Assembly: GCA_016934265.1 (NCBI GenBank)
Contig: JAFGTF010000080.1
Span: forward strand, 1 to 64,000
From: Spirochaetota bacterium
Lineage (GTDB): Bacteria; Spirochaetota; B62-G9; DRHN01
DNA: 64,000 nucleotides
Direction of reading: 5' to 3'
Made by a program: the position numbers and the translations under genes. The notes beneath the pieces are model-generated. The model saw nothing but the letters and a program-made list of their open reading frames with translations. It did not search any database and was not told the origin of the DNA. Shown piece by piece: positions 1-64,000 of this stretch. Position 1 is the first letter of the stretch; each line of letters begins with the position of its first letter.

Positions 1-119
1 GGATATGGTATTACCTCAAACTCTTTTTATCATATCCTCAGGAGGTTGTAAATTTTTCTATTCACTGAAATTCGAAATTCGCCCTAAATGATAATTTTTA
101 TTTAAGAAAGGAAAAGTCA

Positions 120-1439
120 ATGGCTAAAACGAGAAAACTGGTTTTCACGATAGTACTTTTAGTCGTTCTTACCGCCTCCCTTCTATGCTTACTTACCTGT
201 GCAACCGGCGGTGACAAAGGTGAAACAGACGGGGACGGAAGTGCGACGGAAACATTCACCGTTGAAGAAAATCCGAGCGTGGGAGGTGATTATACTTTCT
301 GTATTGCGCTGGATTCACAGTATATATATGTTGCAGGGGAAGATAGCCCTCTTGGCAACAGCGAGTGGCGTATCGAAAAAAGAGATATAACCACCGGTGC
401 ATTGGTGACTTCGTTCGGGACAAACGGCGTTGTCACGACAAACCCAAGCACAGACTATGACTCGGCTTATTGCATCGTGGTTGATTCAAATTATATATAT
501 GTATCAGGATTCGATCAATCACCCGGTTCCGGTGATTTGCAATGGCGGATTGAAAAGAGGAGCAAAGAAACAGGCGCGTTAATAACCGCATTCGATACGG
601 ACGGCATTATCGAAGTCAACCCCGGCGATGGAGCCGATTACGTCCTTGTGACGATCGATGACCTCTATATCTATGCTGCCGGTGCCGATTCATCAATTGA
701 TTCAGGACAATTCCGCATCGAAAAAAGGGACAAGACCAGCGGCGCGTTGGTAGACGCGTTCGGCACGAACGGCGTTGTCACATGGAATCCGAGCGGCCAA
801 TGGGACGGACCCAATTCCATCAGTATCGATACGAATTATATGTACGTTACCGGTTCGGACATGGCGCCGGGGAACGATCAATGGCGTATTGAAAAGAGAG
901 ACAAGACTACAGGAGCATTAGTAACTGCCTTCGGTACGGGCGGTATCGTTACATCCAATCCGAGCTCGGGAGGAGATTGGGCCCAATCAGCTGTCGATGC
1001 GAACTACATCTATTCGGCAGGGGTTGATTCTTCTCCGGGCGATATGCAATGGCGTATCGAAAAAAGAGATATCACTTCAGGTGCATTGGTGACGGCGTTT
1101 GGAACAAACGGGGTCGTCACAGGAAACCCGAGCATAAGTGACGATAAGATATACACTATCTTAGTAGATGAGAATTATATCTATACGGTAGGCAACGATC
1201 AGTTACACGGTACTAATAATTCGCAATGGCGTATCGAAAAGCGGGATAGTGTAACAGGCGCGCCCGCGGCTTCTTTCGGCACGAACGGCGTTGTCACAGT
1301 TAATCCGAGTTCGGGTCACGATGGAGCTAGATCCATTAACTACGATGAAAGCTACATCTATATTGCAGGCTTCGATCAGTCGAAAGATGAGGGCCAGTGG
1401 CGAATTGAAAAACGTAACAAAGCGACCGGCGGGTTTTAA
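120..1439 (+). CDS. Repeat-containing putative lipoprotein (delta-60-like repeats)
   Basis: 439 residues. The N-terminus is a hydrophobic signal (residues 7-26) ending in LLTC, a loose lipobox with Cys27, so surface or periplasmic anchoring by lipid is likely. From about residue 51 the protein is six complete units plus one partial unit of roughly 55-60 residues. Each carries a YIYxxGxD strand, then WRIEKRDxxTGALVTAFGT and NGVVTxNPS. The FGTNGVVT signature resembles the delta-60 repeats of predicted beta-propeller surface proteins, which is the basis of the call. The seventh unit stops at KATGGF, before its FGTNGVVT half, immediately upstream of a direct-repeat/IS junction, so the 3' end may be truncated. 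The start has a good ribosome site (AAGGAAAAGTCA). Ligand and function are unknown. Confidence 0.75.
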   Translation: MAKTRKLVFTIVLLVVLTASLLCLLTCATGGDKGETDGDGSATETFTVEENPSVGGDYTFCIALDSQYIYVAGEDSPLGNSEWRIEKRDITTGALVTSFGTNGVVTTNPSTDYDSAYCIVVDSNYIYVSGFDQSPGSGDLQWRIEKRSKETGALITAFDTDGIIEVNPGDGADYVLVTIDDLYIYAAGADSSIDSGQFRIEKRDKTSGALVDAFGTNGVVTWNPSGQWDGPNSISIDTNYMYVTGSDMAPGNDQWRIEKRDKTTGALVTAFGTGGIVTSNPSSGGDWAQSAVDANYIYSAGVDSSPGDMQWRIEKRDITSGALVTAFGTNGVVTGNPSISDDKIYTILVDENYIYTVGNDQLHGTNNSQWRIEKRDSVTGAPAASFGTNGVVTVNPSSGHDGARSINYDESYIYIAGFDQSKDEGQWRIEKRNKATGGF

Positions 1440-1452
1440 CGTGATGCAAACT

Positions 1453-1507
1453 TGGTAAAAACGGGGTCAGATCTTTACCTGTGGTAAAAACGGGGTCAGA
1501 TCTTTAC
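1453..1507 (+). repeat. Two tandem copies of a dispersed repeat (29-bp period)
   Basis: A 26-bp sequence (GGTAAAAACGGGGTCAGATC plus flanks) occurs at 1453-1478 and again at 1482-1507, identical and spaced 29 bp. Its GGGGTC..ATCTTTACC core recurs at 6165-6194 and, inverted and diverged, at 42764-42793. The second copy is cut by the insertion sequence, and its continuation is found at 3097-3115. Such short intergenic repeats often belong to REP-like or RAYT-mobilised families; that link is inference. Confidence 0.8.
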
Positions 1508-3096
1508 GGGCTGTTGTCCAAACAGCAAAAATGCCAATAATAATACTTGAAGCTCGCAACCATTTCGATTAAAATTATAGCAACTATACGACACCCGGAG
1601 CATTGCCATGATGGGTTTTCAAAATAACAATCAGCACAAAATATTCATTTCAGGCTTCAACCTGGAAAAGCGTGTTCGTGAAAACCACATCCTTAGAAAG
1701 GTCTCACAAAAGATCGACTTTGATTTCATCTATGACGAGGTGAAAGAGACCTACGGTACCAAAGGGAATGTGTCTGTCCCTCCTCCTGTCATACTCAAGC
1801 TGATGCTTTTATTGGTTCTCTACAATGTACGATCTGAGAGGGAGCTGATGTCTACTCTTCCCTAACGATTGGACTGGCTGTGGTTTCTGGAGTACGATCT
1901 TGAGGACGATATACCCACACACAGTGTATTGAGCAAGGCGAGAAGTCGGTGGGGTGTGGAGACGTTTAAGAGGTTCTTTGAGCGTATTGTTTGGCAATGT
2001 ACTGAAGCTGGCTTGATTGAGGGGAGCAGGCTCTTTGTAGATGCCAGTCTCATAGAAGCGGATGCATCGAACAACTCGGTGGTGGATACAGAGAGTATGA
2101 AAAGATATTTAAGCAAGGGATATAGGGAACTTGAGAAACGATTAGAGGAAGCGGCAGAAAAAAAAACGACACCTGTGAATAGGAGGTATATATCGAGCAC
2201 CGATCCTGATGCCTCAGTGACGCGGCACAGCAGGGGCACCCCGAAGTTGCGGTATAAGACGCATAGAGTGGTAGACCCTCGTTGTGAGGTGATCACTGCC
2301 ACGAAGGTCACGCCCGGCTCAGTGGATGATGGTGAAGTACTTCGAGAGATGATTGAGATCAATCAGGAGAACACTCAAAACAAGGTTGATACCGTGGTGG
2401 CGGACAGCAGGTATGGTAGTATAGAGAACTATCTGTACTGTCATGATGTGGGAATAAAAGCCCATATACCTTCTCTTGGGGAGACACAGCGGGGAACAGG
2501 AAGCAAGAAAGGGATATTCCCGAAGGAAGAGTTTCATTATGATCCTGATACTGATACCTACAGGTGCCCTGCGGGGCATGTGTTAAAGAGACGTATGTAC
2601 AATAAGAAGCGTAAAACTTATGAATACAAGGCGTCTTCTAAAGCGTGTGCCGGGTGCGTACTCAAGGAGCAGTGTACGAGATCGAAGAACGGCCGAACAC
2701 TCAAACGGCACATGAGGCAGGCCCTATTGGACAGCATGCTTGCTGCTGCCGGCAGCGGAGAAGCGAAGAGAGATATCAGGACTCGTCAGCACCTGTCGGA
2801 GCGGTCATTTGCCCGATCGACACGATATGGGTATAAGAGAGCTCGTTGGCGGCGTCTATGGAGGATGGAGATACAGGATTACCTTGTCGCTGCGGTCCAG
2901 AATATCACGATCCTGGCGAATTATATGGATAGGAAGCCGGTATGGGGGGAGAGGAAAAGGATACAGGGTCAAAAACCCTGTTTGTTACACAGGATTCACG
3001 CCATTATTGCCATTTTGGGTGAAAATGTATCATTCGAGCCCGTATATGTATATGGATGAGATAAAGATTCCTACTAATCATTTGAGAAACAGCCCG
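1507..3096 (+). mobile_element. IS1182-family insertion sequence, about 1590 bp
   Basis: Imperfect terminal inverted repeats match at 13 of 16 positions: 1507-1522 (CGGGCTGTTGTCCAAA) and 3081-3096 (TTTGAGAAACAGCCCG). The element is flanked by a 4-bp direct repeat TTTA (1503-1506 and 3097-3100). Removing the element and one TTTA restores a sequence that matches the uninterrupted repeat copy at 6165-6194, so both ends are well supported. The single internal gene is an IS1182-type DDE transposase that carries a nonsense codon. Confidence 0.88.
1608..3059 (+). pseudogene. IS1182-family DDE transposase with an in-frame stop
   Basis: The reading frame would encode 483 residues, the usual length for IS1182 transposases, but codon 86 (1863-1865) is TAA. 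The frame resumes at once with RLDWLWFLEYDLEDDIPTHS; the family normally has Glu here (LPERLDWLWF), so one GAA-to-TAA change explains it. The N-terminal part (to residue 85) is the DUF772-type domain. The DDE catalytic region follows, with Asp in LFVDASLIEADAS, Asp in VVADSRYGS and a C-terminal Glu in WRMEIQDYL. A Cys-rich zinc-ribbon-like segment (CPAGH, CAGC, QCTR) lies in between. Without readthrough or re-initiation the enzyme should be inactive, and the element then depends on a copy elsewhere. Start ATG 1608 or 1611. Confidence 0.88.
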
Positions 3097-3115
3097 TTTA
3101 CCTGTGAATTTTCAT
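3097..3115 (+). repeat. Right half of the IS-interrupted dispersed repeat
   Basis: TTTACCTGTGAATTTTCAT lies directly after the right inverted repeat and is identical to 6176-6194. Joined to the left flank at 1503-1507 it rebuilds the full dispersed repeat, with TTTA counted once as the target-site duplication. Confidence 0.8.
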
Positions 3116-3132
3116 TTTTATAATGGCATTTC

Positions 3133-3300
3133 GTGAAACGAATTGCATATATCCCCGGCGGTGTCCTCCTCATCGAGGAGCCGAGAGAACGGTTCACCTT
3201 CGATGAGCTGGAACGGGGCTTCGATAAAGCCGGTTTCACCATCGTTTCCATGAAGAAATGGCTTTTCGGCTACTTCACCAGTTACCTGTGCCGCAAGTGA
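3133..3300 (+). pseudogene. C-terminal remnant of a class I methyltransferase-like gene
   Basis: A 55-codon frame beginning at GTG 3133 reads KRIAYIPGGVLLIEEPRER and then ELERGFDKAGF before ending at TGA 3298-3300. PGGxLLIxEP is the strand-and-turn that follows the catalytic region in SAM-dependent methyltransferases, and the GF(D/A)xAGF segment is typical of their last helix and strand. The N-terminal SAM-binding half is absent; the IS element and repeat lie directly upstream. This looks like the surviving 3' end of a gene removed or displaced by rearrangement. Whether it is expressed is unknown. The assignment rests on short motifs only. Confidence 0.45.
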
Positions 3301-3616
3301 AATTACGAGAACATATCAAAAAGGAGACCAAGATAACGATCCGGTAGCCACCCTCCTTGAACCCTATTGACGAGTTTTCCGGTATTAGGCATGATCGGAT
3401 AGGATTTGCGCCACCCGCCTCTTCGGCGATCATGAAAAAGACAACGCGGTATTCATTCTCCAAACGATAAATTGACAAATTTTAGATTTTTATTGACAAA
3501 ATATATTTTTATACTACGATAGACCTTTTTAGGGTACGGGATGAAAAAAACGACTCGGGCGGTGGAAGTGTTCCATACGACCGCCGTTCTTCAAAAACCT
3601 GTATGAAAAGGAGGAA
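3301..3616 (+). promoter_or_regulatory. Leader region of the penicillin-acylase-like gene: promoter, hairpin, possible leader peptide
   Basis: A TTGACA box (3493-3498) and TACGAT (3515-3520), 16 bp apart, form a plausible sigma-70 promoter. The roughly 90-nt leader holds a 21-codon frame, ATG 3541 to TGA 3604-3606, preceded by AGGG. It also holds a stem made by GGCGGTGGAA (3558-3567) and TTCC...ACCGCC (3571-3585). The rest of the interval (3301-3490) shows no convincing gene. Confidence 0.5.
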
Positions 3617-6160
3617 ATGATGCGAAAATCGCTGCGTAACGTCATAATAGCGGCGGGTTGCGTCATTGTCGTCGTCGCCGTTCTTTTCGGAACCTGGAAA
3701 CTGATCCTTCGACGGTCCTATCCGAAAACACGGGGTACTGTCACGCTGGAAGGCCTGGCCGCTCCAGTCGACATATACCGCGACAAAAACGGCATCCCGC
3801 ACATATACGCCCAAACGGAGGACGACCTGTTCTTCGCCCAGGGGTACGTGCACGCACAGGACCGCTTCTGGCAGATGGAATTCTGGCGGCGCATCGGCTC
3901 GGGACGCCTCGCCGAGCTGTTCGGCGAAGCGGTTCTCGGAACCGACATCTACCTTCGTACCGTCGGCTTCGCCCGCATCGCGCAGGAGGAGTACGTGCTG
4001 ATCGACGCCGACTTGAAGCGAATACTCGACGCCTACGCTGCAGGCGTCAACGCGTACATCCTGAATAAAAAGCCTCGAAAGCTCGGTCTCGAGTTTTCGC
4101 TTTTGAAGCTTACCGGCGTCGAGTTCGAGATCGAGCCGTGGGAGCCGGTCAATACACTTACCTGGATAAAGGTGATGTCCCAGGACCTCGGCTCGAACAT
4201 GGAGGTCGAGCTGAAAAACATCGAGATGATCCGTGCGGTCGGGCTCGAAATGGCGGCCGACTTTTTGCCCCCCTACCGCGAAGACGAGATGCCATACATC
4301 GTATCGGATGACGAGCTTATTTTTATAGGTGGCGGAAGAATGGAAGCGGGACTCGGTGTACTGGACGAGGAGCGTTTGTCTATTATCGCCACGCTCGATA
4401 CCGGGCTGGCAGGCGGGTTCGATCCGGATGAGGGGTTGGTATTCGGCGAAGCGGCATCGAACAGTTGGGTCGTCTCTGGGACGTTGACCTCGACTAAAAC
4501 GGCGCTGCTCGCCAACGACCCCCATCTCTCCGTGCAGATGCCCTCCATCTGGTACGAAATCGGCCTTCACTGCGAAGAAAACGGCGGCCGCGGTATAAAT
4601 GTCCGCGGTTTCTCCTTCGCGGGCGTTCCGGGGGTGGTCGTCGGCCACAACGACCGGATCGCCTGGGGTATGACCAACCTCTATCCGGACACGCAGGACC
4701 TGTACATCGAGCGAATAAATCCAGAAAACCCGAACCAGTACGAGGTAAATGGGGAATGGGTCTATATGGAGCTGGCAAGCGAGGAGATCGCCGTACACGA
4801 CGAGGACTATCCGTACAGGTTGCTCGTGCGGTCGACCCGGCACGGGCCGATCGTCACCGACCATGGCTACATGCTCGACTACAGCAACTTCGGCGTCGCA
4901 TCCCACAAGACGTTCCCGGAAAATCTCGAGCTCACCGCCCTGTCGCTGCGATGGGCGGCCCTGCGACACAGCACCGCCCTGAAATCCCTCATACTTCTTA
5001 ACCGGGCGCGAAACTTCGAGGAGTTTCGGGAAGCGCTCCGCTACTGGGATACGCCGTCTCAGAATTTCGTGTACGCGGACACCGGCGGAAACATAGGGTA
5101 CCAGGCGCCGGGCCTCATCCCGATCCGGGCGAAGGGTGAAGGGTTGATACCCGCTCCCGGCTGGACGGATGAGTACGAGTGGGAAGGGTATATTCCGTAC
5201 GACGAGCTTCCCTATCTGTACAACCCCGACAAAGGCTTCATCGTCACCGCCAACAATCCCGTGGTTTCCAACAACTACCCCTATCTCATCGGCAGGGATT
5301 TCGACGAGGGGTACCGGGCGAAACGGATAACCGATATGATAGAGGCGGATGCCGACGGCATATCGGTGGAGGACGTCGCGCGCATGCAGGGAGACTGTCT
5401 GAATCTCTCCGCGATCGAGGTTTTGCCGTACCTTAGGTCTCTCAGTTTCGAAGACGGAGCCCTCGAAAACGCGAAAAAGCTCCTACTGGATTGGGACGCG
5501 AATATGCAGATGGAAAGCCCGGCTGCCGCGCTGTACGGCTATTTCTGGCAGAAACTGATCGAAGAAACCTTCAAGGACCAGTTGATGGAAAAGCTGTGGC
5601 CTCCGAGGGGATCCTGGTTGCTGAGCTTGATGTACAAGCTGCTTCGGGAACCGGAAAACCGGTGGTGGGACGACGTCACGACGCTCGATGCGAAGGAAAC
5701 ACGCGATGAAATCCTGGCCCTCGCGTTCGAAAAAGCCTACAAGACCGGCGTCGACGAACTGGGGGATGACCCGGCCGATTGGAGATGGGGAGACATTCAC
5801 GTCATCGTGTTCAGGAACCAGACTTTCGGGGAATCGGGAATCGGGCCGATCGAGGCTGTTTTCAACAGTGGTCCCGTGCCGGTGAGCGGAGGCATCCAGC
5901 AGGTGAACAGATGCGACTGGATGTACGACGAGCCCTTCGAAGCGAAATCGATCACGTCCATGCGCCAGATCATCGACTTGGGCGACCTTTCCGCTTCCCT
6001 GACGATGCACACGACCGGACAGAGCGGCCACCCCGGGCACACTCACTACGACGATCTGATCGATCCGTGGCGTCTTGTTCAATACCATCCGACGCTCTGG
6101 GAAAAGGGCGATGTGGAAAAGAGCTCGAAACACAGACTGATCCTGAAACCGGCGAAATGA
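3617..6160 (+). CDS. Penicillin acylase family protein (N-terminal nucleophile hydrolase)
   Basis: 847 residues, a normal length for the penicillin/cephalosporin/acyl-homoserine-lactone acylase family. A membrane-spanning segment (residues about 7-31) serves as signal or anchor. The A-chain part has the family opening GTVTLEG..VDIYRDKNGIPHI and the AQGYVHAQDRFWQMEFWRR segment. The autoprocessing site is visible as AASNSWVVSG; Ser281 would become the N-terminal nucleophile of the B chain after self-cleavage. Further family signatures are NDPHLSVQMPSIWYE and the C-terminal TTGQSGHPGHTHYDD. Likely an exported amidase acting on an acyl amide; the substrate (acyl-homoserine lactone, beta-lactam side chain or other) cannot be told from sequence. 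The ribosome site AGGAGG lies just before the ATG ATG start pair. Confidence 0.93.
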   Translation: MMRKSLRNVIIAAGCVIVVVAVLFGTWKLILRRSYPKTRGTVTLEGLAAPVDIYRDKNGIPHIYAQTEDDLFFAQGYVHAQDRFWQMEFWRRIGSGRLAELFGEAVLGTDIYLRTVGFARIAQEEYVLIDADLKRILDAYAAGVNAYILNKKPRKLGLEFSLLKLTGVEFEIEPWEPVNTLTWIKVMSQDLGSNMEVELKNIEMIRAVGLEMAADFLPPYREDEMPYIVSDDELIFIGGGRMEAGLGVLDEERLSIIATLDTGLAGGFDPDEGLVFGEAASNSWVVSGTLTSTKTALLANDPHLSVQMPSIWYEIGLHCEENGGRGINVRGFSFAGVPGVVVGHNDRIAWGMTNLYPDTQDLYIERINPENPNQYEVNGEWVYMELASEEIAVHDEDYPYRLLVRSTRHGPIVTDHGYMLDYSNFGVASHKTFPENLELTALSLRWAALRHSTALKSLILLNRARNFEEFREALRYWDTPSQNFVYADTGGNIGYQAPGLIPIRAKGEGLIPAPGWTDEYEWEGYIPYDELPYLYNPDKGFIVTANNPVVSNNYPYLIGRDFDEGYRAKRITDMIEADADGISVEDVARMQGDCLNLSAIEVLPYLRSLSFEDGALENAKKLLLDWDANMQMESPAAALYGYFWQKLIEETFKDQLMEKLWPPRGSWLLSLMYKLLREPENRWWDDVTTLDAKETRDEILALAFEKAYKTGVDELGDDPADWRWGDIHVIVFRNQTFGESGIGPIEAVFNSGPVPVSGGIQQVNRCDWMYDEPFEAKSITSMRQIIDLGDLSASLTMHTTGQSGHPGHTHYDDLIDPWRLVQYHPTLWEKGDVEKSSKHRLILKPAK

Positions 6161-6164
6161 GCTC

Positions 6165-6194
6165 GGGGTCGAATCTTTACCTGTGAATTTTCAT
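6165..6194 (+). repeat. Dispersed repeat, intact copy
   Basis: GGGGTCGAATCTTTACC followed by TGTGAATTTTCAT lies a few bases after the acylase stop codon. It matches the junction-restored repeat flanking the IS element (1490s plus 3097-3115) with only the GA/AG difference after GGGGTC, and it matches the inverted copy at 42764-42793 with several changes. It serves as the empty-site reference for the IS insertion. Confidence 0.75.
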
Positions 6195-6285
6195 CGTAAT
6201 AGTAAAAGGGCGAGGATTAAAAGCCCTTTTTCCCAGGCCGTTACGCGCGGGAAACAGACCTTTATAGAAAGGACGATCAACCGCC

Positions 6286-6774
6286 ATGACGACAAAAAGA
6301 GACATGGTATTGTCGATACTGCTCACTGTATTCATGCTCGGACAGATAGCGTGCGTGATCCTGTTCTACAATAAAACCGGCATCGACCTCGTGCGTAATA
6401 TCGGCTGGGGGCTCTTGTGGGTCTCCGCCGTGCTGGGATGGCTGCCGATATTCACATTTCGAAGAAAAGGGATGGTAAAAAAGGGTAAAAGTTATATGCA
6501 TACGACAAAGCTCGTCGATTCGGGTATATACTCGGTGGTCCGCCACCCGCAGTATCTGGCGGGGATCGTAATATGCGTTTCTCTTATGCTGATAGCCCAG
6601 AACTGGCAGGCGGTAGCGTGCGGTGCAGCCGCAGCCCCCCTCCTCTATATCACCTCATACGATGCCGACGCCGACTGCGTCGCCAAGTTCGGTGAAGATT
6701 ACAAAGAGTATATGGCGCGTGTCCCGAGGATGAATATCGTCATCGGCTTGCTGCGGCGGCTTCTGGATAAATGA
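6286..6774 (+). CDS. Isoprenylcysteine carboxyl methyltransferase-like membrane methyltransferase
   Basis: 162 residues, mostly membrane-embedded, with hydrophobic segments near residues 7-26, 38-53, 91-120. The diagnostic stretch is LVDSGIYSVVRHPQYLAGI: the RHPxY motif and preceding GxYxxVRHP are the SAM-binding signature shared by ICMT, phospholipid methyltransferases and NnrU-like proteins. A second conserved element, GEDYKEYMARVPRM, matches the C-terminal E..Y..Y...VPR pattern of the family. Bacterial members have varied or unknown substrates (lipids, small thiols), so only the class is assigned. The gene stands alone between the acylase and a converging broken kinase gene. The ribosome site is AGAAAGGA about 12 nt before ATG. 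Confidence 0.85.
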   Translation: MTTKRDMVLSILLTVFMLGQIACVILFYNKTGIDLVRNIGWGLLWVSAVLGWLPIFTFRRKGMVKKGKSYMHTTKLVDSGIYSVVRHPQYLAGIVICVSLMLIAQNWQAVACGAAAAPLLYITSYDADADCVAKFGEDYKEYMARVPRMNIVIGLLRRLLDK

Positions 6775-6832
6775 GTGAACGATCAGATGCAGGGTCTGAA
6801 ATCTGTAACCCGGAAGGCCGGCACGCCAACCT

Positions 6833-7480
6833 TTAGCTGCCGATGTCTTTTTCCTCCATCGGCGGCAGCTTGTCCAGCGGCAACCCGATCTTCTCACAGA
6901 GCTCGCCGCTCCAGTCCAGCTTCTCTATATCCATCATGCCGTTCAGTGTAATGGATGCGGGGTCGGTACTGAGCTCCTCGGCGCCGAGCCTGTAGAGAAA
7001 ATATTCCTGGCCGTTGAGGATTTTGTATGTTCTTTCCAGTCCGTCGTCACTGTTGTCGATATACCACTTCATCTTCGGATAGGCCCACATGGCCGATACC
7101 GGAACTCCCGTCAGCTCGTGAACCCTTTCTTCCCCTATTTCCTTTCTGATCCATTCGACCTCCCGATCCGCCCGGACGTCGGCCCATACGATCGAGTCGC
7201 CTATCGGCTTCATCCCGCCGTCAACGGGGAGAAAGGTTCCCCGCTGGCTCGATATTCCGAGAGAGCCTATCTCCTTCGGATTGATGCCGCTCTTATTGAT
7301 CGCTTCGCCGGTGGACTCGCAGATTTTGTTCCACATATACTCGACATCCTGCTCCACCCATCCCGGATATGGATATTTACAGGGATACTCCCTGTATGAT
7401 ACTCCCCGCACGGTACCGTCCGTATCGGTGATCATCGTTTTTACCCCTGTCGTTCCAATGTCCATTCCGGCTACATACAT
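6833..7480 (-). pseudogene. FGGY-family carbohydrate kinase, 3'-truncated
   Basis: 215 residues against about 490-520 for complete FGGY kinases. The N-terminal ATPase-fold domain is recognisable: AGMDIGTTGVKTMITDTDG (phosphate-1 loop), PGWVEQDVEYMW, LGISSQRGTFLPVD and IVWADVRAD are typical of xylulokinase and glycerol-kinase relatives. The frame ends abruptly at KDIGS* in the loop that normally links the two domains, and no continuation is found downstream in any frame, so the ATP-binding C-terminal domain is lost. Start ATG 7480 has a strong AAAGGAG site. It lies downstream of the zinc dehydrogenase (137 nt) on the same strand, suggesting a former sugar or polyol catabolic operon. Deletion is more likely than a sequencing error because no second half exists. 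Confidence 0.85.
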
Positions 7481-7616
7481 CACTAAGCTCCTTTGAAAAA
7501 AGTTCCGACTGCGGCGTTGGGTTTTGCGCCTTCTTGAATAATCGGTACCGCCGAGACCGAGGAAGGTCCGTTTTGAGCCTCGTTCTTCTGCCGCCGCTCT
7601 CCCCCGCGTTCGGCTG

Positions 7617-8666
7617 TTACGATTCGAACTCAATAACTGTTTTTAATCCCCTCCCGCTCTCAGCGTACTGCAACGCTTTATCAATCTGCGAGATATCGAA
7701 CCGCTTGCTTATAAGCGACTTGGTATCTATTTTCCTTTCTGTAATCAGGTCCAAAGACTTTCCGTACTGCGAGACGTTGGAGCCGGTGGTTCCGGTAACC
7801 GTAATGCCGTTATAGTGTATGGTGTTTGTGTCGATAGCGACGGAGTCGCTTCCCTTCGGGAGGCCGCCGAATAAGAGAACCCTTCCCAGTTTTGCCGAAA
7901 TCAGAACCGCCATACTCTGTACCGATGCGACAGGACAGGCGGTTATTACCACATCCGCTCCTCTTCCCCCCGTATGCCGCAGTACCGACTCTAAAAGGTC
8001 TTCCTTGCCTGAATTTATCAAAACGTCGGGCTTAAAACGTTTCGTAAAACGAAGCCGTTCTTCGGAGACGTCGGCGACGATCACCCTGCTTGCTCCTGCA
8101 ACCCTGCTGATCTGAAGATGTAAAATGCCGATGGGTCCCGCCCCCACGATCACCACATAATCGCCCGGCTTTGTTCCGACCGACTCGAACCCGTTTATAC
8201 AGCATGCAAGCGGCTCTGCCAGTGCCGCTTCATCGAAATCAACGGTTTCGTCGAACGGTACCATATTGCCCTGAATGAGCGCCGATTCACCTATTTTCAC
8301 GTACTCGGCAAAACCGCCGTCTACGGTAATACCCAGGCAGTTGTACTCGTCACAGTACGATATCAATCCGTTCCTGCAGACCCGGCAGCGTCCGCAACCG
8401 AAGTTGGGCTCGACTCCGACCCTCATACCGACCTCATAGCCCTTCACATTCTTTCCGAGCTTTACTATCTCCCCCGAAAATTCGTGGCCGAGTATGCGTT
8501 CCCCCTCTCCCTTGATTGCACGATGGCCGTAGCGGTATATCTTCACATCCGTCCCGCATACAGCCGCTACCCTCACCTTTACAAGCGCTTCGTTGTCGCC
8601 GATCGCGGGCACATCGACCGCCATACACCGAACATCCCGGACCCCTCTATATACGGCCGCTCGCAT
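7617..8666 (-). CDS. Zinc-dependent medium-chain alcohol dehydrogenase (polyol/threonine dehydrogenase type)
   Basis: 349 residues, standard for MDR zinc dehydrogenases. Catalytic zinc ligands are visible in AAVCGTDVKIY (Cys) and GHEFSGEIV (His-Glu). The structural zinc loop appears as CGRCRVCRNGLISYC. The Rossmann motif is VVIVGAGPIGILHLQ. ATG 8666 is chosen because GGAGGG precedes it and the N-terminus then matches the family (MRAAVYRGVRDVR). A longer in-frame start at 8783 would add an unconserved leader. A near-consensus promoter lies upstream. The neighbours (broken FGGY kinase, DeoR regulator, SDR) point to oxidation of a sugar alcohol or sugar acid; the substrate is not defined by sequence. 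Confidence 0.93.
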   Translation of the reverse strand: MRAAVYRGVRDVRCMAVDVPAIGDNEALVKVRVAAVCGTDVKIYRYGHRAIKGEGERILGHEFSGEIVKLGKNVKGYEVGMRVGVEPNFGCGRCRVCRNGLISYCDEYNCLGITVDGGFAEYVKIGESALIQGNMVPFDETVDFDEAALAEPLACCINGFESVGTKPGDYVVIVGAGPIGILHLQISRVAGASRVIVADVSEERLRFTKRFKPDVLINSGKEDLLESVLRHTGGRGADVVITACPVASVQSMAVLISAKLGRVLLFGGLPKGSDSVAIDTNTIHYNGITVTGTTGSNVSQYGKSLDLITERKIDTKSLISKRFDISQIDKALQYAESGRGLKTVIEFES

Positions 8667-8896
8667 TGTACATCCCTCCCAATGGGTAGTGTTATCGCCC
8701 ACTTTCCCTTTTGCGGGGTGATACGGCACCCCGCGGCAGGGCAACGTATCGCGATTCGTCATCGAAACTGGAAGCCCGGACACATACCGACCGAAGCGGG
8801 GGAAAACACACCTGCGTATACGAGTCCCACTCCAATCCCCCCGTATCCGTCGAAAGAATCCTTCTCAAGGTAAATATCCTCTCACCTTTTGTTACG

Positions 8897-8924
8897 ATTA
8901 TAACAATACTTCAACGGCTGTCAA
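8897..8924 (-). promoter_or_regulatory. Sigma-70 promoter for the zinc dehydrogenase
   Basis: On the minus strand TTGACA (8924-8919), 16 bp spacer and TATAAT (8902-8897): both boxes are perfect consensus. The predicted start near 8890 gives a leader of about 220 nt before ATG 8666, long enough for regulation. No riboswitch fold was recognised in it. Confidence 0.75.
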
Positions 8925-9028
8925 CTTTTTTTTTGCCCGGAACGAAAAACAGCCCATGCCGGATCGAGAAATCTTATATGGAGCAGTTCCGCGCTATTAT
9001 CCCTCCACCCGAGAGAGCCAAAGCCTTC

Positions 9029-9057
9029 TTGACAAAGTTTCAATAATGATATATATA
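9029..9057 (+). promoter_or_regulatory. Sigma-70 promoter for the DeoR-family regulator
   Basis: TTGACA (9029-9034), 17 bp spacer, TATATA (9052-9057). It sits about 30 nt before the GTG start. The -10 area is embedded in an AT-rich imperfect palindrome (AATAATG...GAATTATT, 9042-9067), a reasonable site for autoregulation; the operator role is inference. Confidence 0.7.
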
Positions 9058-9086
9058 TTGAATTATTACGGGGAACGCCGAAGCGC

Positions 9087-9881
9087 GTGCCGGAGACACC
9101 GACAGTGGACAAGAACGCAAGAATAAAAAGCATTATTGAGACGCTCCGGTACAGGAATGCGGTAACGATAAAAGAGCTCACCAATAAACTGCATGTCTCG
9201 GAGATGACCATCAGGCGGGACCTCAGCCTTCTTGAAGAGGACAACATAGTCGATCTCATACCGGGAGGAGCGATATTCAAGGTCTCGAGGGATACCGAGC
9301 GAGACAGCGAAAAATATCTCATATATCACGAGGAAACGAGGAGAACGAGGGAGAAGCTTCGTATCGGGCAGCGGGCCGCATCGATGGTGGAGCCGCACGA
9401 CACCATAATACTCGATGTGGGCTCAACGATGGAGCAAATCGCGAAGTTCATCCCCGAGGAGATCTCCGTTACGATTCTCTGCTACGCGCTCAATATTCTC
9501 GTCGAGGTATACAGAAAAAAGGGCTGCGCGCCGATCATCGCAGGCGGATACCTGCACGACAATACCCTGATGTTCGAAAGTCCCGAAGGAATAGAGCTCA
9601 TTAGAAGAACGAGGGCGGACAAAGGGTTTATTTCGGCGGCAGGAGTCCATGAAACCCTTGGCGTGACATGCGCGAATCCATACGAGGTGGAAACAAAAAA
9701 GTCCGCGCTCGGTTCGTCCAAGACAAAAATACTGGCCGTCGATTCGACAAAATTCGGAACGGCAAAGATAGGCTATTTCGCCGACATCAACGACTTCGAC
9801 GTCATCATCACCGATTCGGAAATCTCGGACGAGTACCGGACTATCATACGCGCCAGCGGCGCGGAGCTCGTTGTGGTATAG
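9087..9881 (+). CDS. DeoR/GlpR-family transcriptional regulator
   Basis: 264 residues. The N-terminal winged helix-turn-helix reads RIKSIIETLRYRNAVTIKEL then LHVSEMTIRRDLSLLEED and PGGAIF, the classic DeoR signature. The remainder is the DeoRC sugar-phosphate sensor domain, with ILDVGSTMEQIAKFI (phosphate-binding DxGST) and LAVDSTKFG near the end. Start is GTG 9087 or GTG 9105. DeoR proteins usually repress adjacent sugar-catabolic genes and are released by a phosphorylated intermediate, here presumably the product of the now truncated kinase. It is divergent from the dehydrogenase and followed by an SDR gene. Confidence 0.92.
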   Translation: MPETPTVDKNARIKSIIETLRYRNAVTIKELTNKLHVSEMTIRRDLSLLEEDNIVDLIPGGAIFKVSRDTERDSEKYLIYHEETRRTREKLRIGQRAASMVEPHDTIILDVGSTMEQIAKFIPEEISVTILCYALNILVEVYRKKGCAPIIAGGYLHDNTLMFESPEGIELIRRTRADKGFISAAGVHETLGVTCANPYEVETKKSALGSSKTKILAVDSTKFGTAKIGYFADINDFDVIITDSEISDEYRTIIRASGAELVVV

Positions 9882-9954
9882 GGCTTTCGTCCCTCCCGTT
9901 TCTCCTCCTGATACGAAAGAAAGCAGTATTTCCCGCATGAAGCATGATATTTGT

Positions 9955-9982
9955 TTGCATGGCATATAGAATATGTTATACT
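9955..9982 (+). promoter_or_regulatory. Possible promoter for the SDR gene
   Basis: TTGCAT (9955-9960), 16 bp, TATACT (9977-9982), about 90 nt before the SDR start. Boxes are 4/6 and 5/6 to consensus. The gap of 188 nt after the regulator gene makes separate transcription plausible. Confidence 0.45.
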
Positions 9983-10069
9983 TGACTCAATATCTGTTAC
10001 TAAATTATCATCAACCAGTGTACTATTCTAATTGCATGCGACATTACTACAGGAAGGAGACCCGTCGTT

Positions 10070-10834
10070 ATGAGCACACGAGTGGCAAAACGGTTTGAGG
10101 GTAAGACGGCGATCATTACCGGTTCCGCGAGGGGCATGGGAAAACAGCTCGCGCTGGACATGGTCGCCGAAGGAGCGAAAGTATCGATATCCGATATCGT
10201 GCCTGATATTCTACAAGAAGCAAAAAGGGAGATCGAAAAAGAGGGGGGAGAATGTCTCGCGACGGTCTGCGACATTGCCCACAGCAAACAGGTCGAAGAC
10301 ATGGTGAATAAAACGGTCGAGACGTTCGGCACCGTCCACATTCTCGTCAACAACGCTGGGCTGCTCACGCCCGCGACGATCGAGGAGACGACGAACGACC
10401 TGATAGACAGAACGATCAACATCAACCTGAAAGGCGTTCTCTACGGTATCAGGGCGGTAACCCCCATCATGAAGAAGAACAGGTACGGCCGAATCGTGAA
10501 CGTCGCGTCGATTGTCGGCAAACGGGGCGACAACTCGACAACGTTCGCATACGGCGCTTCGAAAGGCGGCGTGATCACCCTCACGAGATCGACCGCAAGG
10601 GCCCTTGGACCGTTCGGTATCACCTGCAACTGTATCGCGCCGCATGCGGTACTGACCAATCTGATGAGACACTGGGACGAGAAGAAAAAGAGGGAAGTGG
10701 CGGAACTCATCCCCTTAAAGAGGCTCGGGACGGTGGAAGACATGTCCTACCTCATGATGTTTCTCGCTTCGGATGAATCGTCGTTCATCACCGGTGAGAC
10801 TATCAATATTAACGGCGGCTACTATATGGACTGA
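10070..10834 (+). CDS. SDR-family NAD(P)-dependent oxidoreductase
   Basis: 254 residues, a classical short-chain dehydrogenase. The cofactor motif TGSARGMG is at residues about 18-25, followed by VNNAG (LVNNAGLLTP). The catalytic tetrad is visible: Asn in INLKG, Ser in IVNVASIVG, and Tyr/Lys in YGASKGG. Asp at the end of beta-2 (SISDIVPD) suggests NAD over NADP preference. The C-terminus FITGETININGGYYMD is family standard. RBS AGGAAGGAGA precedes ATG. The position after the DeoR regulator suggests a sugar, polyol or sugar-acid substrate in the same pathway as the divergent zinc dehydrogenase. Confidence 0.94.
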   Translation: MSTRVAKRFEGKTAIITGSARGMGKQLALDMVAEGAKVSISDIVPDILQEAKREIEKEGGECLATVCDIAHSKQVEDMVNKTVETFGTVHILVNNAGLLTPATIEETTNDLIDRTININLKGVLYGIRAVTPIMKKNRYGRIVNVASIVGKRGDNSTTFAYGASKGGVITLTRSTARALGPFGITCNCIAPHAVLTNLMRHWDEKKKREVAELIPLKRLGTVEDMSYLMMFLASDESSFITGETININGGYYMD

Positions 10835-11048
10835 TCTTTTCTTTGTGCCGTTCATAAACGGAATTGCGTCTCGGCCTCTGATAGTACCCGCTTGTATTCA
10901 TCCCCTGGTTCCCCCTCCGCCCGTACGCGGCTTTTCGCCTGCCTCAGGGGAGAAGATACCGTACGAGGCAATAATTCGTATTGACCAGTATACGGAGTAC
11001 CGGTACAATGATAGCTGTTCGTATTCGCTCCTTACGAGGGGTACCCGA

Positions 11049-11903
11049 ATGAAACCGTTTTTCGTTTTTATTTCTCTGGCCCTCCTTTGTATCGCCGCCT
11101 GTACCACGGCCTCCGCCGATTCGAGTGATATCACCATAGTGTATATAGATGAAAAAACCGTTGAGGAAATCGGTCCCTATCCGTTATCGAGAGACCGGTA
11201 TGCGGATTTTATCGATTCGATATACTCGAACTACGTACCGAAATGCCTGTACCTCAACCTGCTCATCACTCAGTATCAAAAGGGGGCCTCGCAATCTGAT
11301 TCAAGGCTCTTATCCTCGGTCGTAGGAAAACCGAACTTATTCTTCAGCGCCATGACATCCGGCGCCGGGGTGAACCACGATCCCTATGCGGCCTCCCGCT
11401 TCAACGAGATAACGTATAATCACGTATGGATGGCGCAGGGAGCGCTGTTTCCGCTCGCAAAGATCGCTCGGAGCGGCGCATTCACCTCGATAAGCGATGT
11501 CGGACTGAACAAGCGGGGACTCGTCGAAGGGGTGCCGTCCGTGGTACGGATCGACGGGAACAACTACCTCTCGACACCCCTGTTTCTCTCCATTACCTAC
11601 CTCGGCCTCACGTCCGGCCAGGTCTTCAGAAACGGGGAGCTGTACTTCGGGAATCGAAAAATAAAGACCGACAAGCAGGGATGGTATGATATCGACTTCA
11701 GTCACAACTTCACAAGTTACTCCTACCACGAAATTCTTACGGACAGCGCCTCGAGAGATGATATCGACGGGAGGATCGTGATGCTCGGCCTCGATGTCCC
11801 CGCACTGGAGCGGCATCTCGAGGTGGGCAGAAACAGAAAGATCACCGGCGTGGAGGTGATCGCCAATGCGACACAGACGCTTATAGATCTCTACCGCCCC
11901 TGA
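11049..11903 (+). CDS. Standalone CHASE2-domain putative lipoprotein
   Basis: 284 residues from ATG 11049, chosen because it begins a clear signal peptide (MKPFFVFISLALLCIAAC); IAAC is a good lipobox with Cys18. The rest resembles the extracytoplasmic CHASE2 sensor domain: ITIVYIDEKTVEEIG.YPLSRDRYADFID at the start, a central strand-rich portion, then SYSYHEIL and DGRIVMLGLD near the end. CHASE2 normally lies at the N-terminus of adenylate cyclases, histidine kinases or Ser/Thr kinases with three following membrane helices. Here there is no transmembrane helix or output domain. It could be a periplasmic ligand-binding partner of a separate receptor. It converges on the amidohydrolase gene. 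Confidence 0.65.
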   Translation: MKPFFVFISLALLCIAACTTASADSSDITIVYIDEKTVEEIGPYPLSRDRYADFIDSIYSNYVPKCLYLNLLITQYQKGASQSDSRLLSSVVGKPNLFFSAMTSGAGVNHDPYAASRFNEITYNHVWMAQGALFPLAKIARSGAFTSISDVGLNKRGLVEGVPSVVRIDGNNYLSTPLFLSITYLGLTSGQVFRNGELYFGNRKIKTDKQGWYDIDFSHNFTSYSYHEILTDSASRDDIDGRIVMLGLDVPALERHLEVGRNRKITGVEVIANATQTLIDLYRP

Positions 11904-11932
11904 CAGAGTGCGGCCGTACCGCGCCATCGTCG

Positions 11933-13093
11933 TCAATCGTCCTGAAAATGAAATATTCTCCGCGTTTTCTTTCCAATCGTTCTCAGGTAGCGGGCGGAAC
12001 CCGGCGGCCGCCGCCTCGGATTGCGTAGGACCTTCGACGCCGCCGTGAAGGTTGTTTTCGGGAACCGTTTCTCGAGAAGCTGGTAGTTCTTGTCGAAATC
12101 GTTCGTCGGGAGGGCGCGCCCTGCGATCCATCCGAATGTCTCGAGGATCTCCTCCAGCCCCCTCTTTTCAGAAAACGAGACTATCGGGACGGGATAATCG
12201 CTGCCGTATAAAAACCGGTGCGGCATCTCTTTAGCGAGAGGGACGAGCCGCTTGATATACTTGTATCGGCCGGGCAGGCAGAACGCCGAAATGTCGGCGT
12301 AGAGCGGGCGGCTCAGGTCGGCGCTTGAGAGCCGCTCGAGAAACGTTTCGAACACGTGTTCCCAGTATTCGTTGTCGGGATCGAACAGGGCGCCGAGCGG
12401 CGTGCCGCAGTGCGCCACTATGACGGTCGCACCCTGGTCCAGCGCCATGGAAACCGCGTCTCCGGGGGCCGTGCCGTAATCGCCCGCTGCCGAATTGTAT
12501 AGAAGCTCCTTTTTTTTCTCGAGGTTGCACGGAATCGCGTCTTCCGGTCCGACATGCAAAAGAAGCGGCAGCCCCAGCTCGGCCAGCGCCCGGTAGAACC
12601 TGACGGACAGCGGATGGGTCGGATCGATTCCCTGCGACGACGGCAGCCACTTGCAGAGGACCGCGCCGTTTTCGGCGCACAAAAAGAGTCGTTCGACCGC
12701 ATCCTGAGAGTATGGATGCACCGAACAGCCGAACAGAAACTCGCGGTAGAGCTGCGCCATCGAAGCCACGAACTCGTTCGAGACGAAGAGGTGCGTGCCT
12801 TCAACGAGCCGTGCGCCCGCTTCCGAATACACGTGATCGAGCGCGAGCAGCACCGCCTTGTCCACGTGTCTCGACGCGGAAAGCTGTCTAAAGATCACGT
12901 TCACGTACCGAAGCGCCGTTACCTGGGTCGCGTTCAATTTCGTGACGAGCCTCATACCCCTGAACGCAAGCGAACGGGTGAACCGGTCCGACCAAAAGTA
13001 CATATCGTCGTTCTCGCCCGGGGGGCCGCCGAGATGCACATGGATGTCGATGACGTCTTCCGGGTCAATCGTCGAATGTATCGTATCGAACAT
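11933..13093 (-). CDS. Amidohydrolase-family (amidohydrolase 2, PF04909-like) protein
   Basis: 386 residues. The metal-binding features of the TIM-barrel amidohydrolases are present: DIHVHLGG (HxH) near residue 17, LLLHVGPED, VIVAHCGTP and FLYGSDYPVP (the catalytic Asp). The layout matches decarboxylase or hydrolase members of the ACMSD/amidohydrolase-2 group. A basic C-terminal tail (RNPRRRPPGSARYLR) follows the barrel. No operon partner lies on this strand. Substrate is unknown; a cyclic carboxylate or lactone-type compound would be typical of the group. Confidence 0.85.
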   Translation of the reverse strand: MFDTIHSTIDPEDVIDIHVHLGGPPGENDDMYFWSDRFTRSLAFRGMRLVTKLNATQVTALRYVNVIFRQLSASRHVDKAVLLALDHVYSEAGARLVEGTHLFVSNEFVASMAQLYREFLFGCSVHPYSQDAVERLFLCAENGAVLCKWLPSSQGIDPTHPLSVRFYRALAELGLPLLLHVGPEDAIPCNLEKKKELLYNSAAGDYGTAPGDAVSMALDQGATVIVAHCGTPLGALFDPDNEYWEHVFETFLERLSSADLSRPLYADISAFCLPGRYKYIKRLVPLAKEMPHRFLYGSDYPVPIVSFSEKRGLEEILETFGWIAGRALPTNDFDKNYQLLEKRFPKTTFTAASKVLRNPRRRPPGSARYLRTIGKKTRRIFHFQDD

Positions 13094-13936
13094 GGGATCG
13101 CACCATCCGGGGGTCGTTCATACGGCGCCGGAACCCGTCCGTACCGCCGGTCGATTTCCCTTCGCCGTGAAGACCCGTGTTTGTTTTCGTTTTCACTAAA
13201 TGATATCGCGCTTCGCTGATCCCGGTCAAGCGGTTTGCTATAAAGCGGGAAAGCGTCCCCTTCTCTTTAACACAGGAGGGAAACACAATTGAGATAGTAC
13301 GAAGCGAACCGGGATAACGACCGGAAGAATAACGCGAGAAACAACCCGCGGTGTACGATGCGGTTTTTCAGTATAAACCGACTGCATGCGAATAATGCGG
13401 ATTATGTCTTCAGGTTACCCATTTACAGGCTCCGCGGCACATGGAAAATAACGCCGGCATCACCAGCTGTCCCCATCGCCCGTGCTCTACGCGAACTTGA
13501 GGTTGCCATCGGAGTCAATATATTCCCAGTAGCCGATGCACACGGTGCTTCCTGTGACGATAATGGAGGTGGCCCCGCCGCAGTCTGCTTCCGAATCAAC
13601 GTTCTCGGTACTCCAGGATTCGCCTGTATTCAGTTTCATCGCGAACTTGAGATCACGATTCGGATCGCCATCGATATAGCTGATGTATATGCTGCTCCCG
13701 ATAGCCGCGTCCTACGGTATCCTCTTTTTCGGCAGCTTTATCCATGAGATATATCAAGGAGGCGGCAACAGGCTGCTGTCATCCGGACCGTTCCAAAACC
13801 ATTGAAATCCGGGCGCCGACCAAAAAAATAAAGTTTGAAATATTTCCTATCTTTACTTGACTAAGGATATAAAAAACAGTAACTTTTTTTATCTTTTACG
13901 AAAGATGATCATTATTCTTTAGAGGAGTTTCAGTAC
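13094..13936. other. Gene-poor interval with decayed coding remnant
   Basis: 843 bp between the amidohydrolase and the cold-shock gene. The only coding signal is a minus-strand beta-repeat remnant (13487-13711). The last 130 bp are AT-rich and form the cold-shock leader, with a small stem ATCTTT/AAAGAT (13891-13906) around TACG just before the ribosome site. A TTGACT box at 13857 may be its -35 element. No other gene is supported. Confidence 0.5.
13487..13711 (-). pseudogene. Remnant of a repeat exoprotein (WxDxxNxDLKFA-type units)
   Basis: The minus-strand frame reads SSIYISYIDGDPNRDLKFAM, then GESWSTENVDSEAD and GYWEYIDSDGNLKFA before a TAG at 13487-13489. The recurring (Y/W)xDxxNxDLKFA and SWxxxxVDS pattern is known from tandem-repeat secreted proteins predicted to form beta-propellers. 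Only about one and a half units survive. A TAG lies three codons upstream of the readable part, and no start or signal peptide is found. It is interpreted as a decayed fragment. Confidence 0.5.
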
Positions 13937-14137
13937 ATGCCGGAAGGAAAAGTAAAGTGGTTTAATGAACAGAAGGGGTACGGTTTCATCAGCAGGGAAG
14001 ACGGTGACGACGTGTTCGTACACTACTCGGAAATCGTTTCCAGCGGTTTCAAGACGCTGGTCGAGGACCAGGAAGTTAGCTTCGAGCTGAAAGAAGGGCC
14101 GAAAGGCCTGCAGGCAACAAACGTTCAGGTTATCTGA
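13937..14137 (+). CDS. csp: Cold-shock domain protein (CspA family)
   Basis: 66 residues, the full cold-shock OB-fold. RNP1-type KGYGFIS and RNP2-type VFVHYSEI are both present in the standard order after GKVKWFNEQ. It is a nucleic-acid chaperone binding single-stranded RNA or DNA, often relieving secondary structure in transcripts. RBS GAGGAG precedes ATG by 10 nt, the AT-rich leader contains a short stem, and a strong terminator follows, so it is monocistronic. The paralogue number in the genome cannot be judged here. Confidence 0.97.
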
Positions 14138-14150
14138 ATCAGCCACCAAG

Positions 14151-14175
14151 GCCCCGGGCTATGCCCGGGGCTTTC
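14151..14175 (+). terminator. Rho-independent terminator of the cold-shock gene
   Basis: A 9-bp perfect GC stem, GCCCCGGGC (14151-14159) with GCCCGGGGC (14163-14171), closes a 3-nt loop. It is followed by TTTC. It begins 13 nt after the stop codon. The T tract is short, but the stem is very stable. Confidence 0.8.
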
Positions 14176-14733
14176 ATTAACTCTCTAAAACGCATCACGA
14201 CCGGAGCCTATTGGAAGGGACGAGTCTGTTTTTATCCCTCTTAGTCCATCAGTGGAGGTGTACCCGCACGGCTCACTTGTAAAGACGGCGGCACCCGTGT
14301 ATCCAGGCTGGATTCTTCCTTTTACAATTCGCACGGACACCGCCGTAGTACGATACGGCATCAGGGTATACCACACCCCCTCTCCGTCACCTTATACAGG
14401 CATCCTCAGACGAAGCCGAACAGCATCCTTCTCCCTGTTGCTTCCGCAATGCTGACCGAGACGATACCCAAACCCCTCCGCCTCCCGGATCGGTGGAACC
14501 GGCAGTGTTTCGGCGCCGGGAACATGACAAGACCGGCTGCGCGGGCACTGGATATCCGCTGTTTACTGAACGAGCATGACGTACTATTTTAGTTATTCAC
14601 CGTAATCGGAGAACGGGGCGGGACGGCCGGTACCGGTCGTCACATACATGTAAGAAACTGCCATACGAAGGCTATGGATGCTGCCGGGCCGCTTTCGTGA
14701 TCCTCAGGATATACGACATAATCTAACAAGGGA
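14176..14733. other. Intergenic interval without recognised genes
   Basis: 558 bp between the cold-shock terminator and the Fe-S protein gene. Short open frames exist, but none shows a family motif, signal peptide or good ribosome site. No tRNA fold or clear promoter was recognised. It may contain decayed sequence. Confidence 0.4.
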
Positions 14734-14739
14734 ATGCTC

Positions 14740-15657
14740 ATGAAAGCGCTGGAAGAGCTTGGTATCAGTCTCGACCGGTACGGCGCGAAGTACAGGGTCG
14801 TTTCCTCCGTGCACCTGAAGGAACTGAAACGAGAAATCGAAGCGCTGTACGGCTCGGACGGTATCGACGGGGAGGTTTTCGAACAATACCTTTCCCCCTT
14901 CCGGTATCAAAGCCCCTGGAACGGGTGCCGGGCACATTCGATAATCGTCATCGCCGTGCCGCAGGGCCTGTCTATCGTCAGTTTCGATTCCGGTAAGCGG
15001 AGGCTGAAGACGGTAATTCCTCCCACGTATATCTACAGAAAGATACGTGAAGACTGCTTCGACGCCCTGAACCGAAGTTTCGGGCCCACAGTGAAGATCG
15101 AAAAGGCCCTTCTTCCGCTGAAGCTTCTCGCCGCGCGCAGCGGGCTCGGCAGCTACGGCAGGAACTGTCTCTGCTACGTCCCCCTGATGGGAAGCTTCGC
15201 ACGGATCGAGGCGTTTCATATCGCATGCCGCATCGAAAGAGACGACTGGGGGGAAAAAACCCTCCTGAAGGAGTGCGAGGGTTGCACCCGCTGCGCGGAC
15301 AACTGCCCCACCGGCTGCATCGACGGCGAGACGCAGACGCCCGGCGGGCTGAAACCGGCGCTCAATACGGGCAGGTGTATCACGATCCACAACGAAACCG
15401 CGGGCGATTTCCCGGAGTACATAAAAGAACGAGACCACAACGCCATCGTCGGCTGCATCAAGTGCCAGACGGTCTGCCCGTTAAACCGGCCCTACCTCAA
15501 AAAAAAGATCGATCTCGAACGCTTCGCGAGAAGGGAGACCAAGCTCATACTCCAAAACAGGCACGATTCGTCGAAAACGCTTTCAGCGAAGCTCAGACGA
15601 CACGACATGGACGAATATGGGGACGTGCTTTCGAGGAATTTGAAGATGCTTTTATAA
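14740..15657 (+). CDS. 4Fe-4S protein related to epoxyqueuosine reductase (QueG)-type reductases
   Basis: 305 residues from ATG 14740; an ATG at 14734 is also in frame but abuts the AAGGGA ribosome site. The C-terminal half carries two ferredoxin clusters: CEGCTRCADNCPTGCI and CIKCQTVCPLN, the arrangement of the double-cluster domain in QueG and reductive-dehalogenase-like proteins. The N-terminal half (SIIVIAVPQGLS, GLGSYGRNCLCY) resembles the cobalamin-binding part of that family. It is shorter than QueG (about 350-380) and lacks its HEAT-repeat tail, so tRNA modification is not assured. Redox enzyme of unknown substrate. The next gene is CreD, 165 nt away. Confidence 0.75.
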   Translation: MKALEELGISLDRYGAKYRVVSSVHLKELKREIEALYGSDGIDGEVFEQYLSPFRYQSPWNGCRAHSIIVIAVPQGLSIVSFDSGKRRLKTVIPPTYIYRKIREDCFDALNRSFGPTVKIEKALLPLKLLAARSGLGSYGRNCLCYVPLMGSFARIEAFHIACRIERDDWGEKTLLKECEGCTRCADNCPTGCIDGETQTPGGLKPALNTGRCITIHNETAGDFPEYIKERDHNAIVGCIKCQTVCPLNRPYLKKKIDLERFARRETKLILQNRHDSSKTLSAKLRRHDMDEYGDVLSRNLKMLL

Positions 15658-15822
15658 AGCATGCCGACCCCGGAAGGCGGCGTGCACACTCCCGCTTCTC
15701 TCATACCGCATAAATGAACGACTCCCTGAAAAATGTGAAAACTAAAGGTCTTTTGTTTATTATTCCATCCGTACTGTGATATAATAATGTGTATACGAGA
15801 AAAATCCCAAGAAGGGACCGTA

Positions 15823-17214
15823 GTGAAAGTGAAAAAAAACCTGAGCGATTCCGTGTTTATAAAGGTACTATTCGTGGGAGTCGTCACCGTAATACTTCTC
15901 GTTCCGCTTTTTCTCATACGCTCGCTCATCACGGAGCGACAGGGGCGCCGCGACACCGCAGCGTTCGAGGTGGGAGAGAAATGGGGAGGGTTGCAAACCG
16001 TTGCCGGTCCCTTCATCACTGTGCCGTACAGGGTATACTGGATAGACGAGAACAAGGTGCAGCATACCGGCAGGCAATACGCCCAGTTTCTCCCGGACGA
16101 CCTTGCCATAGAGACGAGTATCGATCCCGAGATACGGTCGCGCGGGATATTCGACGTGGTCGTATACAGGGCGTCGATCGGCATGAAGGGATACTTTTCA
16201 CCGATAGATATACGCGAAATGAAGCTTCCTGCAGACGACATCCTGTGGGACGAGGTATATCTCTCCCTTGCGATCACCGACATGCGCGGTATCCGCGAGG
16301 GCGTAGACTTCAAGTGGAACGGCTCGGGCCGAAGCTTCGAGCCGGGTATAACCGACCAGGAGATCTTCAGCTCCGGAATAAACGCGAAGGTCCCCGACCC
16401 GGAAAAAACCCTCACCGGCAGGAACAGCTTCGAGCTCGACTTCAAGATCAACGGATCGGAAGAGCTGTATTTCGTCCCGGTCGGGAGGAGCAACCAAACA
16501 GAAGTCACCTCGAGTTGGCCCGACCCGAGCTTCATAGGGTCCTACCTCCCGACCGAGCACGAGATCGACGCCGACGGGTTCAGCGCGTCCTATGAGATCT
16601 CCTATTTGAGCAGGAGTTACGGCCAGTCGTGGAAGAGCTCGGCCCCGAACTTCTCCGGGACCGGCGGCGCGCTTCTGAACTCGGCGTACGGTGCGAAGCT
16701 ATTTCTCTCCGTCGATCACTACCACAAGACAATGAGGTCCGTGAAGTACGCGATCCTCTTCATCATACTCACCTTCGTGGCATTCTTCCTCCTCGAAGTC
16801 ATAAACCGGCTGCGAATACATCCGTTCCAGTACCTTATGGTCGGCCTTGCGATGAGCGTCTTTTTTCTCCTTTTGCTCTCTTTGTCCGAGCACATGGCGT
16901 TTACTTACTCCTACGTGCTCGCTTCCCTGGTCACGATCGGCATCATAAGCGCGTACTCCGCCCGGATACTGGAAAAAAAGAAGCGGACTGTTTTCTTCAC
17001 CCTCCTTTTAGTGCTTCTATATGTCTGCCTCTTCGTTCTAATGCAGCTCGAGGACTACGCGCTTCTTCTCGGGTCGGCTATCGTCTTTTTACTGCTCGGC
17101 TTCGTGATGTTCATCACGAGGAAAATAGACTGGTATTCGGTCAGGCTCGATCGGAGTAACGGAATGCATGTCCCGGCTGACAAGGAAAAAACACAAGGCA
17201 GGAAAAAGGGCTAA
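15823..17214 (+). CDS. creD: CreD-family inner-membrane protein
   Basis: 463 residues from GTG 15823 (GAAGGGA upstream); E. coli CreD has 450. One N-terminal helix (VFIKVLFVGVVTVILLVPLF) is followed by the hallmark IRSLITERQGRR and WGGLQTVAGPFITVPY. Next comes a large extracytoplasmic beta-rich domain (to about residue 300) and a cluster of C-terminal helices from VKYAILFIILTFVAFFLLEV onward. CreD is linked to envelope integrity and, in enterobacteria, to the CreBC two-component system, but its biochemistry is unknown. No creBC genes lie nearby. It is followed at 39 nt by the SET-domain gene on the same strand. Confidence 0.9.
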   Translation: MKVKKNLSDSVFIKVLFVGVVTVILLVPLFLIRSLITERQGRRDTAAFEVGEKWGGLQTVAGPFITVPYRVYWIDENKVQHTGRQYAQFLPDDLAIETSIDPEIRSRGIFDVVVYRASIGMKGYFSPIDIREMKLPADDILWDEVYLSLAITDMRGIREGVDFKWNGSGRSFEPGITDQEIFSSGINAKVPDPEKTLTGRNSFELDFKINGSEELYFVPVGRSNQTEVTSSWPDPSFIGSYLPTEHEIDADGFSASYEISYLSRSYGQSWKSSAPNFSGTGGALLNSAYGAKLFLSVDHYHKTMRSVKYAILFIILTFVAFFLLEVINRLRIHPFQYLMVGLAMSVFFLLLLSLSEHMAFTYSYVLASLVTIGIISAYSARILEKKKRTVFFTLLLVLLYVCLFVLMQLEDYALLLGSAIVFLLLGFVMFITRKIDWYSVRLDRSNGMHVPADKEKTQGRKKG

Positions 17215-17253
17215 CTGTAGCGGGTGCAAGCGGGGAACAGGTAAAAGGGCTGC

Positions 17254-17739
17254 ATGGGCAAACCGATGAGCTTCGATATCAGGAAGACGCACAAGGGCCT
17301 CGGCGTGTTCGCGGCCCGGTCCATCTTACGCGGCGACCGGGTTCTCGAATTCAAGGGAGAACGCTGCTCCAAGGAGGTGTATAAAAGCTGCAACACTCCG
17401 GATAACTGCCATTTTCTTCAGATCGATGACGATACCTACCTCGGCCCTTCGGGAGAGGCCGACGACTATGTCAACCACTCCTGTGACCCGAACTGCGGGG
17501 TCAGATACAGCGGGGGAAGGATATTCCTTCATGCGATCAGGGACATAGCCAATGGGGAGGAGCTTTCCTTCGACTACTCGACGACGATGGACGAGGATCA
17601 CTGGGAGATGAAGTGCCGCTGCGGATCGAAGGAATGCAGGGGAACGGTACGGGATTTCAAGCACCTCCCCGAAAATGTGAAGAAGAGATACATAGACCTC
17701 GAAATCGTACCACCCTTCATACTTAAGAAGGTGCTGTAA
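17254..17739 (+). CDS. SET-domain protein-lysine methyltransferase-like protein
   Basis: 161 residues forming little more than a SET domain. Motifs in order: KGLGVFAARSILRGDRVLEF (SET-N), DYVNHSCDPNCGV (the NHSC SAM-binding and catalytic core), GEELSFDYSTT (the active-site Tyr), and a post-SET-like zinc cluster CRCGSKECRG. Eukaryotic and chlamydial members methylate lysines of histones or other proteins; free-living bacterial versions have few known targets. The family is patchy in bacteria, so acquisition by transfer is possible. RBS AAAAGGG lies before ATG. It shares the strand with CreD and ends in a strong hairpin. Confidence 0.9.
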   Translation: MGKPMSFDIRKTHKGLGVFAARSILRGDRVLEFKGERCSKEVYKSCNTPDNCHFLQIDDDTYLGPSGEADDYVNHSCDPNCGVRYSGGRIFLHAIRDIANGEELSFDYSTTMDEDHWEMKCRCGSKECRGTVRDFKHLPENVKKRYIDLEIVPPFILKKVL

Positions 17740-17740
17740 T

Positions 17741-17801
17741 TGGGGACAGCGCCTATTTTATTTTTTAAGAGTAAAAAAATGGGCGCTGTCCCCATTTTTT
17801 T
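17741..17801 (+). terminator. Long inverted repeat / terminator (GGGGACAGCGCC element)
   Basis: TGGGGACAGCGCCTAT (17741-17756) pairs with ATGGGCGCTGTCCCCA (17779-17794) with one mismatch. The T/A-rich inner flanks extend the stem, and seven T follow. It starts 2 bp after the SET stop codon and lies between convergent genes. The arm sequence looks like a small mobile palindrome of the REP/MITE kind recruited as a terminator; that origin is inference. Confidence 0.75.
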
Positions 17802-17804
17802 GCG

Positions 17805-18239
17805 CTAGACTGTTAACTTCTTCGCGAACTCCGTGATCCGTGCTTCGTAACCTTCCTCGCAGGGGCCCTTCATGCCTGTTACAAGGATCGACAGTCCGTC
17901 CACCGCTTTCTGAAGTCCCTTCGGATCGAGCAGGCCCTCCAGCGTTGCGAAGCACTTCTCGCACTTACCGGAGCCGCTTGTGGCAACGAGCGCATATTTC
18001 GCGCCCTCCTTCGGGAACATCGCCTTCTTGACATACTTCTTCATCTTCCCCGCCACATTACCCGCATGCACCGGCGCGCTGAATACATACAGGTCCGCCG
18101 CTCCTGTCTCGTTCGGATTTTTTTCCCGCACGGAGAACAGGTCAACCTCGTGCCTGTTTTTAGCTAGCTCCTCCTTCAGGAACTCCATGCATTTCTTCCC
18201 GTTTCCATACTTGGATTCGTATGCGATTGCTATTTTCAT
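17805..18239 (-). CDS. Flavodoxin-family protein
   Basis: 144 residues with the flavodoxin fold: the FMN phosphate loop is ESKYGNGKKC (residues 8-17), followed by DLYVFSAPVHAGNVAGKMKK (the 50s/90s-loop region) and ALVATSGSGKCEKC. CxxC near residue 95-98 and GMKGPCEEGYE near the C-terminus are unusual for an electron-transfer flavodoxin and may give redox sensitivity. Start ATG has GGAGGAACG upstream. Electron carrier or flavin-dependent regulator; the partner is unknown. It converges on the SET gene across the hairpin. Confidence 0.85.
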   Translation of the reverse strand: MKIAIAYESKYGNGKKCMEFLKEELAKNRHEVDLFSVREKNPNETGAADLYVFSAPVHAGNVAGKMKKYVKKAMFPKEGAKYALVATSGSGKCEKCFATLEGLLDPKGLQKAVDGLSILVTGMKGPCEEGYEARITEFAKKLTV

Positions 18240-18468
18240 TCGTTCCTCCAGATCAGCGATGGTATTCGAAGCGTTATCCCGGGCGAACGGCTTTCGAATC
18301 CCCGCCGGGACCTAAAGCTCTTCATCAATACGGCAGGTACCTAGATGAAAACAGCTTACGATCCCGCCGCAGGAAAATAACCGTTCACGCTGTTTTTACA
18401 ATACAAACATACCGGCACGATTTCAAGCTAAAAACAAGGGGTGGTAGCTTCCGTATTCCTCAATACAC

Positions 18469-18497
18469 TTGCAATATTTCCCTAATCCGAATAGAGT
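18469..18497 (+). promoter_or_regulatory. Possible promoter for the transhydrogenase gene
   Basis: TTGCAA (18469-18474), 17 bp, TAGAGT (18492-18497), ending 44 nt before the ATG. It lies in the 300-bp divergent interval (18240-18540) with the flavodoxin gene. Nothing else is recognised in that interval. Confidence 0.45.
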
Positions 18498-18540
18498 GAG
18501 ACAAGGTCCGCTCTTATGAGGCCCTGAAAAGGAGATAACC

Positions 18541-19818
18541 ATGCGGTATGAAACAATACTCACCATGGGTGCCGCGAACATCAAGTACGGATTCGGGGCC
18601 ACCCGCGAGGCCGGTTTCGATATGAAGGAACTCGGTGCGGCACGCGTGATGGTGGTCACGGACAAACGACTCGCCGGAATGGGCCCAGTAGGGATGGTTC
18701 TCGAATCGTTGAAAAAAGAGGGCATCGAGATGGTCCTCTTCGACAGTGCGCACGTCGAGCCCACAAAAAGGTCACTCGAGGAAGCGATCCGGTTCGCCAG
18801 GGAGGGGAGGTTCGACGGGTTCGTCGGGATCGGCGGCGGCTCGAGCATGGACACCGCGAAGGCGGCAAACCTGTATACCTCGTACCCGGCGGACTTTCTC
18901 GCCTACGTCAACAGCCCGATCGGCGAGGGAAGACCGGTGCCGGGGCCGCTGAAGCCGCTCATCTGCATTCCGACGACCGCGGGCACGGGGAGCGAAACCA
19001 CCGGGGTCGTCATCTTCGACTATGAAAAGATGCAGGCAAAAACCGGGATCGCCCACCGGTTCGTCAGACCGTCGATCGGCATAGTGGACCCGGACAATAC
19101 CCACACCCTTCCCCGAATGGTCGCGGCGTGTACGGGGTTCGACGTCCTAGTACACGCGATCGAGTCATATACCAACCTCCCCTTCGACAGGAGGGAAGCG
19201 CCCGAGACCCCTGCTCTCAGGCCCGCCTACCAGGGTTCGAATCCCATAAGCGACGTGTGGGCGCGCGAGGCGATCAGGATCGTGAGCGGGAATATAGTCC
19301 GGGTCGTGGAGAATCCCGACGATGACGAAGCCAGGAGCAGGATGATCATCGCCGCCACGTTCGCCGGGATCGGTTTCGGGAACGCCGGGCTCCACCTCCC
19401 CCACGGAATGTCGTACCCGGTGTCCGGCATGGTGAAAGGGTATGTTCCCGAGGGATATCCCGATGGAAGTCCCATCGTACCGCACGGCATGTCGGTGGTG
19501 CTGAACGCACCCGCGGCGTTCCGGTTCACCGGTCCCTCGCGGCCCCAGCGGCACCTGGAGGCGGCGGCGCTGATGGGTGTCGACACGGAAGGCGTAAGAA
19601 AGGAGGATGCGGGCAATGTGCTCGCGGACGCGGTCTCGGCCCTCATGAAGCGCACCGGGATGCCGAACGGGCTCAGTGCCGTCGGCTACACGGAACAGGA
19701 CGCGGATATGATGGTCGAGGGGACCTTACCCCAGCACCGGATCACGAATCTCTGTCCAAGGCCTTTCACTCCGGACGACCTGAAACGGCTGTTCCTCGAC
19801 TCGATGACGATATGGTGA
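18541..19818 (+). CDS. Iron-containing alcohol dehydrogenase, hydroxyacid-oxoacid transhydrogenase (HOT/ADHFE1) type
   Basis: 425 residues. The type III iron-dehydrogenase features are GIGGGSSMDTAKAAN (dinucleotide site), PTTAGTGSETTGVVIF, and the metal region TGFDVLVHAIESYT plus GNAGLHLPHGMSYP and PHGMS (Asp and His ligands). The insert RPAYQGSNPISDVWA is characteristic of hydroxyacid-oxoacid transhydrogenases, which interconvert 4-hydroxybutyrate plus 2-oxoglutarate and succinate semialdehyde plus D-2-hydroxyglutarate without free NAD. An ordinary alcohol dehydrogenase activity remains possible. RBS AAGGAG is at ideal spacing. It is single and not in an obvious operon. Confidence 0.88.
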   Translation: MRYETILTMGAANIKYGFGATREAGFDMKELGAARVMVVTDKRLAGMGPVGMVLESLKKEGIEMVLFDSAHVEPTKRSLEEAIRFAREGRFDGFVGIGGGSSMDTAKAANLYTSYPADFLAYVNSPIGEGRPVPGPLKPLICIPTTAGTGSETTGVVIFDYEKMQAKTGIAHRFVRPSIGIVDPDNTHTLPRMVAACTGFDVLVHAIESYTNLPFDRREAPETPALRPAYQGSNPISDVWAREAIRIVSGNIVRVVENPDDDEARSRMIIAATFAGIGFGNAGLHLPHGMSYPVSGMVKGYVPEGYPDGSPIVPHGMSVVLNAPAAFRFTGPSRPQRHLEAAALMGVDTEGVRKEDAGNVLADAVSALMKRTGMPNGLSAVGYTEQDADMMVEGTLPQHRITNLCPRPFTPDDLKRLFLDSMTIW

Positions 19819-19918
19819 CGGGTTGTCCGCCTTGCCCGGATGTACTCTTAAGCTCCGTTAAAAGGGTCCGGCGTATGACCGTATTCAGCGGCGTACCGAT
19901 CGCGCACATATAGGCCCG

Positions 19919-20209
19919 TTACGGAAAGCTGCACTCCTCGATCATGCCCAGCTTCAGACCTTCGTCCGGGAACCGGTCCTTGACCTCCCTGACCGCTTCC
20001 CGGATATCTCGAGCCTCCTGTTCGTCACAGTAGATTATCAGGAGGAAGTTCTCTTCAGGCCAGATATGGTCTCCCTTTCTCGGGCCTGAGCTGCCGATAC
20101 CGTGGACCACGGGGACTTTCGTATAGTACCGCACCACTCCCCTCGCCCGGAATGCCTCGAAGAGCGAGTCTTCCACCGAGGCGTTCGCTATGATCTCAAG
20201 CCTTTTCAT
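19919..20209 (-). CDS. PG0541-like small transporter-associated protein
   Basis: 96 residues with no signal peptide or membrane segment. The order of strands and helices (MKRLEIIANASVEDSLFEA, then VRYYTKVPVVHGIGSSGPRKG, then ENFLLIIYCDEQEARDI) resembles PII/DUF3240-like ferredoxin-fold proteins and the PG0541 family that accompanies RND pumps. It overlaps the 3' end of the RND permease gene by 14 nt, implying translational coupling. A cytoplasmic regulatory or assembly role is inferred from context; none is established from sequence. A metal- or nucleotide-binding PII-like site cannot be confirmed by eye. Confidence 0.7.
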   Translation of the reverse strand: MKRLEIIANASVEDSLFEAFRARGVVRYYTKVPVVHGIGSSGPRKGDHIWPEENFLLIIYCDEQEARDIREAVREVKDRFPDEGLKLGMIEECSFP

Positions 20210-23200
20210 GGACCGGTCCCTCCTCCGTTTGCCGTTTCGATTCTATCCTTTTGTTCCCGTGATTCCGATTGAATATTGAGTAGAGCACGGGAATGAGGAA
20301 AAGCGTCATGATCATACTGACGCTCAAACCGCCTATCACCGTCTGCCCGATCGGCTGCACGAGCTCCGCTCCCTCGCCCGGGAAGAACCCCATGGGTACC
20401 ATGGCCAGCACCGTGGTAAGCGTTGTCATGAGAATAGGCCTCAGGCGATGACCGCCCGCCTCGATACAGGCGTCCCGTATGGGCAGGCCACGCGCGCGCA
20501 TCAGGTTCGTGTAGTCAACGAGCACTATGCCGTTGTTGACCACGATACCGAAAAGCATGATAACTCCCACCGCCGTGAACATGTTGAGCTGCTGCCCGGT
20601 GATGAGATAGATGGCGATCACTCCGATAAGCGCCATAGGTATCGTAAAAAACATGATAAAGGGATCCCTGAAGCTCTCGAACTGCCCCGCCATCACTCCG
20701 TACACGAGGAACAGGGCGATAACGACCACTGCCAGCAGTGTCGGGAGATATTTCTTCATATTGCCGATATCTCCCTCATACTCTATAGTCAGTTCCTCGT
20801 CCTGTATTATATTCTGAGAAATCAAGGTGTTTATTCTCCCCTGCACCTCGTTCGTCTTCACACCTGGAAGCAGGCTCCCGGTGAGATGAACGGTACGGGT
20901 CTGGTCCTCCCTGTTTATGTCTACAGGGCCTTCGCCCCTGGTGATAGTAGCAACATTTGAAACGGGAACCCGTGTCCCTGTGCTGCTTGTTACGAAAATC
21001 TTCTCGAGGTCGGGGACCGACTGTCGATCTTCGTTTTGGAGGATTACTACGACGTCATATTCGTTGCCCCCGGTCCGGTACCTCGTTGCGGTAACACCGT
21101 CGACACTCGCCTCTATCTCGCTGCCGATTGCGCTGACGCTGAGCCCGAACGCCGCGGCACGGTCCCTGTCGATGTGCACCTCGAGCTGCGGCAGGCCATC
21201 CTCGAAGTCGATCCTCGTCTCCGGCACCTCGGGCACCTGCGTTCGAATGAGCCGCTGCAGTAAAAGCGCCGTTTCTTTCCCCCTTTCGAGGTCTTCGGTC
21301 TTGATGGCGATATCGATCGGCGATCCGATAAGCATCCGTGTCATGCTCCGTCCCCGCGAAAAAGAAAGCTCCGCCCCGGGGAAGTCGGCGAAGTGAGAAC
21401 GAAGAATCTGCTTCACCGCATCCGAGTCGTAGGTCCGCTCCCCATAGTCCGGCAGCACGACCGATATGCTCCCCTCGTTGGTCTTCGCGCCACCGAAAAA
21501 CCTACCGAACCCGGCCTCGACTATAAGGTTCTTGTATGAAGGAATCTCCTCTTTTACCACCCGTTCCAGGTCATCGAGCACCGATTTCGTCACCTCGATC
21601 CTCGTTCCGAGCGGAAGCTTTACCTCGACCTCCACGGTGTCTTGCTTCGATTCGGGTATGAGGGTGAAGCCGGCCCGCGGCGCGAGTATGAGGCTTCCGG
21701 CAAAAACCGCCGCTATTATGAGCAGGGTGACGAGCTTGTGGTTGAGCACCGCGCCGAGCGCCCTCTTGTATGCGCCCTCGATCACCTTGAAGCTCGACTC
21801 CATACCGTCGTCTATCCACCTTAAGAACCTGTTTTTAAGCGGCCTTTGCCTGTTCGTATGAACCGGCAGGTATTTACTCGAAAGCACCGGCACGAGAAAA
21901 AGGGCGACTAAGAGTGATGATACAAGCGCGATTATAATGACAAGGGAGAAGTTGCTGAAAAGCACCCCTATCATCTCGAGCTTCCGTTTAAACATGATGA
22001 GCGGGAGAAACACGCAGATCGTCGTCAGCGTGGAAGCGGTTATCGCATTTATCATCTCCCTGCTTCCGAGCACTGCGGCAAGTTTGAGCTTCGTACCGCG
22101 CTCTCGGTAGTGGTGTATGTTCTCCAGGATGACGATCGAGCTGTCCACCACCATTCCTATGCCGAGTGCGAGTCCCGCGAGCGTCATCATGTTCAACGTG
22201 AGCCCGGCGAAATAGAGAGACATCATCGTGATAAGCAGGGCGATGGGTATCGCCAGCCCGACTACGAGCGTCGACCGAATCCGCCGCAAAAAGAAGAAGA
22301 GCACCGCTACGGCGAAAACCCCTCCCCACAGGGCGGAGGACACAACCTGGTTGATGGAGTTTCTTATCTGCTCCGTGGTATCGTCGATGACCTCGATCTC
22401 CACGCCGGTCGGGAGGCCGCCGTTGATGCGTTTGATCCGCTCCTTGACATTGTCGGCTACCGCGACCGAGTTCTCCCCGCTCTGCTTCTGAACCATGATG
22501 TACACGCCCGGCTCTCCGTTCAGGAATACGACGCCGGACTGGTCCTCGTATCCGTCATACACCCGGGCGATGTCCCTGAGCCGTACCGGAACCTGCGACT
22601 GCCCCCTGTATGAGACCACCGTGTTCTCTATCTCCTCGATCGAGGAAAATTCGCCCGTCGTTCTTATAAGAAGGTTCGTGTCCCCCTCCGTGATCTTGCC
22701 GCCACCGACCTGAAGGTTGTTCTTCGCGAGGATACCGGCGATACCGGTAAGCGTCAGGTCGTAGGCCTCGAGCCGGTTTTGGGTCACCTCCACCCTGATC
22801 TCGCGCTCCCTCCCCCCCCTCACCCTTGTTATGGCAACACCTTCGACCTGCTCTATCCTCGGCTGTACGTAGTCCACCGCGATCTGACGCATCTCTTCCG
22901 GAGACCTGTTGCCCCGCATGGCGAGGTGTAAGACCGGAATCATCGAGGTGTCGAACTTGAATATCTGCGGCGTATCCGCATCGTCGGGAAGCCCGCGCTT
23001 GGCGAGCTCAATCTTGTCGCGCACGTCGTTCGTCGCCTCGCTCAGGTCCGTACCCCAGGTAAACGTGAGGCGTATCATGCTCGAACCTTCCGAAGAGGTC
23101 GAGGACATGCTGCTGATACCGCTAACCGAGCTCAGCGATCCCTCGAGTGTCCGGGTCACCGTCTCCTCCACCTCCTCCGGTCCGGCCCCCGAGTAGGTCG

Positions 23201-23345
23201 TCGTCACTATGAGCACGGGATTCTCGACATCCGGGAAGAGGTCGATCGGAAGCTCCCGTACCACGTAAATGCCGACGCCGATGATAAGCACGAAGACTAT
23301 GAAGATCATCACGGGCCTGTTGACCACCGTCTTCAACATGCTCAT
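20196..23345 (-). CDS. RND-family efflux permease (AcrB/HAE1-like)
   Basis: 1049 residues, normal for AcrB-type pumps. It opens with a membrane helix after VVNRPVMIFIVFVLIIGVG and the family segment ELPIDLFPDVENPV. The porter domain has TTTYSGAGPEEVEETVTRTL. TM4 carries the proton-relay Asp in LGIGMVVDSSIVILENI (a single Asp in place of AcrB's DD pair), and the second half repeats the pattern with FGIVVNNGIVLVDY. The product forms a trimeric proton-driven inner-membrane pump exporting drugs, bile-type compounds or lipids through the adaptor and TolC encoded upstream. The start overlaps the adaptor stop by 4 nt (ATGA). Confidence 0.97.
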   Translation of the reverse strand: MSMLKTVVNRPVMIFIVFVLIIGVGIYVVRELPIDLFPDVENPVLIVTTTYSGAGPEEVEETVTRTLEGSLSSVSGISSMSSTSSEGSSMIRLTFTWGTDLSEATNDVRDKIELAKRGLPDDADTPQIFKFDTSMIPVLHLAMRGNRSPEEMRQIAVDYVQPRIEQVEGVAITRVRGGREREIRVEVTQNRLEAYDLTLTGIAGILAKNNLQVGGGKITEGDTNLLIRTTGEFSSIEEIENTVVSYRGQSQVPVRLRDIARVYDGYEDQSGVVFLNGEPGVYIMVQKQSGENSVAVADNVKERIKRINGGLPTGVEIEVIDDTTEQIRNSINQVVSSALWGGVFAVAVLFFFLRRIRSTLVVGLAIPIALLITMMSLYFAGLTLNMMTLAGLALGIGMVVDSSIVILENIHHYRERGTKLKLAAVLGSREMINAITASTLTTICVFLPLIMFKRKLEMIGVLFSNFSLVIIIALVSSLLVALFLVPVLSSKYLPVHTNRQRPLKNRFLRWIDDGMESSFKVIEGAYKRALGAVLNHKLVTLLIIAAVFAGSLILAPRAGFTLIPESKQDTVEVEVKLPLGTRIEVTKSVLDDLERVVKEEIPSYKNLIVEAGFGRFFGGAKTNEGSISVVLPDYGERTYDSDAVKQILRSHFADFPGAELSFSRGRSMTRMLIGSPIDIAIKTEDLERGKETALLLQRLIRTQVPEVPETRIDFEDGLPQLEVHIDRDRAAAFGLSVSAIGSEIEASVDGVTATRYRTGGNEYDVVVILQNEDRQSVPDLEKIFVTSSTGTRVPVSNVATITRGEGPVDINREDQTRTVHLTGSLLPGVKTNEVQGRINTLISQNIIQDEELTIEYEGDIGNMKKYLPTLLAVVVIALFLVYGVMAGQFESFRDPFIMFFTIPMALIGVIAIYLITGQQLNMFTAVGVIMLFGIVVNNGIVLVDYTNLMRARGLPIRDACIEAGGHRLRPILMTTLTTVLAMVPMGFFPGEGAELVQPIGQTVIGGLSVSMIMTLFLIPVLYSIFNRNHGNKRIESKRQTEEGPVHEKA

Positions 23346-24391
23346 TCGCCGCCCCCCTGACCGGTACCATCCGTCGAGCTTTTTCCTCCTTCCACGACTC
23401 GCACCTTCGCTCCGTCGTCGAGGAGCGTCTGACCCCGTATTACCACCATCTCATCCACGCTCAGACCGGATACAATCTCCGTCATGCCGTCAACGGAGAT
23501 CCCTGATACGACCTCCCGTTCCGTCGCGTTCGAGCCCTCCAGGACGAAAACGACCTGCCTGCCCCCCCGGTTTATCACACTGTCGGCCGGTACCGTTAGT
23601 GCGTTGGAACGAACCTCAGTGACGAGCCGTATCTCGGCGAACATACCCGCTTTGACCTGCCGCTTCGGATCGTCGAACTCCAGCTTGATCTCCATACTCC
23701 TGGAAACAGGATCGAGCGCAGGGCTCATCTCCGCCACCCGCGCCTGAAATGTCAGGCCGGGGTAGGCATCGAACGAGAGCAGCGCGCTCCTTCCCACTTT
23801 TATCTTTCCCACGAAGCGCTCGGGAACGAACGTCTCGACCCTGAGGCGCTCGAGGCTTCCGAGCTCTACGATCGGTACCGAAGATGAAACCGCGGCACCG
23901 TGCATTACCGGAATAGCCGTCACGATTCCGGATATCGACGCGGTTACCGGACTCTTGGCATACCTGCTACCCGGCTTGGACGGGTCCACCACGGCGACGG
24001 TCTGTCCCTCTTTCACCGCCTCTCCCACCCGAACCGTGATATCGGTGACCTTTCCGGAGATGTCGGGGTAGACATATATTGTGGTCTCGGCCGCGACGTC
24101 ACCGTTCAGCTTAATATAGTTTTCCAGCCTGCGATACACCGCTGGGCTCACATTTACGGGGAACACCGCCTGGTCACGGGCTCCGGACGGGCCCAGACCG
24201 CTCCGACCGCCGGTCAGCCGCCGCGTTCGGGCCAAAGCGGCTGTTTCTCCCTGGGCCGGTGAAGGAACGCTCTTTTTAGGCATCCCTCGCTGCGGCTCGA
24301 CGCCCGCGAAACGAAGGACGATGCCGAACACGGCAATGATCACGAGTATCCCGAGGATGATAAACAGCGCGACCTTTCCCTTTTTCTTCAT
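23342..24391 (-). CDS. RND efflux periplasmic adaptor (membrane fusion protein)
   Basis: 349 residues. An N-terminal anchor helix (VALFIILGILVIIAVFGIVL) is followed by a spacer of about 60 residues and a barrel/lipoyl hybrid domain: GDVAAETTIYVYPDISGKVT, then VRVGEAVKEGQTVAVVDPSK and PVTASISGIVTAIPVMHGAA. The long alpha-hairpin of AcrA is absent or very short, as in adaptors of the MexH/BesA type found in spirochaetes. The beta-barrel and membrane-proximal parts follow (VRVETFVPERFVGKIKVGRS). It sits between the TolC and permease genes (50-nt gap and 4-nt overlap) and should bridge them in the periplasm. Confidence 0.94.
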   Translation of the reverse strand: MKKKGKVALFIILGILVIIAVFGIVLRFAGVEPQRGMPKKSVPSPAQGETAALARTRRLTGGRSGLGPSGARDQAVFPVNVSPAVYRRLENYIKLNGDVAAETTIYVYPDISGKVTDITVRVGEAVKEGQTVAVVDPSKPGSRYAKSPVTASISGIVTAIPVMHGAAVSSSVPIVELGSLERLRVETFVPERFVGKIKVGRSALLSFDAYPGLTFQARVAEMSPALDPVSRSMEIKLEFDDPKRQVKAGMFAEIRLVTEVRSNALTVPADSVINRGGRQVVFVLEGSNATEREVVSGISVDGMTEIVSGLSVDEMVVIRGQTLLDDGAKVRVVEGGKSSTDGTGQGGGE

Positions 24392-24441
24392 CTATGCCTT
24401 CCTCCTGTCTCGGAATCCACTGCATATGCACGTGTGACCGC

Positions 24442-25782
24442 TTACAACCGGTCGACACCCACCGCGTCCATAAGATCGAACAGGGCCGTTTTATAGTCGT
24501 ACACCGCTTCGAGATATCCGAGCCGCGCGCCGTTGAGATTCACCTGTGCATCCTGGAGCTCAAGGCTCGTAATGAGCCCGTTTCTATATCTCTCTTTCGC
24601 AGATTCGTAGAGCCTCTCTGCGAGCGATACCGCCTTCCTGTTCGAAGCGATCTGGGACTCTTTCTGCTCTATCGTGCGTAAGAGCGTCTCGATGGCGCTC
24701 TGTACGCTCGTCTTCAGTGAATCACGCTCGTAGCCGAGCCTTTTTCTGTCGAGCTCACCCTGCGCTATTGCGGCATTCTCGCCGCTCCAGGGAAAGAGGT
24801 TCGAGAGCGGTACGGTCACCTGGAGCCCGACAGAAAGATCGCCCTCCCATGAGTCCTCTCCCCAGTACAACGGGGCGCCCGTCGCGGAGTCGACGCCGCT
24901 TTTAAGAGAGTATTCCGCAAACGCCGATACGGTCGGGTTCTTTTGTCTTTTATTGAGATCGTTCTGGACCTCCTGCAGGAGTATGGATTGGCCGTACTGC
25001 CGAAGCGAGTAATTATTTGAAAGTGCCTGCTGCTCGAGGCCCTCCGGAGTAAGCGGCGTATGTTCCTCTTCGAGACTTCCCACAAGGGTCACCTCCTCCC
25101 AAACTCCTTCGATGCCGAGTAGATCGACGACCGCGATGAGTGAATTCTCGACCTGGTTTCGCGCGGCGAGCAGCGTCGGCCTGTAACTCTCGAGGTCGGA
25201 TTCCGCACGCAGCACCTCGTAGTCCGGAATGAGACCCGCTTCGTACCGCTCCCGCGCGATCCGCAGCGCGTCCTCCTTGTATGAGAGGGTCTTTTCCTGA
25301 ACAGTCAGCATCTCGCGGGCGAGCAGGTAGCCGTAAAAACCCCTCTGAATCGAAACAGAGAGCGATCGCTTTTCCTCCTCGAGGGCGAGCCTTGCCGTTG
25401 ACACGCCCGCCTCCGAAAGGCGTACCGCGCTGTTTATTTTTCCGAAGGTGGTAATGACCTGGCTCAGGCTCGCCGACAGCGAGACCGGGTCCTGCGAGGA
25501 AGTATAAATCGCGGCCGTTGTACCCGCTGTTATAGGCTCGAAAAGATGCGTATACCGCGCACCTACAGAAACGGTCGGAAAGCGCGAAGATTCAGCCGAC
25601 CGGACCCCCTGCTCGGCCGACTGAACGGCTACCTGCTTCGCCTTGACGGACTCGCTGTTTTTGAGACCGGCGGCTATCGCCTCGTCAAGGGTGAGAGTGA
25701 GCTTCTGCGCGTACGCAGGCGACACCCCGGCGATACACAGCACGGTAACAACGATTGCTTTCAGCACTCCTCTCTTTTTCAT
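24442..25782 (-). CDS. TolC-family outer-membrane efflux channel
   Basis: 446 residues from ATG 25782, selected because it starts a signal peptide ending in SPAYAQ. The repeated outer-membrane-efflux domains are evident: LTLDEAIAAGLKNSESVKAK and SLAERLYESAKERYRNGLIT with long helical heptads and Gly-rich strand segments (VSVGARYTHLF, LSVGLQVTVPLSNLFPWSG). It forms the trimeric channel of the tripartite pump. It is the first gene of the operon tolC-adaptor-permease-PG0541-like. The ribosome site is GGGGGGAAAG. Confidence 0.95.
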   Translation of the reverse strand: MKKRGVLKAIVVTVLCIAGVSPAYAQKLTLTLDEAIAAGLKNSESVKAKQVAVQSAEQGVRSAESSRFPTVSVGARYTHLFEPITAGTTAAIYTSSQDPVSLSASLSQVITTFGKINSAVRLSEAGVSTARLALEEEKRSLSVSIQRGFYGYLLAREMLTVQEKTLSYKEDALRIARERYEAGLIPDYEVLRAESDLESYRPTLLAARNQVENSLIAVVDLLGIEGVWEEVTLVGSLEEEHTPLTPEGLEQQALSNNYSLRQYGQSILLQEVQNDLNKRQKNPTVSAFAEYSLKSGVDSATGAPLYWGEDSWEGDLSVGLQVTVPLSNLFPWSGENAAIAQGELDRKRLGYERDSLKTSVQSAIETLLRTIEQKESQIASNRKAVSLAERLYESAKERYRNGLITSLELQDAQVNLNGARLGYLEAVYDYKTALFDLMDAVGVDRL

Positions 25783-26408
25783 ACCGCTTTCCCCCCGTAT
25801 TTTGTGCGGATTCGTAACAGACAACGAATACCCACCATGATAGAGCTTTTTCTAAAACTATCCAATTAACGGTATATAAACAAATGATAAACTTTTATCC
25901 GCCCGCTGGTATATGAGGTCCTCTTTCAGTTCGAAAAACCGATGAGCCGTGCAACTGAAACCGCTCTCTTAGCCAATTAATGCAAATAAAGACCGATATC
26001 CGGCATTGTCAATGAAAAAGTGGAAAAGACGGTCTGGTCTCCGATACATACCCGAACCCTGTCCATACCGTAATTCTCCCTTTGGAATCGCGGATACGGG
26101 ATCATGGTATTGCGTGCGGTATTCACACGGAGATACGGGGGATGGAAAAGGAGTATACCGTATCGATCCTTAAGTTCGAAAACGATATATGGGGAGGACG
26201 AAGATAAATAGATTGAGAACATCCGATAAGCTGGTATAATTAGTGTCTGGTGAATCATTGACCGGAAACTTGTGTTCTTCGAACGTTGCAGTTCTTGACG
26301 GCTGCAGTATGTTCGTATAATGCACTGATGTACGAAATGCATTATCCGTTTATGCCTGATCCGCCAGGGACTAACAAACGGTCATATCTCGTATTCAGGA
26401 GGAATCGA
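25783..26408. other. Intergenic interval between the efflux operon and DUF4389 gene
   Basis: 626 bp, divergent. For the plus strand, TTGAGA (26213-26218) and TATAAT (26235-26240) with 16 bp between them form a likely promoter. For the minus strand only a weak candidate is seen, with -10 TATCAT (25842-25837). A minus-strand open frame at 25977-26342 has no signature, and its codon pattern does not stand out. No gene is claimed. Confidence 0.45.
26213..26240 (+). promoter_or_regulatory. Sigma-70 promoter upstream of the DUF4389 gene
   Basis: TTGAGA, 16 bp, TATAAT. The predicted start near 26247 gives a leader of about 160 nt to ATG 26409. Confidence 0.55.
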
Positions 26409-27044
26409 ATGGCTGTAAAAAAACCCACCTACCCTATCGACATCACGGCGGATCTCGGCAAACCGCCCTCCCGGGCGCTCTGGCTGGTTAAGTGGCTGCT
26501 TCTCATCCCGCACATCATCGTACTCGCGCTGTTCTGGATCGCGTTCGTCGTTGTATGGTTCATCGCGTTCTGGGCCATTCTTTTTTCCGGAAAATTCCCC
26601 AGAAAGCTATTCGACTTCAACGTAGGCGTTCTGCGTTGGACATGGCGCGTCAACTTCTACGGCTACTGGATTCTCGGCACGGATCAGTACCCGCCGTTCA
26701 GCCTGAAGCCTTCGGAGGAGTTTCCAGCGGACCTCGAGGTGGAGTACCCCGAGAAACTCTCGCACGGACTTCCCCTCGTGAAGTGGATTCTCGCGGCTCC
26801 GCACTACCTCGTGCTGACGCCGCTTTTGAGCTGGGGTGTCTGGCAGGCGGACGAGAAAAGCGCGCCTTTTATCGGCCTCATCTTCGCCCTCGCGATCATC
26901 GTCGCGGTTCTCCTTCTGTTCACGAAGAAGTACAACAAGGACATTTTCAAGCTCAATACGGGCATCGCCCGATGGGCGCTTCGGGTAATGGCTTATGTCG
27001 GGCTTATGACGGACGAATATCCTCCCTTCCGTCTGTGGGAGTGA
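26409..27044 (+). CDS. DUF4389 membrane protein (two repeats)
   Basis: 211 residues from ATG 26409 (AGGAGGAATCGA upstream). Two tandem copies of the DUF4389 unit are visible: ADLGKPPSRALWLVKWLLLI...FNVGVLRWTWRVNFYGYW with TDQYPPF, and SHGLPLVKWILAAPHYLVL...LNTGIARWALRVMAYVG with TDEYPPF. Each unit has a long hydrophobic pair (residues about 25-58 and 120-155). The family is widespread in actinobacteria, spirochaetes and others, with no known biochemical function; a lipid-environment or stress role is often guessed. The 149-nt gap to the TSUP gene allows cotranscription. Confidence 0.9.
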   Translation: MAVKKPTYPIDITADLGKPPSRALWLVKWLLLIPHIIVLALFWIAFVVVWFIAFWAILFSGKFPRKLFDFNVGVLRWTWRVNFYGYWILGTDQYPPFSLKPSEEFPADLEVEYPEKLSHGLPLVKWILAAPHYLVLTPLLSWGVWQADEKSAPFIGLIFALAIIVAVLLLFTKKYNKDIFKLNTGIARWALRVMAYVGLMTDEYPPFRLWE

Positions 27045-27193
27045 AGGCGTACCGAATTTTTCGCCGTAAGGAAGCGAAACTGCAGCGGAAGGATACCGAT
27101 AGAGAGCGTTATAACGAAACCACCGCGGTATAGTATAGTGCAGACGCCGTTTGCGTTACAAAACGGGGCATCCATCGATTACAGGGAGAGGTC

Positions 27194-28072
27194 ATGCCGG
27201 AGCTCACTGTCATTCCAGGCCTGTTCGGACTCGGGATAGTGGTCGGCGCCATATCCCCCACGTTCGGGATCGGCGGAGGGCTTCTCACCGTGCCGGCGCT
27301 CCTTCTCATATACGGACAGGCGTTCGGCTTCACCGGAGATACCGCCACCGCGACCTCGCTCGGCGTGATCGTCTTCACCTCGCTCAGCGGAACGATCGCG
27401 TATATGCGGGAAAAGAGGATCGACTACAAGGTGGCCTTACTCTTCATGCTCTTCGCGATCCCGGGATCTGTGGGGGGCGGCCTCATCTCCAGGTGGATGG
27501 GGGCAAAGGAATTTGCCGTCGACCCGTTCCAGTACACGTTCGCGGGGGTCATGATCGCGACAGCCTTATACAAGCTCTTCACGATACTGGCTGATAGATT
27601 CAGAAAAGGGGATAAAGACCGGCGCACATTGGACGAACCGGCAGTACAAAAAGCAGGGCTTGCCAGGCGGCTCGTGGACAGGCACGGCACGGTGTTCGAG
27701 TACACCGTCCGGCTTTTTCCCGGAACCCTCATCGCATTTATCGGCGGATTTCTCGGCGCAATGCTCGGCCTCGGCGGGGGCGTGATATACGTCGCGATCC
27801 TCACCATGGCCCTGGGAGTCCCCGCCGTCATCGCCACAGCCACCTCGACCTTCACGATACTGGCGGCGAACCCCTTTGCGGTCGCCCTCCGCCTACGCTC
27901 GATCCAATGGGGATGGGTCGTCGCACTCGCCGCAGGCACGGTACTCTCCGCGAGCATCGTGCCGAGATTCCTGCACAGGGTCCGTTCCGAGTGGATCCTC
28001 GCCGGATTCTGGACACTCGCGATACTGGCCTCGGTCAGGCTTTTATTGAAAGTGTCCGGCGTCGTGATATAG
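27194..28072 (+). CDS. TauE/SafE-family (TSUP) anion exporter
   Basis: 292 residues, with the two-half TSUP architecture. The first half has GAISPTFGIGGGLLTVPALL and TATATSLGVIVFTSLSGTIAY. The second has FIGGFLGAMLGLGGGVIYV and VIATATSTFTILAANPFAVA. The GIGGG/GLGGG loops at equivalent points are the family hallmark. A central hydrophilic linker (residues about 135-170, rich in Lys/Arg/Asp) faces the cytoplasm. Members move sulfite, sulfoacetate, thiosulfate or other organic anions; the present substrate is unknown. The start has GGGAGAGGTC upstream. Confidence 0.93.
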   Translation: MPELTVIPGLFGLGIVVGAISPTFGIGGGLLTVPALLLIYGQAFGFTGDTATATSLGVIVFTSLSGTIAYMREKRIDYKVALLFMLFAIPGSVGGGLISRWMGAKEFAVDPFQYTFAGVMIATALYKLFTILADRFRKGDKDRRTLDEPAVQKAGLARRLVDRHGTVFEYTVRLFPGTLIAFIGGFLGAMLGLGGGVIYVAILTMALGVPAVIATATSTFTILAANPFAVALRLRSIQWGWVVALAAGTVLSASIVPRFLHRVRSEWILAGFWTLAILASVRLLLKVSGVVI

Positions 28073-28401
28073 TACCGGTCCTCCGTATGACAATACACGC
28101 GTGCGGACGGTGCCTGTGTATCTTTCCTTCGAGATGGGGTTTCATACTCACGGAAGGGACGTATCGTAGAAGCGGTCGTCCCGTCGCATTCACATTCCCC
28201 AGACGGCTACTAAGCGGCGTATTGCGAAATCGAACGTATCCGTACAGGACATGACCCTACCCCCCGCCGTACATTCCGTAATTCGCTTTACTGATTATCA
28301 TAATTGACAAAATCCCTATTACTGTTATAATTCTATTATCTATATTTTACTCATCCTGTAAGCATGATGCTCACACCGACAGCATCAAAAAGGAGAATCA
28401 G
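28073..28401 (+). promoter_or_regulatory. Promoter region of the LamG lipoprotein gene
   Basis: In this 329-bp interval TTGACA (28304-28309) and TATAAT (28326-28331), 16 bp apart, are both perfect consensus. The ATG lies about 65 nt after the predicted start site. The leader contains repeated GCATGATGCTCAC/GACAGCATC-type sequence (28363-28385) that could form weak stems. No gene is seen in the remainder. Confidence 0.7.
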
Positions 28402-29103
28402 ATGACAGTCAGAAGATGTCTTGGGATGATGCTGCCGCTGTCAGCGGCCGTCGTTGTCGCCATCCCGCTTCTATTAGGGGGGTGTGCAGGCACCGGGAAC
28501 GAAAGCGGGAACGGTTTCGATCCAACGGCCGGCCTCATACACTACTACCCGTTCTCAGGAGACGCGACCGACGCATGCGACGGGCCCAAGAACGGCACGG
28601 TCGACGGCGCGCTCCTCACTGCCGACAGGCACTACAGCGAGGACTCCACGTACAGCTTCGACGGCGACGATAGAATTTTTCTCGACTACTTCCCTGTCCC
28701 CGACACGTTCACTATCTCCGCCTGGATCAAGACAGCAGAAACGTCCGGTAATATTATACTGTGGAGAGAAGTACCAACCGGCCTCGGAACCGATGGGGAA
28801 GTTTTTTCCGTATACGAGGGCCATATCTCCTTCTCGGAATCCAACGGAATGGCGGGCGATAGTATCGATGGCGAGACAAATATTGCAGGCGACACATGGA
28901 CCCATGTTGCTGCAGTAAAGAGCGGCGACATGCTTACCCTCTATGTCGACGGCGTATACGAAACGGATAATGCTCTTTCGTCGATGGACCTAATCCTCAA
29001 CGAACTCACTCTAGGGCATCAATTCACCGGCATCATCGACGAGGTGCGGGTGTACGACCGGGCGCTGGGCCAAAACGAAATACAGCAGCTTGCGGCGATG
29101 TAA
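28402..29103 (+). CDS. LamG/concanavalin-like domain lipoprotein
   Basis: 233 residues. The signal peptide ends in LLLGGC, a textbook lipobox (Cys28). After a short Gly/Asn linker comes a single LamG-like jelly-roll: GLIHYYPFSGDATDACDGPK, YSFDGDDRIFL, FTISAWIKTAE, DTWTHVAAVKSGDMLTLYVD, and the closing GIIDEVRVYDRALGQNEIQQ, all typical of LamG_3 domains that bind carbohydrate or protein. A strong promoter upstream and no partner genes suggest an independently expressed surface or periplasmic protein. Confidence 0.92.
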   Translation: MTVRRCLGMMLPLSAAVVVAIPLLLGGCAGTGNESGNGFDPTAGLIHYYPFSGDATDACDGPKNGTVDGALLTADRHYSEDSTYSFDGDDRIFLDYFPVPDTFTISAWIKTAETSGNIILWREVPTGLGTDGEVFSVYEGHISFSESNGMAGDSIDGETNIAGDTWTHVAAVKSGDMLTLYVDGVYETDNALSSMDLILNELTLGHQFTGIIDEVRVYDRALGQNEIQQLAAM

Positions 29104-29355
29104 GCGTTATTCAAGACAGTCGAAAAACAGCATTCTTCTACGCGGGTGCCGAATGTTTCTTCATTTTCATAATCTCGGTAAACGGAACGGAGTATTGATG
29201 AGAACAACCAGCGGGATTTTCCATGCGTCATGAATCGGTATGATCGTTTCAAGGGAGTAACAAACCCCTTAAAAACTGCGACCATACGAGGCAGCCGATA
29301 CTGTCTTCGGATTTTTACATTACATTCTTAAACGGTTATCCGGCTGCGACCCGTC

Positions 29356-30384
29356 CTACCCGCGGTTTCGACGTAGAAAAGATGCGGTTTCCATCCGATC
29401 CCCAGCGGAAAACCTCTCCGTTTTGCGGGAACCCTCGGTTTTTGTCAAATACAATTTTACTTCCGTCATGTCCGGCAGCGCCGGGATGACGCCCCGCTTC
29501 CCTATCACGAGCTCCGCCACGGCGGACGCAAGGAGCCCGTACGGCTCGATATCGCCCACCCCGCCCCCGGAAGATAAAAGAGAGACACAGACGGCCGCGC
29601 CGTACGAATCCCCCGCTCCGGTCGTATCGATCACCGGAACATCGAGGGGGCCGAACCACATGCCGTCCCCTTCGCTGCTCAAGAGGATCGAGCCTTCATG
29701 TCCAAGCGTCAATGCAACCAGTTTGATCCGGGGATACTCCTCGAAGATTCCAAACAGCATATCCGTGCTGCGAGGGTCCCCCCAAAGGAACCGCCATTCC
29801 TCTATATTGATCTTCAGCACCGACACGGAGGCAAGCATGCGCAACACCTCCTCCCTCAGCCGTTTTTCCGAAGGCCACAGACCGTACCGAAGGTTCGGAT
29901 CGAACACGATGTCCAGGCCGCATGATCGGGCAGTTTCCGCTATCCCGTATGTCGCGCCGCGTATCGGTTCATCCGTCAGACTGATGGAGCTGAAGTATAG
30001 GATCTTCCCCTCCCGTATGAACTCCCCCTCTATCTCCTCGGGCTTCAGATTGATGCTTGCGCTGCCCTCTCGAAAGAAACAGTAGTCCGGCACCCTGTTC
30101 GGATCGAGGCTTATGAAGGCGATACCCGTTTTCCTGCCGGGGTCTTTGAACAGATGCGTGGCGTCGATTCCCATCATCTCGATATGTGCACGGAGATAGT
30201 CGCCGAACGGGTCGTTTCCCACCTTCCCGATAAAGGCCGGGGCGTATCCGAGCTTCTTCACCGCAGCCGCCACATTGGCAGCGGATCCCCCGGCGCTCCG
30301 TATAAACCTCGTGACGCTCCCGAGGTCCCCCGGCTCCTCGGCAATGAAATCAATCATCAGCTCTCCGAGACACAGCACGTCCAT
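29356..30384 (-). CDS. PfkB-family carbohydrate kinase
   Basis: 342 residues from ATG 30384 (AGGGGGAG upstream). Ribokinase-fold signatures: CLGELMIDF at the start, RSAGGSAANVAAAVKKLG (PfkB signature 1), GKVGNDPFGDYL, LGHEGSILL, and DTTGAGDSYGAAV (signature 2 with the catalytic Asp and anion-hole GAGD). Fructokinase, 2-keto-3-deoxygluconate kinase and 5-dehydro-2-deoxygluconate kinase share this form. It is the last gene of a probable four-gene unit (glycyl radical enzyme, E1 alpha, E1 beta, kinase), 11 nt after E1 beta, implying a sugar-type substrate for the pathway. Confidence 0.93.
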   Translation of the reverse strand: MDVLCLGELMIDFIAEEPGDLGSVTRFIRSAGGSAANVAAAVKKLGYAPAFIGKVGNDPFGDYLRAHIEMMGIDATHLFKDPGRKTGIAFISLDPNRVPDYCFFREGSASINLKPEEIEGEFIREGKILYFSSISLTDEPIRGATYGIAETARSCGLDIVFDPNLRYGLWPSEKRLREEVLRMLASVSVLKINIEEWRFLWGDPRSTDMLFGIFEEYPRIKLVALTLGHEGSILLSSEGDGMWFGPLDVPVIDTTGAGDSYGAAVCVSLLSSGGGVGDIEPYGLLASAVAELVIGKRGVIPALPDMTEVKLYLTKTEGSRKTERFSAGDRMETASFLRRNRG

Positions 30385-30395
30385 CACCGCTCCCC

Positions 30396-31385
30396 CTATT
30401 GCCTTCCTTTGCCGTGCCGGACGAGGCGACCCGCCTCCCGTTTGATCCGCTCGACATTCGGAACGACCATCTCTTCCATGACATTCGAGACCGGTACCGG
30501 AACATCGAGGGACGCTATCCTCAACGGGGCTTCTTTCAGCTTTCCGAACAGCTCGCGGTTGACCGCATCTGTTACCGTAAGCCCCCATCCCCCGGTATAC
30601 GGGTTCTCCTCCACCGTTACAAGCCGGCCCGTTTTTTCCACCGATTCCAGAATGAGCTCGAGATCGAGCGGCTTCACTGTCCGCACATCGATCACCTCCA
30701 GGCTGATCCCCTCCTCTAAAAGCTCCTGCGCGGCACGCATCGCCTTGTGGAGCATCAGCCCGCACGAAACAAGGGTGGCGTCTTTCCCCTCCTGCCGGAC
30801 CGCTCCTTTTCCGAGAGGAAGCGCCCGTCCGTCGGGCTCCATCTCCCCCTGTAGCGCGTAGAGGAGCTTGTGCTCCAGGAACAACACCGCCCCGTCATAG
30901 CGGATCGATCCGAGTAAAAGCCCGTAGGCGTCTTTCGGAGTGGACGGCTCCACCACGGTAAGGCCGGGCACGTTCATGAACCAGGCCTCCACGCACTGGC
31001 TTTGCTGCGGCCCGTCCCCCTTGCCGGTGCCGAAATTTGCCCTGATCGTAAGAGGCATTTTTAGCTGGCCCTGCGAGAGCCACGGCATCTTCGCCGCATT
31101 GTTGATCACCTGGTCCATGCAGGTCGTGATGAAGTCGACATACATGATCTCCACCACCGGCCGGAGACCGGAAATCGCCGCGCCAACCCCTATCCCGAGT
31201 ATGCCCGTTTCGTCTAAGGGACTGTCCACCACGCGCCTCTCCCCGAACTGCCTGATCAGCCCTTTGGTAACGTTGAAAATACCCCCATAATAGCCGATAT
31301 CCTCCCCGATGAGGAAAACCGTTTCATCTCGCGTCATCTCGTCGCGCAATGCGAGCCTCAGTGCCCCGCTTATCGTCGTCTTCAT
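30396..31385 (-). CDS. 2-oxoacid dehydrogenase E1 component, beta subunit
   Basis: 329 residues. Family landmarks: MTRDETVFLIGEDIGYYGG, DSPLDETGILGIGVGAAISG (the Glu that activates thiamine diphosphate), RANFGTGKGDGPQQSQCVEA, and ATLVSCGLMLHKAMRAAQEL plus EVIDVRTVKPLD in the transketolase C-terminal domain. Pairs with the alpha subunit (4-nt overlap) to decarboxylate a 2-oxoacid or acetoin and pass an acyl group to a lipoyl arm. No E2 acyltransferase or E3 gene is adjacent. A lone lipoyl-domain gene lies at 44539-44775. Confidence 0.93.
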   Translation of the reverse strand: MKTTISGALRLALRDEMTRDETVFLIGEDIGYYGGIFNVTKGLIRQFGERRVVDSPLDETGILGIGVGAAISGLRPVVEIMYVDFITTCMDQVINNAAKMPWLSQGQLKMPLTIRANFGTGKGDGPQQSQCVEAWFMNVPGLTVVEPSTPKDAYGLLLGSIRYDGAVLFLEHKLLYALQGEMEPDGRALPLGKGAVRQEGKDATLVSCGLMLHKAMRAAQELLEEGISLEVIDVRTVKPLDLELILESVEKTGRLVTVEENPYTGGWGLTVTDAVNRELFGKLKEAPLRIASLDVPVPVSNVMEEMVVPNVERIKREAGRLVRHGKGRQ

Positions 31386-32377
31386 ACGTTCTTCTCTCGT
31401 CCTCCGTTATCCGCATAGAGGTGCGTGTACATGTCCACCTTGTCCGCTGAGAGCTCGGGCGCGGCGAACGCATACTCCATCCCCTCCTTCACCTCCCGTT
31501 CAACCTCCCGCTCGATTCTGCGGAGCGCTTTTTCATCGACCTTCTTTCCGGACAACAGAAACCGCCGGTATATGACAAGCGGGTCTTTCGCCCGCCAGGT
31601 GGACAGCTCCTCGGCCGGCCTGCCGTCATCGAAATCGTGGCTTTCCGAGTGACCGCGAAAACGGTAGGTCTTGCATTCGATCAGCGTCGGCCCACCGCCG
31701 GCCCTTGCCTTTCGCACCGCCTTGTCCACGGCCTCCACGACCCCGCACACGTCCTGCCCGTCGACACAGACTCCTTCCATTCCATACCCCGCCGCGCGTA
31801 TGTAGATGTCCGGCGTCTTCATCTGGAACCGCAGCGGCGTGGATAGAGCGTACGCGTTGTTGTTGCATACCAAAACGAGGGGCAGGTTCATCGTCGACGA
31901 GCAGTTCATTGCCGAATGGAAGGACCCGGTACTCGAAGCCCCGTCCCCGAAGAACGCGAGCACCACCCTGTCGGATTCGGTGTACTTCAGTGAAAACGCT
32001 ACACCGAGCGCCACCGGTAGGTTGCTTCCCACTATGTAGGTGCCGAGGATTATTCCCTTCGAGATGTCGCCCGAGTGGTGTGCGGAAAACCTGCCGCCCG
32101 ACATCGACTCGGGCTTCTTGAGCGCATCGAGCACGTGCTGCCTGACGGACATCCCCCTCGTGAGCATGGCTCCAAGCTCCCTGAGGGCCGGGGATACGAA
32201 GTCCCCTTCCGAGAGGCAGAACGAAGCGCCGACGGTCACCGCCTCCTGTCCGATGCCGGTCATTGGTTTGTACGGGGACTTCTTTTCCCTGTATAGGTCG
32301 GAGAGGACCTCCTCCGTATGCCGCGTGAGGTACAGGCACCGGTAAAGCCTCTTTTGGTCTTCGATAGACATTCGCAT
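31382..32377 (-). CDS. 2-oxoacid dehydrogenase E1 component, alpha subunit
   Basis: 331 residues. The thiamine-diphosphate motif is intact: FFGDGASSTGSFHSAMN ... VCNNNAYALSTP (GDG-x(n)-NN). Other markers are GIGQEAVTVGASFCL, SAHHSGDISKGIILGTYIVG and the phosphorylation-loop-like YRFRGHSESHDFDDGR. The subtype (pyruvate, branched-chain, acetoin) cannot be fixed by eye. Start ATG 32377 is used, and ATG 32371 is possible. It lies 124 nt downstream of the glycyl radical enzyme gene and overlaps the beta subunit. Confidence 0.92.
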   Translation of the reverse strand: MRMSIEDQKRLYRCLYLTRHTEEVLSDLYREKKSPYKPMTGIGQEAVTVGASFCLSEGDFVSPALRELGAMLTRGMSVRQHVLDALKKPESMSGGRFSAHHSGDISKGIILGTYIVGSNLPVALGVAFSLKYTESDRVVLAFFGDGASSTGSFHSAMNCSSTMNLPLVLVCNNNAYALSTPLRFQMKTPDIYIRAAGYGMEGVCVDGQDVCGVVEAVDKAVRKARAGGGPTLIECKTYRFRGHSESHDFDDGRPAEELSTWRAKDPLVIYRRFLLSGKKVDEKALRRIEREVEREVKEGMEYAFAAPELSADKVDMYTHLYADNGGREKNV

Positions 32378-32501
32378 TGTGTAATCCGGTATGCAGGAGA
32401 CCTGGTATCAGCGTAGAAAGGCCGCCACAATCCCCATTCCGGCCCGCTCGATCCCCCGCTGGTATTTGATTTCTAACGGGTTTGTTTTCGAACCCGTCCC
32501 C

Positions 32502-34955
32502 TCAGAATCCCTGGTGCACGGTGCGCTGGATGACCTGGTCCTGGACTTCTTCGCTGAGGTTGACGAAGATGGCGCTGTATCCCGCCACTCGGACCACGAG
32601 ACCGCGGTACTCCAAGGGTTTCGCCTGGGCTTTCAGCAGCTTCTCTTTCGTAATGACGTTGAACTGCACGTGCATCCCGCCGAGGTCGAAGTACGCCAGA
32701 AAATAGTCGACGAACTTCGAGAGGCTCTCTTCGGTCTCGAGCGCGGACGGTGAGAAGGTCTGGTTGAATATCATGCCCTTGCCGAAACGCACGAAATCGA
32801 CCTTAGCGACCGAGGCGGCGCTCGCGGTCGGTCCGTTCATATCCGTACCCGAATAGGGCGATATCCCTCCTGCAAGAGGGGTTTTCGCCCGTCGTCCGTC
32901 GGGGGTCGCACCCACCTCTTTACCCATCCCGACATGCGCCGTCACCGCGGTCAGTCCCGGTCTGAATCGACCGCCCCGGCCGTTCGTGTACCGCTCCGCC
33001 TCATCCGCAAACGATTCAACCACCCTCTTCACGATGCCGTCCACGTAATCGTCGTTGTTGCCGTATTTCGGGACCTTCTCACGGAGCATGGCCTGCAGGG
33101 TTTCATACCCGACGAAATCGGCGTTTAGGGCGGCCTGAAGCTTGAAAGCCTCGACGCTCTTGTCCTCGAACACCAATTTTTTGATCGCTGCAAGCGAGTT
33201 GCCGGTGTTGGCGCCCCCGACCGCAGTCGGGCCGGTGAAATTATATCTCGCCCCGCCTGCGGCCACCTCTCTTGCTGATTCGATACAGCCGGGAACGAGC
33301 ACCGAGACTATGGGGCTCGGCACGAGGTCGGCGTGAACTCTGTCGATCGCATTGTCTTCGACTGCAAGATGTTCGAAGAAATAAGCCATCTGCTTTTTGA
33401 ATGCTGAAAAAAGCGATTCGAACGAATCGAAATCCGAAAGGCTGCCGAGTGGCAGCCCGTTCTGTTCTCCTGTCAGCCGGCAGACTCCGTTGTTGATCGT
33501 ATACTCCAGCACCTTGGCGAGATTGAAATAGCCGCCGTTTTCCCGCCCCCAGCCGCCCACGACGTTAAGCTCCACGCAGCCGACCGGCGCGTACCGGCGC
33601 GCCTCCCGTACGGGGATGCCGACGTTCTGTACCGCCGGGATGCACACCCCGTCGTTCATGAGCTGCGGCATTCCGGTACCCAATCGTATGACCTCTGCGG
33701 TCCGCATGAGAAACGCGCGCGGGGCCTTCTTAGAAACCCTCACAGTGAAGTTCGGCTGTGCAAGCCCCACATGCTCCTGGGCGTTCAGGCAGAGGAAAGA
33801 AAGCTCGTTCGTCGCGTCGTTTCCCTCGCCGTCCACCCCTCCGACAGTGACATTCTGTCCCATCGGAAACCCGCCCGTTATCCTCGCGGCTTCCGTTTTG
33901 TATAAAAGCAGCGGCTCAGAGAATTTCAGCCAGAAACAGTCCAGAAGCTCCTGTGCCCGCTCCCTCGTCAGAACACCCGAAGCGATGTCTTTCCGATAGT
34001 AGGGTAAAAGGTACTGGTCGATCCTCCCCGGACTGTAGGAGCTTCCGTTATTGTCGATCTGAACGATAATCTGAACGAACCAAAGCGATTGCAGGCTCTC
34101 ATGGAAGTTTCTCGCGGGTTTCGCCGGGACCTGACGGCAGATCTCCGCGATCCGGAAAAGCTCCTCCTTCCTCTTTTCGTCATGCTCGCTTTGCGCACTG
34201 GATTCCGCGAGCTCGGCGTACCGTTTTGCAAAGACTATCGCCGCATCGCACGAGACCATGCAGCTTCGGTAAAAGAGGGCCTTCTCCACGTAATCGGGTT
34301 TTTCCGGGTCGAGCGCGTCGAGCGCCTGCAAGACCTCGCGTTTGATTCCCTCGAACCCGATCCGGATGACTTTCTCGTAGTCTAAGAGCACGTGGCCGAG
34401 CGCGGTTTCCTCGTGCGCGGTGACCGAAAACACCTTCGCCTTCATACGGTGATTCAACGTCTCTTCCGGAAGCGTATTGAACAGGACCCGGCGTATCCCC
34501 TTATCTTTCCAGTAGGGGAATATGCCTTTCAGGTCCTCTTTTACCTTATCGGAGACATAGAAGGAGTCGACCGATCTGGTAGGGAGAAGGTCGAGCTCCT
34601 CTTCGAGCCATCCTGCGTCGAACTCGGGAAACACGGGAGCGCTCTTAGGCATGCTCGCGTGATGCCCCACGATCAGCTCGGAATCGGATATGAACACATG
34701 GATCCGGCCGAGCAGCATGTGCAGGGTCTTGGCCCGCTTCATCAGCGGGGGCTCATGTGCGAAGGCCTTGTAGGCTTCGGTGACTATGGTCGCCCGCTCG
34801 CTGCAGAGCTGCCGTTTCGAAGAGAGGAACCGGTCTTTCAGGAATTTTATACGTTCGGATGCAGGCTCCCGGTACGGGCCCATATCCGCCCAGTCCCCTG
34901 CACGATGCACGTAATCCCCGGCACGGTTTTTATTTCTTACGTAGGCGTCTATCAT
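32502..34955 (-). CDS. Glycyl radical enzyme of the PFL/diol-dehydratase superfamily, subtype unassigned
   Basis: 817 residues from ATG 34955 (AAGGTGG upstream), the normal length for GREs. Catalytic elements: Cys460 in YAPVGCVELN, with Glu two residues on (the thiyl Cys and general base of eliminases), and the radical loop RVAGYSAIF with Gly at about residue 792. GCVE plus FNLAKVLEYTINNG resembles glycerol/propanediol dehydratase and choline lyase groups more than pyruvate formate-lyase. However, GCVEL lacks the following Pro typical of glycerol and choline members. No radical-SAM activase is present in the window, although GREs require one. First gene of a unit with E1 alpha/beta and a PfkB kinase; its strong promoter diverges from a Gfo/Idh gene. 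The substrate may be a sugar-derived diol or deoxy compound. Confidence 0.9.
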   Translation of the reverse strand: MIDAYVRNKNRAGDYVHRAGDWADMGPYREPASERIKFLKDRFLSSKRQLCSERATIVTEAYKAFAHEPPLMKRAKTLHMLLGRIHVFISDSELIVGHHASMPKSAPVFPEFDAGWLEEELDLLPTRSVDSFYVSDKVKEDLKGIFPYWKDKGIRRVLFNTLPEETLNHRMKAKVFSVTAHEETALGHVLLDYEKVIRIGFEGIKREVLQALDALDPEKPDYVEKALFYRSCMVSCDAAIVFAKRYAELAESSAQSEHDEKRKEELFRIAEICRQVPAKPARNFHESLQSLWFVQIIVQIDNNGSSYSPGRIDQYLLPYYRKDIASGVLTRERAQELLDCFWLKFSEPLLLYKTEAARITGGFPMGQNVTVGGVDGEGNDATNELSFLCLNAQEHVGLAQPNFTVRVSKKAPRAFLMRTAEVIRLGTGMPQLMNDGVCIPAVQNVGIPVREARRYAPVGCVELNVVGGWGRENGGYFNLAKVLEYTINNGVCRLTGEQNGLPLGSLSDFDSFESLFSAFKKQMAYFFEHLAVEDNAIDRVHADLVPSPIVSVLVPGCIESAREVAAGGARYNFTGPTAVGGANTGNSLAAIKKLVFEDKSVEAFKLQAALNADFVGYETLQAMLREKVPKYGNNDDYVDGIVKRVVESFADEAERYTNGRGGRFRPGLTAVTAHVGMGKEVGATPDGRRAKTPLAGGISPYSGTDMNGPTASAASVAKVDFVRFGKGMIFNQTFSPSALETEESLSKFVDYFLAYFDLGGMHVQFNVITKEKLLKAQAKPLEYRGLVVRVAGYSAIFVNLSEEVQDQVIQRTVHQGF

Positions 34956-35065
34956 GATCCACCTTGATCCGCGGCGATCTATTTTTGGCACTCGACCGCC
35001 CGTCATACCCGGGCCGCGGAATAAAGCCGCAGTACGGCCTCAAGACAGGCACATGCCGTAAAAGC

Positions 35066-35094
35066 AATATAGGGCGGGTGGCGTGAAATGTCAA
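35066..35094 (-). promoter_or_regulatory. Sigma-70 promoter of the glycyl radical enzyme unit
   Basis: Minus strand TTGACA (35094-35089), 17 bp spacer, TATATT (35071-35066). The leader of about 100 nt runs to ATG 34955. The boxes are near perfect. Confidence 0.75.
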
Positions 35095-35396
35095 TGCCTC
35101 TCGATTGTCCTTCGGGACGCTCGAAGCGGACAATCTCCCGGCTGCCGGCAGAAAGCTGCCGTACAAAAAAAAGACGAAAAAGAGGACGCTTCGGTCCGCA
35201 GGAACAGGGAATTCAAAACCCCATAACAGTTCGGCAGCAAAAAAAATGCTTTGCAGGACGATACGGGACGTGCACTCAGGCCTCGCGTTTTGTTTTACAA
35301 CGACACCGCGCCGGTACTGCGGCGAAAAGGGCCGGGGGCGGCATACCTACGCCGGCCCGCACAGGCGCCTTTTTAGCGCACCCGTAAAAAATCCTT

Positions 35397-35454
35397 TTGA
35401 AACGGCGGAAATATTATGTACACTTATCGAATAAGTTACCGTACATGCGGTAAC
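35397..35454 (+). promoter_or_regulatory. Promoter with overlapping palindromic operators upstream of the Gfo/Idh gene
   Basis: TTGAAA (35397-35402), 16 bp, TACACT (35419-35424) form a promoter. Directly over and after the predicted start lie two palindromes: CTTAT-CGA-ATAAG (35423-35435) and GTTACCG-TACATG-CGGTAAC (35435-35454). The position suits a repressor. The GTTACCG half-site resembles LacI/GntR-type gluconate operators. The regulator gene is not in the window. Confidence 0.6.
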
Positions 35455-35484
35455 TCACCTCGAAAAGGAAAGGAAGCGAAGCGC

Positions 35485-36591
35485 ATGCCTGTAAGGATCG
35501 GTATCATCGGATGCGGTGCCATCACGCGCCGTGCATTTTTACCCGGATTTGCACAACCGGGGACTGAGGAGGCGAAAAAGGCCAATCCGTACTACGACCA
35601 CGGCGGATGTAAAAACGCCGAAGTGGTTGCTCTTTCGGACGTGGACGTCGAGAAAGCAAAAGAACTGGCCGCCGAATTCCACGTTCCCAAAACCTACGAC
35701 GACTGGCACGATCTTCTGGCCGACAGCCAGATCGATGCCGTGTGCATCAACACCCCGAACCATCTGCACGCCGAAATGACGGTCGCGGCCGCAAAGGCGA
35801 AGAAGCACGTCATGGTCGAGAAGCCGATGGCCGGCACGGTCCGTGAAGCGGACATGATGGTCGATGCGGCGAAAAAAAACGGCGTTTTTCTCATGGTCGA
35901 CCAGACGCAGCGCTTCTGGCCGATGCACGAAGTCGCCATGGATATCGTACGTTCCGGCCTCATCGGGCGCGTGATATCGGTGCGGGGCAAGATGGCGCAC
36001 GGAGGGCCCCGGTTCTGGAGCCCGGCCAGCACCTGGTTCGGCAGGAAACAGGAGGGCATTCACGGCGCGATGTTCGATATCGGCATCCACAAGCTCGACC
36101 TGATACGGTATATGCTGGATTCGCCGATCTCCGAGGTCGCCTGTTTTACAACCACCTTCTCGGAGGGGATCGATGTCGAGGACAACGCGGTAGCGATCTT
36201 CCGGACGAAGAACGGCGTCATGGGCGTGCTGGAGGCGAGCTGGACCTGCAACCCCAGGGAGAACACCACATACGTGTACGGGGAGCTGGGCAACCTGAAG
36301 CTCGGTCATACGAAAGAGGAGCCCATATTCGTCGAGATAGCGGTTCCAGACGCCGCCCAGAACCGGGACATCCCGCCCGGAACCCTCACCGCCGGGAAAT
36401 ACGTCCCTGTAATCCCGACGCGAAGCAAGTTCGGCGGGCCGTGGCAGCATTTCGTGGACTCCGTAACGTCCGGGACTCAACCGTCTCCCTCCGGTGAGGA
36501 AGGCCGCGCCAGCCTCGAAGTGATACTTGCGGCTTTTCGCTCCTCTTCGGAAGGGCGGGCCGTCTCGCTGCCCCTTTCCCGAAAGGGGTGA
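35485..36591 (+). CDS. Gfo/Idh/MocA-family oxidoreductase
   Basis: 368 residues from ATG 35485 (AAGGAAAGGAAG upstream). The N-terminal Rossmann motif is RIGIIGCGAITRRAFLP, followed by DAVCINTPNHLHAEMTVAA and the catalytic-site Lys in VMVEKPMAGTV. The C-terminal alpha/beta domain has GKMAHGGPRFW, FDIGIHKLDLIRYML (Asp and His of the active site) and VMGVLEASWT. An N-terminal insertion (GTEEAKKANPYYDHGGCKN) is longer than usual. NAD(P)-dependent oxidation or reduction of a sugar, cyclitol or glycoside is expected. It is followed at 62 nt by a TIM-barrel isomerase, a common pair in inositol or keto-sugar catabolism. Confidence 0.93.
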   Translation: MPVRIGIIGCGAITRRAFLPGFAQPGTEEAKKANPYYDHGGCKNAEVVALSDVDVEKAKELAAEFHVPKTYDDWHDLLADSQIDAVCINTPNHLHAEMTVAAAKAKKHVMVEKPMAGTVREADMMVDAAKKNGVFLMVDQTQRFWPMHEVAMDIVRSGLIGRVISVRGKMAHGGPRFWSPASTWFGRKQEGIHGAMFDIGIHKLDLIRYMLDSPISEVACFTTTFSEGIDVEDNAVAIFRTKNGVMGVLEASWTCNPRENTTYVYGELGNLKLGHTKEEPIFVEIAVPDAAQNRDIPPGTLTAGKYVPVIPTRSKFGGPWQHFVDSVTSGTQPSPSGEEGRASLEVILAAFRSSSEGRAVSLPLSRKG

Positions 36592-36653
36592 TACACCGGG
36601 CCGCGCGATATACGATATTCGCGGCGTACTATATAGGTGAAGGAAGGAAACTA

Positions 36654-37508
36654 ATGGAGAACAAGATAGGACTGAATCCTCTTACGATACGGCAGTCGCA
36701 GGGACTGGAGTCGAAAGTGCGAATAGCGGCCCGTGCAGGCTACGACGGAGTCGGGCTTCGCGGCGACGAGATAGAGACGTACATCGAGGAAGGCCATACA
36801 ACTTCGGACATCGTAGACCTTCTTCGTGAAACGGGCCTTGGTATCACCGATGTGGGGTCGGTCGCCGGGTGGCAGTTCACCGATCACCCCCCGCTCGTCT
36901 GCCAGATCAAAACGAGCGGGCTGGTGGACCCGGCCGCACTTGATCGGAGGGTGGACCGTTTTTTCAGGCTGGTGTCCGAAGCCGGAGGAGAGATTGTACC
37001 CGCCGTATCTGCGATAGAAGAGGAAGGCGACTTTGATCGCGGTGTCGAGGACTTCAAAAGCCTCTGCAGGCGGGCTGCGGAGCACGGGCTCAAGATCGCG
37101 TTCGAATTCGTCGGTTTCGGCAGACAGATGTCCAACCTCCGGATCGCCAACCGGCTGATCGCCGAGGCCGGCCAGGAAAACGGGGGGCTTCTGTTAGATA
37201 CATTCCACTTTCACCGGGGCGGATGCTCCATCGACGACCTGCTCGAAACACCGGCGGATCGTATCTTCCTCGTCCATCTCAACGACGTCATGGACAAGCC
37301 GGTAGATACGATCCGAGACCAGGACCGGCTGTACCCGGGCCTCGGCGTTTTAGACCTCCCCCGCATACTGGGCGCCCTACGGTCCATCGGCTACGAGGGA
37401 TTCTATTCGCTCGAGATATTCAACGAAGACTACTGGAAACGCGATCCACTCGAGGTTGCGACCACGGCACGAACGTATGCAAAAGAGGTCTTGCGCGCCG
37501 TGCCCTGA
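36654..37508 (+). CDS. Sugar phosphate isomerase/epimerase-like TIM barrel (xylose-isomerase-like)
   Basis: 284 residues from ATG 36654 (AAGGAAGGAAA upstream). AP-endonuclease-2/IolE/IolI-type signature residues occur in barrel order: KIGLNPLTIRQ, ARAGYDGVGLRGDEIE, GLKIAFEFVGF (metal Glu), LLLDTFHFHRGG (metal Asp and His), FLVHLNDVMDKP (His), and GFYSLEIFNEDYW (metal Glu). Members isomerise or epimerise keto-sugars or dehydrate 2-keto-inositol. With the upstream dehydrogenase it forms a two-gene unit. The exact reaction is unknown. Confidence 0.92.
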   Translation: MENKIGLNPLTIRQSQGLESKVRIAARAGYDGVGLRGDEIETYIEEGHTTSDIVDLLRETGLGITDVGSVAGWQFTDHPPLVCQIKTSGLVDPAALDRRVDRFFRLVSEAGGEIVPAVSAIEEEGDFDRGVEDFKSLCRRAAEHGLKIAFEFVGFGRQMSNLRIANRLIAEAGQENGGLLLDTFHFHRGGCSIDDLLETPADRIFLVHLNDVMDKPVDTIRDQDRLYPGLGVLDLPRILGALRSIGYEGFYSLEIFNEDYWKRDPLEVATTARTYAKEVLRAVP

Positions 37509-37700
37509 AGGATGCAGAACGGGCGGTTGCCGCTTCTCAGCGGAAATACGGTTTTATAACGGGCGCGGCATGCGGGCCGGCCCGCGCCGACGATTCCCGA
37601 AGCGACGGTACTTCTCTTCCACGCTTCCCGTAGGGAGCGGAGGGAAAACCAGCCGGGGTTTTTACGGCGGCACGAAAAATCGGGAGAGGCCGTATACGGA

Positions 37701-38576
37701 TCAAGGCACCCGTATGCCCTCTATGCCGAGCCCGATTCTATAGAGAGAAGTCCTTGCGGTGATGAAAAGCGTTTTCCAGTCCTCGCCGCCCCAGGCCATG
37801 TTTGCAGCCACTTCCGGAACATCGATCCTGCCCAGCATACCGCCGGACGGGTCGAACACCCATATTCCGCCCGGTCCCGTGACGTACACGTTGCCCTCGG
37901 TATCGACTTTCATCCCGTCCACGTCTCCCGGCTCGTCTCCCTCAAGCTCTGCGAACACCCTTCCGCCCGAGACGGTTCCGTCGGGGTTGGCATTGAACAC
38001 CCGAACGTGCGCCCGGTCCGTATCGTCGATATACAAAAGCGACTCGTCCGGCGAGAAGGCCAGGCCGTTGGGCTTTTCGAAGTCGTCCACTATAAGCGTC
38101 AGCGTATCGCCGCCCGCGTTCGGAGAAAGGCGGTAGACGCCCTCAAACGGCAGCTCCCGAGCGTCAAGGATTCCATCCTCCAACAAACCGTAGGGAGGAT
38201 CGGTGAAGTAGACGCCGCCGTCAGACTTTACCACGACGTCGTTGGGGCTGTTGAGACGTTTTCCTTCATACGCTCCCGCAATGGTGATTACGCTGCCGTC
38301 TTTCTCCTCGCGCGACACCCGGCGGTTTTTATGTTCACAGGCGATGAGCCTGCCCTGCCTGTCAAGTGTGAGCCCGTTGGATTTACCGCTGGGAAACCGA
38401 ACCACCTCGGCGCCCCTGTCCGGCGTATACCGCCACATCCTGTTTGCCGGGATATCGCTGAATATCAAGCACCCTTCTGCGGCGTCCCAGACGGGCCCCT
38501 CGGTGAACACGAATCCGGTCTGAAGCTTCTCGAGCTCCGCACCCCGCCGGACTATCTCGCCGAACTTGTTTCGCAC
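37701..38576 (-). CDS. SMP-30/gluconolactonase-like beta-propeller lactonase
   Basis: 291 residues from GTG 38576 (AAAAAAGGAC upstream). A six-bladed propeller is suggested by repeated strands. Diagnostic segments are FVFTEGPVWDAAEGCLIFSD (metal-binding Glu), GKSNGLTLDRQGRLIACEH, LNSPNDVVVKSDGGVYFTDP (metal Asn), EKPNGLAFSPDESLLYIDD and PGDVDGMKVDTEGNVYVTGP (metal Asp). Such enzymes hydrolyse aldonolactones using a divalent cation, the step after oxidation of an aldose by a dehydrogenase. It converges with the isomerase gene and follows the amidohydrolase gene by 73 nt in the same direction. Confidence 0.92.
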   Translation of the reverse strand: MRNKFGEIVRRGAELEKLQTGFVFTEGPVWDAAEGCLIFSDIPANRMWRYTPDRGAEVVRFPSGKSNGLTLDRQGRLIACEHKNRRVSREEKDGSVITIAGAYEGKRLNSPNDVVVKSDGGVYFTDPPYGLLEDGILDARELPFEGVYRLSPNAGGDTLTLIVDDFEKPNGLAFSPDESLLYIDDTDRAHVRVFNANPDGTVSGGRVFAELEGDEPGDVDGMKVDTEGNVYVTGPGGIWVFDPSGGMLGRIDVPEVAANMAWGGEDWKTLFITARTSLYRIGLGIEGIRVP

Positions 38577-38649
38577 TATTTTGTCCTTTTTTCGGTTCCC
38601 ACCACCCGTTCCGTAACGACTCGCTGCTTTCAACCGCTTCGTACGGAAA

Positions 38650-39495
38650 TCACTTCGGACCGGGGACCCCGTACACGCGGCAGGCGTTTTTTAAGAGTAT
38701 CTTGCCCTTTACCTCGTCCGAAACATTCAGCGTTTCCACTTTCCAGTACTCGGATTCGAGATCGCTCCAGGGGCTGTCCGTGCCGAATAAAAGCCTTTCC
38801 AAGCCTCCGTCGATTCTTCCCAGCTCCCGCGCAATCCACCGTATCCCGAACGAGGGCGCCATAACCTGATCGGTATACACGTCGTAGCCTGCTTCGATCC
38901 ATTCTATGAAACGGGGCACGAATTTGAGTATGCCGCCGGTCGCCTCTCCCATATGGACGAGATGGTACCGGCCTCTTTTTCCATACGCGTTCATGAAGCT
39001 GTCCAGCTTGCACGGGTCGCTGTTGCCGCTTCCCGTGTGGATCTGTATAGCGAAGCCTTTTTGTTCGGATGCGTCGAGAATATACTCCAGGTTGCCGGTG
39101 AACTCGGCGTCCCAGGTGTCTGGATCGAGCGAATACGTCTTCCATTCTCCCGGACTCATTTTAAACGCCCTGATCTTCGGGTGCCGGATCGATTCTATCG
39201 CCCTTTTAGTCAGGTCCCCGCATTCGGGCAGAGGGGAAACCCAATACCCGCCGTACAAAGCGGGTATTTTCTCCACACAATCCCTCACGAGCGCATTGTA
39301 CGCGAAATTCCGCTCCTCATCCTCGAGGTGTGTCGGGACTACGAGCCCGTATTCGATACCGCTTTTTTCGACGTACTTACCGCAATCGCGATAATCCCTG
39401 TGCTCGACGTTCAGCGGCCGAATCATACGCTCCGCATACCGACGACACCCCCATTCGCCGACGTGGATATGCGCATCGAAGATTCTTCGTTTCAT
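38650..39495 (-). CDS. Amidohydrolase-family (PF04909-like) protein
   Basis: 281 residues. The metal-site pattern is visible: RIFDAHIHVGEWG (HxH), AIQIHTGSGN (His), YHLVHMGEATGG (His) and LLFGTDSPWSD (Asp). This subgroup includes lactonases and decarboxylases of sugar-acid and aromatic pathways. It heads a two-gene unit with the SMP-30 lactonase under a promoter whose start site lies only about 14 nt before the ATG. Given the neighbours, hydrolysis of a sugar-derived lactone is a reasonable guess, not a demonstrated function. A second, unrelated member of the family is at 11933-13093. Confidence 0.87.
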   Translation of the reverse strand: MKRRIFDAHIHVGEWGCRRYAERMIRPLNVEHRDYRDCGKYVEKSGIEYGLVVPTHLEDEERNFAYNALVRDCVEKIPALYGGYWVSPLPECGDLTKRAIESIRHPKIRAFKMSPGEWKTYSLDPDTWDAEFTGNLEYILDASEQKGFAIQIHTGSGNSDPCKLDSFMNAYGKRGRYHLVHMGEATGGILKFVPRFIEWIEAGYDVYTDQVMAPSFGIRWIARELGRIDGGLERLLFGTDSPWSDLESEYWKVETLNVSDEVKGKILLKNACRVYGVPGPK

Positions 39496-39829
39496 ATACC
39501 TCTCCCGTTATATGGACTCTATCAAATCAGCGCTGTATGTCAACACCATTATACCGTGCGGGCTGAAATTTTTTAGCCAGCCGGCAAGAAACGCATTCCC
39601 GGGCGGACGCGGGCTCAGGGATACTTCCGTTTCCCCTTTCGACATGCGGAATATCCTCCCCCGACCGAGCCGCGCAACTTTCTCGTCGGTGGATGACATA
39701 CGGATGCGTCATATTAGTAATTGACAAAAATCGAGTGTATGTTTTATTCTAAGCTGGTATCCTACGGCGATATGCAAATGAGAACAACGCCCGGGCACTA
39801 TTCCGGGCAGCCGAAAGAAAGGAGCACGC
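39496..39829. promoter_or_regulatory. Divergent promoter region between amidohydrolase and MBL hydrolase genes
   Basis: Minus strand: TTGACA (39543-39538), 16 bp, TAGAGT (39521-39516), serving the amidohydrolase/lactonase unit. Plus strand: TTGACA (39721-39726), 18 bp, TATTCT (39745-39750), serving the MBL hydrolase, 80 nt before its ATG. No gene is seen between them. Confidence 0.65.
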
Positions 39830-40525
39830 ATGCAGATTCTGCCCGGTATCTACATTCTCCATGGATCCGCCTATGGAGCACATGTCAACTTTTATCTTTT
39901 GCACGGCAAAGAGGGCACCGTCATAATCGATACGGGTATCGTACCGGCGGACATCGAACGTGCAGAGAGGCGGATGCAACTCTGGGGCGTTCCGCTCGAG
40001 AAAATAGATTATATCATGCTGACACACAGCCATTACGACCACGCCGGCAATGCCGCGCTGTTGAAAAAAAGGGGGGCTACGGTAGTGGCCGGTCCGGGTG
40101 ACGCGGAGGGTATCGAACAATCCGACTCGCGGACGATCCCCTATGCGGAAGGGTTACAGGTGCCGCCGTGCAAGGTGGACCTGGTCGTGACCGACGGCGA
40201 AATCGTCGATGCCTGCGGGTACAGTTTCGAGGTTATCCATGTTCCGGGCCATACGGACGGGAGCGTTATCTACCAGCTTCGCCTCTTCGATAAGATCATA
40301 TGGTTCTCTGGAGACCTCTTTTTCGCAGTGGACAGGGACTTTACCGCCGATCTATGCTGGCGCGGCACAGAAGAGTTCGACCGGGAAAAATATATAAAGA
40401 GCCTGAAACGTCTTTCCGCGATGCCCGTGGACTGCGTGCTGGCAGGACATTTGCTGCCCTGCCCCGACGAGGCCTTCCGGCTAGTCGGTCATGCCTACTC
40501 GAAGGCTCTCATCGAGCTGCGATAG
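39830..40525 (+). CDS. MBL-fold metallo-hydrolase
   Basis: 231 residues. The metallo-beta-lactamase zinc motif is LTHSHYDHAGN (HxHxDH, residues about 64-69). A further His lies in VIHVPGHTDGSV, Asp in WFSGDLFF and the last His in VLAGHLLPCP. The overall form is that of glyoxalase-II-like or lactonase-type hydrolases. The AGAAAGGAGCACGC ribosome site precedes ATG. It stands next to a cluster of sugar-acid genes, so a thioester or lactone of that pathway is possible, but general detoxification is equally open. Confidence 0.92.
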   Translation: MQILPGIYILHGSAYGAHVNFYLLHGKEGTVIIDTGIVPADIERAERRMQLWGVPLEKIDYIMLTHSHYDHAGNAALLKKRGATVVAGPGDAEGIEQSDSRTIPYAEGLQVPPCKVDLVVTDGEIVDACGYSFEVIHVPGHTDGSVIYQLRLFDKIIWFSGDLFFAVDRDFTADLCWRGTEEFDREKYIKSLKRLSAMPVDCVLAGHLLPCPDEAFRLVGHAYSKALIELR

Positions 40526-40720
40526 GAAACCGAAAACTGTAGTATTTCATCTGCCGGTCAAGGCGGCGGATCGAGCCAGCGGTACGGATATCGCCTAAAA
40601 GCCGATGCGGCTATCTCCGTATACGGAATAAATCTCCGCCGCTTCAATCGGACGTGCGGCTACGAAGCCGGAGAACCGGCACTCACCCGGTATAGTACAT
40701 CTTTCAGATCGGTACGACCC

Positions 40721-40732
40721 GTATTATAATAC
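40721..40732 (+). promoter_or_regulatory. Palindrome over a TATAAT box upstream of the DUF2202 gene
   Basis: GTATTATAATAC is a perfect 12-bp palindrome containing TATAAT (40725-40730), about 90 nt before ATG 40821. A weak -35 (TTTCAG, 40702-40707) is 17 bp upstream. A regulated promoter is possible. The 295-bp interval 40526-40820 holds nothing else recognised. Confidence 0.4.
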
Positions 40733-40820
40733 TTCACTCTATCTTCACGTCAACTATTCAGAGCCGACAACTTCTTTCGCTATTATAGTAGAGTAAGAAG
40801 ACAAAACGAGGAGGAGTTCC

Positions 40821-41324
40821 ATGAAAAGAGCAGCGAAAATCATATCGACGGTGCTGTTGATGACAGGGTTTTTCACCGCGCTCGTCGCGTCCGACGAGAT
40901 CGGTGCAAAAGCGGCGAAAAAAAATCCTGACCCGGGCATAGAGCAGATGCTGTTGTATGCGATCCAGGACGAGTACCTCGCCCGCGCGGAGTACTACGAG
41001 GTGATAGACCGGTTCGGCAGCGTTCGGCCGTTCTCCAATATAGTGAAATCCGAACAGACCCACGTGGGTTTGCTCGTCCCCCTGTTCGAGAAGTACGGCT
41101 TCACGGTGCCGGAGGATACGTACGCCTCGCACGTCGTGGTTCCGGACGACCTAAAGTCGGCGCTCGAGATCGGGGTACAAGCGGAGATCGACAACATCGC
41201 GATGTACGAGTCCTTCTTAGAGCGTGACCTTCCGGAAGACGTCCGTGCCGTTTTCGAGCGGCTGAAAGCCGCGTCGGAGAATCACCTCGGGGCGTTCAGA
41301 AACGGCCTTTCGCGCTACCAGTAA
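40821..41324 (+). CDS. DUF2202 ferritin-like exported protein
   Basis: 167 residues with a signal peptide (TVLLMTGFFTALVASDE). The mature part is a four-helix bundle with ferritin-like carboxylate/His positions: LLYAIQDEYLARAEYYEVID, NIVKSEQTHVGLLVPLFEKYG, GVQAEIDNIAMYESFL and LKAASENHLGAFRNGL. The E..Y, ExxH pattern recurs on alternate helices, which suggests a di-metal site. The family has no assigned reaction; iron storage, peroxide reduction or metal delivery is plausible. It precedes the membrane polyferredoxin gene, separated by a terminator and palindrome. Confidence 0.9.
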   Translation: MKRAAKIISTVLLMTGFFTALVASDEIGAKAAKKNPDPGIEQMLLYAIQDEYLARAEYYEVIDRFGSVRPFSNIVKSEQTHVGLLVPLFEKYGFTVPEDTYASHVVVPDDLKSALEIGVQAEIDNIAMYESFLERDLPEDVRAVFERLKAASENHLGAFRNGLSRYQ

Positions 41325-41338
41325 AAACCGCTCGAAAA

Positions 41339-41383
41339 AACCGCCGCGTGCGTCCGATACAGCCTTTACCACGCGGCGGTTTT
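41339..41383 (+). terminator. Rho-independent terminator after the DUF2202 gene
   Basis: AACCGCCGCGTG (41339-41350) pairs perfectly with CACGCGGCGGTT (41370-41381) around a 19-nt loop and ends in TTTT. It lies 15 nt after the stop codon. Confidence 0.75.
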
Positions 41384-41424
41384 CAACATATTGCATTGCC
41401 CCATCCTGTCGCATACCGTATACT

Positions 41425-41440
41425 AACAAGTATACTTGTT
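41425..41440 (+). promoter_or_regulatory. Perfect 16-bp palindrome upstream of the polyferredoxin gene
   Basis: AACAAGTATACTTGTT is self-complementary along its whole length and ends 40 nt before ATG 41481. The flanking GTATACTAA repeats part of it. This is the geometry of an operator for a dimeric regulator close to the promoter. The regulator is not identified. Confidence 0.5.
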
Positions 41441-41480
41441 TCTCCGTTACAGTCCGAAACGGGGTACAGGAGGAGGCCGT

Positions 41481-42644
41481 ATGGATTATGTAAAAAGCGA
41501 CAGCGGGAAACAGAAACAAAACAGAACGTTCAGATTGGTTATCCTCCTCTTGGTGCTTGTTTTCTCAACGACCCTCGGCATACTCCACCAGCACCCGCTC
41601 GGCTTCAAACCTGCAGGCGTCGATGCGTTCTGTCCGTTCGGCGGTATAGAATCCGCTTTCTCGCTCGTGACAACGGGCAGAATGCTGAGCCGCATTGCAT
41701 GGAGTTCCTTTACCCTGCTCGGCGCGGTGCTTCTGCTTGCCGTGCTGTTCCGGCGCTCGTTCTGCGGGAACCTCTGCCCGCTCGGAACGCTTCAGGAGCT
41801 TTTCGGCATACTCGGAAAAAAGATATTCGGCAGGCGGTGGGAGCTGAGTTCCGGGATCGACAGGGCCGCCCGCTACCTCAAGTACGCGGTGCTCGCCGTG
41901 TTCGTCTCCCTGAGCTGGATTCTCGGGACGCTCGTCATACGGCCGTACGACCCGTGGGCTGCGTATCATCATATAACCTCCGTCGATCTTCTGTCCGAGT
42001 TCAGCGTCGGGTTCGGTATCCTGCTTTTATCTTTCATCGGCTCGATCTTTCTCGAACGCGTATTCTGCAAGTACCTGTGTCCCATGGGCGCCTTCTTAGG
42101 CCTCGTCAACCGGATCGGCAGGTTCAGGGTGAAGAGAAACGACGAGACATGCATCCACTGCAAAAAATGCGATAAGGCGTGCCCGGTCAACATCGAGGTC
42201 TCCTCCGTCGCGCAGGTGCAGTCTTCCGAATGCATCGTCTGCAACGAATGCGTGAACGCCTGCCCGGTGAAGGACACGCTGTACATCGGAACCCGGAAGA
42301 AGGCGAAAATCGGGGCCGGTTCGGTGGTGCTCGTATCCATCGTCCTGTTCGCCGCGGTCGTCGCGGTCGCGAGCTACACCGGAGGGTTTGAATGGAAGCA
42401 GAAGACCATCGTAGAAACAACGACCGAGACCGGCTTCTTCAATCCCGACGAGATCAGGGGAAGCGACACGTTCCGGAACGTATCGGAGATAACCGGCATC
42501 GATAAAAAGCTCTTTTTGAAGGAGTTCGAGCTCTCAGAGGAGGAGTTCGAGCTGCCGATCAAGGATGCCGCCCATCGCGAAGGCTCGGAGTGGGAGACGG
42601 AGAACGTCAGGGAGTTCGTGAAAAAACAGCTCGGGCTCGAGTGA
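41481..42644 (+). CDS. NapH/MauN-type membrane 4Fe-4S polyferredoxin
   Basis: 387 residues from ATG 41481 (ACAGGAGGAGG upstream). Membrane helices near residues 18-36, 72-90, 128-147, 170-190 and 280-300 flank CxxxCP-type motifs FCPFGG, FCGNLCPLG and FCKYLCPMG. Two ferredoxin clusters follow (CIHCKKCDKACP, CIVCNECVNACP). After the last helix a soluble helical tail (FNPDEIRGSDTFRNVSE ... GIDKKLFLKEFEL) is a recurrent add-on domain of such proteins. Role: quinol-linked electron transfer across or at the inner membrane, as in NapGH or NosR-type systems; its redox partner is not encoded here. A 16-bp perfect palindrome upstream suggests regulated expression. Confidence 0.9.
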   Translation: MDYVKSDSGKQKQNRTFRLVILLLVLVFSTTLGILHQHPLGFKPAGVDAFCPFGGIESAFSLVTTGRMLSRIAWSSFTLLGAVLLLAVLFRRSFCGNLCPLGTLQELFGILGKKIFGRRWELSSGIDRAARYLKYAVLAVFVSLSWILGTLVIRPYDPWAAYHHITSVDLLSEFSVGFGILLLSFIGSIFLERVFCKYLCPMGAFLGLVNRIGRFRVKRNDETCIHCKKCDKACPVNIEVSSVAQVQSSECIVCNECVNACPVKDTLYIGTRKKAKIGAGSVVLVSIVLFAAVVAVASYTGGFEWKQKTIVETTTETGFFNPDEIRGSDTFRNVSEITGIDKKLFLKEFELSEEEFELPIKDAAHREGSEWETENVREFVKKQLGLE

Positions 42645-42763
42645 GCCGGGAGTGACAGGGCGAAATGGCGGGGGCGTCCGCCTCTTTTTCCGCCCGTCCA
42701 TACGGGCGTCTGCCGCCCATATCCCGCAGTTTCGGTAATCCCGATCATCGTTTTTTTCCCAAA

Positions 42764-42793
42764 CAGTGAATTCAAAGGAAAAGATCCGACCCC
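42764..42793 (-). repeat. Dispersed repeat, inverted diverged copy
   Basis: On the minus strand GGGGTCGGATCTTTTCCTTT is followed by GAATTCACTG, aligned with GGGGTCGAATCTTTACC/TGTGAATTTTCAT at 6165-6194. It occupies the 255-bp gap between the polyferredoxin and the beta-CASP gene. Confidence 0.6.
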
Positions 42794-42899
42794 ATGCGTG
42801 GTACCGTTATTTTCCTATTTATTAAAATGAAAATACCGTGTATCTTGAGAGACTAACACCATACCGTCCGGATGAATCGGATTATCAAAGGAACGCTTT

Positions 42900-44309
42900 A
42901 TGAACTACGAGCTCTACTCACACGGGGGGGCACAGGAAGTAACGGGCTCCAAACATTTCCTCCAGGCGAACGGCTCGCTCATCATGGTCGACTGCGGGGC
43001 CTTTCAGGGGCACCGCGAGGAGGCGGAGAAGAAAAACCGCAACTGGGACTTCGATGCGAAAAAAGTCTCCTCTATGGTCCTCACCCACGCCCACTACGAC
43101 CACAGCGGCCTTCTGCCGCTTCTGCCGATGAAGGGATTCAACGGGAACGTATATGCCACCCCCGCGACCAGGGATCTTGCGAACCTCATCATGATGGACT
43201 CGGCCCACATCCAGGCGAAGGACATAGAGTATCTCAAAAAAAAGGCACAGAAGAGGGGTGAAACGTTCGAGAAAGAACCGCTCTACTCGGAGCGGGACGT
43301 GCTGGCCTGCCTCGAACGATTCGTGACGGTGTCGTACCACAGGCCCTTTCACCTCTCAGACGGCATATCCGCCCGGTTTTACGACGCGGGACACATACTG
43401 GGCTCAGCGGTAACCGTCCTCGATATCAAAAAAAACGGCGGGAATCTCAGCGTGGGGTTTTCAGGCGACCTCGGAAGAAAAAATCTGCCGATACTCCGCG
43501 ATCCGGAGCGGATACCGCCTGTGGACTACCTCGTAATGGAGAGCACCTACGGCAACCGCCTGCACGACCCTATCGAGAATGCGAAGGAAAAACTCGCCGA
43601 CGTAATAAACAGAACCGTCCACCGCGGCGGCAAGGTCGTCGTCCCGGCGTTCGCGGTGGAGCGCACCCAGGAGCTCGTGTACTTCCTCCATCTACTCAAC
43701 GACGAAGGGAAGATACCCAAGGTCCCCATTTTTGTGGACAGTCCTATGGCGACGAACGCGACCTCGATATTCCGCGTTCACCAGGAATGCTACGACGAAC
43801 AGACCCGCCGTGCCTTCATAGACCACCACAACAATCCGTTCGGCTTCAACGAGCTCACCTATGTGGTGAATACCGAGGCAAGCAAGAAGCTCAACACGCT
43901 GAATGGACCGGCGGTCGTCATCTCGGCATCGGGTATGTGCGAGTCCGGCAGGATACTCCATCACCTCGAGAACAACATCGAGGATCCGCGTGCAACGATA
44001 CTCATCGTCGGGTTCATGGCAGAGAACACCCTCGGAAGGAGGATCGTAGAGCGGCAAAAGGAGGTAAAGATATTCGGAAAAACGTGTGCGCTGAAGGCGG
44101 AAGTCGCCGTGCTCAACTCGTTCAGCGCACATGCGGACTACAACGACATCACGGAGTACGTAGGAACGCTCGACAAGAAACGATTGAAAGGCATTTTCCT
44201 CGTACACGGCGAGCCCGAGGCGCAATCGAGCCTTAAAGACAGGCTTTGCGGGCAGGGCTACCCCGTCAAGATCGTCGAATACGGCAGCCGCTATTCTCTG
44301 AAAGGATGA
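42900..44309 (+). CDS. MBL-fold beta-CASP RNA-processing metallo-hydrolase
   Basis: 469 residues. The MBL zinc motif LTHAHYDHSGLLP (HxHxDH) is followed by DAGHILGSA, FSGDLGRKN and MESTYGNRLH. The beta-CASP insert is present (VVVPAFAVERTQELVYFL, VPIFVDSPMA), and the RMMBL tail has SFSAHADYNDI and FLVHGEPEAQ. VISASGMCESGRI is the family's motif B/C region. This matches CPSF73-like bacterial nucleases (the YSH1 group), which act as RNA endo/exonucleases, not the shorter RNase Z. RBS AAAGGAA. Transcribed alone. Confidence 0.93.
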   Translation: MNYELYSHGGAQEVTGSKHFLQANGSLIMVDCGAFQGHREEAEKKNRNWDFDAKKVSSMVLTHAHYDHSGLLPLLPMKGFNGNVYATPATRDLANLIMMDSAHIQAKDIEYLKKKAQKRGETFEKEPLYSERDVLACLERFVTVSYHRPFHLSDGISARFYDAGHILGSAVTVLDIKKNGGNLSVGFSGDLGRKNLPILRDPERIPPVDYLVMESTYGNRLHDPIENAKEKLADVINRTVHRGGKVVVPAFAVERTQELVYFLHLLNDEGKIPKVPIFVDSPMATNATSIFRVHQECYDEQTRRAFIDHHNNPFGFNELTYVVNTEASKKLNTLNGPAVVISASGMCESGRILHHLENNIEDPRATILIVGFMAENTLGRRIVERQKEVKIFGKTCALKAEVAVLNSFSAHADYNDITEYVGTLDKKRLKGIFLVHGEPEAQSSLKDRLCGQGYPVKIVEYGSRYSLKG

Positions 44310-44538
44310 GAGCATAAGGCCCCGTTATCGGCGGTTACTCGAAACGCGGCGGCCCGGCGGCCTGCGGGCGCGAGGCCTCTTTCTTCAGGGGCGAGCCACG
44401 GGAATGCAAGCAGGCCCTCTTTTCATCACGGCATGTCCCGCCCACAGCACGTATCGTGCGAATCGAGAGCGGGCGTACCGAATCCTCCATACATGTTTAC
44501 GGTACCGCGATTCTCTGATATGAACTCCATAACGAAAT

Positions 44539-44775
44539 TCAGACCTCCATGACGGCGATATCCTCACCGACGCTCACAATCGAACCTTCCTCCTGCAGAA
44601 ATTCCTTCACCCTGCCGCCGAACTCCGCGGCAAGCTCCATGCTCGCCTTGTCTACGAGAACCTCGACGAGCGGCGCTCCTTTTTCCACACTGTCTCCCAC
44701 CTTTACCAGCCATTGCGATATTTCCGCCTCCTGGGCGGTATCTCCCAAATCAGGCATTGTAACGACCTTGTCCAT
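44539..44775 (-). CDS. Standalone lipoyl/biotinyl-attachment domain protein
   Basis: 78 residues forming just one lipoyl domain: MPDLGDTAQEAEISQWLVKV then GDSVEKGAPLVEVLVDKASM, with the modifiable Lys43 in the DKA hairpin, closing with EGSIVSVGEDIAVMEV. DKA is the lipoyl form, whereas biotin domains have MKM. No peripheral-subunit-binding or acyltransferase domain follows, so this is not a complete E2. It could be a mobile lipoyl carrier for the E1 pair at 30396-32377 or another enzyme. The short gene has GGAGC upstream of ATG 44775 and convergent neighbours. Confidence 0.85.
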   Translation of the reverse strand: MDKVVTMPDLGDTAQEAEISQWLVKVGDSVEKGAPLVEVLVDKASMELAAEFGGRVKEFLQEEGSIVSVGEDIAVMEV

Positions 44776-45120
44776 AATCAAGCTCCGATCAGAGTATTGA
44801 AAAAAACGCGCAGGCCCCGCCCCTCGTTTGTTTCCTCGCAAGCGGTCCATCCGCCGATCCTGGACACCCGGTTTTCTGGTGGAATCACCCACCGGGAACA
44901 CTAATCCCCCTTCCGAGACAGCCGGATCGATTATTCCATTTTGATAATAATAAGAAATACCTCATTGTCAAACCAAAACCGCATGCCCGCACCGACCAGA
45001 GCGAACGGCTCGTATTGTATTACATATAACGAATTGCGGAAGGGGCAAAAAAACAAGACGGTGGGGAAATATCGAAGTATTATAACAGAAAAAGCCAACC
45101 AGATGGCAGGGGAAAAAGAG

Positions 45121-45714
45121 GTGAAACGCGACAGACTTCGTATGCAGATATCGTTTATCCTGGAAATCGACGGGCTGAAGGACGTTTTTCGTCGGACTCG
45201 CCTGACGAACGGATCCAGAAGGGAAAACGACGCCGAACACTCCTGGCATATATCGCTCATGGCCCTGCTGCTTTCGGAATACGCCGACGACGAGGGTGTC
45301 GATATCTTTCGTTCCGTCAGGATGCTTCTCATTCACGACATCGTCGAGATAGACGCCGGCGACACCTTCGCCTATGACGAAGAGGGATACAGGGACAAGT
45401 CCAGCCGGGAAAAAGAGGCGGCCGCGCGTATATTCGCCCTCCTACCCGGCGATCAGGCGAAAGAGTTACGCGGGCTGTGGGAGGAGTTCGAAAAACGAAA
45501 AACCCCCGACGCCCGCTTTGCCGCCGCGATGGACGTCTTTCAGCCGGTATTGCTGAATTACGAGACGCAGGGGGTTACATGGAAGAGTCACGGTGTCAGC
45601 CGCTCGCAGGTTATGAAGCGGATCGAGACGATCAGGGACGGATCGGAGGCGCTCTACAGACACGCCGCCGCTCTCGTGGACGACGCGGTACGCCGGGGAT
45701 ACCTCGAGGGATAA
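45121..45714 (+). CDS. HD-domain phosphohydrolase (YfbR/HDDC2-like)
   Basis: 197 residues from GTG 45121 (AGGGGAAAAAGAG upstream). An ATG at 45103 is also in frame but poorly preceded. HD-domain metal ligands are seen as ENDAEHSWHISLMAL (His) and LLIHDIVEIDAGDTFAYD (HD and later Asp), with RFAAAMDVFQPVLLNYE (Asp) at the end. This is the arrangement of 5'-deoxynucleotidases and of the HDDC2 group. Likely a cytosolic nucleotide phosphatase; substrate preference is not known. Transcribed alone and convergent with the MFS gene. Confidence 0.9.
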   Translation: MKRDRLRMQISFILEIDGLKDVFRRTRLTNGSRRENDAEHSWHISLMALLLSEYADDEGVDIFRSVRMLLIHDIVEIDAGDTFAYDEEGYRDKSSREKEAAARIFALLPGDQAKELRGLWEEFEKRKTPDARFAAAMDVFQPVLLNYETQGVTWKSHGVSRSQVMKRIETIRDGSEALYRHAAALVDDAVRRGYLEG

Positions 45715-46087
45715 CAACCGCGCTACAGGACCGGATAGGAAGAAATGAGAAATTTGTTGTTTTGGAGATAAAGCGATTCGATGAAGCGAAGCTTCACCAT
45801 GGACCGAAGACGCCGTTCTAAACCGGGGGTTGGAAACGTGTATAGGGGGCGAGGGGATTAATAAAACTCTTGGCAGGCTAGAAAACCGGCAACTGCACCG
45901 AATATACGCCTCATTTCGACTGGACAGACCGCGTGAATGTTGTCCCGAACTCTATCCTCAGGGAGAGGTCCTCGATAATCTCGCGCTGTATGAATAATCA
46001 GCGCGCATTCGCGGCACCCTTTATTGTAATCATGATAGTAAAGAAATACGGCATGTGCGTTTCCCTCTCTTGCTTACAAATGCTCTC
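45715..46087. other. Intergenic interval between convergent genes
   Basis: 373 bp between the HD-domain gene and the MFS transporter gene. No stable terminator, repeat or coding motif was recognised. Confidence 0.4.
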
Positions 46088-47389
46088 TCAACCGCTTTTC
46101 TCCCCGCCTATGGGCGACTCTTTAAGTAAAAGACCTATCACGAGGTTTACTGCAGACAGGCCGATAAACAGCACCATGAACGGCACGAGCGTGATGTTTT
46201 CGGCCGCGGTGCGCGCATCGGCGAGGGCCTGGACTGTGACGTTTCCGAACAGGGCCATGAGAACGATGAACACGATCCCGGACAGCTGGCCGGAGAGCAG
46301 TATCATTCCCTGGGAAGTCGATTCCGGGACCGGACTGCTTACCTCGGCGGCGTATTGAAACCCAACGGGTGCCGCCCCCATGAGAAAGAACCCGAACACC
46401 GCGCTCGATGCCAGAAGTAATATGAACTCATGGAAAAAGGTCAGGCCGGCGAGACCGGGCATGAGACAGGCGAGGCATATCACGAGCACACTCTTTCTTT
46501 TTTTCAACTTGTCGGATATGACCGGAAGAACGATGGCGCCGAGGATCCCGGCAATCAGCATACCCGCTCCCACATTCCCGGCCTCGTTTCCGCCGACCAG
46601 ATACCCCTTCTGCGCGAGAATCAGGTCGATGAACGTAGTGATGGTGTTGAATATCCCGAGCCCGATAAAAAACAGAAGGAGAAGAAGCACCATGTCCCGT
46701 TTTGTGAAAAGGTGCCGTATGCCGTAAAACGCACCTATTTTCTCGTCCCGGGGGAGGTTTTGGGCGGTTCTATCCGGCCCGTTTCTTGCGATCAAAAGAA
46801 ACAGCACTGCGGACGCGACGGATATCCATCCATATACTTTCAGCATGGACTGTACGGCGCCCATCGTAAGCTGCGACGACCCTGCAGGTAAAAACCCGCG
46901 TGCGAGCGGCCCGGTGAACGCCATCGCAAGAACGATTCCTATGAACTGCGCAAGAGTCGGGATTCCGGACGCCGTTGCTCTCTCTTCAAGCGGAAACCAA
47001 TCCGCGGCGACCTTTGTTATCGCGTTCAGAATGAACGGTTGCGCCACGGCTATCCCGCACTGCATAACTATCACCAACACGAGATCACCGGCGAAGACCC
47101 CTCTCAGGTACCCGAAGAGTCCCATGAGCACAGCGCCGATACCGACGCCCGCGTGTATCCCCATCTTTTCGATGATGATCGAGGCGGGTATGGACACGAG
47201 AAGGTATACCGCCATAAACGAAAGCGAGAGAAAGAGGATCCAGAATGCGCTGGTATCGTAGAGCGAAATGCATTCCACCGTTATCGGTGCGAAGGTAATC
47301 CAGTTGAGCTGGATGACTATACTGATTAGAGAAAACACACCGAGAACGACCCAGCGATATCCCCGGGCCGGTGAGTTTTTTTCCGCCAT
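46088..47389 (-). CDS. Major facilitator superfamily transporter
   Basis: 433 residues with about 12 hydrophobic helices. The N-terminus WVVLGVFSLISIVIQLNWIT and LLVSIPASIIIEKMGIHAGV (the loop 2-3 region, with a degenerate G-x3-D-x-G-type motif) identify the fold. The second half begins after a charged loop (GPDRTAQNLPRDEKIGAFYG). The general form resembles the FLVCR/DIRC2-like and nitrate/oxalate antiporter groups, but the substrate is unknown. A TTGTAA/TAAAAT promoter is located upstream, and GAAAGGAGG precedes ATG. Confidence 0.92.
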   Translation of the reverse strand: MAEKNSPARGYRWVVLGVFSLISIVIQLNWITFAPITVECISLYDTSAFWILFLSLSFMAVYLLVSIPASIIIEKMGIHAGVGIGAVLMGLFGYLRGVFAGDLVLVIVMQCGIAVAQPFILNAITKVAADWFPLEERATASGIPTLAQFIGIVLAMAFTGPLARGFLPAGSSQLTMGAVQSMLKVYGWISVASAVLFLLIARNGPDRTAQNLPRDEKIGAFYGIRHLFTKRDMVLLLLLFFIGLGIFNTITTFIDLILAQKGYLVGGNEAGNVGAGMLIAGILGAIVLPVISDKLKKRKSVLVICLACLMPGLAGLTFFHEFILLLASSAVFGFFLMGAAPVGFQYAAEVSSPVPESTSQGMILLSGQLSGIVFIVLMALFGNVTVQALADARTAAENITLVPFMVLFIGLSAVNLVIGLLLKESPIGGEKSG

Positions 47390-47430
47390 TCATTCCTCCT
47401 TTCTGCAAGCAGGCCGAAAATATAAGTTCT

Positions 47431-47459
47431 ATTTTACATTATTGAAATACTATTTACAA
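47431..47459 (-). promoter_or_regulatory. Promoter of the MFS transporter gene
   Basis: Minus strand TTGTAA (47459-47454), 17 bp, TAAAAT (47436-47431). It ends 41 nt before ATG 47389. Confidence 0.6.
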
Positions 47460-47604
47460 TCACTCTCCAGGGTACAAGAAAACCAAAACGATCGATGAGG
47501 GTATGTATTTTCAGGCCGCCTTTAATAACGGCCGACGGCATTGGTTCCTTCTTTACAAGATAATTGTTGCATCAGCTGATTGTTTCGTGGTAGGATCTCC
47601 CCTC

Positions 47605-48111
47605 ATGGAAGCGAAGAAAAAAGAGTTCGTAGAGCTGTTGAAATCTCTGAGAGACTACTACGGCCCCTACCACGACCATAAAGAGACGACGGCTTGGGTC
47701 GCGACGGTGGCATTCGTTTCCATCTGCTCCGTCATGCTCCTTACCCCTGGTATCCTGAGGGGATTGTACAAGAACTGGTACAATCTGCTTTCGGTATCGG
47801 TCGCTTTCACCCTCTTGTCCGGTCTTTTCTTCTGCTTCGTCTTCAATCAGTTCAGAAGACGGGAATTTGCGAACAATACCGTTATCGCGTCCACCAACAT
47901 CATATCGAAGATACTGGACAACGACCGGCTCAAGCTCGATCTGAAGAAGGGTGAATTCAACGGAACCCTCCTGCCGAAGGCGCTCATCGACGAGTACATG
48001 CTCATCGAAGGGCGGCGATGCGTCATAGGATCCGAAATCGTCTCCTACTGTATCCTCTTCGTCTTTTACCTCGGCGTGCTGGTAAAGATCATGTTCTTGT
48101 TCTACGGGTAA
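47605..48111 (+). CDS. Hypothetical membrane protein
   Basis: 168 residues from ATG 47605 (GGTAGGATC upstream). Three membrane segments are likely: TTAWVATVAFVSICSVMLL (about 28-46), LLSVSVAFTLLSGLFFCFVF (about 61-80) and IVSYCILFVFYLGVLVKIMF near the C-terminus. The soluble part between the second and third (NTVIASTNIISKILDNDRLK ... LLPKALIDEYM) is helical. The N-terminal YYGPYHDHKE is His/Tyr-rich. No family was recognised. It starts 215 nt from the divergent MFS gene and converges on the DMT transporter with a 3-nt gap. Confidence 0.7.
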   Translation: MEAKKKEFVELLKSLRDYYGPYHDHKETTAWVATVAFVSICSVMLLTPGILRGLYKNWYNLLSVSVAFTLLSGLFFCFVFNQFRRREFANNTVIASTNIISKILDNDRLKLDLKKGEFNGTLLPKALIDEYMLIEGRRCVIGSEIVSYCILFVFYLGVLVKIMFLFYG

Positions 48112-48114
48112 CTT

Positions 48115-49041
48115 CTATATCCCGCTTCTTTCATCCCTGCTCCGCCTTCTGACAGAGCGAAGCTGTACAAGTACCGCTCCCGCCCCTGAGACAGCTATCC
48201 CTGCGACCTGTTTTACCGACAGAGCTTCTCCGAGAAAGACCCAGGCGAGCACAGCCACCTGGAACAGCATCGTGTTATTGATGATGCTCGATTCCAGCGC
48301 CTGCAGGGTCCGCAGCGTATGATTCCATATAGTAAATGCAAAGGCCGTATTGACCACCGCAAGCAGGAGAATGATGACCCAGTCTTGTAACCGAAAAGAG
48401 GGCGGCCCATTCGTCACGATTCCGGATATGAGCAGCAATAACGAGCCGAACCCCATGCTGAGCACAGTGACGATAAGGGGAGGGATGCGTTTTTCACGAT
48501 TGATGCTTCGCCCTAACACCGAGGATCCCGCATTTACCAGTACGCCGAACAGAACGACCACGAGACCGAGAAGACTTCCGCCTCGCGCCTGCAGGGGAAA
48601 GAAGTAGACGAAAAGCCCTGCGGCGAACAGCAGGATACCGAGCCATTTCATTACGGTCGGTCTTTCGGAGAGAAGCGCCATCCCTGAAAAAACTACGATG
48701 AACGGGGTAAAGCTGAGAAGGAGGCTCACCGTTACCGCCGGGAGCAGAGACAGCCCGATGAAGGACGCTCCCTGTGTACAGGTATAGAACAGCACACCGA
48801 GAGTGAGCACCCGGAGCCATTCGCGAGTACCGAGCGCCCGTACGGCTCTCATTCGTTCGGGAGAGAAAACGACAAACGGCAGGAGCACGATAAATGCGAT
48901 GAAGTATCGCAAGCCTGCAAAGAGAAGCACCGGCATATGCTTCAAGCCGGTTTTAATGAGCACGAACGACGAGGACCAGAGGACCGTCACCAAAACGGCC
49001 AGAAGTATTGCGCTGACATGCCCGTGTTTCCTCTTCACCAT
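48115..49041 (-). CDS. DMT-family (EamA-domain) transporter
   Basis: 308 residues with ten predicted helices in two EamA repeats. Each repeat opens characteristically: AILLAVLVTVLWSSSFVLIK with LKHMPVLLFAGLRYFIAFI, and LVVVLFGVLVNAGSSVLGRS. The second repeat has TAFAFTIWNHTLRTLQALES and FLGEALSVKQVAG. Exporter of a small metabolite or amino acid; specificity is not predictable. RBS AAAAGGCG. The C-terminal tail is Arg-rich (VQLRSVRRRSRDERS), consistent with the cytosolic side. Confidence 0.93.
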   Translation of the reverse strand: MVKRKHGHVSAILLAVLVTVLWSSSFVLIKTGLKHMPVLLFAGLRYFIAFIVLLPFVVFSPERMRAVRALGTREWLRVLTLGVLFYTCTQGASFIGLSLLPAVTVSLLLSFTPFIVVFSGMALLSERPTVMKWLGILLFAAGLFVYFFPLQARGGSLLGLVVVLFGVLVNAGSSVLGRSINREKRIPPLIVTVLSMGFGSLLLLISGIVTNGPPSFRLQDWVIILLLAVVNTAFAFTIWNHTLRTLQALESSIINNTMLFQVAVLAWVFLGEALSVKQVAGIAVSGAGAVLVQLRSVRRRSRDERSGI

Positions 49042-49193
49042 TCGGCGCCTTTTAAATATTTTTCGTGGACGGAGGCTTTTCGAACTATTATTACATTACA
49101 ATACAACCCGGGAGAAAAAAAGGTCAAGGGGGTTGTGCGGGCCGGCAGCAGCATGCGGACCCGGCGATACAAGCAGCGTAACGGAGCGGGTTC

Positions 49194-49691
49194 ATGAAAC
49201 AGTATGCAACCTATATCTCAAAGGCAAAAAAACTCGGTGCCGAGGATGCGAAAATCATCTCGACGGAGAGTGTAATAACCGCCGAGTGGGTGAGACTCAA
49301 ATGTCAGTACGGCTGCGGAGGCTACGGGACCTGCCTCACCTGCCCTCCCCACTCACCGACCCCCGAGCAGACAAGAAACGCCCTCTCTTCATACACACAC
49401 GCTGTACTCGTTCATGGCAGGGACTACCGTCAGCTTAGAGATATCGTCGCCACGCTCGAGAGGGATGTTTTTCTCGACGGCTACTATAAGGCTTTCAGCA
49501 TGGGCGCGGGTCCGTGCGAGCTATGCAATACGTGTCCCACACAATGCAAAAAGCCGTACCGCGCGAGACCGTCCATGGAGGCATGCGGCATCGACGTATA
49601 CAGCACGGTGAGAAACAACGGGTTCTTCATAGAAGTGGTCAAAGACCAGAACTGCGAGTGCAACTACTACGGTATCGTGCTCATCGAGTAG
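49194..49691 (+). CDS. DUF2284 metal-binding protein
   Basis: 165 residues, Cys-rich. The conserved pattern is CQYGCGGYGTCLTCPPHSPT (residues about 38-57), then SMGAGPCELCNTCPTQCKKP and RPSMEACGIDVYS, matching DUF2284 proteins thought to bind metal or Fe-S clusters. The C-terminal CECNYYGIVLIE ends the family domain. No partner is encoded nearby. Function unknown; the many Cys suggest a cytosolic redox or metal-handling role typical of anaerobes. RBS GGAGCGGG precedes ATG. Confidence 0.88.
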   Translation: MKQYATYISKAKKLGAEDAKIISTESVITAEWVRLKCQYGCGGYGTCLTCPPHSPTPEQTRNALSSYTHAVLVHGRDYRQLRDIVATLERDVFLDGYYKAFSMGAGPCELCNTCPTQCKKPYRARPSMEACGIDVYSTVRNNGFFIEVVKDQNCECNYYGIVLIE

Positions 49692-49826
49692 CCGCCGCTT
49701 TCAGGTTCCGTCGATCAGGGTCTTCATTTAACATACCGATACCGCCGCTGGAAAAAAAAAGACGTTTCTTGCATCCTTTTTTCGGTTTTCCACGTTATTA
49801 CAGTAACCAGAGGATAGTGCCGCAGC

Positions 49827-50333
49827 ATGAGCCACGACAACGGGTTTGAAACCTTTTTTAAAAGGCACCAGAACATCGTGTACAGGGTAATACTGGGATA
49901 TGTGCGGGAGTGTGAGACCGCGGAGGACCTCACGGTCGAGGCGTTTATGAAGGTGTTCGAAAGGTGGGACCGGGTCAGGACAATGAAGAGCCCGGAGGGA
50001 TACCTTGTGAGAACTGGAATCAATTGCGCCAAGACGTTCTTGAGAGGGCAAAGAAGGCAATGCGATGTGGCGGTGACCGGTAGGGAGAGCGGCGGAAAAC
50101 GGGATTCGCCGGAACTCCTTTTTTTCAGAAACGAAAAACGAAGGGAGATAGAAAAAGCCCTCCTCGGTATCACCCAAAGGGAGCGAAACGTTATCATCAT
50201 GAAAGACATGGGGGGACGTACACTCGCGGAAATTTCACACATGCTGGGCATCAAGCTCCCCACCGTCAAGTCCCTGTACAGAAGAGGCAAGAAAAAACTC
50301 GTACGAAAGTTGGGATTCTCCAATGAGACATGA
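49827..50333 (+). CDS. ECF-type RNA polymerase sigma factor
   Basis: 168 residues. Sigma-2 region: FETFFKRHQNIVYRVILGYV then ECETAEDLTVEAFMKVFERW (the -10 recognition helix). Sigma-4 region: IEKALLGITQRERNVIIMKD and LAEISHMLGIKLPTVKSLYR (helix-turn-helix for the -35). The linker is about 45 residues. It overlaps the next gene, a single-span membrane protein, by 11 nt: the usual sigma/anti-sigma layout. It should direct transcription of an envelope-stress regulon, possibly including its own operon. Confidence 0.93.
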   Translation: MSHDNGFETFFKRHQNIVYRVILGYVRECETAEDLTVEAFMKVFERWDRVRTMKSPEGYLVRTGINCAKTFLRGQRRQCDVAVTGRESGGKRDSPELLFFRNEKRREIEKALLGITQRERNVIIMKDMGGRTLAEISHMLGIKLPTVKSLYRRGKKKLVRKLGFSNET

Positions 50334-50805
50334 AGAGGTGCTGGACTGGATCGACAGCGCGGACGCATACGCGCTTCGCAGGCCCCCTGCTGCGCTACAG
50401 GACACACTCGACCGGGACAGGGAGACGAAGCGGTACTACGAGCTTTCAGTCATGCTCGCCGGCCCGAAACGCGAGGTCGACCTCCTGAAAAGGTTCGAAC
50501 ATGCAGCCGCCGCGGAAAAAGGCGTGAACCGAGAAACAAAACAAGCGTCGCGTCTATTATTCGCAGCCGGGGCCGCAGCCTTTGCAGCGCTGGCGGTACT
50601 TCTCGTCACCCTGTTACCCGACAGTCGGAAAAGCGGCAGTATAGATACGGCGACCTATCGCGCCTCCTCTTTGGAGCTCACCTATGACATAGCGAACGAC
50701 TTCGGTATTTCGGACGCCGAACCAGCAGACGGTAAAACGATGGGTGATACCATTTTCCTTGCAACGGACGCGCTCGACTACTGCTATGCGGTATCACTAT
50801 TTTGA
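50323..50805 (+). CDS. Putative anti-sigma factor (single-span membrane protein)
   Basis: 160 residues with no family motif recognised. The N-terminal cytoplasmic part (MRHEEVLDWIDSADAYALRR, helical and charged) precedes one membrane span (LLFAAGAAAFAALAVLLVTL, about residues 83-104) and a periplasmic tail of about 55 residues. The topology and the 11-nt overlap with the sigma gene are what an anti-sigma factor would have. The zinc-binding HxxxCxxC of ZAS anti-sigmas is absent, so it would be a divergent type. The role is inferred from position. Confidence 0.65.
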   Translation: MRHEEVLDWIDSADAYALRRPPAALQDTLDRDRETKRYYELSVMLAGPKREVDLLKRFEHAAAAEKGVNRETKQASRLLFAAGAAAFAALAVLLVTLLPDSRKSGSIDTATYRASSLELTYDIANDFGISDAEPADGKTMGDTIFLATDALDYCYAVSLF

Positions 50806-50827
50806 AGAACACGACAAGGAGAGGAAG

Positions 50828-51403
50828 ATGAACCTTAAACGAATATTTTACACTGCGTTTGTCCTGGTTCTTTTATGCAGCGGTACTGCTGCAACGGCGA
50901 AAGACAGGCCGAAACCAAGACAGTGCCAGCCTTTGGAAAGACACCCGATGCAGCCGGGAACGGGCCACGGCTACATGGAAATCATCGACAGGCTTGCAGG
51001 CACGGACAGCATTAAAAGAAAGTACCATATCGAGAACCAGCGGGTTTATCTCGATGCAAAACAGGAAGCGCTCGACTATCAGGAGAAGCAGCAGGAGCTT
51101 CGCCGAAGGCTCTTCGACCTCGCAAGAGGCTACGACTCAAACCCTGCGAAGAACAGAGCCGAGATAATCGACGTGCTCGAAGAGATGCAGCAAAACCAGC
51201 AGGCGCTTGAGGCCATCCAGGAGAAAGCGATGGAACGTATCCGCGCCCTCCACGAGGAAGAGAGAAAAAAGATACAGAAGGCGGTGGAAGCGGAGATCAA
51301 TAAATTAAAGACTGACAAGGATGAGATGAAACGGTTTGTCGAAGCGCTGCAGCAGTTTTTCCCTCCCCCATCCCAGATGGACGCACCGCCGGACGATATG
51401 TAG
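50828..51403 (+). CDS. Exported helical protein, Spy/CpxP-like (heavy-metal-sensor type)
   Basis: 191 residues from ATG 50828 (GGAGAGGAAG upstream). A signal peptide (IFYTAFVLVLLCSGTAATAK) is followed by a long, charged alpha-helical region (QRVYLDAKQEALDYQEKQQE, AEIIDVLEEMQQNQQALEAI, EEERKKIQKAVEAEINKLKT) with heptad character, and a Pro-rich end. The size and helical pattern resemble periplasmic Spy/CpxP or CnrX-type sensors, which sit beside sigma/anti-sigma pairs. The assignment is by topology and context, not by conserved LTxxQ motifs, which are not obvious here. Confidence 0.65.
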   Translation: MNLKRIFYTAFVLVLLCSGTAATAKDRPKPRQCQPLERHPMQPGTGHGYMEIIDRLAGTDSIKRKYHIENQRVYLDAKQEALDYQEKQQELRRRLFDLARGYDSNPAKNRAEIIDVLEEMQQNQQALEAIQEKAMERIRALHEEERKKIQKAVEAEINKLKTDKDEMKRFVEALQQFFPPPSQMDAPPDDM

Positions 51404-51434
51404 CCGGCCGTGATATTTTTATGTATCGGAATAA

Positions 51435-51466
51435 GGGGCCCCGTAACGGCGCTTCGGGGCCTTTTT
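51435..51466 (+). terminator. Rho-independent terminator of the sigma-factor operon
   Basis: GGCCCCG (51437-51443) pairs with CGGGGCC (51455-51461) around an 11-nt loop, followed by TTTTT. It is 30 nt past the stop codon. Confidence 0.8.
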
Positions 51467-51569
51467 GTACGCCGCCCGTCATGCCGGTTCTTATTCGGGA
51501 TCTTCCTTCAAGTTTACGTACCGCTCACACGTAGATACGGATATATTAGTAGGATGAGGCCGGTGTGAG

Positions 51570-52501
51570 ATGATAGTGTCCGCGAGCAGAAGAACCGACA
51601 TCCCCGCGTTTTATTCGAAATGGCTTATTAAAAGGCTCGAGGAGGGGTATGTGCTCGTCCGAAACCCCATAAATCCCCGCCTCATCAGCAGGATCCCGCT
51701 GCTGCCGGATGCCGCCGAGTTCATCGTCTTCTGGACAAAGAACCCCGCACCCATGCTGCCCTGGCTCGACCGGATCGACCGTTTCTCGATCCCCTACTAT
51801 TTCCTATTCACGGTCACGCCGTACCCGAAGGAGCTTGAGCGAAATCTTCCCGAAAAGCACGCGATCGTCGAGTCCTTTCGCCTGCTATCGGAGAGAATAG
51901 GACAAAAAAAACAATCTGGCGGTACGATCCTATCATACTCTCCGAGAGCTTCGATGCGGTATATCATAAAACCCGCTTCGAGAACCTCTGCGCCCGTTTC
52001 GAGGGCGCTACCGAGCGCTCCATTATAAGCTACCTGGACATGTACAAGAAATGCGAGCGGCGCCTTTTGGGGCTCGGGATCCGTCAGCCGGGGGTCCGGG
52101 AGAAAACCGACATCGCCGGGGCTTTGCGGCGCATTGCCGCAAAGTACGGTATCGGCGTACAGTCGTGCGCCGAGGATTTCGATCAATCCGACGCAGGCGT
52201 TGAGAACGGTAAATGCGTCGACGACGGCCTGATATCCGATATCGTCGGGAAACCGGTATCCGTTTGCCGTGACCGTACTCAAAGAAAGCGGTGCAACTGC
52301 GTGGAAAGTGTCGATATAGGCTCATACGACACCTGCACCGGCGGGTGTCTCTACTGTTATGCGAACAGCGATCCCGTACGCTCCAGGCGAAACAACGCCG
52401 CTCACGATCCAGCCTCCGGACTCCTTTACGGAGAAATCGGCCCTAACGACCGTATCGTCGAACGGGAGATAAGAAGCATGACGGTGGAAAAACAGGTTTG
52501 A
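51570..52501 (+). pseudogene. DUF1848 protein, frameshifted at an A8 run
   Basis: The first frame encodes MIVSASRRTDIPAFYSKW, PINPRLISRIPLLPDAAEFI and IVFWTKNPAPMLPWLDRI, the diagnostic start of DUF1848. Homology stops at the A8 run 51904-51911. The -1 frame then continues the family as WRYDPIILSESFDAVYHKTR, ISYLDMYKKCERRLLGLGI and, at the C-terminus, SVDIGSYDTCTGGCLYCYAN (Cys cluster), ending at TGA 52499-52501. Together about 310 residues, the normal length. One extra A is the simplest cause, so it may be a sequencing error, a true mutation or slippage-dependent expression. The family is of unknown function, with an Fe-S-like Cys cluster. Confidence 0.88.
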
Positions 52502-52522
52502 ATTCACAATGGAGGAACCGTG

Positions 52523-52852
52523 ATGAACAACGCCCTACAGATTGTTGCCGATTTCAACGACAAACACGGATTGCGTATGGACGCCCGCGTGTGCCTCTTA
52601 GACCTCATATCCGAGACCGGCGAGCTTGCAAAGGAGTTCCTCACCCTGACCGGCTACGGAAAGGCCGGTTTTATAAAAGGAAACGGATGGACAAAGGAGC
52701 TTGGAGACCTCTCTTATAGTCTACTCTCTCTTGCACACGAGACCGGAACGGATCTCGACAACGCGCTTCAGCGGGCCCTGAGCAAATACGAGAAACGAAT
52801 AAAAAAAGGCCAAAACCCCGGCTCCGGCGCGCCGAACGCCGGGGGAGCCTGA
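52523..52852 (+). CDS. MazG-like nucleotide pyrophosphohydrolase
   Basis: 109 residues (ATG 52523; GTG 52520 directly before it is also possible; GGAGGAACCG upstream). All-alpha NTP pyrophosphatase features: LLDLISETGELAKEF (ExxE metal helix) and WTKELGDLSYSLLSLAHETG (ExxD helix), followed by LDNALQRALSKYEKRI. The size fits the single-domain MazG-like group that hydrolyses nucleoside triphosphates to monophosphates, for pool cleansing. The Gly/Pro-rich tail is unstructured. It lies 21 nt after the DUF1848 frame. Confidence 0.88.
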   Translation: MNNALQIVADFNDKHGLRMDARVCLLDLISETGELAKEFLTLTGYGKAGFIKGNGWTKELGDLSYSLLSLAHETGTDLDNALQRALSKYEKRIKKGQNPGSGAPNAGGA

Positions 52853-53240
52853 GCCACGGCCGCAGGCCGCCGGATCCCCGGAAAATCACGGTAAATCATG
52901 ATCATATACGGAACCCGAAAGCTATCCCATCGGGATACAGAATCGTCTTATACTGCAAATTGAGGGGTGCGGAATAATGGGAAAAGAACGCATGCCCGGC
53001 AGGGGAACGGTACCGGCACAGAAGGGGTGCATGGCGCATCCGCCGAAGATGTTCATTACCTCGTTATAGATAAAAATAAAACCAACCTTCCGTACGATCC
53101 TCCTGAAAAGGCATTCTTTTCGTACTCGATCGTTCAGGTTCCCGCAATTATTGCTGTGAGGGCAACGACCACTGTAGACCTGACGCCGCCGGGTGCAAGC
53201 CGTAAAAAATGGTGACAACCCGTTAACGATACTGTATAAT
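52853..53240 (+). promoter_or_regulatory. Upstream region and promoter of the binding-protein/kinase/receiver unit
   Basis: GTGACA (53212-53217), 17 bp, TATAAT (53235-53240) give a good sigma-70 promoter, with the start site about 15 nt before ATG 53264. The 360 bp before it contain no recognised gene. Confidence 0.65.
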
Positions 53241-53263
53241 CTGACAAATATATTTCTTTTTCG

Positions 53264-54451
53264 ATGGATGGCCTCCTGATGTCGATCAAACAGCTGAGAG
53301 CCTGCAGAGGTTCGATTGTGGGTTGCTGCGGCATCCTCATAATACTCATTTCCTGCTTCAGTTTCGCGTACAGCGGCCAGAAAGATAAAAAAAATCCAAT
53401 TGATCCGGTGACAAACAGGAACAAACCATGGCGAATCGGTTATTATGAGGGGGGGCCCTACGCAAACTACGTCGCACACCTCAGGGCGGTTGTTGCAGGT
53501 TTACAGAAAATCGGTTGGCTTAATGATTTCACAGTTCCGGATAAATGGGCGCCGGAAGATGCGAAATCGGTTTGGGATTTTTTATGCGCAGAGGGGGGCG
53601 GTAAGTATATCGAGTTCGTGCAAGACGCATTCTGGTCGGCTGATTGGGACAATGAACACAGAGAGAAAACCCGGTCCTCCGCTCTCATACGGCTGCGTGA
53701 AAAGGGCGACATCGATCTCATTCTCGCGATGGGAACATGGGCGGGCCAGGACTTGGCCTGTAATGAGCACGCGGTACCGACCATAGTTCTCTCGACAAGC
53801 GACCCGATAGGCGCCGGCATTATAAAATCCGCCGAAGAGTCGGGGTATCGACACGTTCATGCGCGTGTCGATGAGGACAAGTATAAACGGCAGATCCGTT
53901 TATATTACGACATCTTCAGCTTCGCTTCTCTTGGAGTCGTGTATGAAAACAGCCCGGAGGGCCGGCTTTATTCAAATATTCCGGATCTTCAGGAAATGGC
54001 TGCGGAACTCGATTTCGAGCTTGTCGAGCGGCACGTCCCCGATATCGGGTTATCGGACGAGGAATGTGTACAGATGGTGAAAGCGGCGTATAAGGAGCTT
54101 GCCGAGATGGTGGACGTACAATGGATAGGCGCACACAGGGGAGAAAGTCCCCAGTACCTGCCGCAGACACTGCAGCCTTTGCTGGATCGCGGCATCCCGA
54201 CCTGGGCAGCCGAGGGGGCTGAGTGTGTCAAAAACGGCGCGCTGATGAGTACATCCCGTATGAACCTATCAGATGTAGGGGTATGGACCGCCGGTATTAT
54301 TGCCCAGGTCCTGCGGGGCACAGCGCCCGGCGACCTATCACAGTTCTTTCGGCACCCGGACGCCATCGCCATCAATATGACTACGGCGAGAAAAATCGGC
54401 TATGTTCCCCCGCCCGGGATATTGGAAATAGCAGATGAGATCTACGAATAA
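53264..54451 (+). CDS. ABC substrate-binding-protein-like periplasmic lipoprotein (PF04392-like)
   Basis: 395 residues. The hydrophobic leader (GILIILISC) ends in LISC, a proper lipobox with Cys31 (or Cys26 if ATG 53279 is used). The mature protein has a type I periplasmic-binding fold: WRIGYYEGGPYANYVAHLRA, LILAMGTWAGQDLACNEHAV, TIVLSTSDPIGAGI, LGVVYENSPEGRLYSNIPDL and DVGVWTAGIIAQVLRGTAPG. These resemble ABC_sub_bind (TrpX-like) proteins. No permease or ATPase gene is present. Instead the gene overlaps a histidine kinase gene by 17 nt, so a sensory role (ligand presentation to the kinase, as LuxP does for LuxQ) is inferred. No strong ribosome site is seen. Confidence 0.8.
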   Translation: MDGLLMSIKQLRACRGSIVGCCGILIILISCFSFAYSGQKDKKNPIDPVTNRNKPWRIGYYEGGPYANYVAHLRAVVAGLQKIGWLNDFTVPDKWAPEDAKSVWDFLCAEGGGKYIEFVQDAFWSADWDNEHREKTRSSALIRLREKGDIDLILAMGTWAGQDLACNEHAVPTIVLSTSDPIGAGIIKSAEESGYRHVHARVDEDKYKRQIRLYYDIFSFASLGVVYENSPEGRLYSNIPDLQEMAAELDFELVERHVPDIGLSDEECVQMVKAAYKELAEMVDVQWIGAHRGESPQYLPQTLQPLLDRGIPTWAAEGAECVKNGALMSTSRMNLSDVGVWTAGIIAQVLRGTAPGDLSQFFRHPDAIAINMTTARKIGYVPPPGILEIADEIYE

Positions 54452-55511
54452 AACCCGCAATTCTTCTGAAAGAGCTTTACCAAACGTAAAAAGCACAATA
54501 ATAATTATTTCCGTAACATTCGTCATTATACTGCTGTTCTGGCTTCTGGACGGCGCCGTCCATTATTTCTTCTACGGCTCATACGTCCGTTTCCTTTTAT
54601 TCCAACGGCCGGAATCCTTATCTAATGCGATGTTCCGAAACGCGTCAGGCTACTCGCTCATGATACGGGGGATGTTCTCCATAATGATGCTCACGGCATG
54701 TTTCCTGCTGACACTGTTTGTTGCCAAGCAGAAACGAACCGAGCTGACGCTGCGAAACAGCGAAGCCCAGATACGAAAGATGAACGAGCAGCTGGAGGTC
54801 CGAATACAAGCTCGAACAAAGGACCTCGAGGAGTTCGCATATATCGTGTCTCACGACCTGAAAGCGCCCTTGCGTGGTATCGGGCAGCTCACCGACTGGC
54901 TCGCCCAGGACTATAAGAAAAACCTCGACCCGCAAGGTCGGCAGATACTGGAGCAGCTGAAAGGAAGGGCGATCCATATGGACCGGCTCATCAACAGCAT
55001 TCTTCATTATTCTCGCATAGGTCGTGTTAATGAGAAGCCGACACTTGTTGATCTGGATACCATCGTGCATGATGTCATCAAGAGCCTTCCGGTGCACGAA
55101 GGTGTAACCATTACCGTTGAAAAAAAATTGCCTTTCGTGCAAGGCAGCGGCATTCGTCTCTCCGAAGTGTTTCAGAACCTGATTGAAAATGCAATCAAGC
55201 ATCGTGATAATCAATGCAGTGAAATTCGCGTCTTCTATGAGGATGAGCCCGATCAGTGGCGCTTCAGTGTTTCGGACAACGGTCCCGGAATCGATCCTAA
55301 ATATCATGAAAAAATATTTATGGTATTCGAGACCATCGAATCAACTGAGAGCGGAAGTACGGGAATCGGACTCGCGATTGTAAAAAAATCAATCGAGATG
55401 TACGGCGGGAAGGTCGGAGTAAATTCCCAAAAGGGTAAAGGGTGTACATTCTGGTTCACCTTGCCGAAAGGAAAGACGGATGAGGACAAAAAGACCGATT
55501 CTTCTCGTTGA
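54435..55511 (+). CDS. Membrane sensor histidine kinase
   Basis: 358 residues. Two membrane spans (about 19-47 and 75-96) enclose a small periplasmic loop of about 28 residues. A coiled-coil linker follows (LRNSEAQIRKMNEQLEVRIQ). The HisKA motif is FAYIVSHDLKAPLRGI with His140. The ATPase domain has FQNLIENAIKH (N box), VSDNGPGIDP (G1) and GSTGIGLAIVKKSIEMYGG (G2). FAYIVSHDLKAPLRGI resembles phytochrome-type and NtrB-distant kinases that signal to Rcp1-like lone receivers, which fits the next gene. The periplasmic loop is too small to bind ligand alone, supporting dependence on the lipoprotein. Confidence 0.94.
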   Translation: MRSTNKTRNSSERALPNVKSTIIIISVTFVIILLFWLLDGAVHYFFYGSYVRFLLFQRPESLSNAMFRNASGYSLMIRGMFSIMMLTACFLLTLFVAKQKRTELTLRNSEAQIRKMNEQLEVRIQARTKDLEEFAYIVSHDLKAPLRGIGQLTDWLAQDYKKNLDPQGRQILEQLKGRAIHMDRLINSILHYSRIGRVNEKPTLVDLDTIVHDVIKSLPVHEGVTITVEKKLPFVQGSGIRLSEVFQNLIENAIKHRDNQCSEIRVFYEDEPDQWRFSVSDNGPGIDPKYHEKIFMVFETIESTESGSTGIGLAIVKKSIEMYGGKVGVNSQKGKGCTFWFTLPKGKTDEDKKTDSSR

Positions 55512-55902
55512 AGACGACGGTGTGGATGCGATCACCGTCAGTCGTGCACTGAAAGAGATTCATGTGACGAACAAGCTTGTGCATACGGCAAACGGTGAGG
55601 AGGCGATCGAGTACCTAACAAATACGAATAACATCCTCCCGGCGATTATTCTGCTCGACTTGCGAATGCCCAAAATGAATGGAATCGAGTTTCTCAGTCT
55701 GCGGAAAGAGGATCCCCGCATCAGCCTGATACCGGTTGTCGTGCTGACTACTTCCGATGAAGAAAAGGATAGAATAGACAGCTTCAGACTCGGCGTCGCC
55801 GGCTATATGGAAAAACCGGTCGACTACATACAGTTTGTCGAGGTTATTCGAACAATAAATCTTTACTGGACCCTGAGCGAGCTTCCCGAGCTCAACGATT
55901 GA
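55480..55902 (+). CDS. Single-domain response regulator (Rcp1-like receiver)
   Basis: 140 residues, a receiver domain only. The acidic pair is in ILLVEDDGVDA, the phosphoacceptor Asp60 in IILLDLRMPKMNGIEFL, the Thr in VVVLTTSDEEKD and the Lys in GYMEKPVDYIQF. No output domain. The long insertion after beta-1 and the IRTINLYW tail resemble Rcp1-type receivers paired with phytochrome-like kinases. It overlaps the kinase gene by 32 nt. Its target (a second kinase, an enzyme, a motility component) is not encoded nearby. Confidence 0.94.
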   Translation: MRTKRPILLVEDDGVDAITVSRALKEIHVTNKLVHTANGEEAIEYLTNTNNILPAIILLDLRMPKMNGIEFLSLRKEDPRISLIPVVVLTTSDEEKDRIDSFRLGVAGYMEKPVDYIQFVEVIRTINLYWTLSELPELND

Positions 55903-55948
55903 CCGACGCTCTCACGGAGTACTTTAATTTAGGAGCGCCATCACCGTT

Positions 55949-56491
55949 CTACAGCGCAACAGCGGTCATGACAAAATCGTGTCTTCCCACGAGGATGAAA
56001 TCGCTCACCGCGAAGCCCGACAGGACCGCAAGGGAGATAATCTCTTTTTTGGTGTACCGCTTTCGCGTACAGGGCTTGCGCTCGCCGGACCATACGAAAT
56101 GCAACAGCATATTCGGAAATCGAAAGAATACGAACGGGTGGATTTTATCTGCGAGAACGAGCCTGCCGAACGGCTTCAGCACCCGGTGTATCTCTTGCAG
56201 CAGTTCCGAGGCGTATCTGAAGCGGCGAAACGCGTCCGTGCAGGCCACGACGTCGAAACTGCCCCGTTTGCAAGGAAGAGACGCGGCGTTTGGCAGATCG
56301 GGCACCGTACCGGACCCCGGCGGCCCTTGCCCATCACGAACGGGGCGCGCCAACACGTCGATACCGGAAGATCTTCCGTTTCCGCCCTGTTCGATCATGG
56401 ATATCGTCCCGCCCGATCCGCATCCGACTCTGAGTATGGACCCGAAGAAGATCCTGTCGAGCCTTTTTTCGACCGCTGTATTCAGCTTCAT
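55949..56491 (-). CDS. Class I SAM-dependent methyltransferase, 5' end altered by tandem repeat
   Basis: 180 residues from ATG 56491. Motif I is SILRVGCGSGGTISMIEQ; later SLPCKRGSFDVVACTDAF (motif II), EIHRVLKPFGRLVLADKI (post-II strand) and FAVSDFILVG are typical of class I methyltransferases. Motif I starts only about 18 residues from the N-terminus. The ATG lies in the last unit of a 17-bp array, and an upstream frame (ATG 56663) is in phase with this one only if the array has a single unit. The annotated form may thus lack about 35 N-terminal residues or be expressed by re-initiation. Substrate unknown. It is isolated and convergent with the receiver gene. Confidence 0.72.
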   Translation of the reverse strand: MKLNTAVEKRLDRIFFGSILRVGCGSGGTISMIEQGGNGRSSGIDVLARPVRDGQGPPGSGTVPDLPNAASLPCKRGSFDVVACTDAFRRFRYASELLQEIHRVLKPFGRLVLADKIHPFVFFRFPNMLLHFVWSGERKPCTRKRYTKKEIISLAVLSGFAVSDFILVGRHDFVMTAVAL

Positions 56492-56588
56492 CAAGCTCTC
56501 GCTCTCATCAAGCGCTCACCTTCATCAAGCGCTCACCTTCACCAAACACTCGCCTTCACCAAGCGCTCGCCTTCACCAAGCGCTCGCC
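56487..56588 (-). repeat. 17-bp tandem repeat, six units, at the methyltransferase start
   Basis: Plus-strand units of TTCAYCAAGCGCTCRCC at 56487, 56504, 56521, 56538, 56555 and 56572; the last two are identical, the others differ at 1-4 sites. On the minus strand each unit reads GGYGAGCGCTTGRTGAA. As 17 is not a multiple of three, the frame shifts with every unit. The upstream frame from ATG 56663 stops in the second unit (TGA, 56558-56556). Confidence 0.9.
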
Positions 56589-56922
56589 CAGGCGACTTCG
56601 ATCACGCTTGCCGAACATCCTCCTCGAATACGGAACGCCTGTTTTTTCATTCAATATCTCCATACCTTACACGACGTATCCCGCCCCGAAATATTGCGTA
56701 TAACATACGTTCTTCTTGACGGCACCGCGGTCTCTTATAACATTATCAGGAGAGTAGATGCTGCGGTCTTCGACAGGGCGTATCACGGAAGCGGCTTCTC
56801 TTTTTCGCCGCGGCCGAATCGGACATCGGGGGACACGGTGGTCGCTACGTCTTTATTAATCGCCGCCGTCTATCTCCGGCCCGCCGTGTATCGTCCCGTA
56901 CGGAGCCCGGACTCAATCGCCT

Positions 56923-57480
56923 ATGAGACAATTGTTTGGTACATCGTTCGAAACATGCTTCGGGAGAATCGGTATCGAATGGAAAGACCGGCGGGGCGAA
57001 CCCCTCATCACGAGGGTACTGCTCCCGGAAGAAAACAGCTTTACCGGTGTGGACGCATCCTTTCCGAATCTCGAGACCTCTGAAAAGGAATGGATGGAAA
57101 TACGCCTCGTTGCCGGAAAAATCCAGAAGATGCTCGAGGGGGAGACCGTCGAGTTCGAGCTATGCCGCATCGATCTCGACGCATGCAATCCGTTCCAGAA
57201 GAAAGTCCTCTTAGCCGAACGGGGCATACCGCGCGGGATGATCAGCACCTACGGAAGGATCGCGAGGTTTATCGGCTGCCCGAAAGGGGCACGTGCCGTG
57301 GGGAACGCTCTTTCAAAGAATCCGTTTCCGCTTATTATCCCATGTCACCGGGCTGTGCGCGCAGACGGACTTCTCGGCGGATTCCGCGGCGGCCTCGAGA
57401 TGAAGCGCTCCCTCCTAAGGCTCGAGGGCGTCGCTGTAGACGATCACGACAGGGTCCGGACGAGGCCGTTTTTCTACTGA
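56923..57480 (+). CDS. ogt: Methylated-DNA-[protein]-cysteine S-methyltransferase
   Basis: 185 residues. The active-site signature FPLIIPCHRAVRADGLLGGF holds the alkyl-acceptor Cys in PCHR, and the preceding PRGMISTYGRIARFIGCPKG and ARAVGNALSKNP form the winged helix that flips O6-methylguanine. The N-terminal domain is poorly conserved, as usual. It repairs O6-alkylguanine by irreversible transfer to its own Cys. Single gene; start ATG 56923. The symbol refers to the Ogt/Ada-C family form. Confidence 0.93.
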   Translation: MRQLFGTSFETCFGRIGIEWKDRRGEPLITRVLLPEENSFTGVDASFPNLETSEKEWMEIRLVAGKIQKMLEGETVEFELCRIDLDACNPFQKKVLLAERGIPRGMISTYGRIARFIGCPKGARAVGNALSKNPFPLIIPCHRAVRADGLLGGFRGGLEMKRSLLRLEGVAVDDHDRVRTRPFFY

Positions 57481-57657
57481 CAACCGGTCCCCTTAGTACC
57501 GTGGATCGATTCCAGGAGAAAATACTATCCTTTATCGAGAAGCTTTGCAGACGGTTGCCGCATGATTGTTATCCGGCTCCTGTCCCAAGTACCGATAAAA
57601 GCCTGCCGAAACGTCGCCGTTCGATAGATATATCGATCTTCAGAAATATATTAATTG

Positions 57658-57686
57658 TGGACGCACCCGCGTAGTCCTGTTATAAT
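57658..57686 (+). promoter_or_regulatory. Possible promoter of the flavodoxin gene
   Basis: TATAAT (57681-57686) lies 26 nt before ATG 57712. The best -35 at 17 bp is TGGACG (57658-57663), which is weak. Confidence 0.4.
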
Positions 57687-57711
57687 TCCCAAGGTATCCG
57701 GAGCACAAGAC

Positions 57712-58215
57712 ATGAAGGCGCTTATAGTATATTACTCCTGGACGGGCAACACGAAAACGGTGGCCGACGCGGTCTCCTCAGTGACTGGCGGCAAGCTGCG
57801 ACCCCTCGAGGAGAAGCATAAAAGACGCAAGCGATCCGGCTTTTTGGGTGCCGCTTTCGGGGCGCTTGTAGGGGCGAGGTCAGTACTTTTGAACCCCGAT
57901 TACGACACTTCGGAATACGAAATGGTTTTCATAGGCACACCGGTCTGGGCGATGCACCCGGCACCCGCGATTAACAGCTTTTTACGCTACGCTTCGCTGC
58001 AGGGCAAATCGGTGTACCTGTTCACCACAAACGCTTCCGGCAAGCCGCAGCGGACGTTGGAGTCCCTCACGAAAAAAATCAGAAAAAAGGGAGGGACGCT
58101 CGTCGGCAGTTTTTCGATCAGAACGGACCGCAACCTGAAAGTCGACCCGAAAAAGGCGCTCGAGTTCGTCCGGGAGTGGGCGAAGGAACGAAAACTTCAA
58201 AAAACCGGCCGGTAG
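57712..58215 (+). CDS. Flavodoxin
   Basis: 167 residues from ATG 57712. FMN phosphate-binding loop YYSWTGNTKTVADAV at residues 7-21, then YEMVFIGTPVWAMHPAPAIN (the aromatic stacking loop, Trp) and VYLFTTNASGKPQRTLESL. A basic insertion after strand 2 (KHKRRKRSGFLGAAFGALVG) is unusual for flavodoxins and may contact a membrane or partner. Low-potential electron carrier or quinone-reductase-like protein. The next gene is a larger flavodoxin-fold protein, 210 nt downstream. Confidence 0.9.
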   Translation: MKALIVYYSWTGNTKTVADAVSSVTGGKLRPLEEKHKRRKRSGFLGAAFGALVGARSVLLNPDYDTSEYEMVFIGTPVWAMHPAPAINSFLRYASLQGKSVYLFTTNASGKPQRTLESLTKKIRKKGGTLVGSFSIRTDRNLKVDPKKALEFVREWAKERKLQKTGR

Positions 58216-58425
58216 CGGCTCATGCGGACGACTACGGCGCCCCGCTGATAGATGCGTCGATCAAGAACTTTTTAGTAGCGTACCACCCGGCATATTTATA
58301 ACGATTCAAACGCAAGCCGCATACATCTCTGAAGAGGATCGGTTAAAACCTAAAGAGTCGTTACCGCGAATCCCGTAACCGTGAGCTATGACATCCCGTA
58401 CCGATTCGACGTAAAGGTATGTCGT

Positions 58426-59181
58426 ATGGACGACGCAAGGTATAAAAAAGTCGTTGCAGTCAACAGCAGCCGTAAAAAGGGCAACACCTACACTATACTG
58501 AAAGCCCTTGGAGAGAGGCTCTCCGCTGCAGGCGTCGATTTCGAGATGCTGCACCTCAGAGACTACAATATCAACCACTGCACAGGATGCGAACGCTGTA
58601 TAACAATCGGCCGCTGTACTCAAAAGGACGACTTCGGTCGTGTGCAGGCTTCGCTGACCGGTGCGGACGGCATCGTTCTGAGCTCTCCGGTGTACATGGG
58701 GAGCGTTACCGGCAGACTCAAAGTCTTATTCGACCGTACCTGTTCCTGGTACCACAGACCCGTGCTCGTCGGGAAGCCAGCTCTTATCGTCACAACCACG
58801 GCGGGGTCGTACGCAACCTACACCGCCCGCTATATGAAACGTACCGTCATAGGGTGGGGAATGCACCCTTCCGGGACAATTCTGCGGAAGGCAAGAACGC
58901 TGAATATAAGGCTTTCTGAAAACGAGTACGATGCATTCATCCATCGCCTTTTTTCGCCTCTCTCGCAGTACAGGCCGACCCTTGCACAGCTCATCCATTT
59001 CGGGGTGCAAAAAGTGCTTGCGCTGAAAATCTTGGAGATAGATACCGAATTCTGGAAGGACAGGGGGTGGGATGAAAGCCCTTTCTACTACCGCTGTCGT
59101 ATCGGCCCCTTGAAGCGTATCTTTTCCTGGGTCTTCTACAAGCTTTTATTCTACAGGGTGAAAAAAACCGACCGTTCGTAA
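58426..59181 (+). CDS. NADPH-dependent FMN reductase-like flavoprotein with Cys motif
   Basis: 251 residues from ATG 58426 (GTAAAGGT upstream; an in-frame GTG at 58381 is less likely). N-terminal loop VVAVNSSRKKGNTYTILKAL binds the FMN phosphate, then CTGCERCITIGRCTQKDDF is the CxxCxxC segment typical of iron-sulfur flavoproteins, and LSSPVYMGSVTGRLKVLFDR is the flavin-contact region. The C-terminal third (PTLAQLIHFGVQKVLALKIL) is helical and specific to this group. Likely an electron-transfer or NAD(P)H-linked reductase in anaerobic metabolism. It precedes the DUF2141 gene by 18 nt. Confidence 0.88.
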   Translation: MDDARYKKVVAVNSSRKKGNTYTILKALGERLSAAGVDFEMLHLRDYNINHCTGCERCITIGRCTQKDDFGRVQASLTGADGIVLSSPVYMGSVTGRLKVLFDRTCSWYHRPVLVGKPALIVTTTAGSYATYTARYMKRTVIGWGMHPSGTILRKARTLNIRLSENEYDAFIHRLFSPLSQYRPTLAQLIHFGVQKVLALKILEIDTEFWKDRGWDESPFYYRCRIGPLKRIFSWVFYKLLFYRVKKTDRS

Positions 59182-59199
59182 AAAACCGCGGAGGGAACA

Positions 59200-59640
59200 A
59201 TGAAGCGAAGATGCCTTTTCCCCGTTACCGTGTGTTACCTTTTTTGGGCATGCCTCTCGTTCGCCGGTACAAAAACGTATACGGTGGAGGGCGAGATAAC
59301 ATTCAACGGCACGGGAAACATCTTCGTTTCCCTCGTTACGGAAGAGTTGTTCGGGAAAAAGTACGAGGGGGTCCGAGAAAAAATCCTTGTCGTTACGGAA
59401 AACGAATCCGGGAGCGGAAGGATCCGGTTCTCTTTCGACGGCGTTGATACGGGTGTTTACGGCATCCGCTGCTATCAGGACGAAAACGAAAACGGAGAGC
59501 TCGACGGCGGGCTCTTCGGACCGACGGAGCCGTGGGGTATGTCCTTCCGGCATGACAGACCGACCCGCTGGCCCACGTTCGAAAACATCTCGTTTGAGGT
59601 AATCGAAGACGTCCGTGACCTCACGATCGTCCTGAAGTGA
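59200..59640 (+). CDS. DUF2141 exported protein
   Basis: 146 residues. A signal peptide (FPVTVCYLFWACLSFAG) is followed by the DUF2141 beta-sandwich: TVEGEITFNGTGNIFVSLVT, RIRFSFDGVDTGVYGIRCYQ, then DENENGELDGGLFGPTEPWG, a Ca-binding-like DxNxNGxLD loop. The family is periplasmic or surface, of unknown function. RBS GGAGGGAAC. Its proximity suggests cotranscription with the upstream flavoprotein, though a functional link is not obvious. Confidence 0.9.
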   Translation: MKRRCLFPVTVCYLFWACLSFAGTKTYTVEGEITFNGTGNIFVSLVTEELFGKKYEGVREKILVVTENESGSGRIRFSFDGVDTGVYGIRCYQDENENGELDGGLFGPTEPWGMSFRHDRPTRWPTFENISFEVIEDVRDLTIVLK

Positions 59641-59934
59641 CAGACTTGGCCGGGATGATAGGGCGGCAGGCAATAAAGCGCGGCTTTTTCCTGAGCCGGT
59701 GTCTAAAGCGAATGTAAGGATGGCATTCGGATTATGAACAGGCCCCCGTTCGGTAACTGCCATTAAAGTCGCAAGATCGACAACCGAAAATAATGATTCG
59801 TGACACCTCCGGCAGCGATAGTAGCGCCTTGTGTGCAGCTTTCCATTTGAGATATTGTCGAAGACCATCGATTACTTCGATCTCCCGATCCCGAATCATC
59901 AGTCATACGGCGAACCGGAAACGTTCGGCGAACC
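59641..59934. other. Intergenic segment without a supported gene
   Basis: 294 bp. The minus strand has a 55-codon frame with a CRSCD-like Cys pair near 59780-59900, but no family, ribosome site or length argument supports it. Confidence 0.35.
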
Positions 59935-60102
59935 CTATCTTTGTTTCAGCACCAGCGGCTTGCCGCAGCAGGTGAACGCACACTCCTCTCCCTCCTCATG
60001 ACACCCGCACTGGTCCGCTGGAAAATCGCTATGCATGCATTCTTTAACCACCGTAAGCTCGACTCCACACTCCTCGCATGTTTATATTTCACCCACCTTC
60101 AT
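59935..60102 (-). pseudogene. Desulforedoxin/rubredoxin-like small protein with in-frame TAA
   Basis: Frame from ATG 60102: MKVGEI, TAA (60084-60082), then TCEECGVELTVVKECMHSDF, QCGCHEEGEECAFTCCGKPL, VLKQR and TAG 59935. In desulforedoxin-type proteins the residue after MxVGxI is usually Tyr (VGDIYKCE...CC GKPM), so TAT-to-TAA would explain the stop. Four Cys (CxxC and CC) for the iron centre are intact downstream. 54 codons long. It is treated as a pseudogene because no start lies between the stop and the first Cys pair. Confidence 0.65.
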
Positions 60103-60206
60103 ATCATGACAGCCTGCAATACCTGAACCTCCTTGATTTCGTTACTAATGATATTACTTTATAGGGGACGATACGGCAGGTCAATCATAAAAAGTAGGGG
60201 TACAGG

Positions 60207-60566
60207 GTGAATAAGACGAATAAAAAGTATGCGCTCTTTGCATACAACGGGGAGACTTTATGTTTCGTACACGCCCTCCTCAACGCGCTCGACATGAAGG
60301 AAAAGGGATACGACGTGAAATTGATAGTAGAGGGAACCGCGACGAAGCAGGTGAAGGAGCTTTCGGATCCGGCAAAACCCTTCGCCAACCTGTACGGGAA
60401 GGTGCTGAAGGAAAGCCTGGTCGACGGTGTGTGCAGGGCGTGCGCCGCAAAGACCGGCTCGCTAAAAAGCGCGCAGTCACAGGGCATACGACTGCTCGAC
60501 GACATGTCAAACCACCCGGGCTTCGCCCGGTATCTGAAAGAAGGATTCGAAATCATCACCTTCTGA
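60207..60566 (+). CDS. DsrE-like cytosolic protein
   Basis: 119 residues from GTG 60207 (AGGGG upstream). The fold is that of the DsrE/DsrF-like sulfur-carrier superfamily: KYALFAYNGETLCFVHALLN, MKEKGYDVKLIVEGTATKQV, DGVCRACAAKTGSLKSAQSQ and FARYLKEGFEIITF. Cys at 76 and 79 (CRAC) occupy the region where DsrE-type proteins hold their sulfur-binding Cys. Expected to act in persulfide handling or as a structural regulator in anaerobes. Single gene. Confidence 0.8.
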   Translation: MNKTNKKYALFAYNGETLCFVHALLNALDMKEKGYDVKLIVEGTATKQVKELSDPAKPFANLYGKVLKESLVDGVCRACAAKTGSLKSAQSQGIRLLDDMSNHPGFARYLKEGFEIITF

Positions 60567-60747
60567 GTCCCCGCCTGTCTCTTGCCTGGGGAAAAATCGG
60601 CCGTTTACTTTGCCAGAAAAAATAGACAGGGTCCGCCGTGGAGCTGTCGCCGCCGCACCCGGGATAGACCGCCTTTCGTCTTCCACCCTTCCCGCTTGAC
60701 CGGTACAACGACATGCGTTAACGTTATTACCACATTATGGAGACATC

Positions 60748-63618
60748 ATGAAACCGATCGCCGCGAAACTCCGCTTTGCCCTGTTCTGCGCAATCCTGCT
60801 CGTTTCCACATCATGTGCGACGCAAGCGAAGAAGGATAAGGCCCAGACGCCTGTTCTTTCACCGCCCACCTCTCTTGACCTGGACGCCGAGCTCCCGATC
60901 GACCCGGCGGTGAAACGGGGAACGCTTCCGAACGGCATCACCTACTATGTGCGGGAAAACGACACACCCCAAAATCGCGCCGAGCTCCGCCTCGTGGTGA
61001 ACGCCGGGTCTGTGCTGGAGGACGAAGACCAGCTCGGGCTCGCACACTTTATCGAGCACATGGCGTTCAACGGGACTGCCCACTTCGAGAAGCAAAAGAT
61101 CGTCGACTACCTCGAGTCGATCGGTATGCGGTTCGGTCCGGACCTCAACGCGTACACGACATTCGACGAGACGGTCTACATGCTACAGGTCCCGACCGAC
61201 GACATACAGATACTCAAGACCGCCGTGACAATCCTCGAGGAGTGGGCGCACCTCATGACGCTCGAAACGGAGGAGATAGACAAGGAACGCGGCGTGATCG
61301 TGGAGGAGTGGCGTCTCGGCAGGGACGCGGACGCGAGAATGAGGGAAACGCAGTACCCGCTTCTCTTTTTCGGTTCGAGATACGCCGAGCGCCTGCCTAT
61401 CGGAAAGATGGAGGTCATACGGAATTTCGATCCAGCGGTGCTGAAACGGTTCTACCGCGACTGGTACAGGCCGGACCTCATGGCGGTTGTCGCAGTCGGC
61501 GACTTCGACGCGAACGCCCTCGAAAAGATCATTTCGGACACGTTCTCACGGATACCCCCTCCGGAAAGTCCCAGGCAGCGCCCGGCCTACCCGGTGCCGG
61601 ATCATGACGAAACCCTGATCGCAGTCGCCACGGACACCGAGGCGACGGTGAGCAGCATAGGAATCGTCTCGAAGCGGGACACCGCCGAATTCCGTACGGT
61701 CCGAGACTACCGGCGGCTTCTTCTCGAAGCCCTGTGCTACCGTATGCTCGACGAGCGGCTGTGGGAGCGCTCCAAACAGCCGGACCCGCCCTACCTCGCC
61801 GCCTACTCGGGCGCCGGCCGGTACGTGCGGAGCAAAGAGTTCTCTATAGTCGGCGCCCGCGTGAACGACTCCGGAATCTTCCGCGGCTTTGAGGCGCTCT
61901 TCGAAGAAACGGAGAAGGTGCGGCGTTTCGGGTTCACCAAAAACGAGCTCGAGCGGCAGAAAAAAGAGATGCTGGCCTATATCGAGAGTGCGTACAAAGA
62001 ACGTGACAAAACAGAGTCCGATGCGTACGCTTCCGAGTATACGGGACACTACCTTGAAGGCGATCCCATTCCCGGTATCGAATACGAATACAAGCTGTAC
62101 AGGCGCTTCCTTCCCGAGGTCTCGCTTTTGGAGATAAACGAGCGCGTTCTGGGTCTTTTTTCCGACAGAAACAGGGTGCTTTTAGTAAACGCGCCCCGAA
62201 AGGCCGGCGTGAATGTCCCGGACAAAGGCGAGCTCTCGGAGCTTGCGCAAGGTGCCGCACAAATGACAGTGGAGCGCTATTCCGAGGACGAATTATCGGG
62301 GCCGCTCCTTCCTGAGCTCCCCGCCCCCGGAAGAATAGTCGAACAGCGGGAAATCGAAGAGCTCGGCCTTGTGGAATGGAAGCTGCAAAACGGCGTTCGT
62401 GTAATACTGAAACCGACCGATTTCAAGAACGACGAGGTACTGTTCAGTGCCTTCAGTCCCGGCGGAGAGTCTCTAGTTCCGGACAGCGACTATATCGCCG
62501 CAGCCACTGCGGCGGAGGTCGTCGAGGAGAGTGGAATCGGGTCGTACACGCTGCCGCAACTTTTGAAAACGCTTACAGGCTCCCTCGTCAGCGTCTCTCC
62601 CTGGACGAACGAGCTTTTTGAAGGGCTCGAGGGGTATTCGGCCCCCGCCGATATCGAGACCATGTTCCAGCTCGTCTATCTCTACTTCACCGGCCCCCGG
62701 CTCGACGAAACCGCTTTCGATACCGTGAAAAACCGGATAGAGGCTGACTTAAAAAACAGGGAGTCCGACCCGGAGCAGACGTTCTGGGATACGTTTAAAA
62801 GCCTGCTCGGCCAAAACCACTTCCGTTCCCGGCCGTGGACGCTTCAAACGGTTTCCGGGATGGATGCGGAAAAGTCGTTTCTGTTCTATACCGACCGGTT
62901 TTCCGAAGCATCGGATTTTACGTTCATTTTCGTGGGGAGCTTCGCTGTCGACGAAATGCGTCCTTTGGTCGAGCGCTACCTCGGCTCACTGCCCGCAGGC
63001 GGAAGGATCGAGGAATGGAAAGACCTTGGGATCGATCCTCCAGACGGGATCGTAAGAGAAGAGGTGACGAAGGGGATGGAACCGAAGAGTCTCGTCTCGG
63101 TAGTCTTCAACGGAGAAACGGACTGGACGTTGGAAAAGGCCTTTCTATTCAGCGCGCTCGAGGACCTGATCGAGATCCCCCTTCGGGAAACGATCCGGGA
63201 GGAGGAGGGCGGCGCATACAGCCTCTGGGTATATTCCAGCATTCAGAACCTTCCTGACGACGAGTACTATATCTACGTCGGCTTCGGATGCGACCCTGAC
63301 CGGGCGGAGGAGCTCACCGCGATACTGTTCTCGGAAATCGAAAAACTGAAAGAAAACGGCCCCCGAGAGACGGACATGCAAAAGACAAAGGAGATACTCA
63401 CGCGGGAGCGCGAGACGAACCTGAAGGAAAACGGCTTCTGGATCGGCGTACTCCAGACATACTACCTGTACGGTCTCGATCCCCGGCGGATACTGGAGTA
63501 TGATGAATTTGTACGGGATCTGGACGCAAAAACCCTTCATGAAGCCCTGCGGCGCTACCTCGATACCGGCCGCTACGTGCAGGTCACCCTCTATCCCGAG
63601 AGCCGGACGGAAGACTAG
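60748..63618 (+). CDS. M16-family zinc metallopeptidase, putative lipoprotein
   Basis: 956 residues. The signal is AALFCAILLVSTSC-like and ends at Cys23, a loose lipobox. First M16 domain: NGITYYVRENDTPQNRAELR and AHFIEHMAFNGTAHFEK with the inverted zinc motif HxxEH (His100, Glu103, His104) and the third ligand region ERGVIVEEWRLGRD. A second catalytically inactive domain starts near residue 545 (LGLVEWKLQNGVRVILKPTD). The two-domain form is that of PqqL/pitrilysin-like peptidases of the periplasm. It likely degrades peptides or processes envelope proteins. Its stop codon overlaps that of the converging gene. Confidence 0.94.
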   Translation: MKPIAAKLRFALFCAILLVSTSCATQAKKDKAQTPVLSPPTSLDLDAELPIDPAVKRGTLPNGITYYVRENDTPQNRAELRLVVNAGSVLEDEDQLGLAHFIEHMAFNGTAHFEKQKIVDYLESIGMRFGPDLNAYTTFDETVYMLQVPTDDIQILKTAVTILEEWAHLMTLETEEIDKERGVIVEEWRLGRDADARMRETQYPLLFFGSRYAERLPIGKMEVIRNFDPAVLKRFYRDWYRPDLMAVVAVGDFDANALEKIISDTFSRIPPPESPRQRPAYPVPDHDETLIAVATDTEATVSSIGIVSKRDTAEFRTVRDYRRLLLEALCYRMLDERLWERSKQPDPPYLAAYSGAGRYVRSKEFSIVGARVNDSGIFRGFEALFEETEKVRRFGFTKNELERQKKEMLAYIESAYKERDKTESDAYASEYTGHYLEGDPIPGIEYEYKLYRRFLPEVSLLEINERVLGLFSDRNRVLLVNAPRKAGVNVPDKGELSELAQGAAQMTVERYSEDELSGPLLPELPAPGRIVEQREIEELGLVEWKLQNGVRVILKPTDFKNDEVLFSAFSPGGESLVPDSDYIAAATAAEVVEESGIGSYTLPQLLKTLTGSLVSVSPWTNELFEGLEGYSAPADIETMFQLVYLYFTGPRLDETAFDTVKNRIEADLKNRESDPEQTFWDTFKSLLGQNHFRSRPWTLQTVSGMDAEKSFLFYTDRFSEASDFTFIFVGSFAVDEMRPLVERYLGSLPAGGRIEEWKDLGIDPPDGIVREEVTKGMEPKSLVSVVFNGETDWTLEKAFLFSALEDLIEIPLRETIREEEGGAYSLWVYSSIQNLPDDEYYIYVGFGCDPDRAEELTAILFSEIEKLKENGPRETDMQKTKEILTRERETNLKENGFWIGVLQTYYLYGLDPRRILEYDEFVRDLDAKTLHEALRRYLDTGRYVQVTLYPESRTED

Positions 63619-64000
63619 GCGCCCTCCATGGCGGCGCCCTCCGTGGCGGCGCCCTCCGTGGCGGCGCTGGCGGTCTTCGAAGCCTGAAACATACCAATGT
63701 CATCGAGATAGAGAAACCGCTTGATCTTCCGTGAGGAGGTCTTTTCGAACTCCTCTCTCCGAACTAAAAAGTGCCGTATCTTCTTGTAGCCGGGGAGGGT
63801 TCTATTCACCGTATCGATCTCCTTCTTAACGAGAGGCCTCACGAAATCGTCGGTAAGTTCCTGTCCTTCGTACATCTCGGCGAGCATCTCGTAGTTCGGC
63901 ACGCACACGGCGACGACCTCTTCGGCTCTGCTTTTCTTGCTTTCTTTTTTTCCAAACACGAGTATCTCCCCGATTATCTTCGAGTCCCCGAACTTGATCT
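63615..64000 (-). CDS. AMP-binding acyl-CoA synthetase, C-terminal part (runs off the window)
   Basis: The frame is open to the right edge of the window, reading IKFGDSKIIGEILVFGKKES at the boundary. The visible C-terminal domain has VVAVCVPNYEMLAEMYEGQE, VNRTLPGYKKIRHFLVRREE and FEKTSSRKIKRFLY. The last motif holds the lysine of the A10 region (T(x)RKIKR) used in adenylation by long-chain fatty acyl-CoA synthetases. The extreme C-terminus is a TEGAA repeat encoded by a 15-bp tandem array (63619-63663). The N-terminal adenylation domain lies outside the window. Confidence 0.85.
   Translation of the reverse strand, partial: IKFGDSKIIGEILVFGKKESKKSRAEEVVAVCVPNYEMLAEMYEGQELTDDFVRPLVKKEIDTVNRTLPGYKKIRHFLVRREEFEKTSSRKIKRFLYLDDIGMFQASKTASAATEGAATEGAAMEGA
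63619..63663 (-). repeat. 15-bp tandem repeat, three units, in the synthetase C-terminus
   Basis: GCGCCCTCCRTGGCG at 63619, 63634 and 63649. It encodes ATEGA/AMEGA on the minus strand and stays in frame. Copy number may vary without destroying the enzyme. Confidence 0.8.

Follow-up and report, generated by a model that had tools for sequence, protein, structure and literature searches.

The gene of an oxygen-sensitive glycyl radical enzyme (GRE) at positions 32502–34955 (reverse strand) of the window analysed here, a 64,000-nucleotide stretch of a Spirochaetota MAG (G000; 3.83 Mb in 156 contigs, 92.9% complete), raises the question of how a radical is installed in an enzyme that is encoded without a linked activase. 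Generally, the function of a GRE is assigned via its adjacent activase, and activity tests use that pair. Both the gene and the absence of a linked activase are real, and the explanation is an ordinary one: the locus likely encodes a radical dehydratase of the sugar/polyol type, which seems to share an operon with a pair of TPP-dependent E1 genes and a PfkB-family kinase gene and would be activated in trans by one of eight ordinary activases of the genome.

The open frame extends from 32502 to 35006 on the reverse strand; the ATG at 34955, the start used by the sequence-only reading of this DNA, is the better one, because it is preceded by a Shine-Dalgarno sequence (AAGGTGG, 34959–34965). Counted from this start, as are all residue numbers given here, the protein comprises 817 amino acids and is matched over the full length of both Pfam profiles, PFL-like and Gly_radical (PF02901 and PF01228; 726 and 104 bits). 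A sigma-70-like promoter (TTGACA-17-TATATT, 35066–35094, reverse strand) agrees with the consensus at 11 of 12 positions, a consensus match only; four promoter-like sites were observed in the region versus 2.2 expected in shuffled sequences. Cys460 (codon 33576–33578, reverse strand) lies in a GCVEL motif and corresponds to Cys433 of the Clostridium butyricum glycerol dehydratase, whereas the glycyl radical site Gly792 (codon 32580–32582, reverse strand; Gly763 of glycerol dehydratase) is part of the canonical loop RVAGYS. The protein thus combines both domains, the catalytic Cys and the fingerprint RVxG[FWY] of the PFL-like GRE superfamily; with GCVE at Cys460–Glu462 it also shows the CXE motif that is a trait of the GRE eliminases (PMC7077986). 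A sequence-only reading of this DNA had described the Cys460/Gly792 machinery as intact, which is borne out by an alignment of 18 sequences in which both columns are invariant; Glu462 is present, too. The AlphaFold2 model (pLDDT 84.7) matched best, among solved structures, the GRE 1,2-propanediol dehydratases and the B12-independent glycerol dehydratase (TM 0.92, approximately 41% identity). The gene is intact and complete, and a functional dehydratase-type eliminase is predicted as a likely part of the joint explanation given above.

The GCVEL motif had been read as a departure from the glycerol/choline-type enzymes. The motif itself is real; as a signal of something aberrant it does not hold, for E. 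coli PflD and a genome of the same order carry GCVEL as well, and its interpretation as a sign of new chemistry was rejected on the same ground. In a tree of 27 GREs the window GRE, on a long branch, grouped with four GREs of two genomes of the same family (G001 and G002; UFBoot 94), with a further GRE of G002 (96) and with the GRE of G003, a member of another genus in the family (88; 43% identical and not a 1:1 orthologue). The glycerol/propanediol dehydratases, PflD, YbiW and HypD each formed a supported clade of their own, apart from the window GRE. By its sequence, the enzyme is therefore placed in an uncharacterised, family-restricted clade near the PflD/YbiW/glycerol-dehydratase branch; clear placement in a characterised subgroup, which the sequence-only reading had named as contrary evidence, was not obtained for any of them. 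Indeed, none of the NCBIfam equivalog cut-offs was reached: the bit scores were 653 versus 1100 for HypD (NF043068, the second-best NCBIfam match), 562 versus 1050 for the choline lyase CutC (TIGR04394), 621 and 604 versus 1000 for the sulfopropanediol dehydratases HpfG/HpsG (NF048009, NF048011), 629 versus 1109 for PflD (NF007437) and 169 versus 994 for pyruvate formate-lyase (TIGR01255), which has a Cys-Cys pair in place of the G-C-V-E motif.

The comparison with known enzymes is consistent with this position. Closest in sequence and fold are the glycerol dehydratase (PDB 1r8w) and the 1,2-propanediol dehydratases (5i2g, 9rco). Cys433, Glu435, Gly763, His164 and Ser282 of glycerol dehydratase are retained, whereas four pocket positions differ (His281 to Ser, Tyr339 to Gly, Asp447 to Asn, Tyr640 to Thr); in contrast to these systems, the window GRE stands outside their clade and has no adjacent activase. 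PflD shares with it, besides GCVEL, the residues Ser/Ser/Gly at pocket positions 281, 282 and 339 (glycerol dehydratase numbering), but keeps Asp447 and Tyr640, and the clades of the two are separate and well supported. HypD has the CXE motif in common with the window GRE, but its Asp (Asp278; position 281 of the pocket) is a Ser in the latter. The G001/G002 enzymes (47–48% identity) belong to the same clade and reveal the same pattern at the equivalents of His164, Ser282, Gly339 and Asn447; in contrast to the window GRE, they are encoded with an activase adjacent or one GRE away, and no E1 pair lies alongside. An adjacent activase in a conserved neighbourhood, held by the sequence-only reading to be contrary evidence, is accordingly a feature of the sister clade, not of the source genome.

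Downstream of the GRE gene, on the same strand, an E1 alpha-like subunit of a TPP-dependent dehydrogenase (31382–32377; PF00676, 225 bits) follows after a gap of 124 bp as a probable operon partner; it overlaps by 4 bp with an E1 beta-like subunit (30396–31385, reverse strand; PF02779 and PF02780; NF006667, 324 bits versus a cut-off of 321), which is followed by an IolC/fructokinase-like PfkB-family sugar kinase (29356–30387, reverse strand, start approximate; PF00294, 172 bits; matches to PDB sugar kinases; TIGR04382, 178 bits, below the cut-off of 300). On the forward strand, the divergent neighbours are a Gfo/Idh/MocA dehydrogenase (35416–36591; PF01408 and PF22725) and a xylose-isomerase-like TIM barrel protein (36588–37508; PF01261). 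No E2 gene was found near the E1 pair; E2 genes are present on other contigs only. Despite the apparent operon, a conserved GRE-E1-PfkB arrangement was not found in any relative, and the family has many E1 beta homologues; in consequence, the linkage of E1 and GRE carries little functional weight. E1-beta-like TPP enzymes gave 7–15 matches per genome in G001, G003 and G004, an apparent expansion in this family. Bearing on the substrate are the neighbours of the other clade members, i.e. FGGY kinases, a DeoC-type aldolase, an SDR, an MDR alcohol dehydrogenase and sugar-type ABC transporters, and the activities of E. coli PflD and YbiW, which are 1,5-anhydromannitol-6-phosphate and 1,5-anhydroglucitol-6-phosphate dehydratases, respectively (PMC12441222). 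Since the clade neighbours are mostly sugar/polyol genes and PflD/YbiW dehydrate anhydrohexitol phosphates, a sugar- or polyol-like substrate and a dehydration chemistry are likely for the window GRE; a sugar-phosphate chemistry of the PflD/YbiW kind would also fit its kinase neighbour.

The absence of a radical-SAM activase near the GRE, as stated by the sequence-only reading, was confirmed for the whole contig: no open reading frame of the window or of the remaining contig (to 76.3 kb, i.e. 12 kb beyond the window) matched the activase HMMs or TIGR02494/TIGR02493, although the contig reaches more than 32 kb to either side of the gene. Two proteins of the contig with a CX3CX2C motif, a DUF1848 protein and, outside the window, a Radical_SAM_N2 protein, were rejected as GRE activases, as they belong to unrelated families. 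The DUF1848 protein (approximately 51839–52498, forward strand) bears the motif near its C-terminus; its frame spans profile positions 105–262 only, so that an interruption or frameshift further upstream in the gene is possible.

The genome-wide search for activases and their pairing, which had been proposed as a check, revealed 12 PFL-like GREs and eight ferredoxin-type activases (TIGR02494), all of the latter on contigs other than that of the window; TIGR02493 added no further GRE activase, its additional matches in the genome being weak and far below the cut-off (the counts rest on family profile searches). Four of the activases are on C98 and one each on C55, C117, C126 and C70. Seven have a GRE next to them or at most approximately 5 kb away, whereas one (C70:9151-10056) is free-standing, adjoins trpS and lies on a contig without a GRE. 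Conversely, the contig contains no activase for at least four GREs: the window GRE, a HypD (C87), a Gly-to-Ala homologue (C29) and a GRE on C2; the GRE on C151 is cut by the contig end and is not counted among these clear orphans. With eight standard activases elsewhere and at least four unlinked GREs, a missing neighbour activase is an ordinary condition in this genome. If each of the four orphans had a dedicated partner, three activases would have to be missing from the assembly (P approximately 0.0014, a rough figure that assumes random loss at 7.1%, while MAG losses are not random). As such a loss is improbable, the census favours sharing in trans as the expected solution for GREs without a linked activase. 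Of the two options named in the sequence-only reading, borrowing an activase encoded at another locus is supported by the eight standard activases, one of them free-standing; recourse to an unknown activase found no support.

Several GREs outside the window deserve mention in their own right. The C87 enzyme (G000:C87:10259-12619) is the true HypD of the genome (NF043068, 1250 bits versus a cut-off of 1100); it has no linked activase and is syntenic with a gap-cut HypD of G003. In the C29 paralogue (G000:C29:13339-15768; L089:9340-11769, forward strand), a GCC codon puts Ala in place of Gly (RVAAYC for RVxGY), and GCVE is changed to GCVT; the frame is intact and is flanked by the genes of a PfkB kinase and an FSA-type aldolase. 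Among 393 genomes of the phylum, the nine homologues closest to this paralogue all lack the Ala. The paralogue resembles an alanyl radical enzyme homologue and has no activase on its 23.8-kb contig; the AAREs described in PMC11528403 are all encoded near an activase. The GREs on C2 (L090) and C117 (L091) are 68% identical to each other and possess a Cys-Cys loop (ACCH) instead of GCxE; an activase lies approximately 5 kb from the C117 gene, none on the C2 contig. In a Bacillota MAG from goat omasum, four GREs lie in tandem (L070:5464-15166), and the 17 kb examined there contain no activase. Among viral contigs no relative of the window GRE was detected, and the viral fold library gave weak RNR-like matches only.

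Which of the eight activases would be the donor? The free-standing C70 activase is the single most likely one for the window GRE, and it probably serves more than one GRE. Its neighbourhood is syntenic in G003 (activase 62% and trpS 72% identical; further neighbours 45–76%, including a radical-SAM-type protein with 76% and a nitroreductase-like protein with 68%, both named by sequence inspection). The C70 activase and its G003 orthologue group together on a long stem (support 100%), and the next best match outside this pair in 393 genomes of the phylum is 48% identical; the trpS contigs of G001, G002, G005, G031 and G042 contain no activase. The orthologue was the only activase found in G003, where the GREs comprise one intact enzyme of the window clade and the gap-cut HypD fragment. 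The single contig of G003 is a scaffold with 100-N gaps and was rejected as a closed genome, so that the apparent 2-Mb distance between GRE and activase was not used as evidence; in the sequence free of gaps that surrounds each gene, spanning 19.9 kb for the GRE and 13.8 kb for the activase, neither has a partner. That the trpS-linked activase acts as a generalist for several unlinked GREs of differing function, at least the window GRE and HypD, is a tentative suggestion to which we give somewhat less than even chances.

By analogy with other GRE eliminases (PMC7077986), the ferredoxin-type radical-SAM activase, supplied from another locus, would take a hydrogen from Gly792; the radical would move on to Cys460, whose thiyl radical would abstract a hydrogen from the substrate, and Glu462 together with the His that corresponds to His164 in glycerol dehydratase would help water to leave. 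The supply of the activase from elsewhere would be the only unusual step. Within the family, G002 (C162) and G001 (C476) each have a single activase encoded with a tandem pair of GREs, and for the threonyl radical enzymes, from which the window GRE differs by its canonical Gly, a single activase encoded alongside a pair of radical enzymes is published as a precedent (PMC11528403). Against sharing counts the partner selectivity of the aminoacyl-radical activases in that study; a literature search on GRE cross-activation found nothing. It also speaks against trans activation of the window GRE that a linked activase is usual among its closest clade members (G001/G002), and that the MAG is incomplete and fragmented.

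A variant of this explanation retains the activation in trans but names a different donor, namely an activase already paired with another GRE, e.g. C98:9299-10249, which adjoins a YbiW-like GRE 42% identical to the window GRE; the C70 activase would then be the partner of HypD. This is possible but rather doubtful. In its favour, synteny between G000 and G003 is conserved around both HypD and the C70 activase, whereas the window GRE and its G003 counterpart lack a 1:1 relationship; vertical inheritance is clearer for HypD than for the window GRE, and the C70 activase may therefore belong to HypD. However, an assignment of the C70 activase as HypD activase by NCBIfam equivalog was not supported (318 versus a cut-off of 425, no better than the other activases), although HypD is still a possible client, and borrowing from a paired activase would be no simpler than borrowing from a free one. 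That a dedicated activase gene exists but was lost from the assembly is improbable: the incompleteness and fragmentation of the MAG would allow for it, but the number of orphan GREs, the low chance of losing three partners and the long activase-free flanks of the gene argue against it. Still less probable is a silent or decaying gene whose product is never activated; the missing activase, the divergent pocket and the long branch would agree with decay, but are opposed by the full-length frame, the complete set of radical residues, the good Shine-Dalgarno sequence, the promoter-like site and the confidently predicted fold. A new type of activase, unrelated to the PflA-type radical-SAM enzymes, is hardly credible, since nothing but the missing linkage would suggest it and it is countered by the abundance of standard activases and the canonical Gly loop.

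Activation of the window GRE in trans thus remains the preferred reading, and the enzyme probably acts in anaerobic sugar or polyol breakdown. The rule of pairing a GRE with its neighbouring activase fails for at least four GREs of this genome, for which the C70 activase is a concrete candidate donor. If the latter is truly a generalist, the usual linkage of one GRE with one activase would be broken in this lineage, and a route to activating the orphan GREs of uncultured anaerobes would be at hand.
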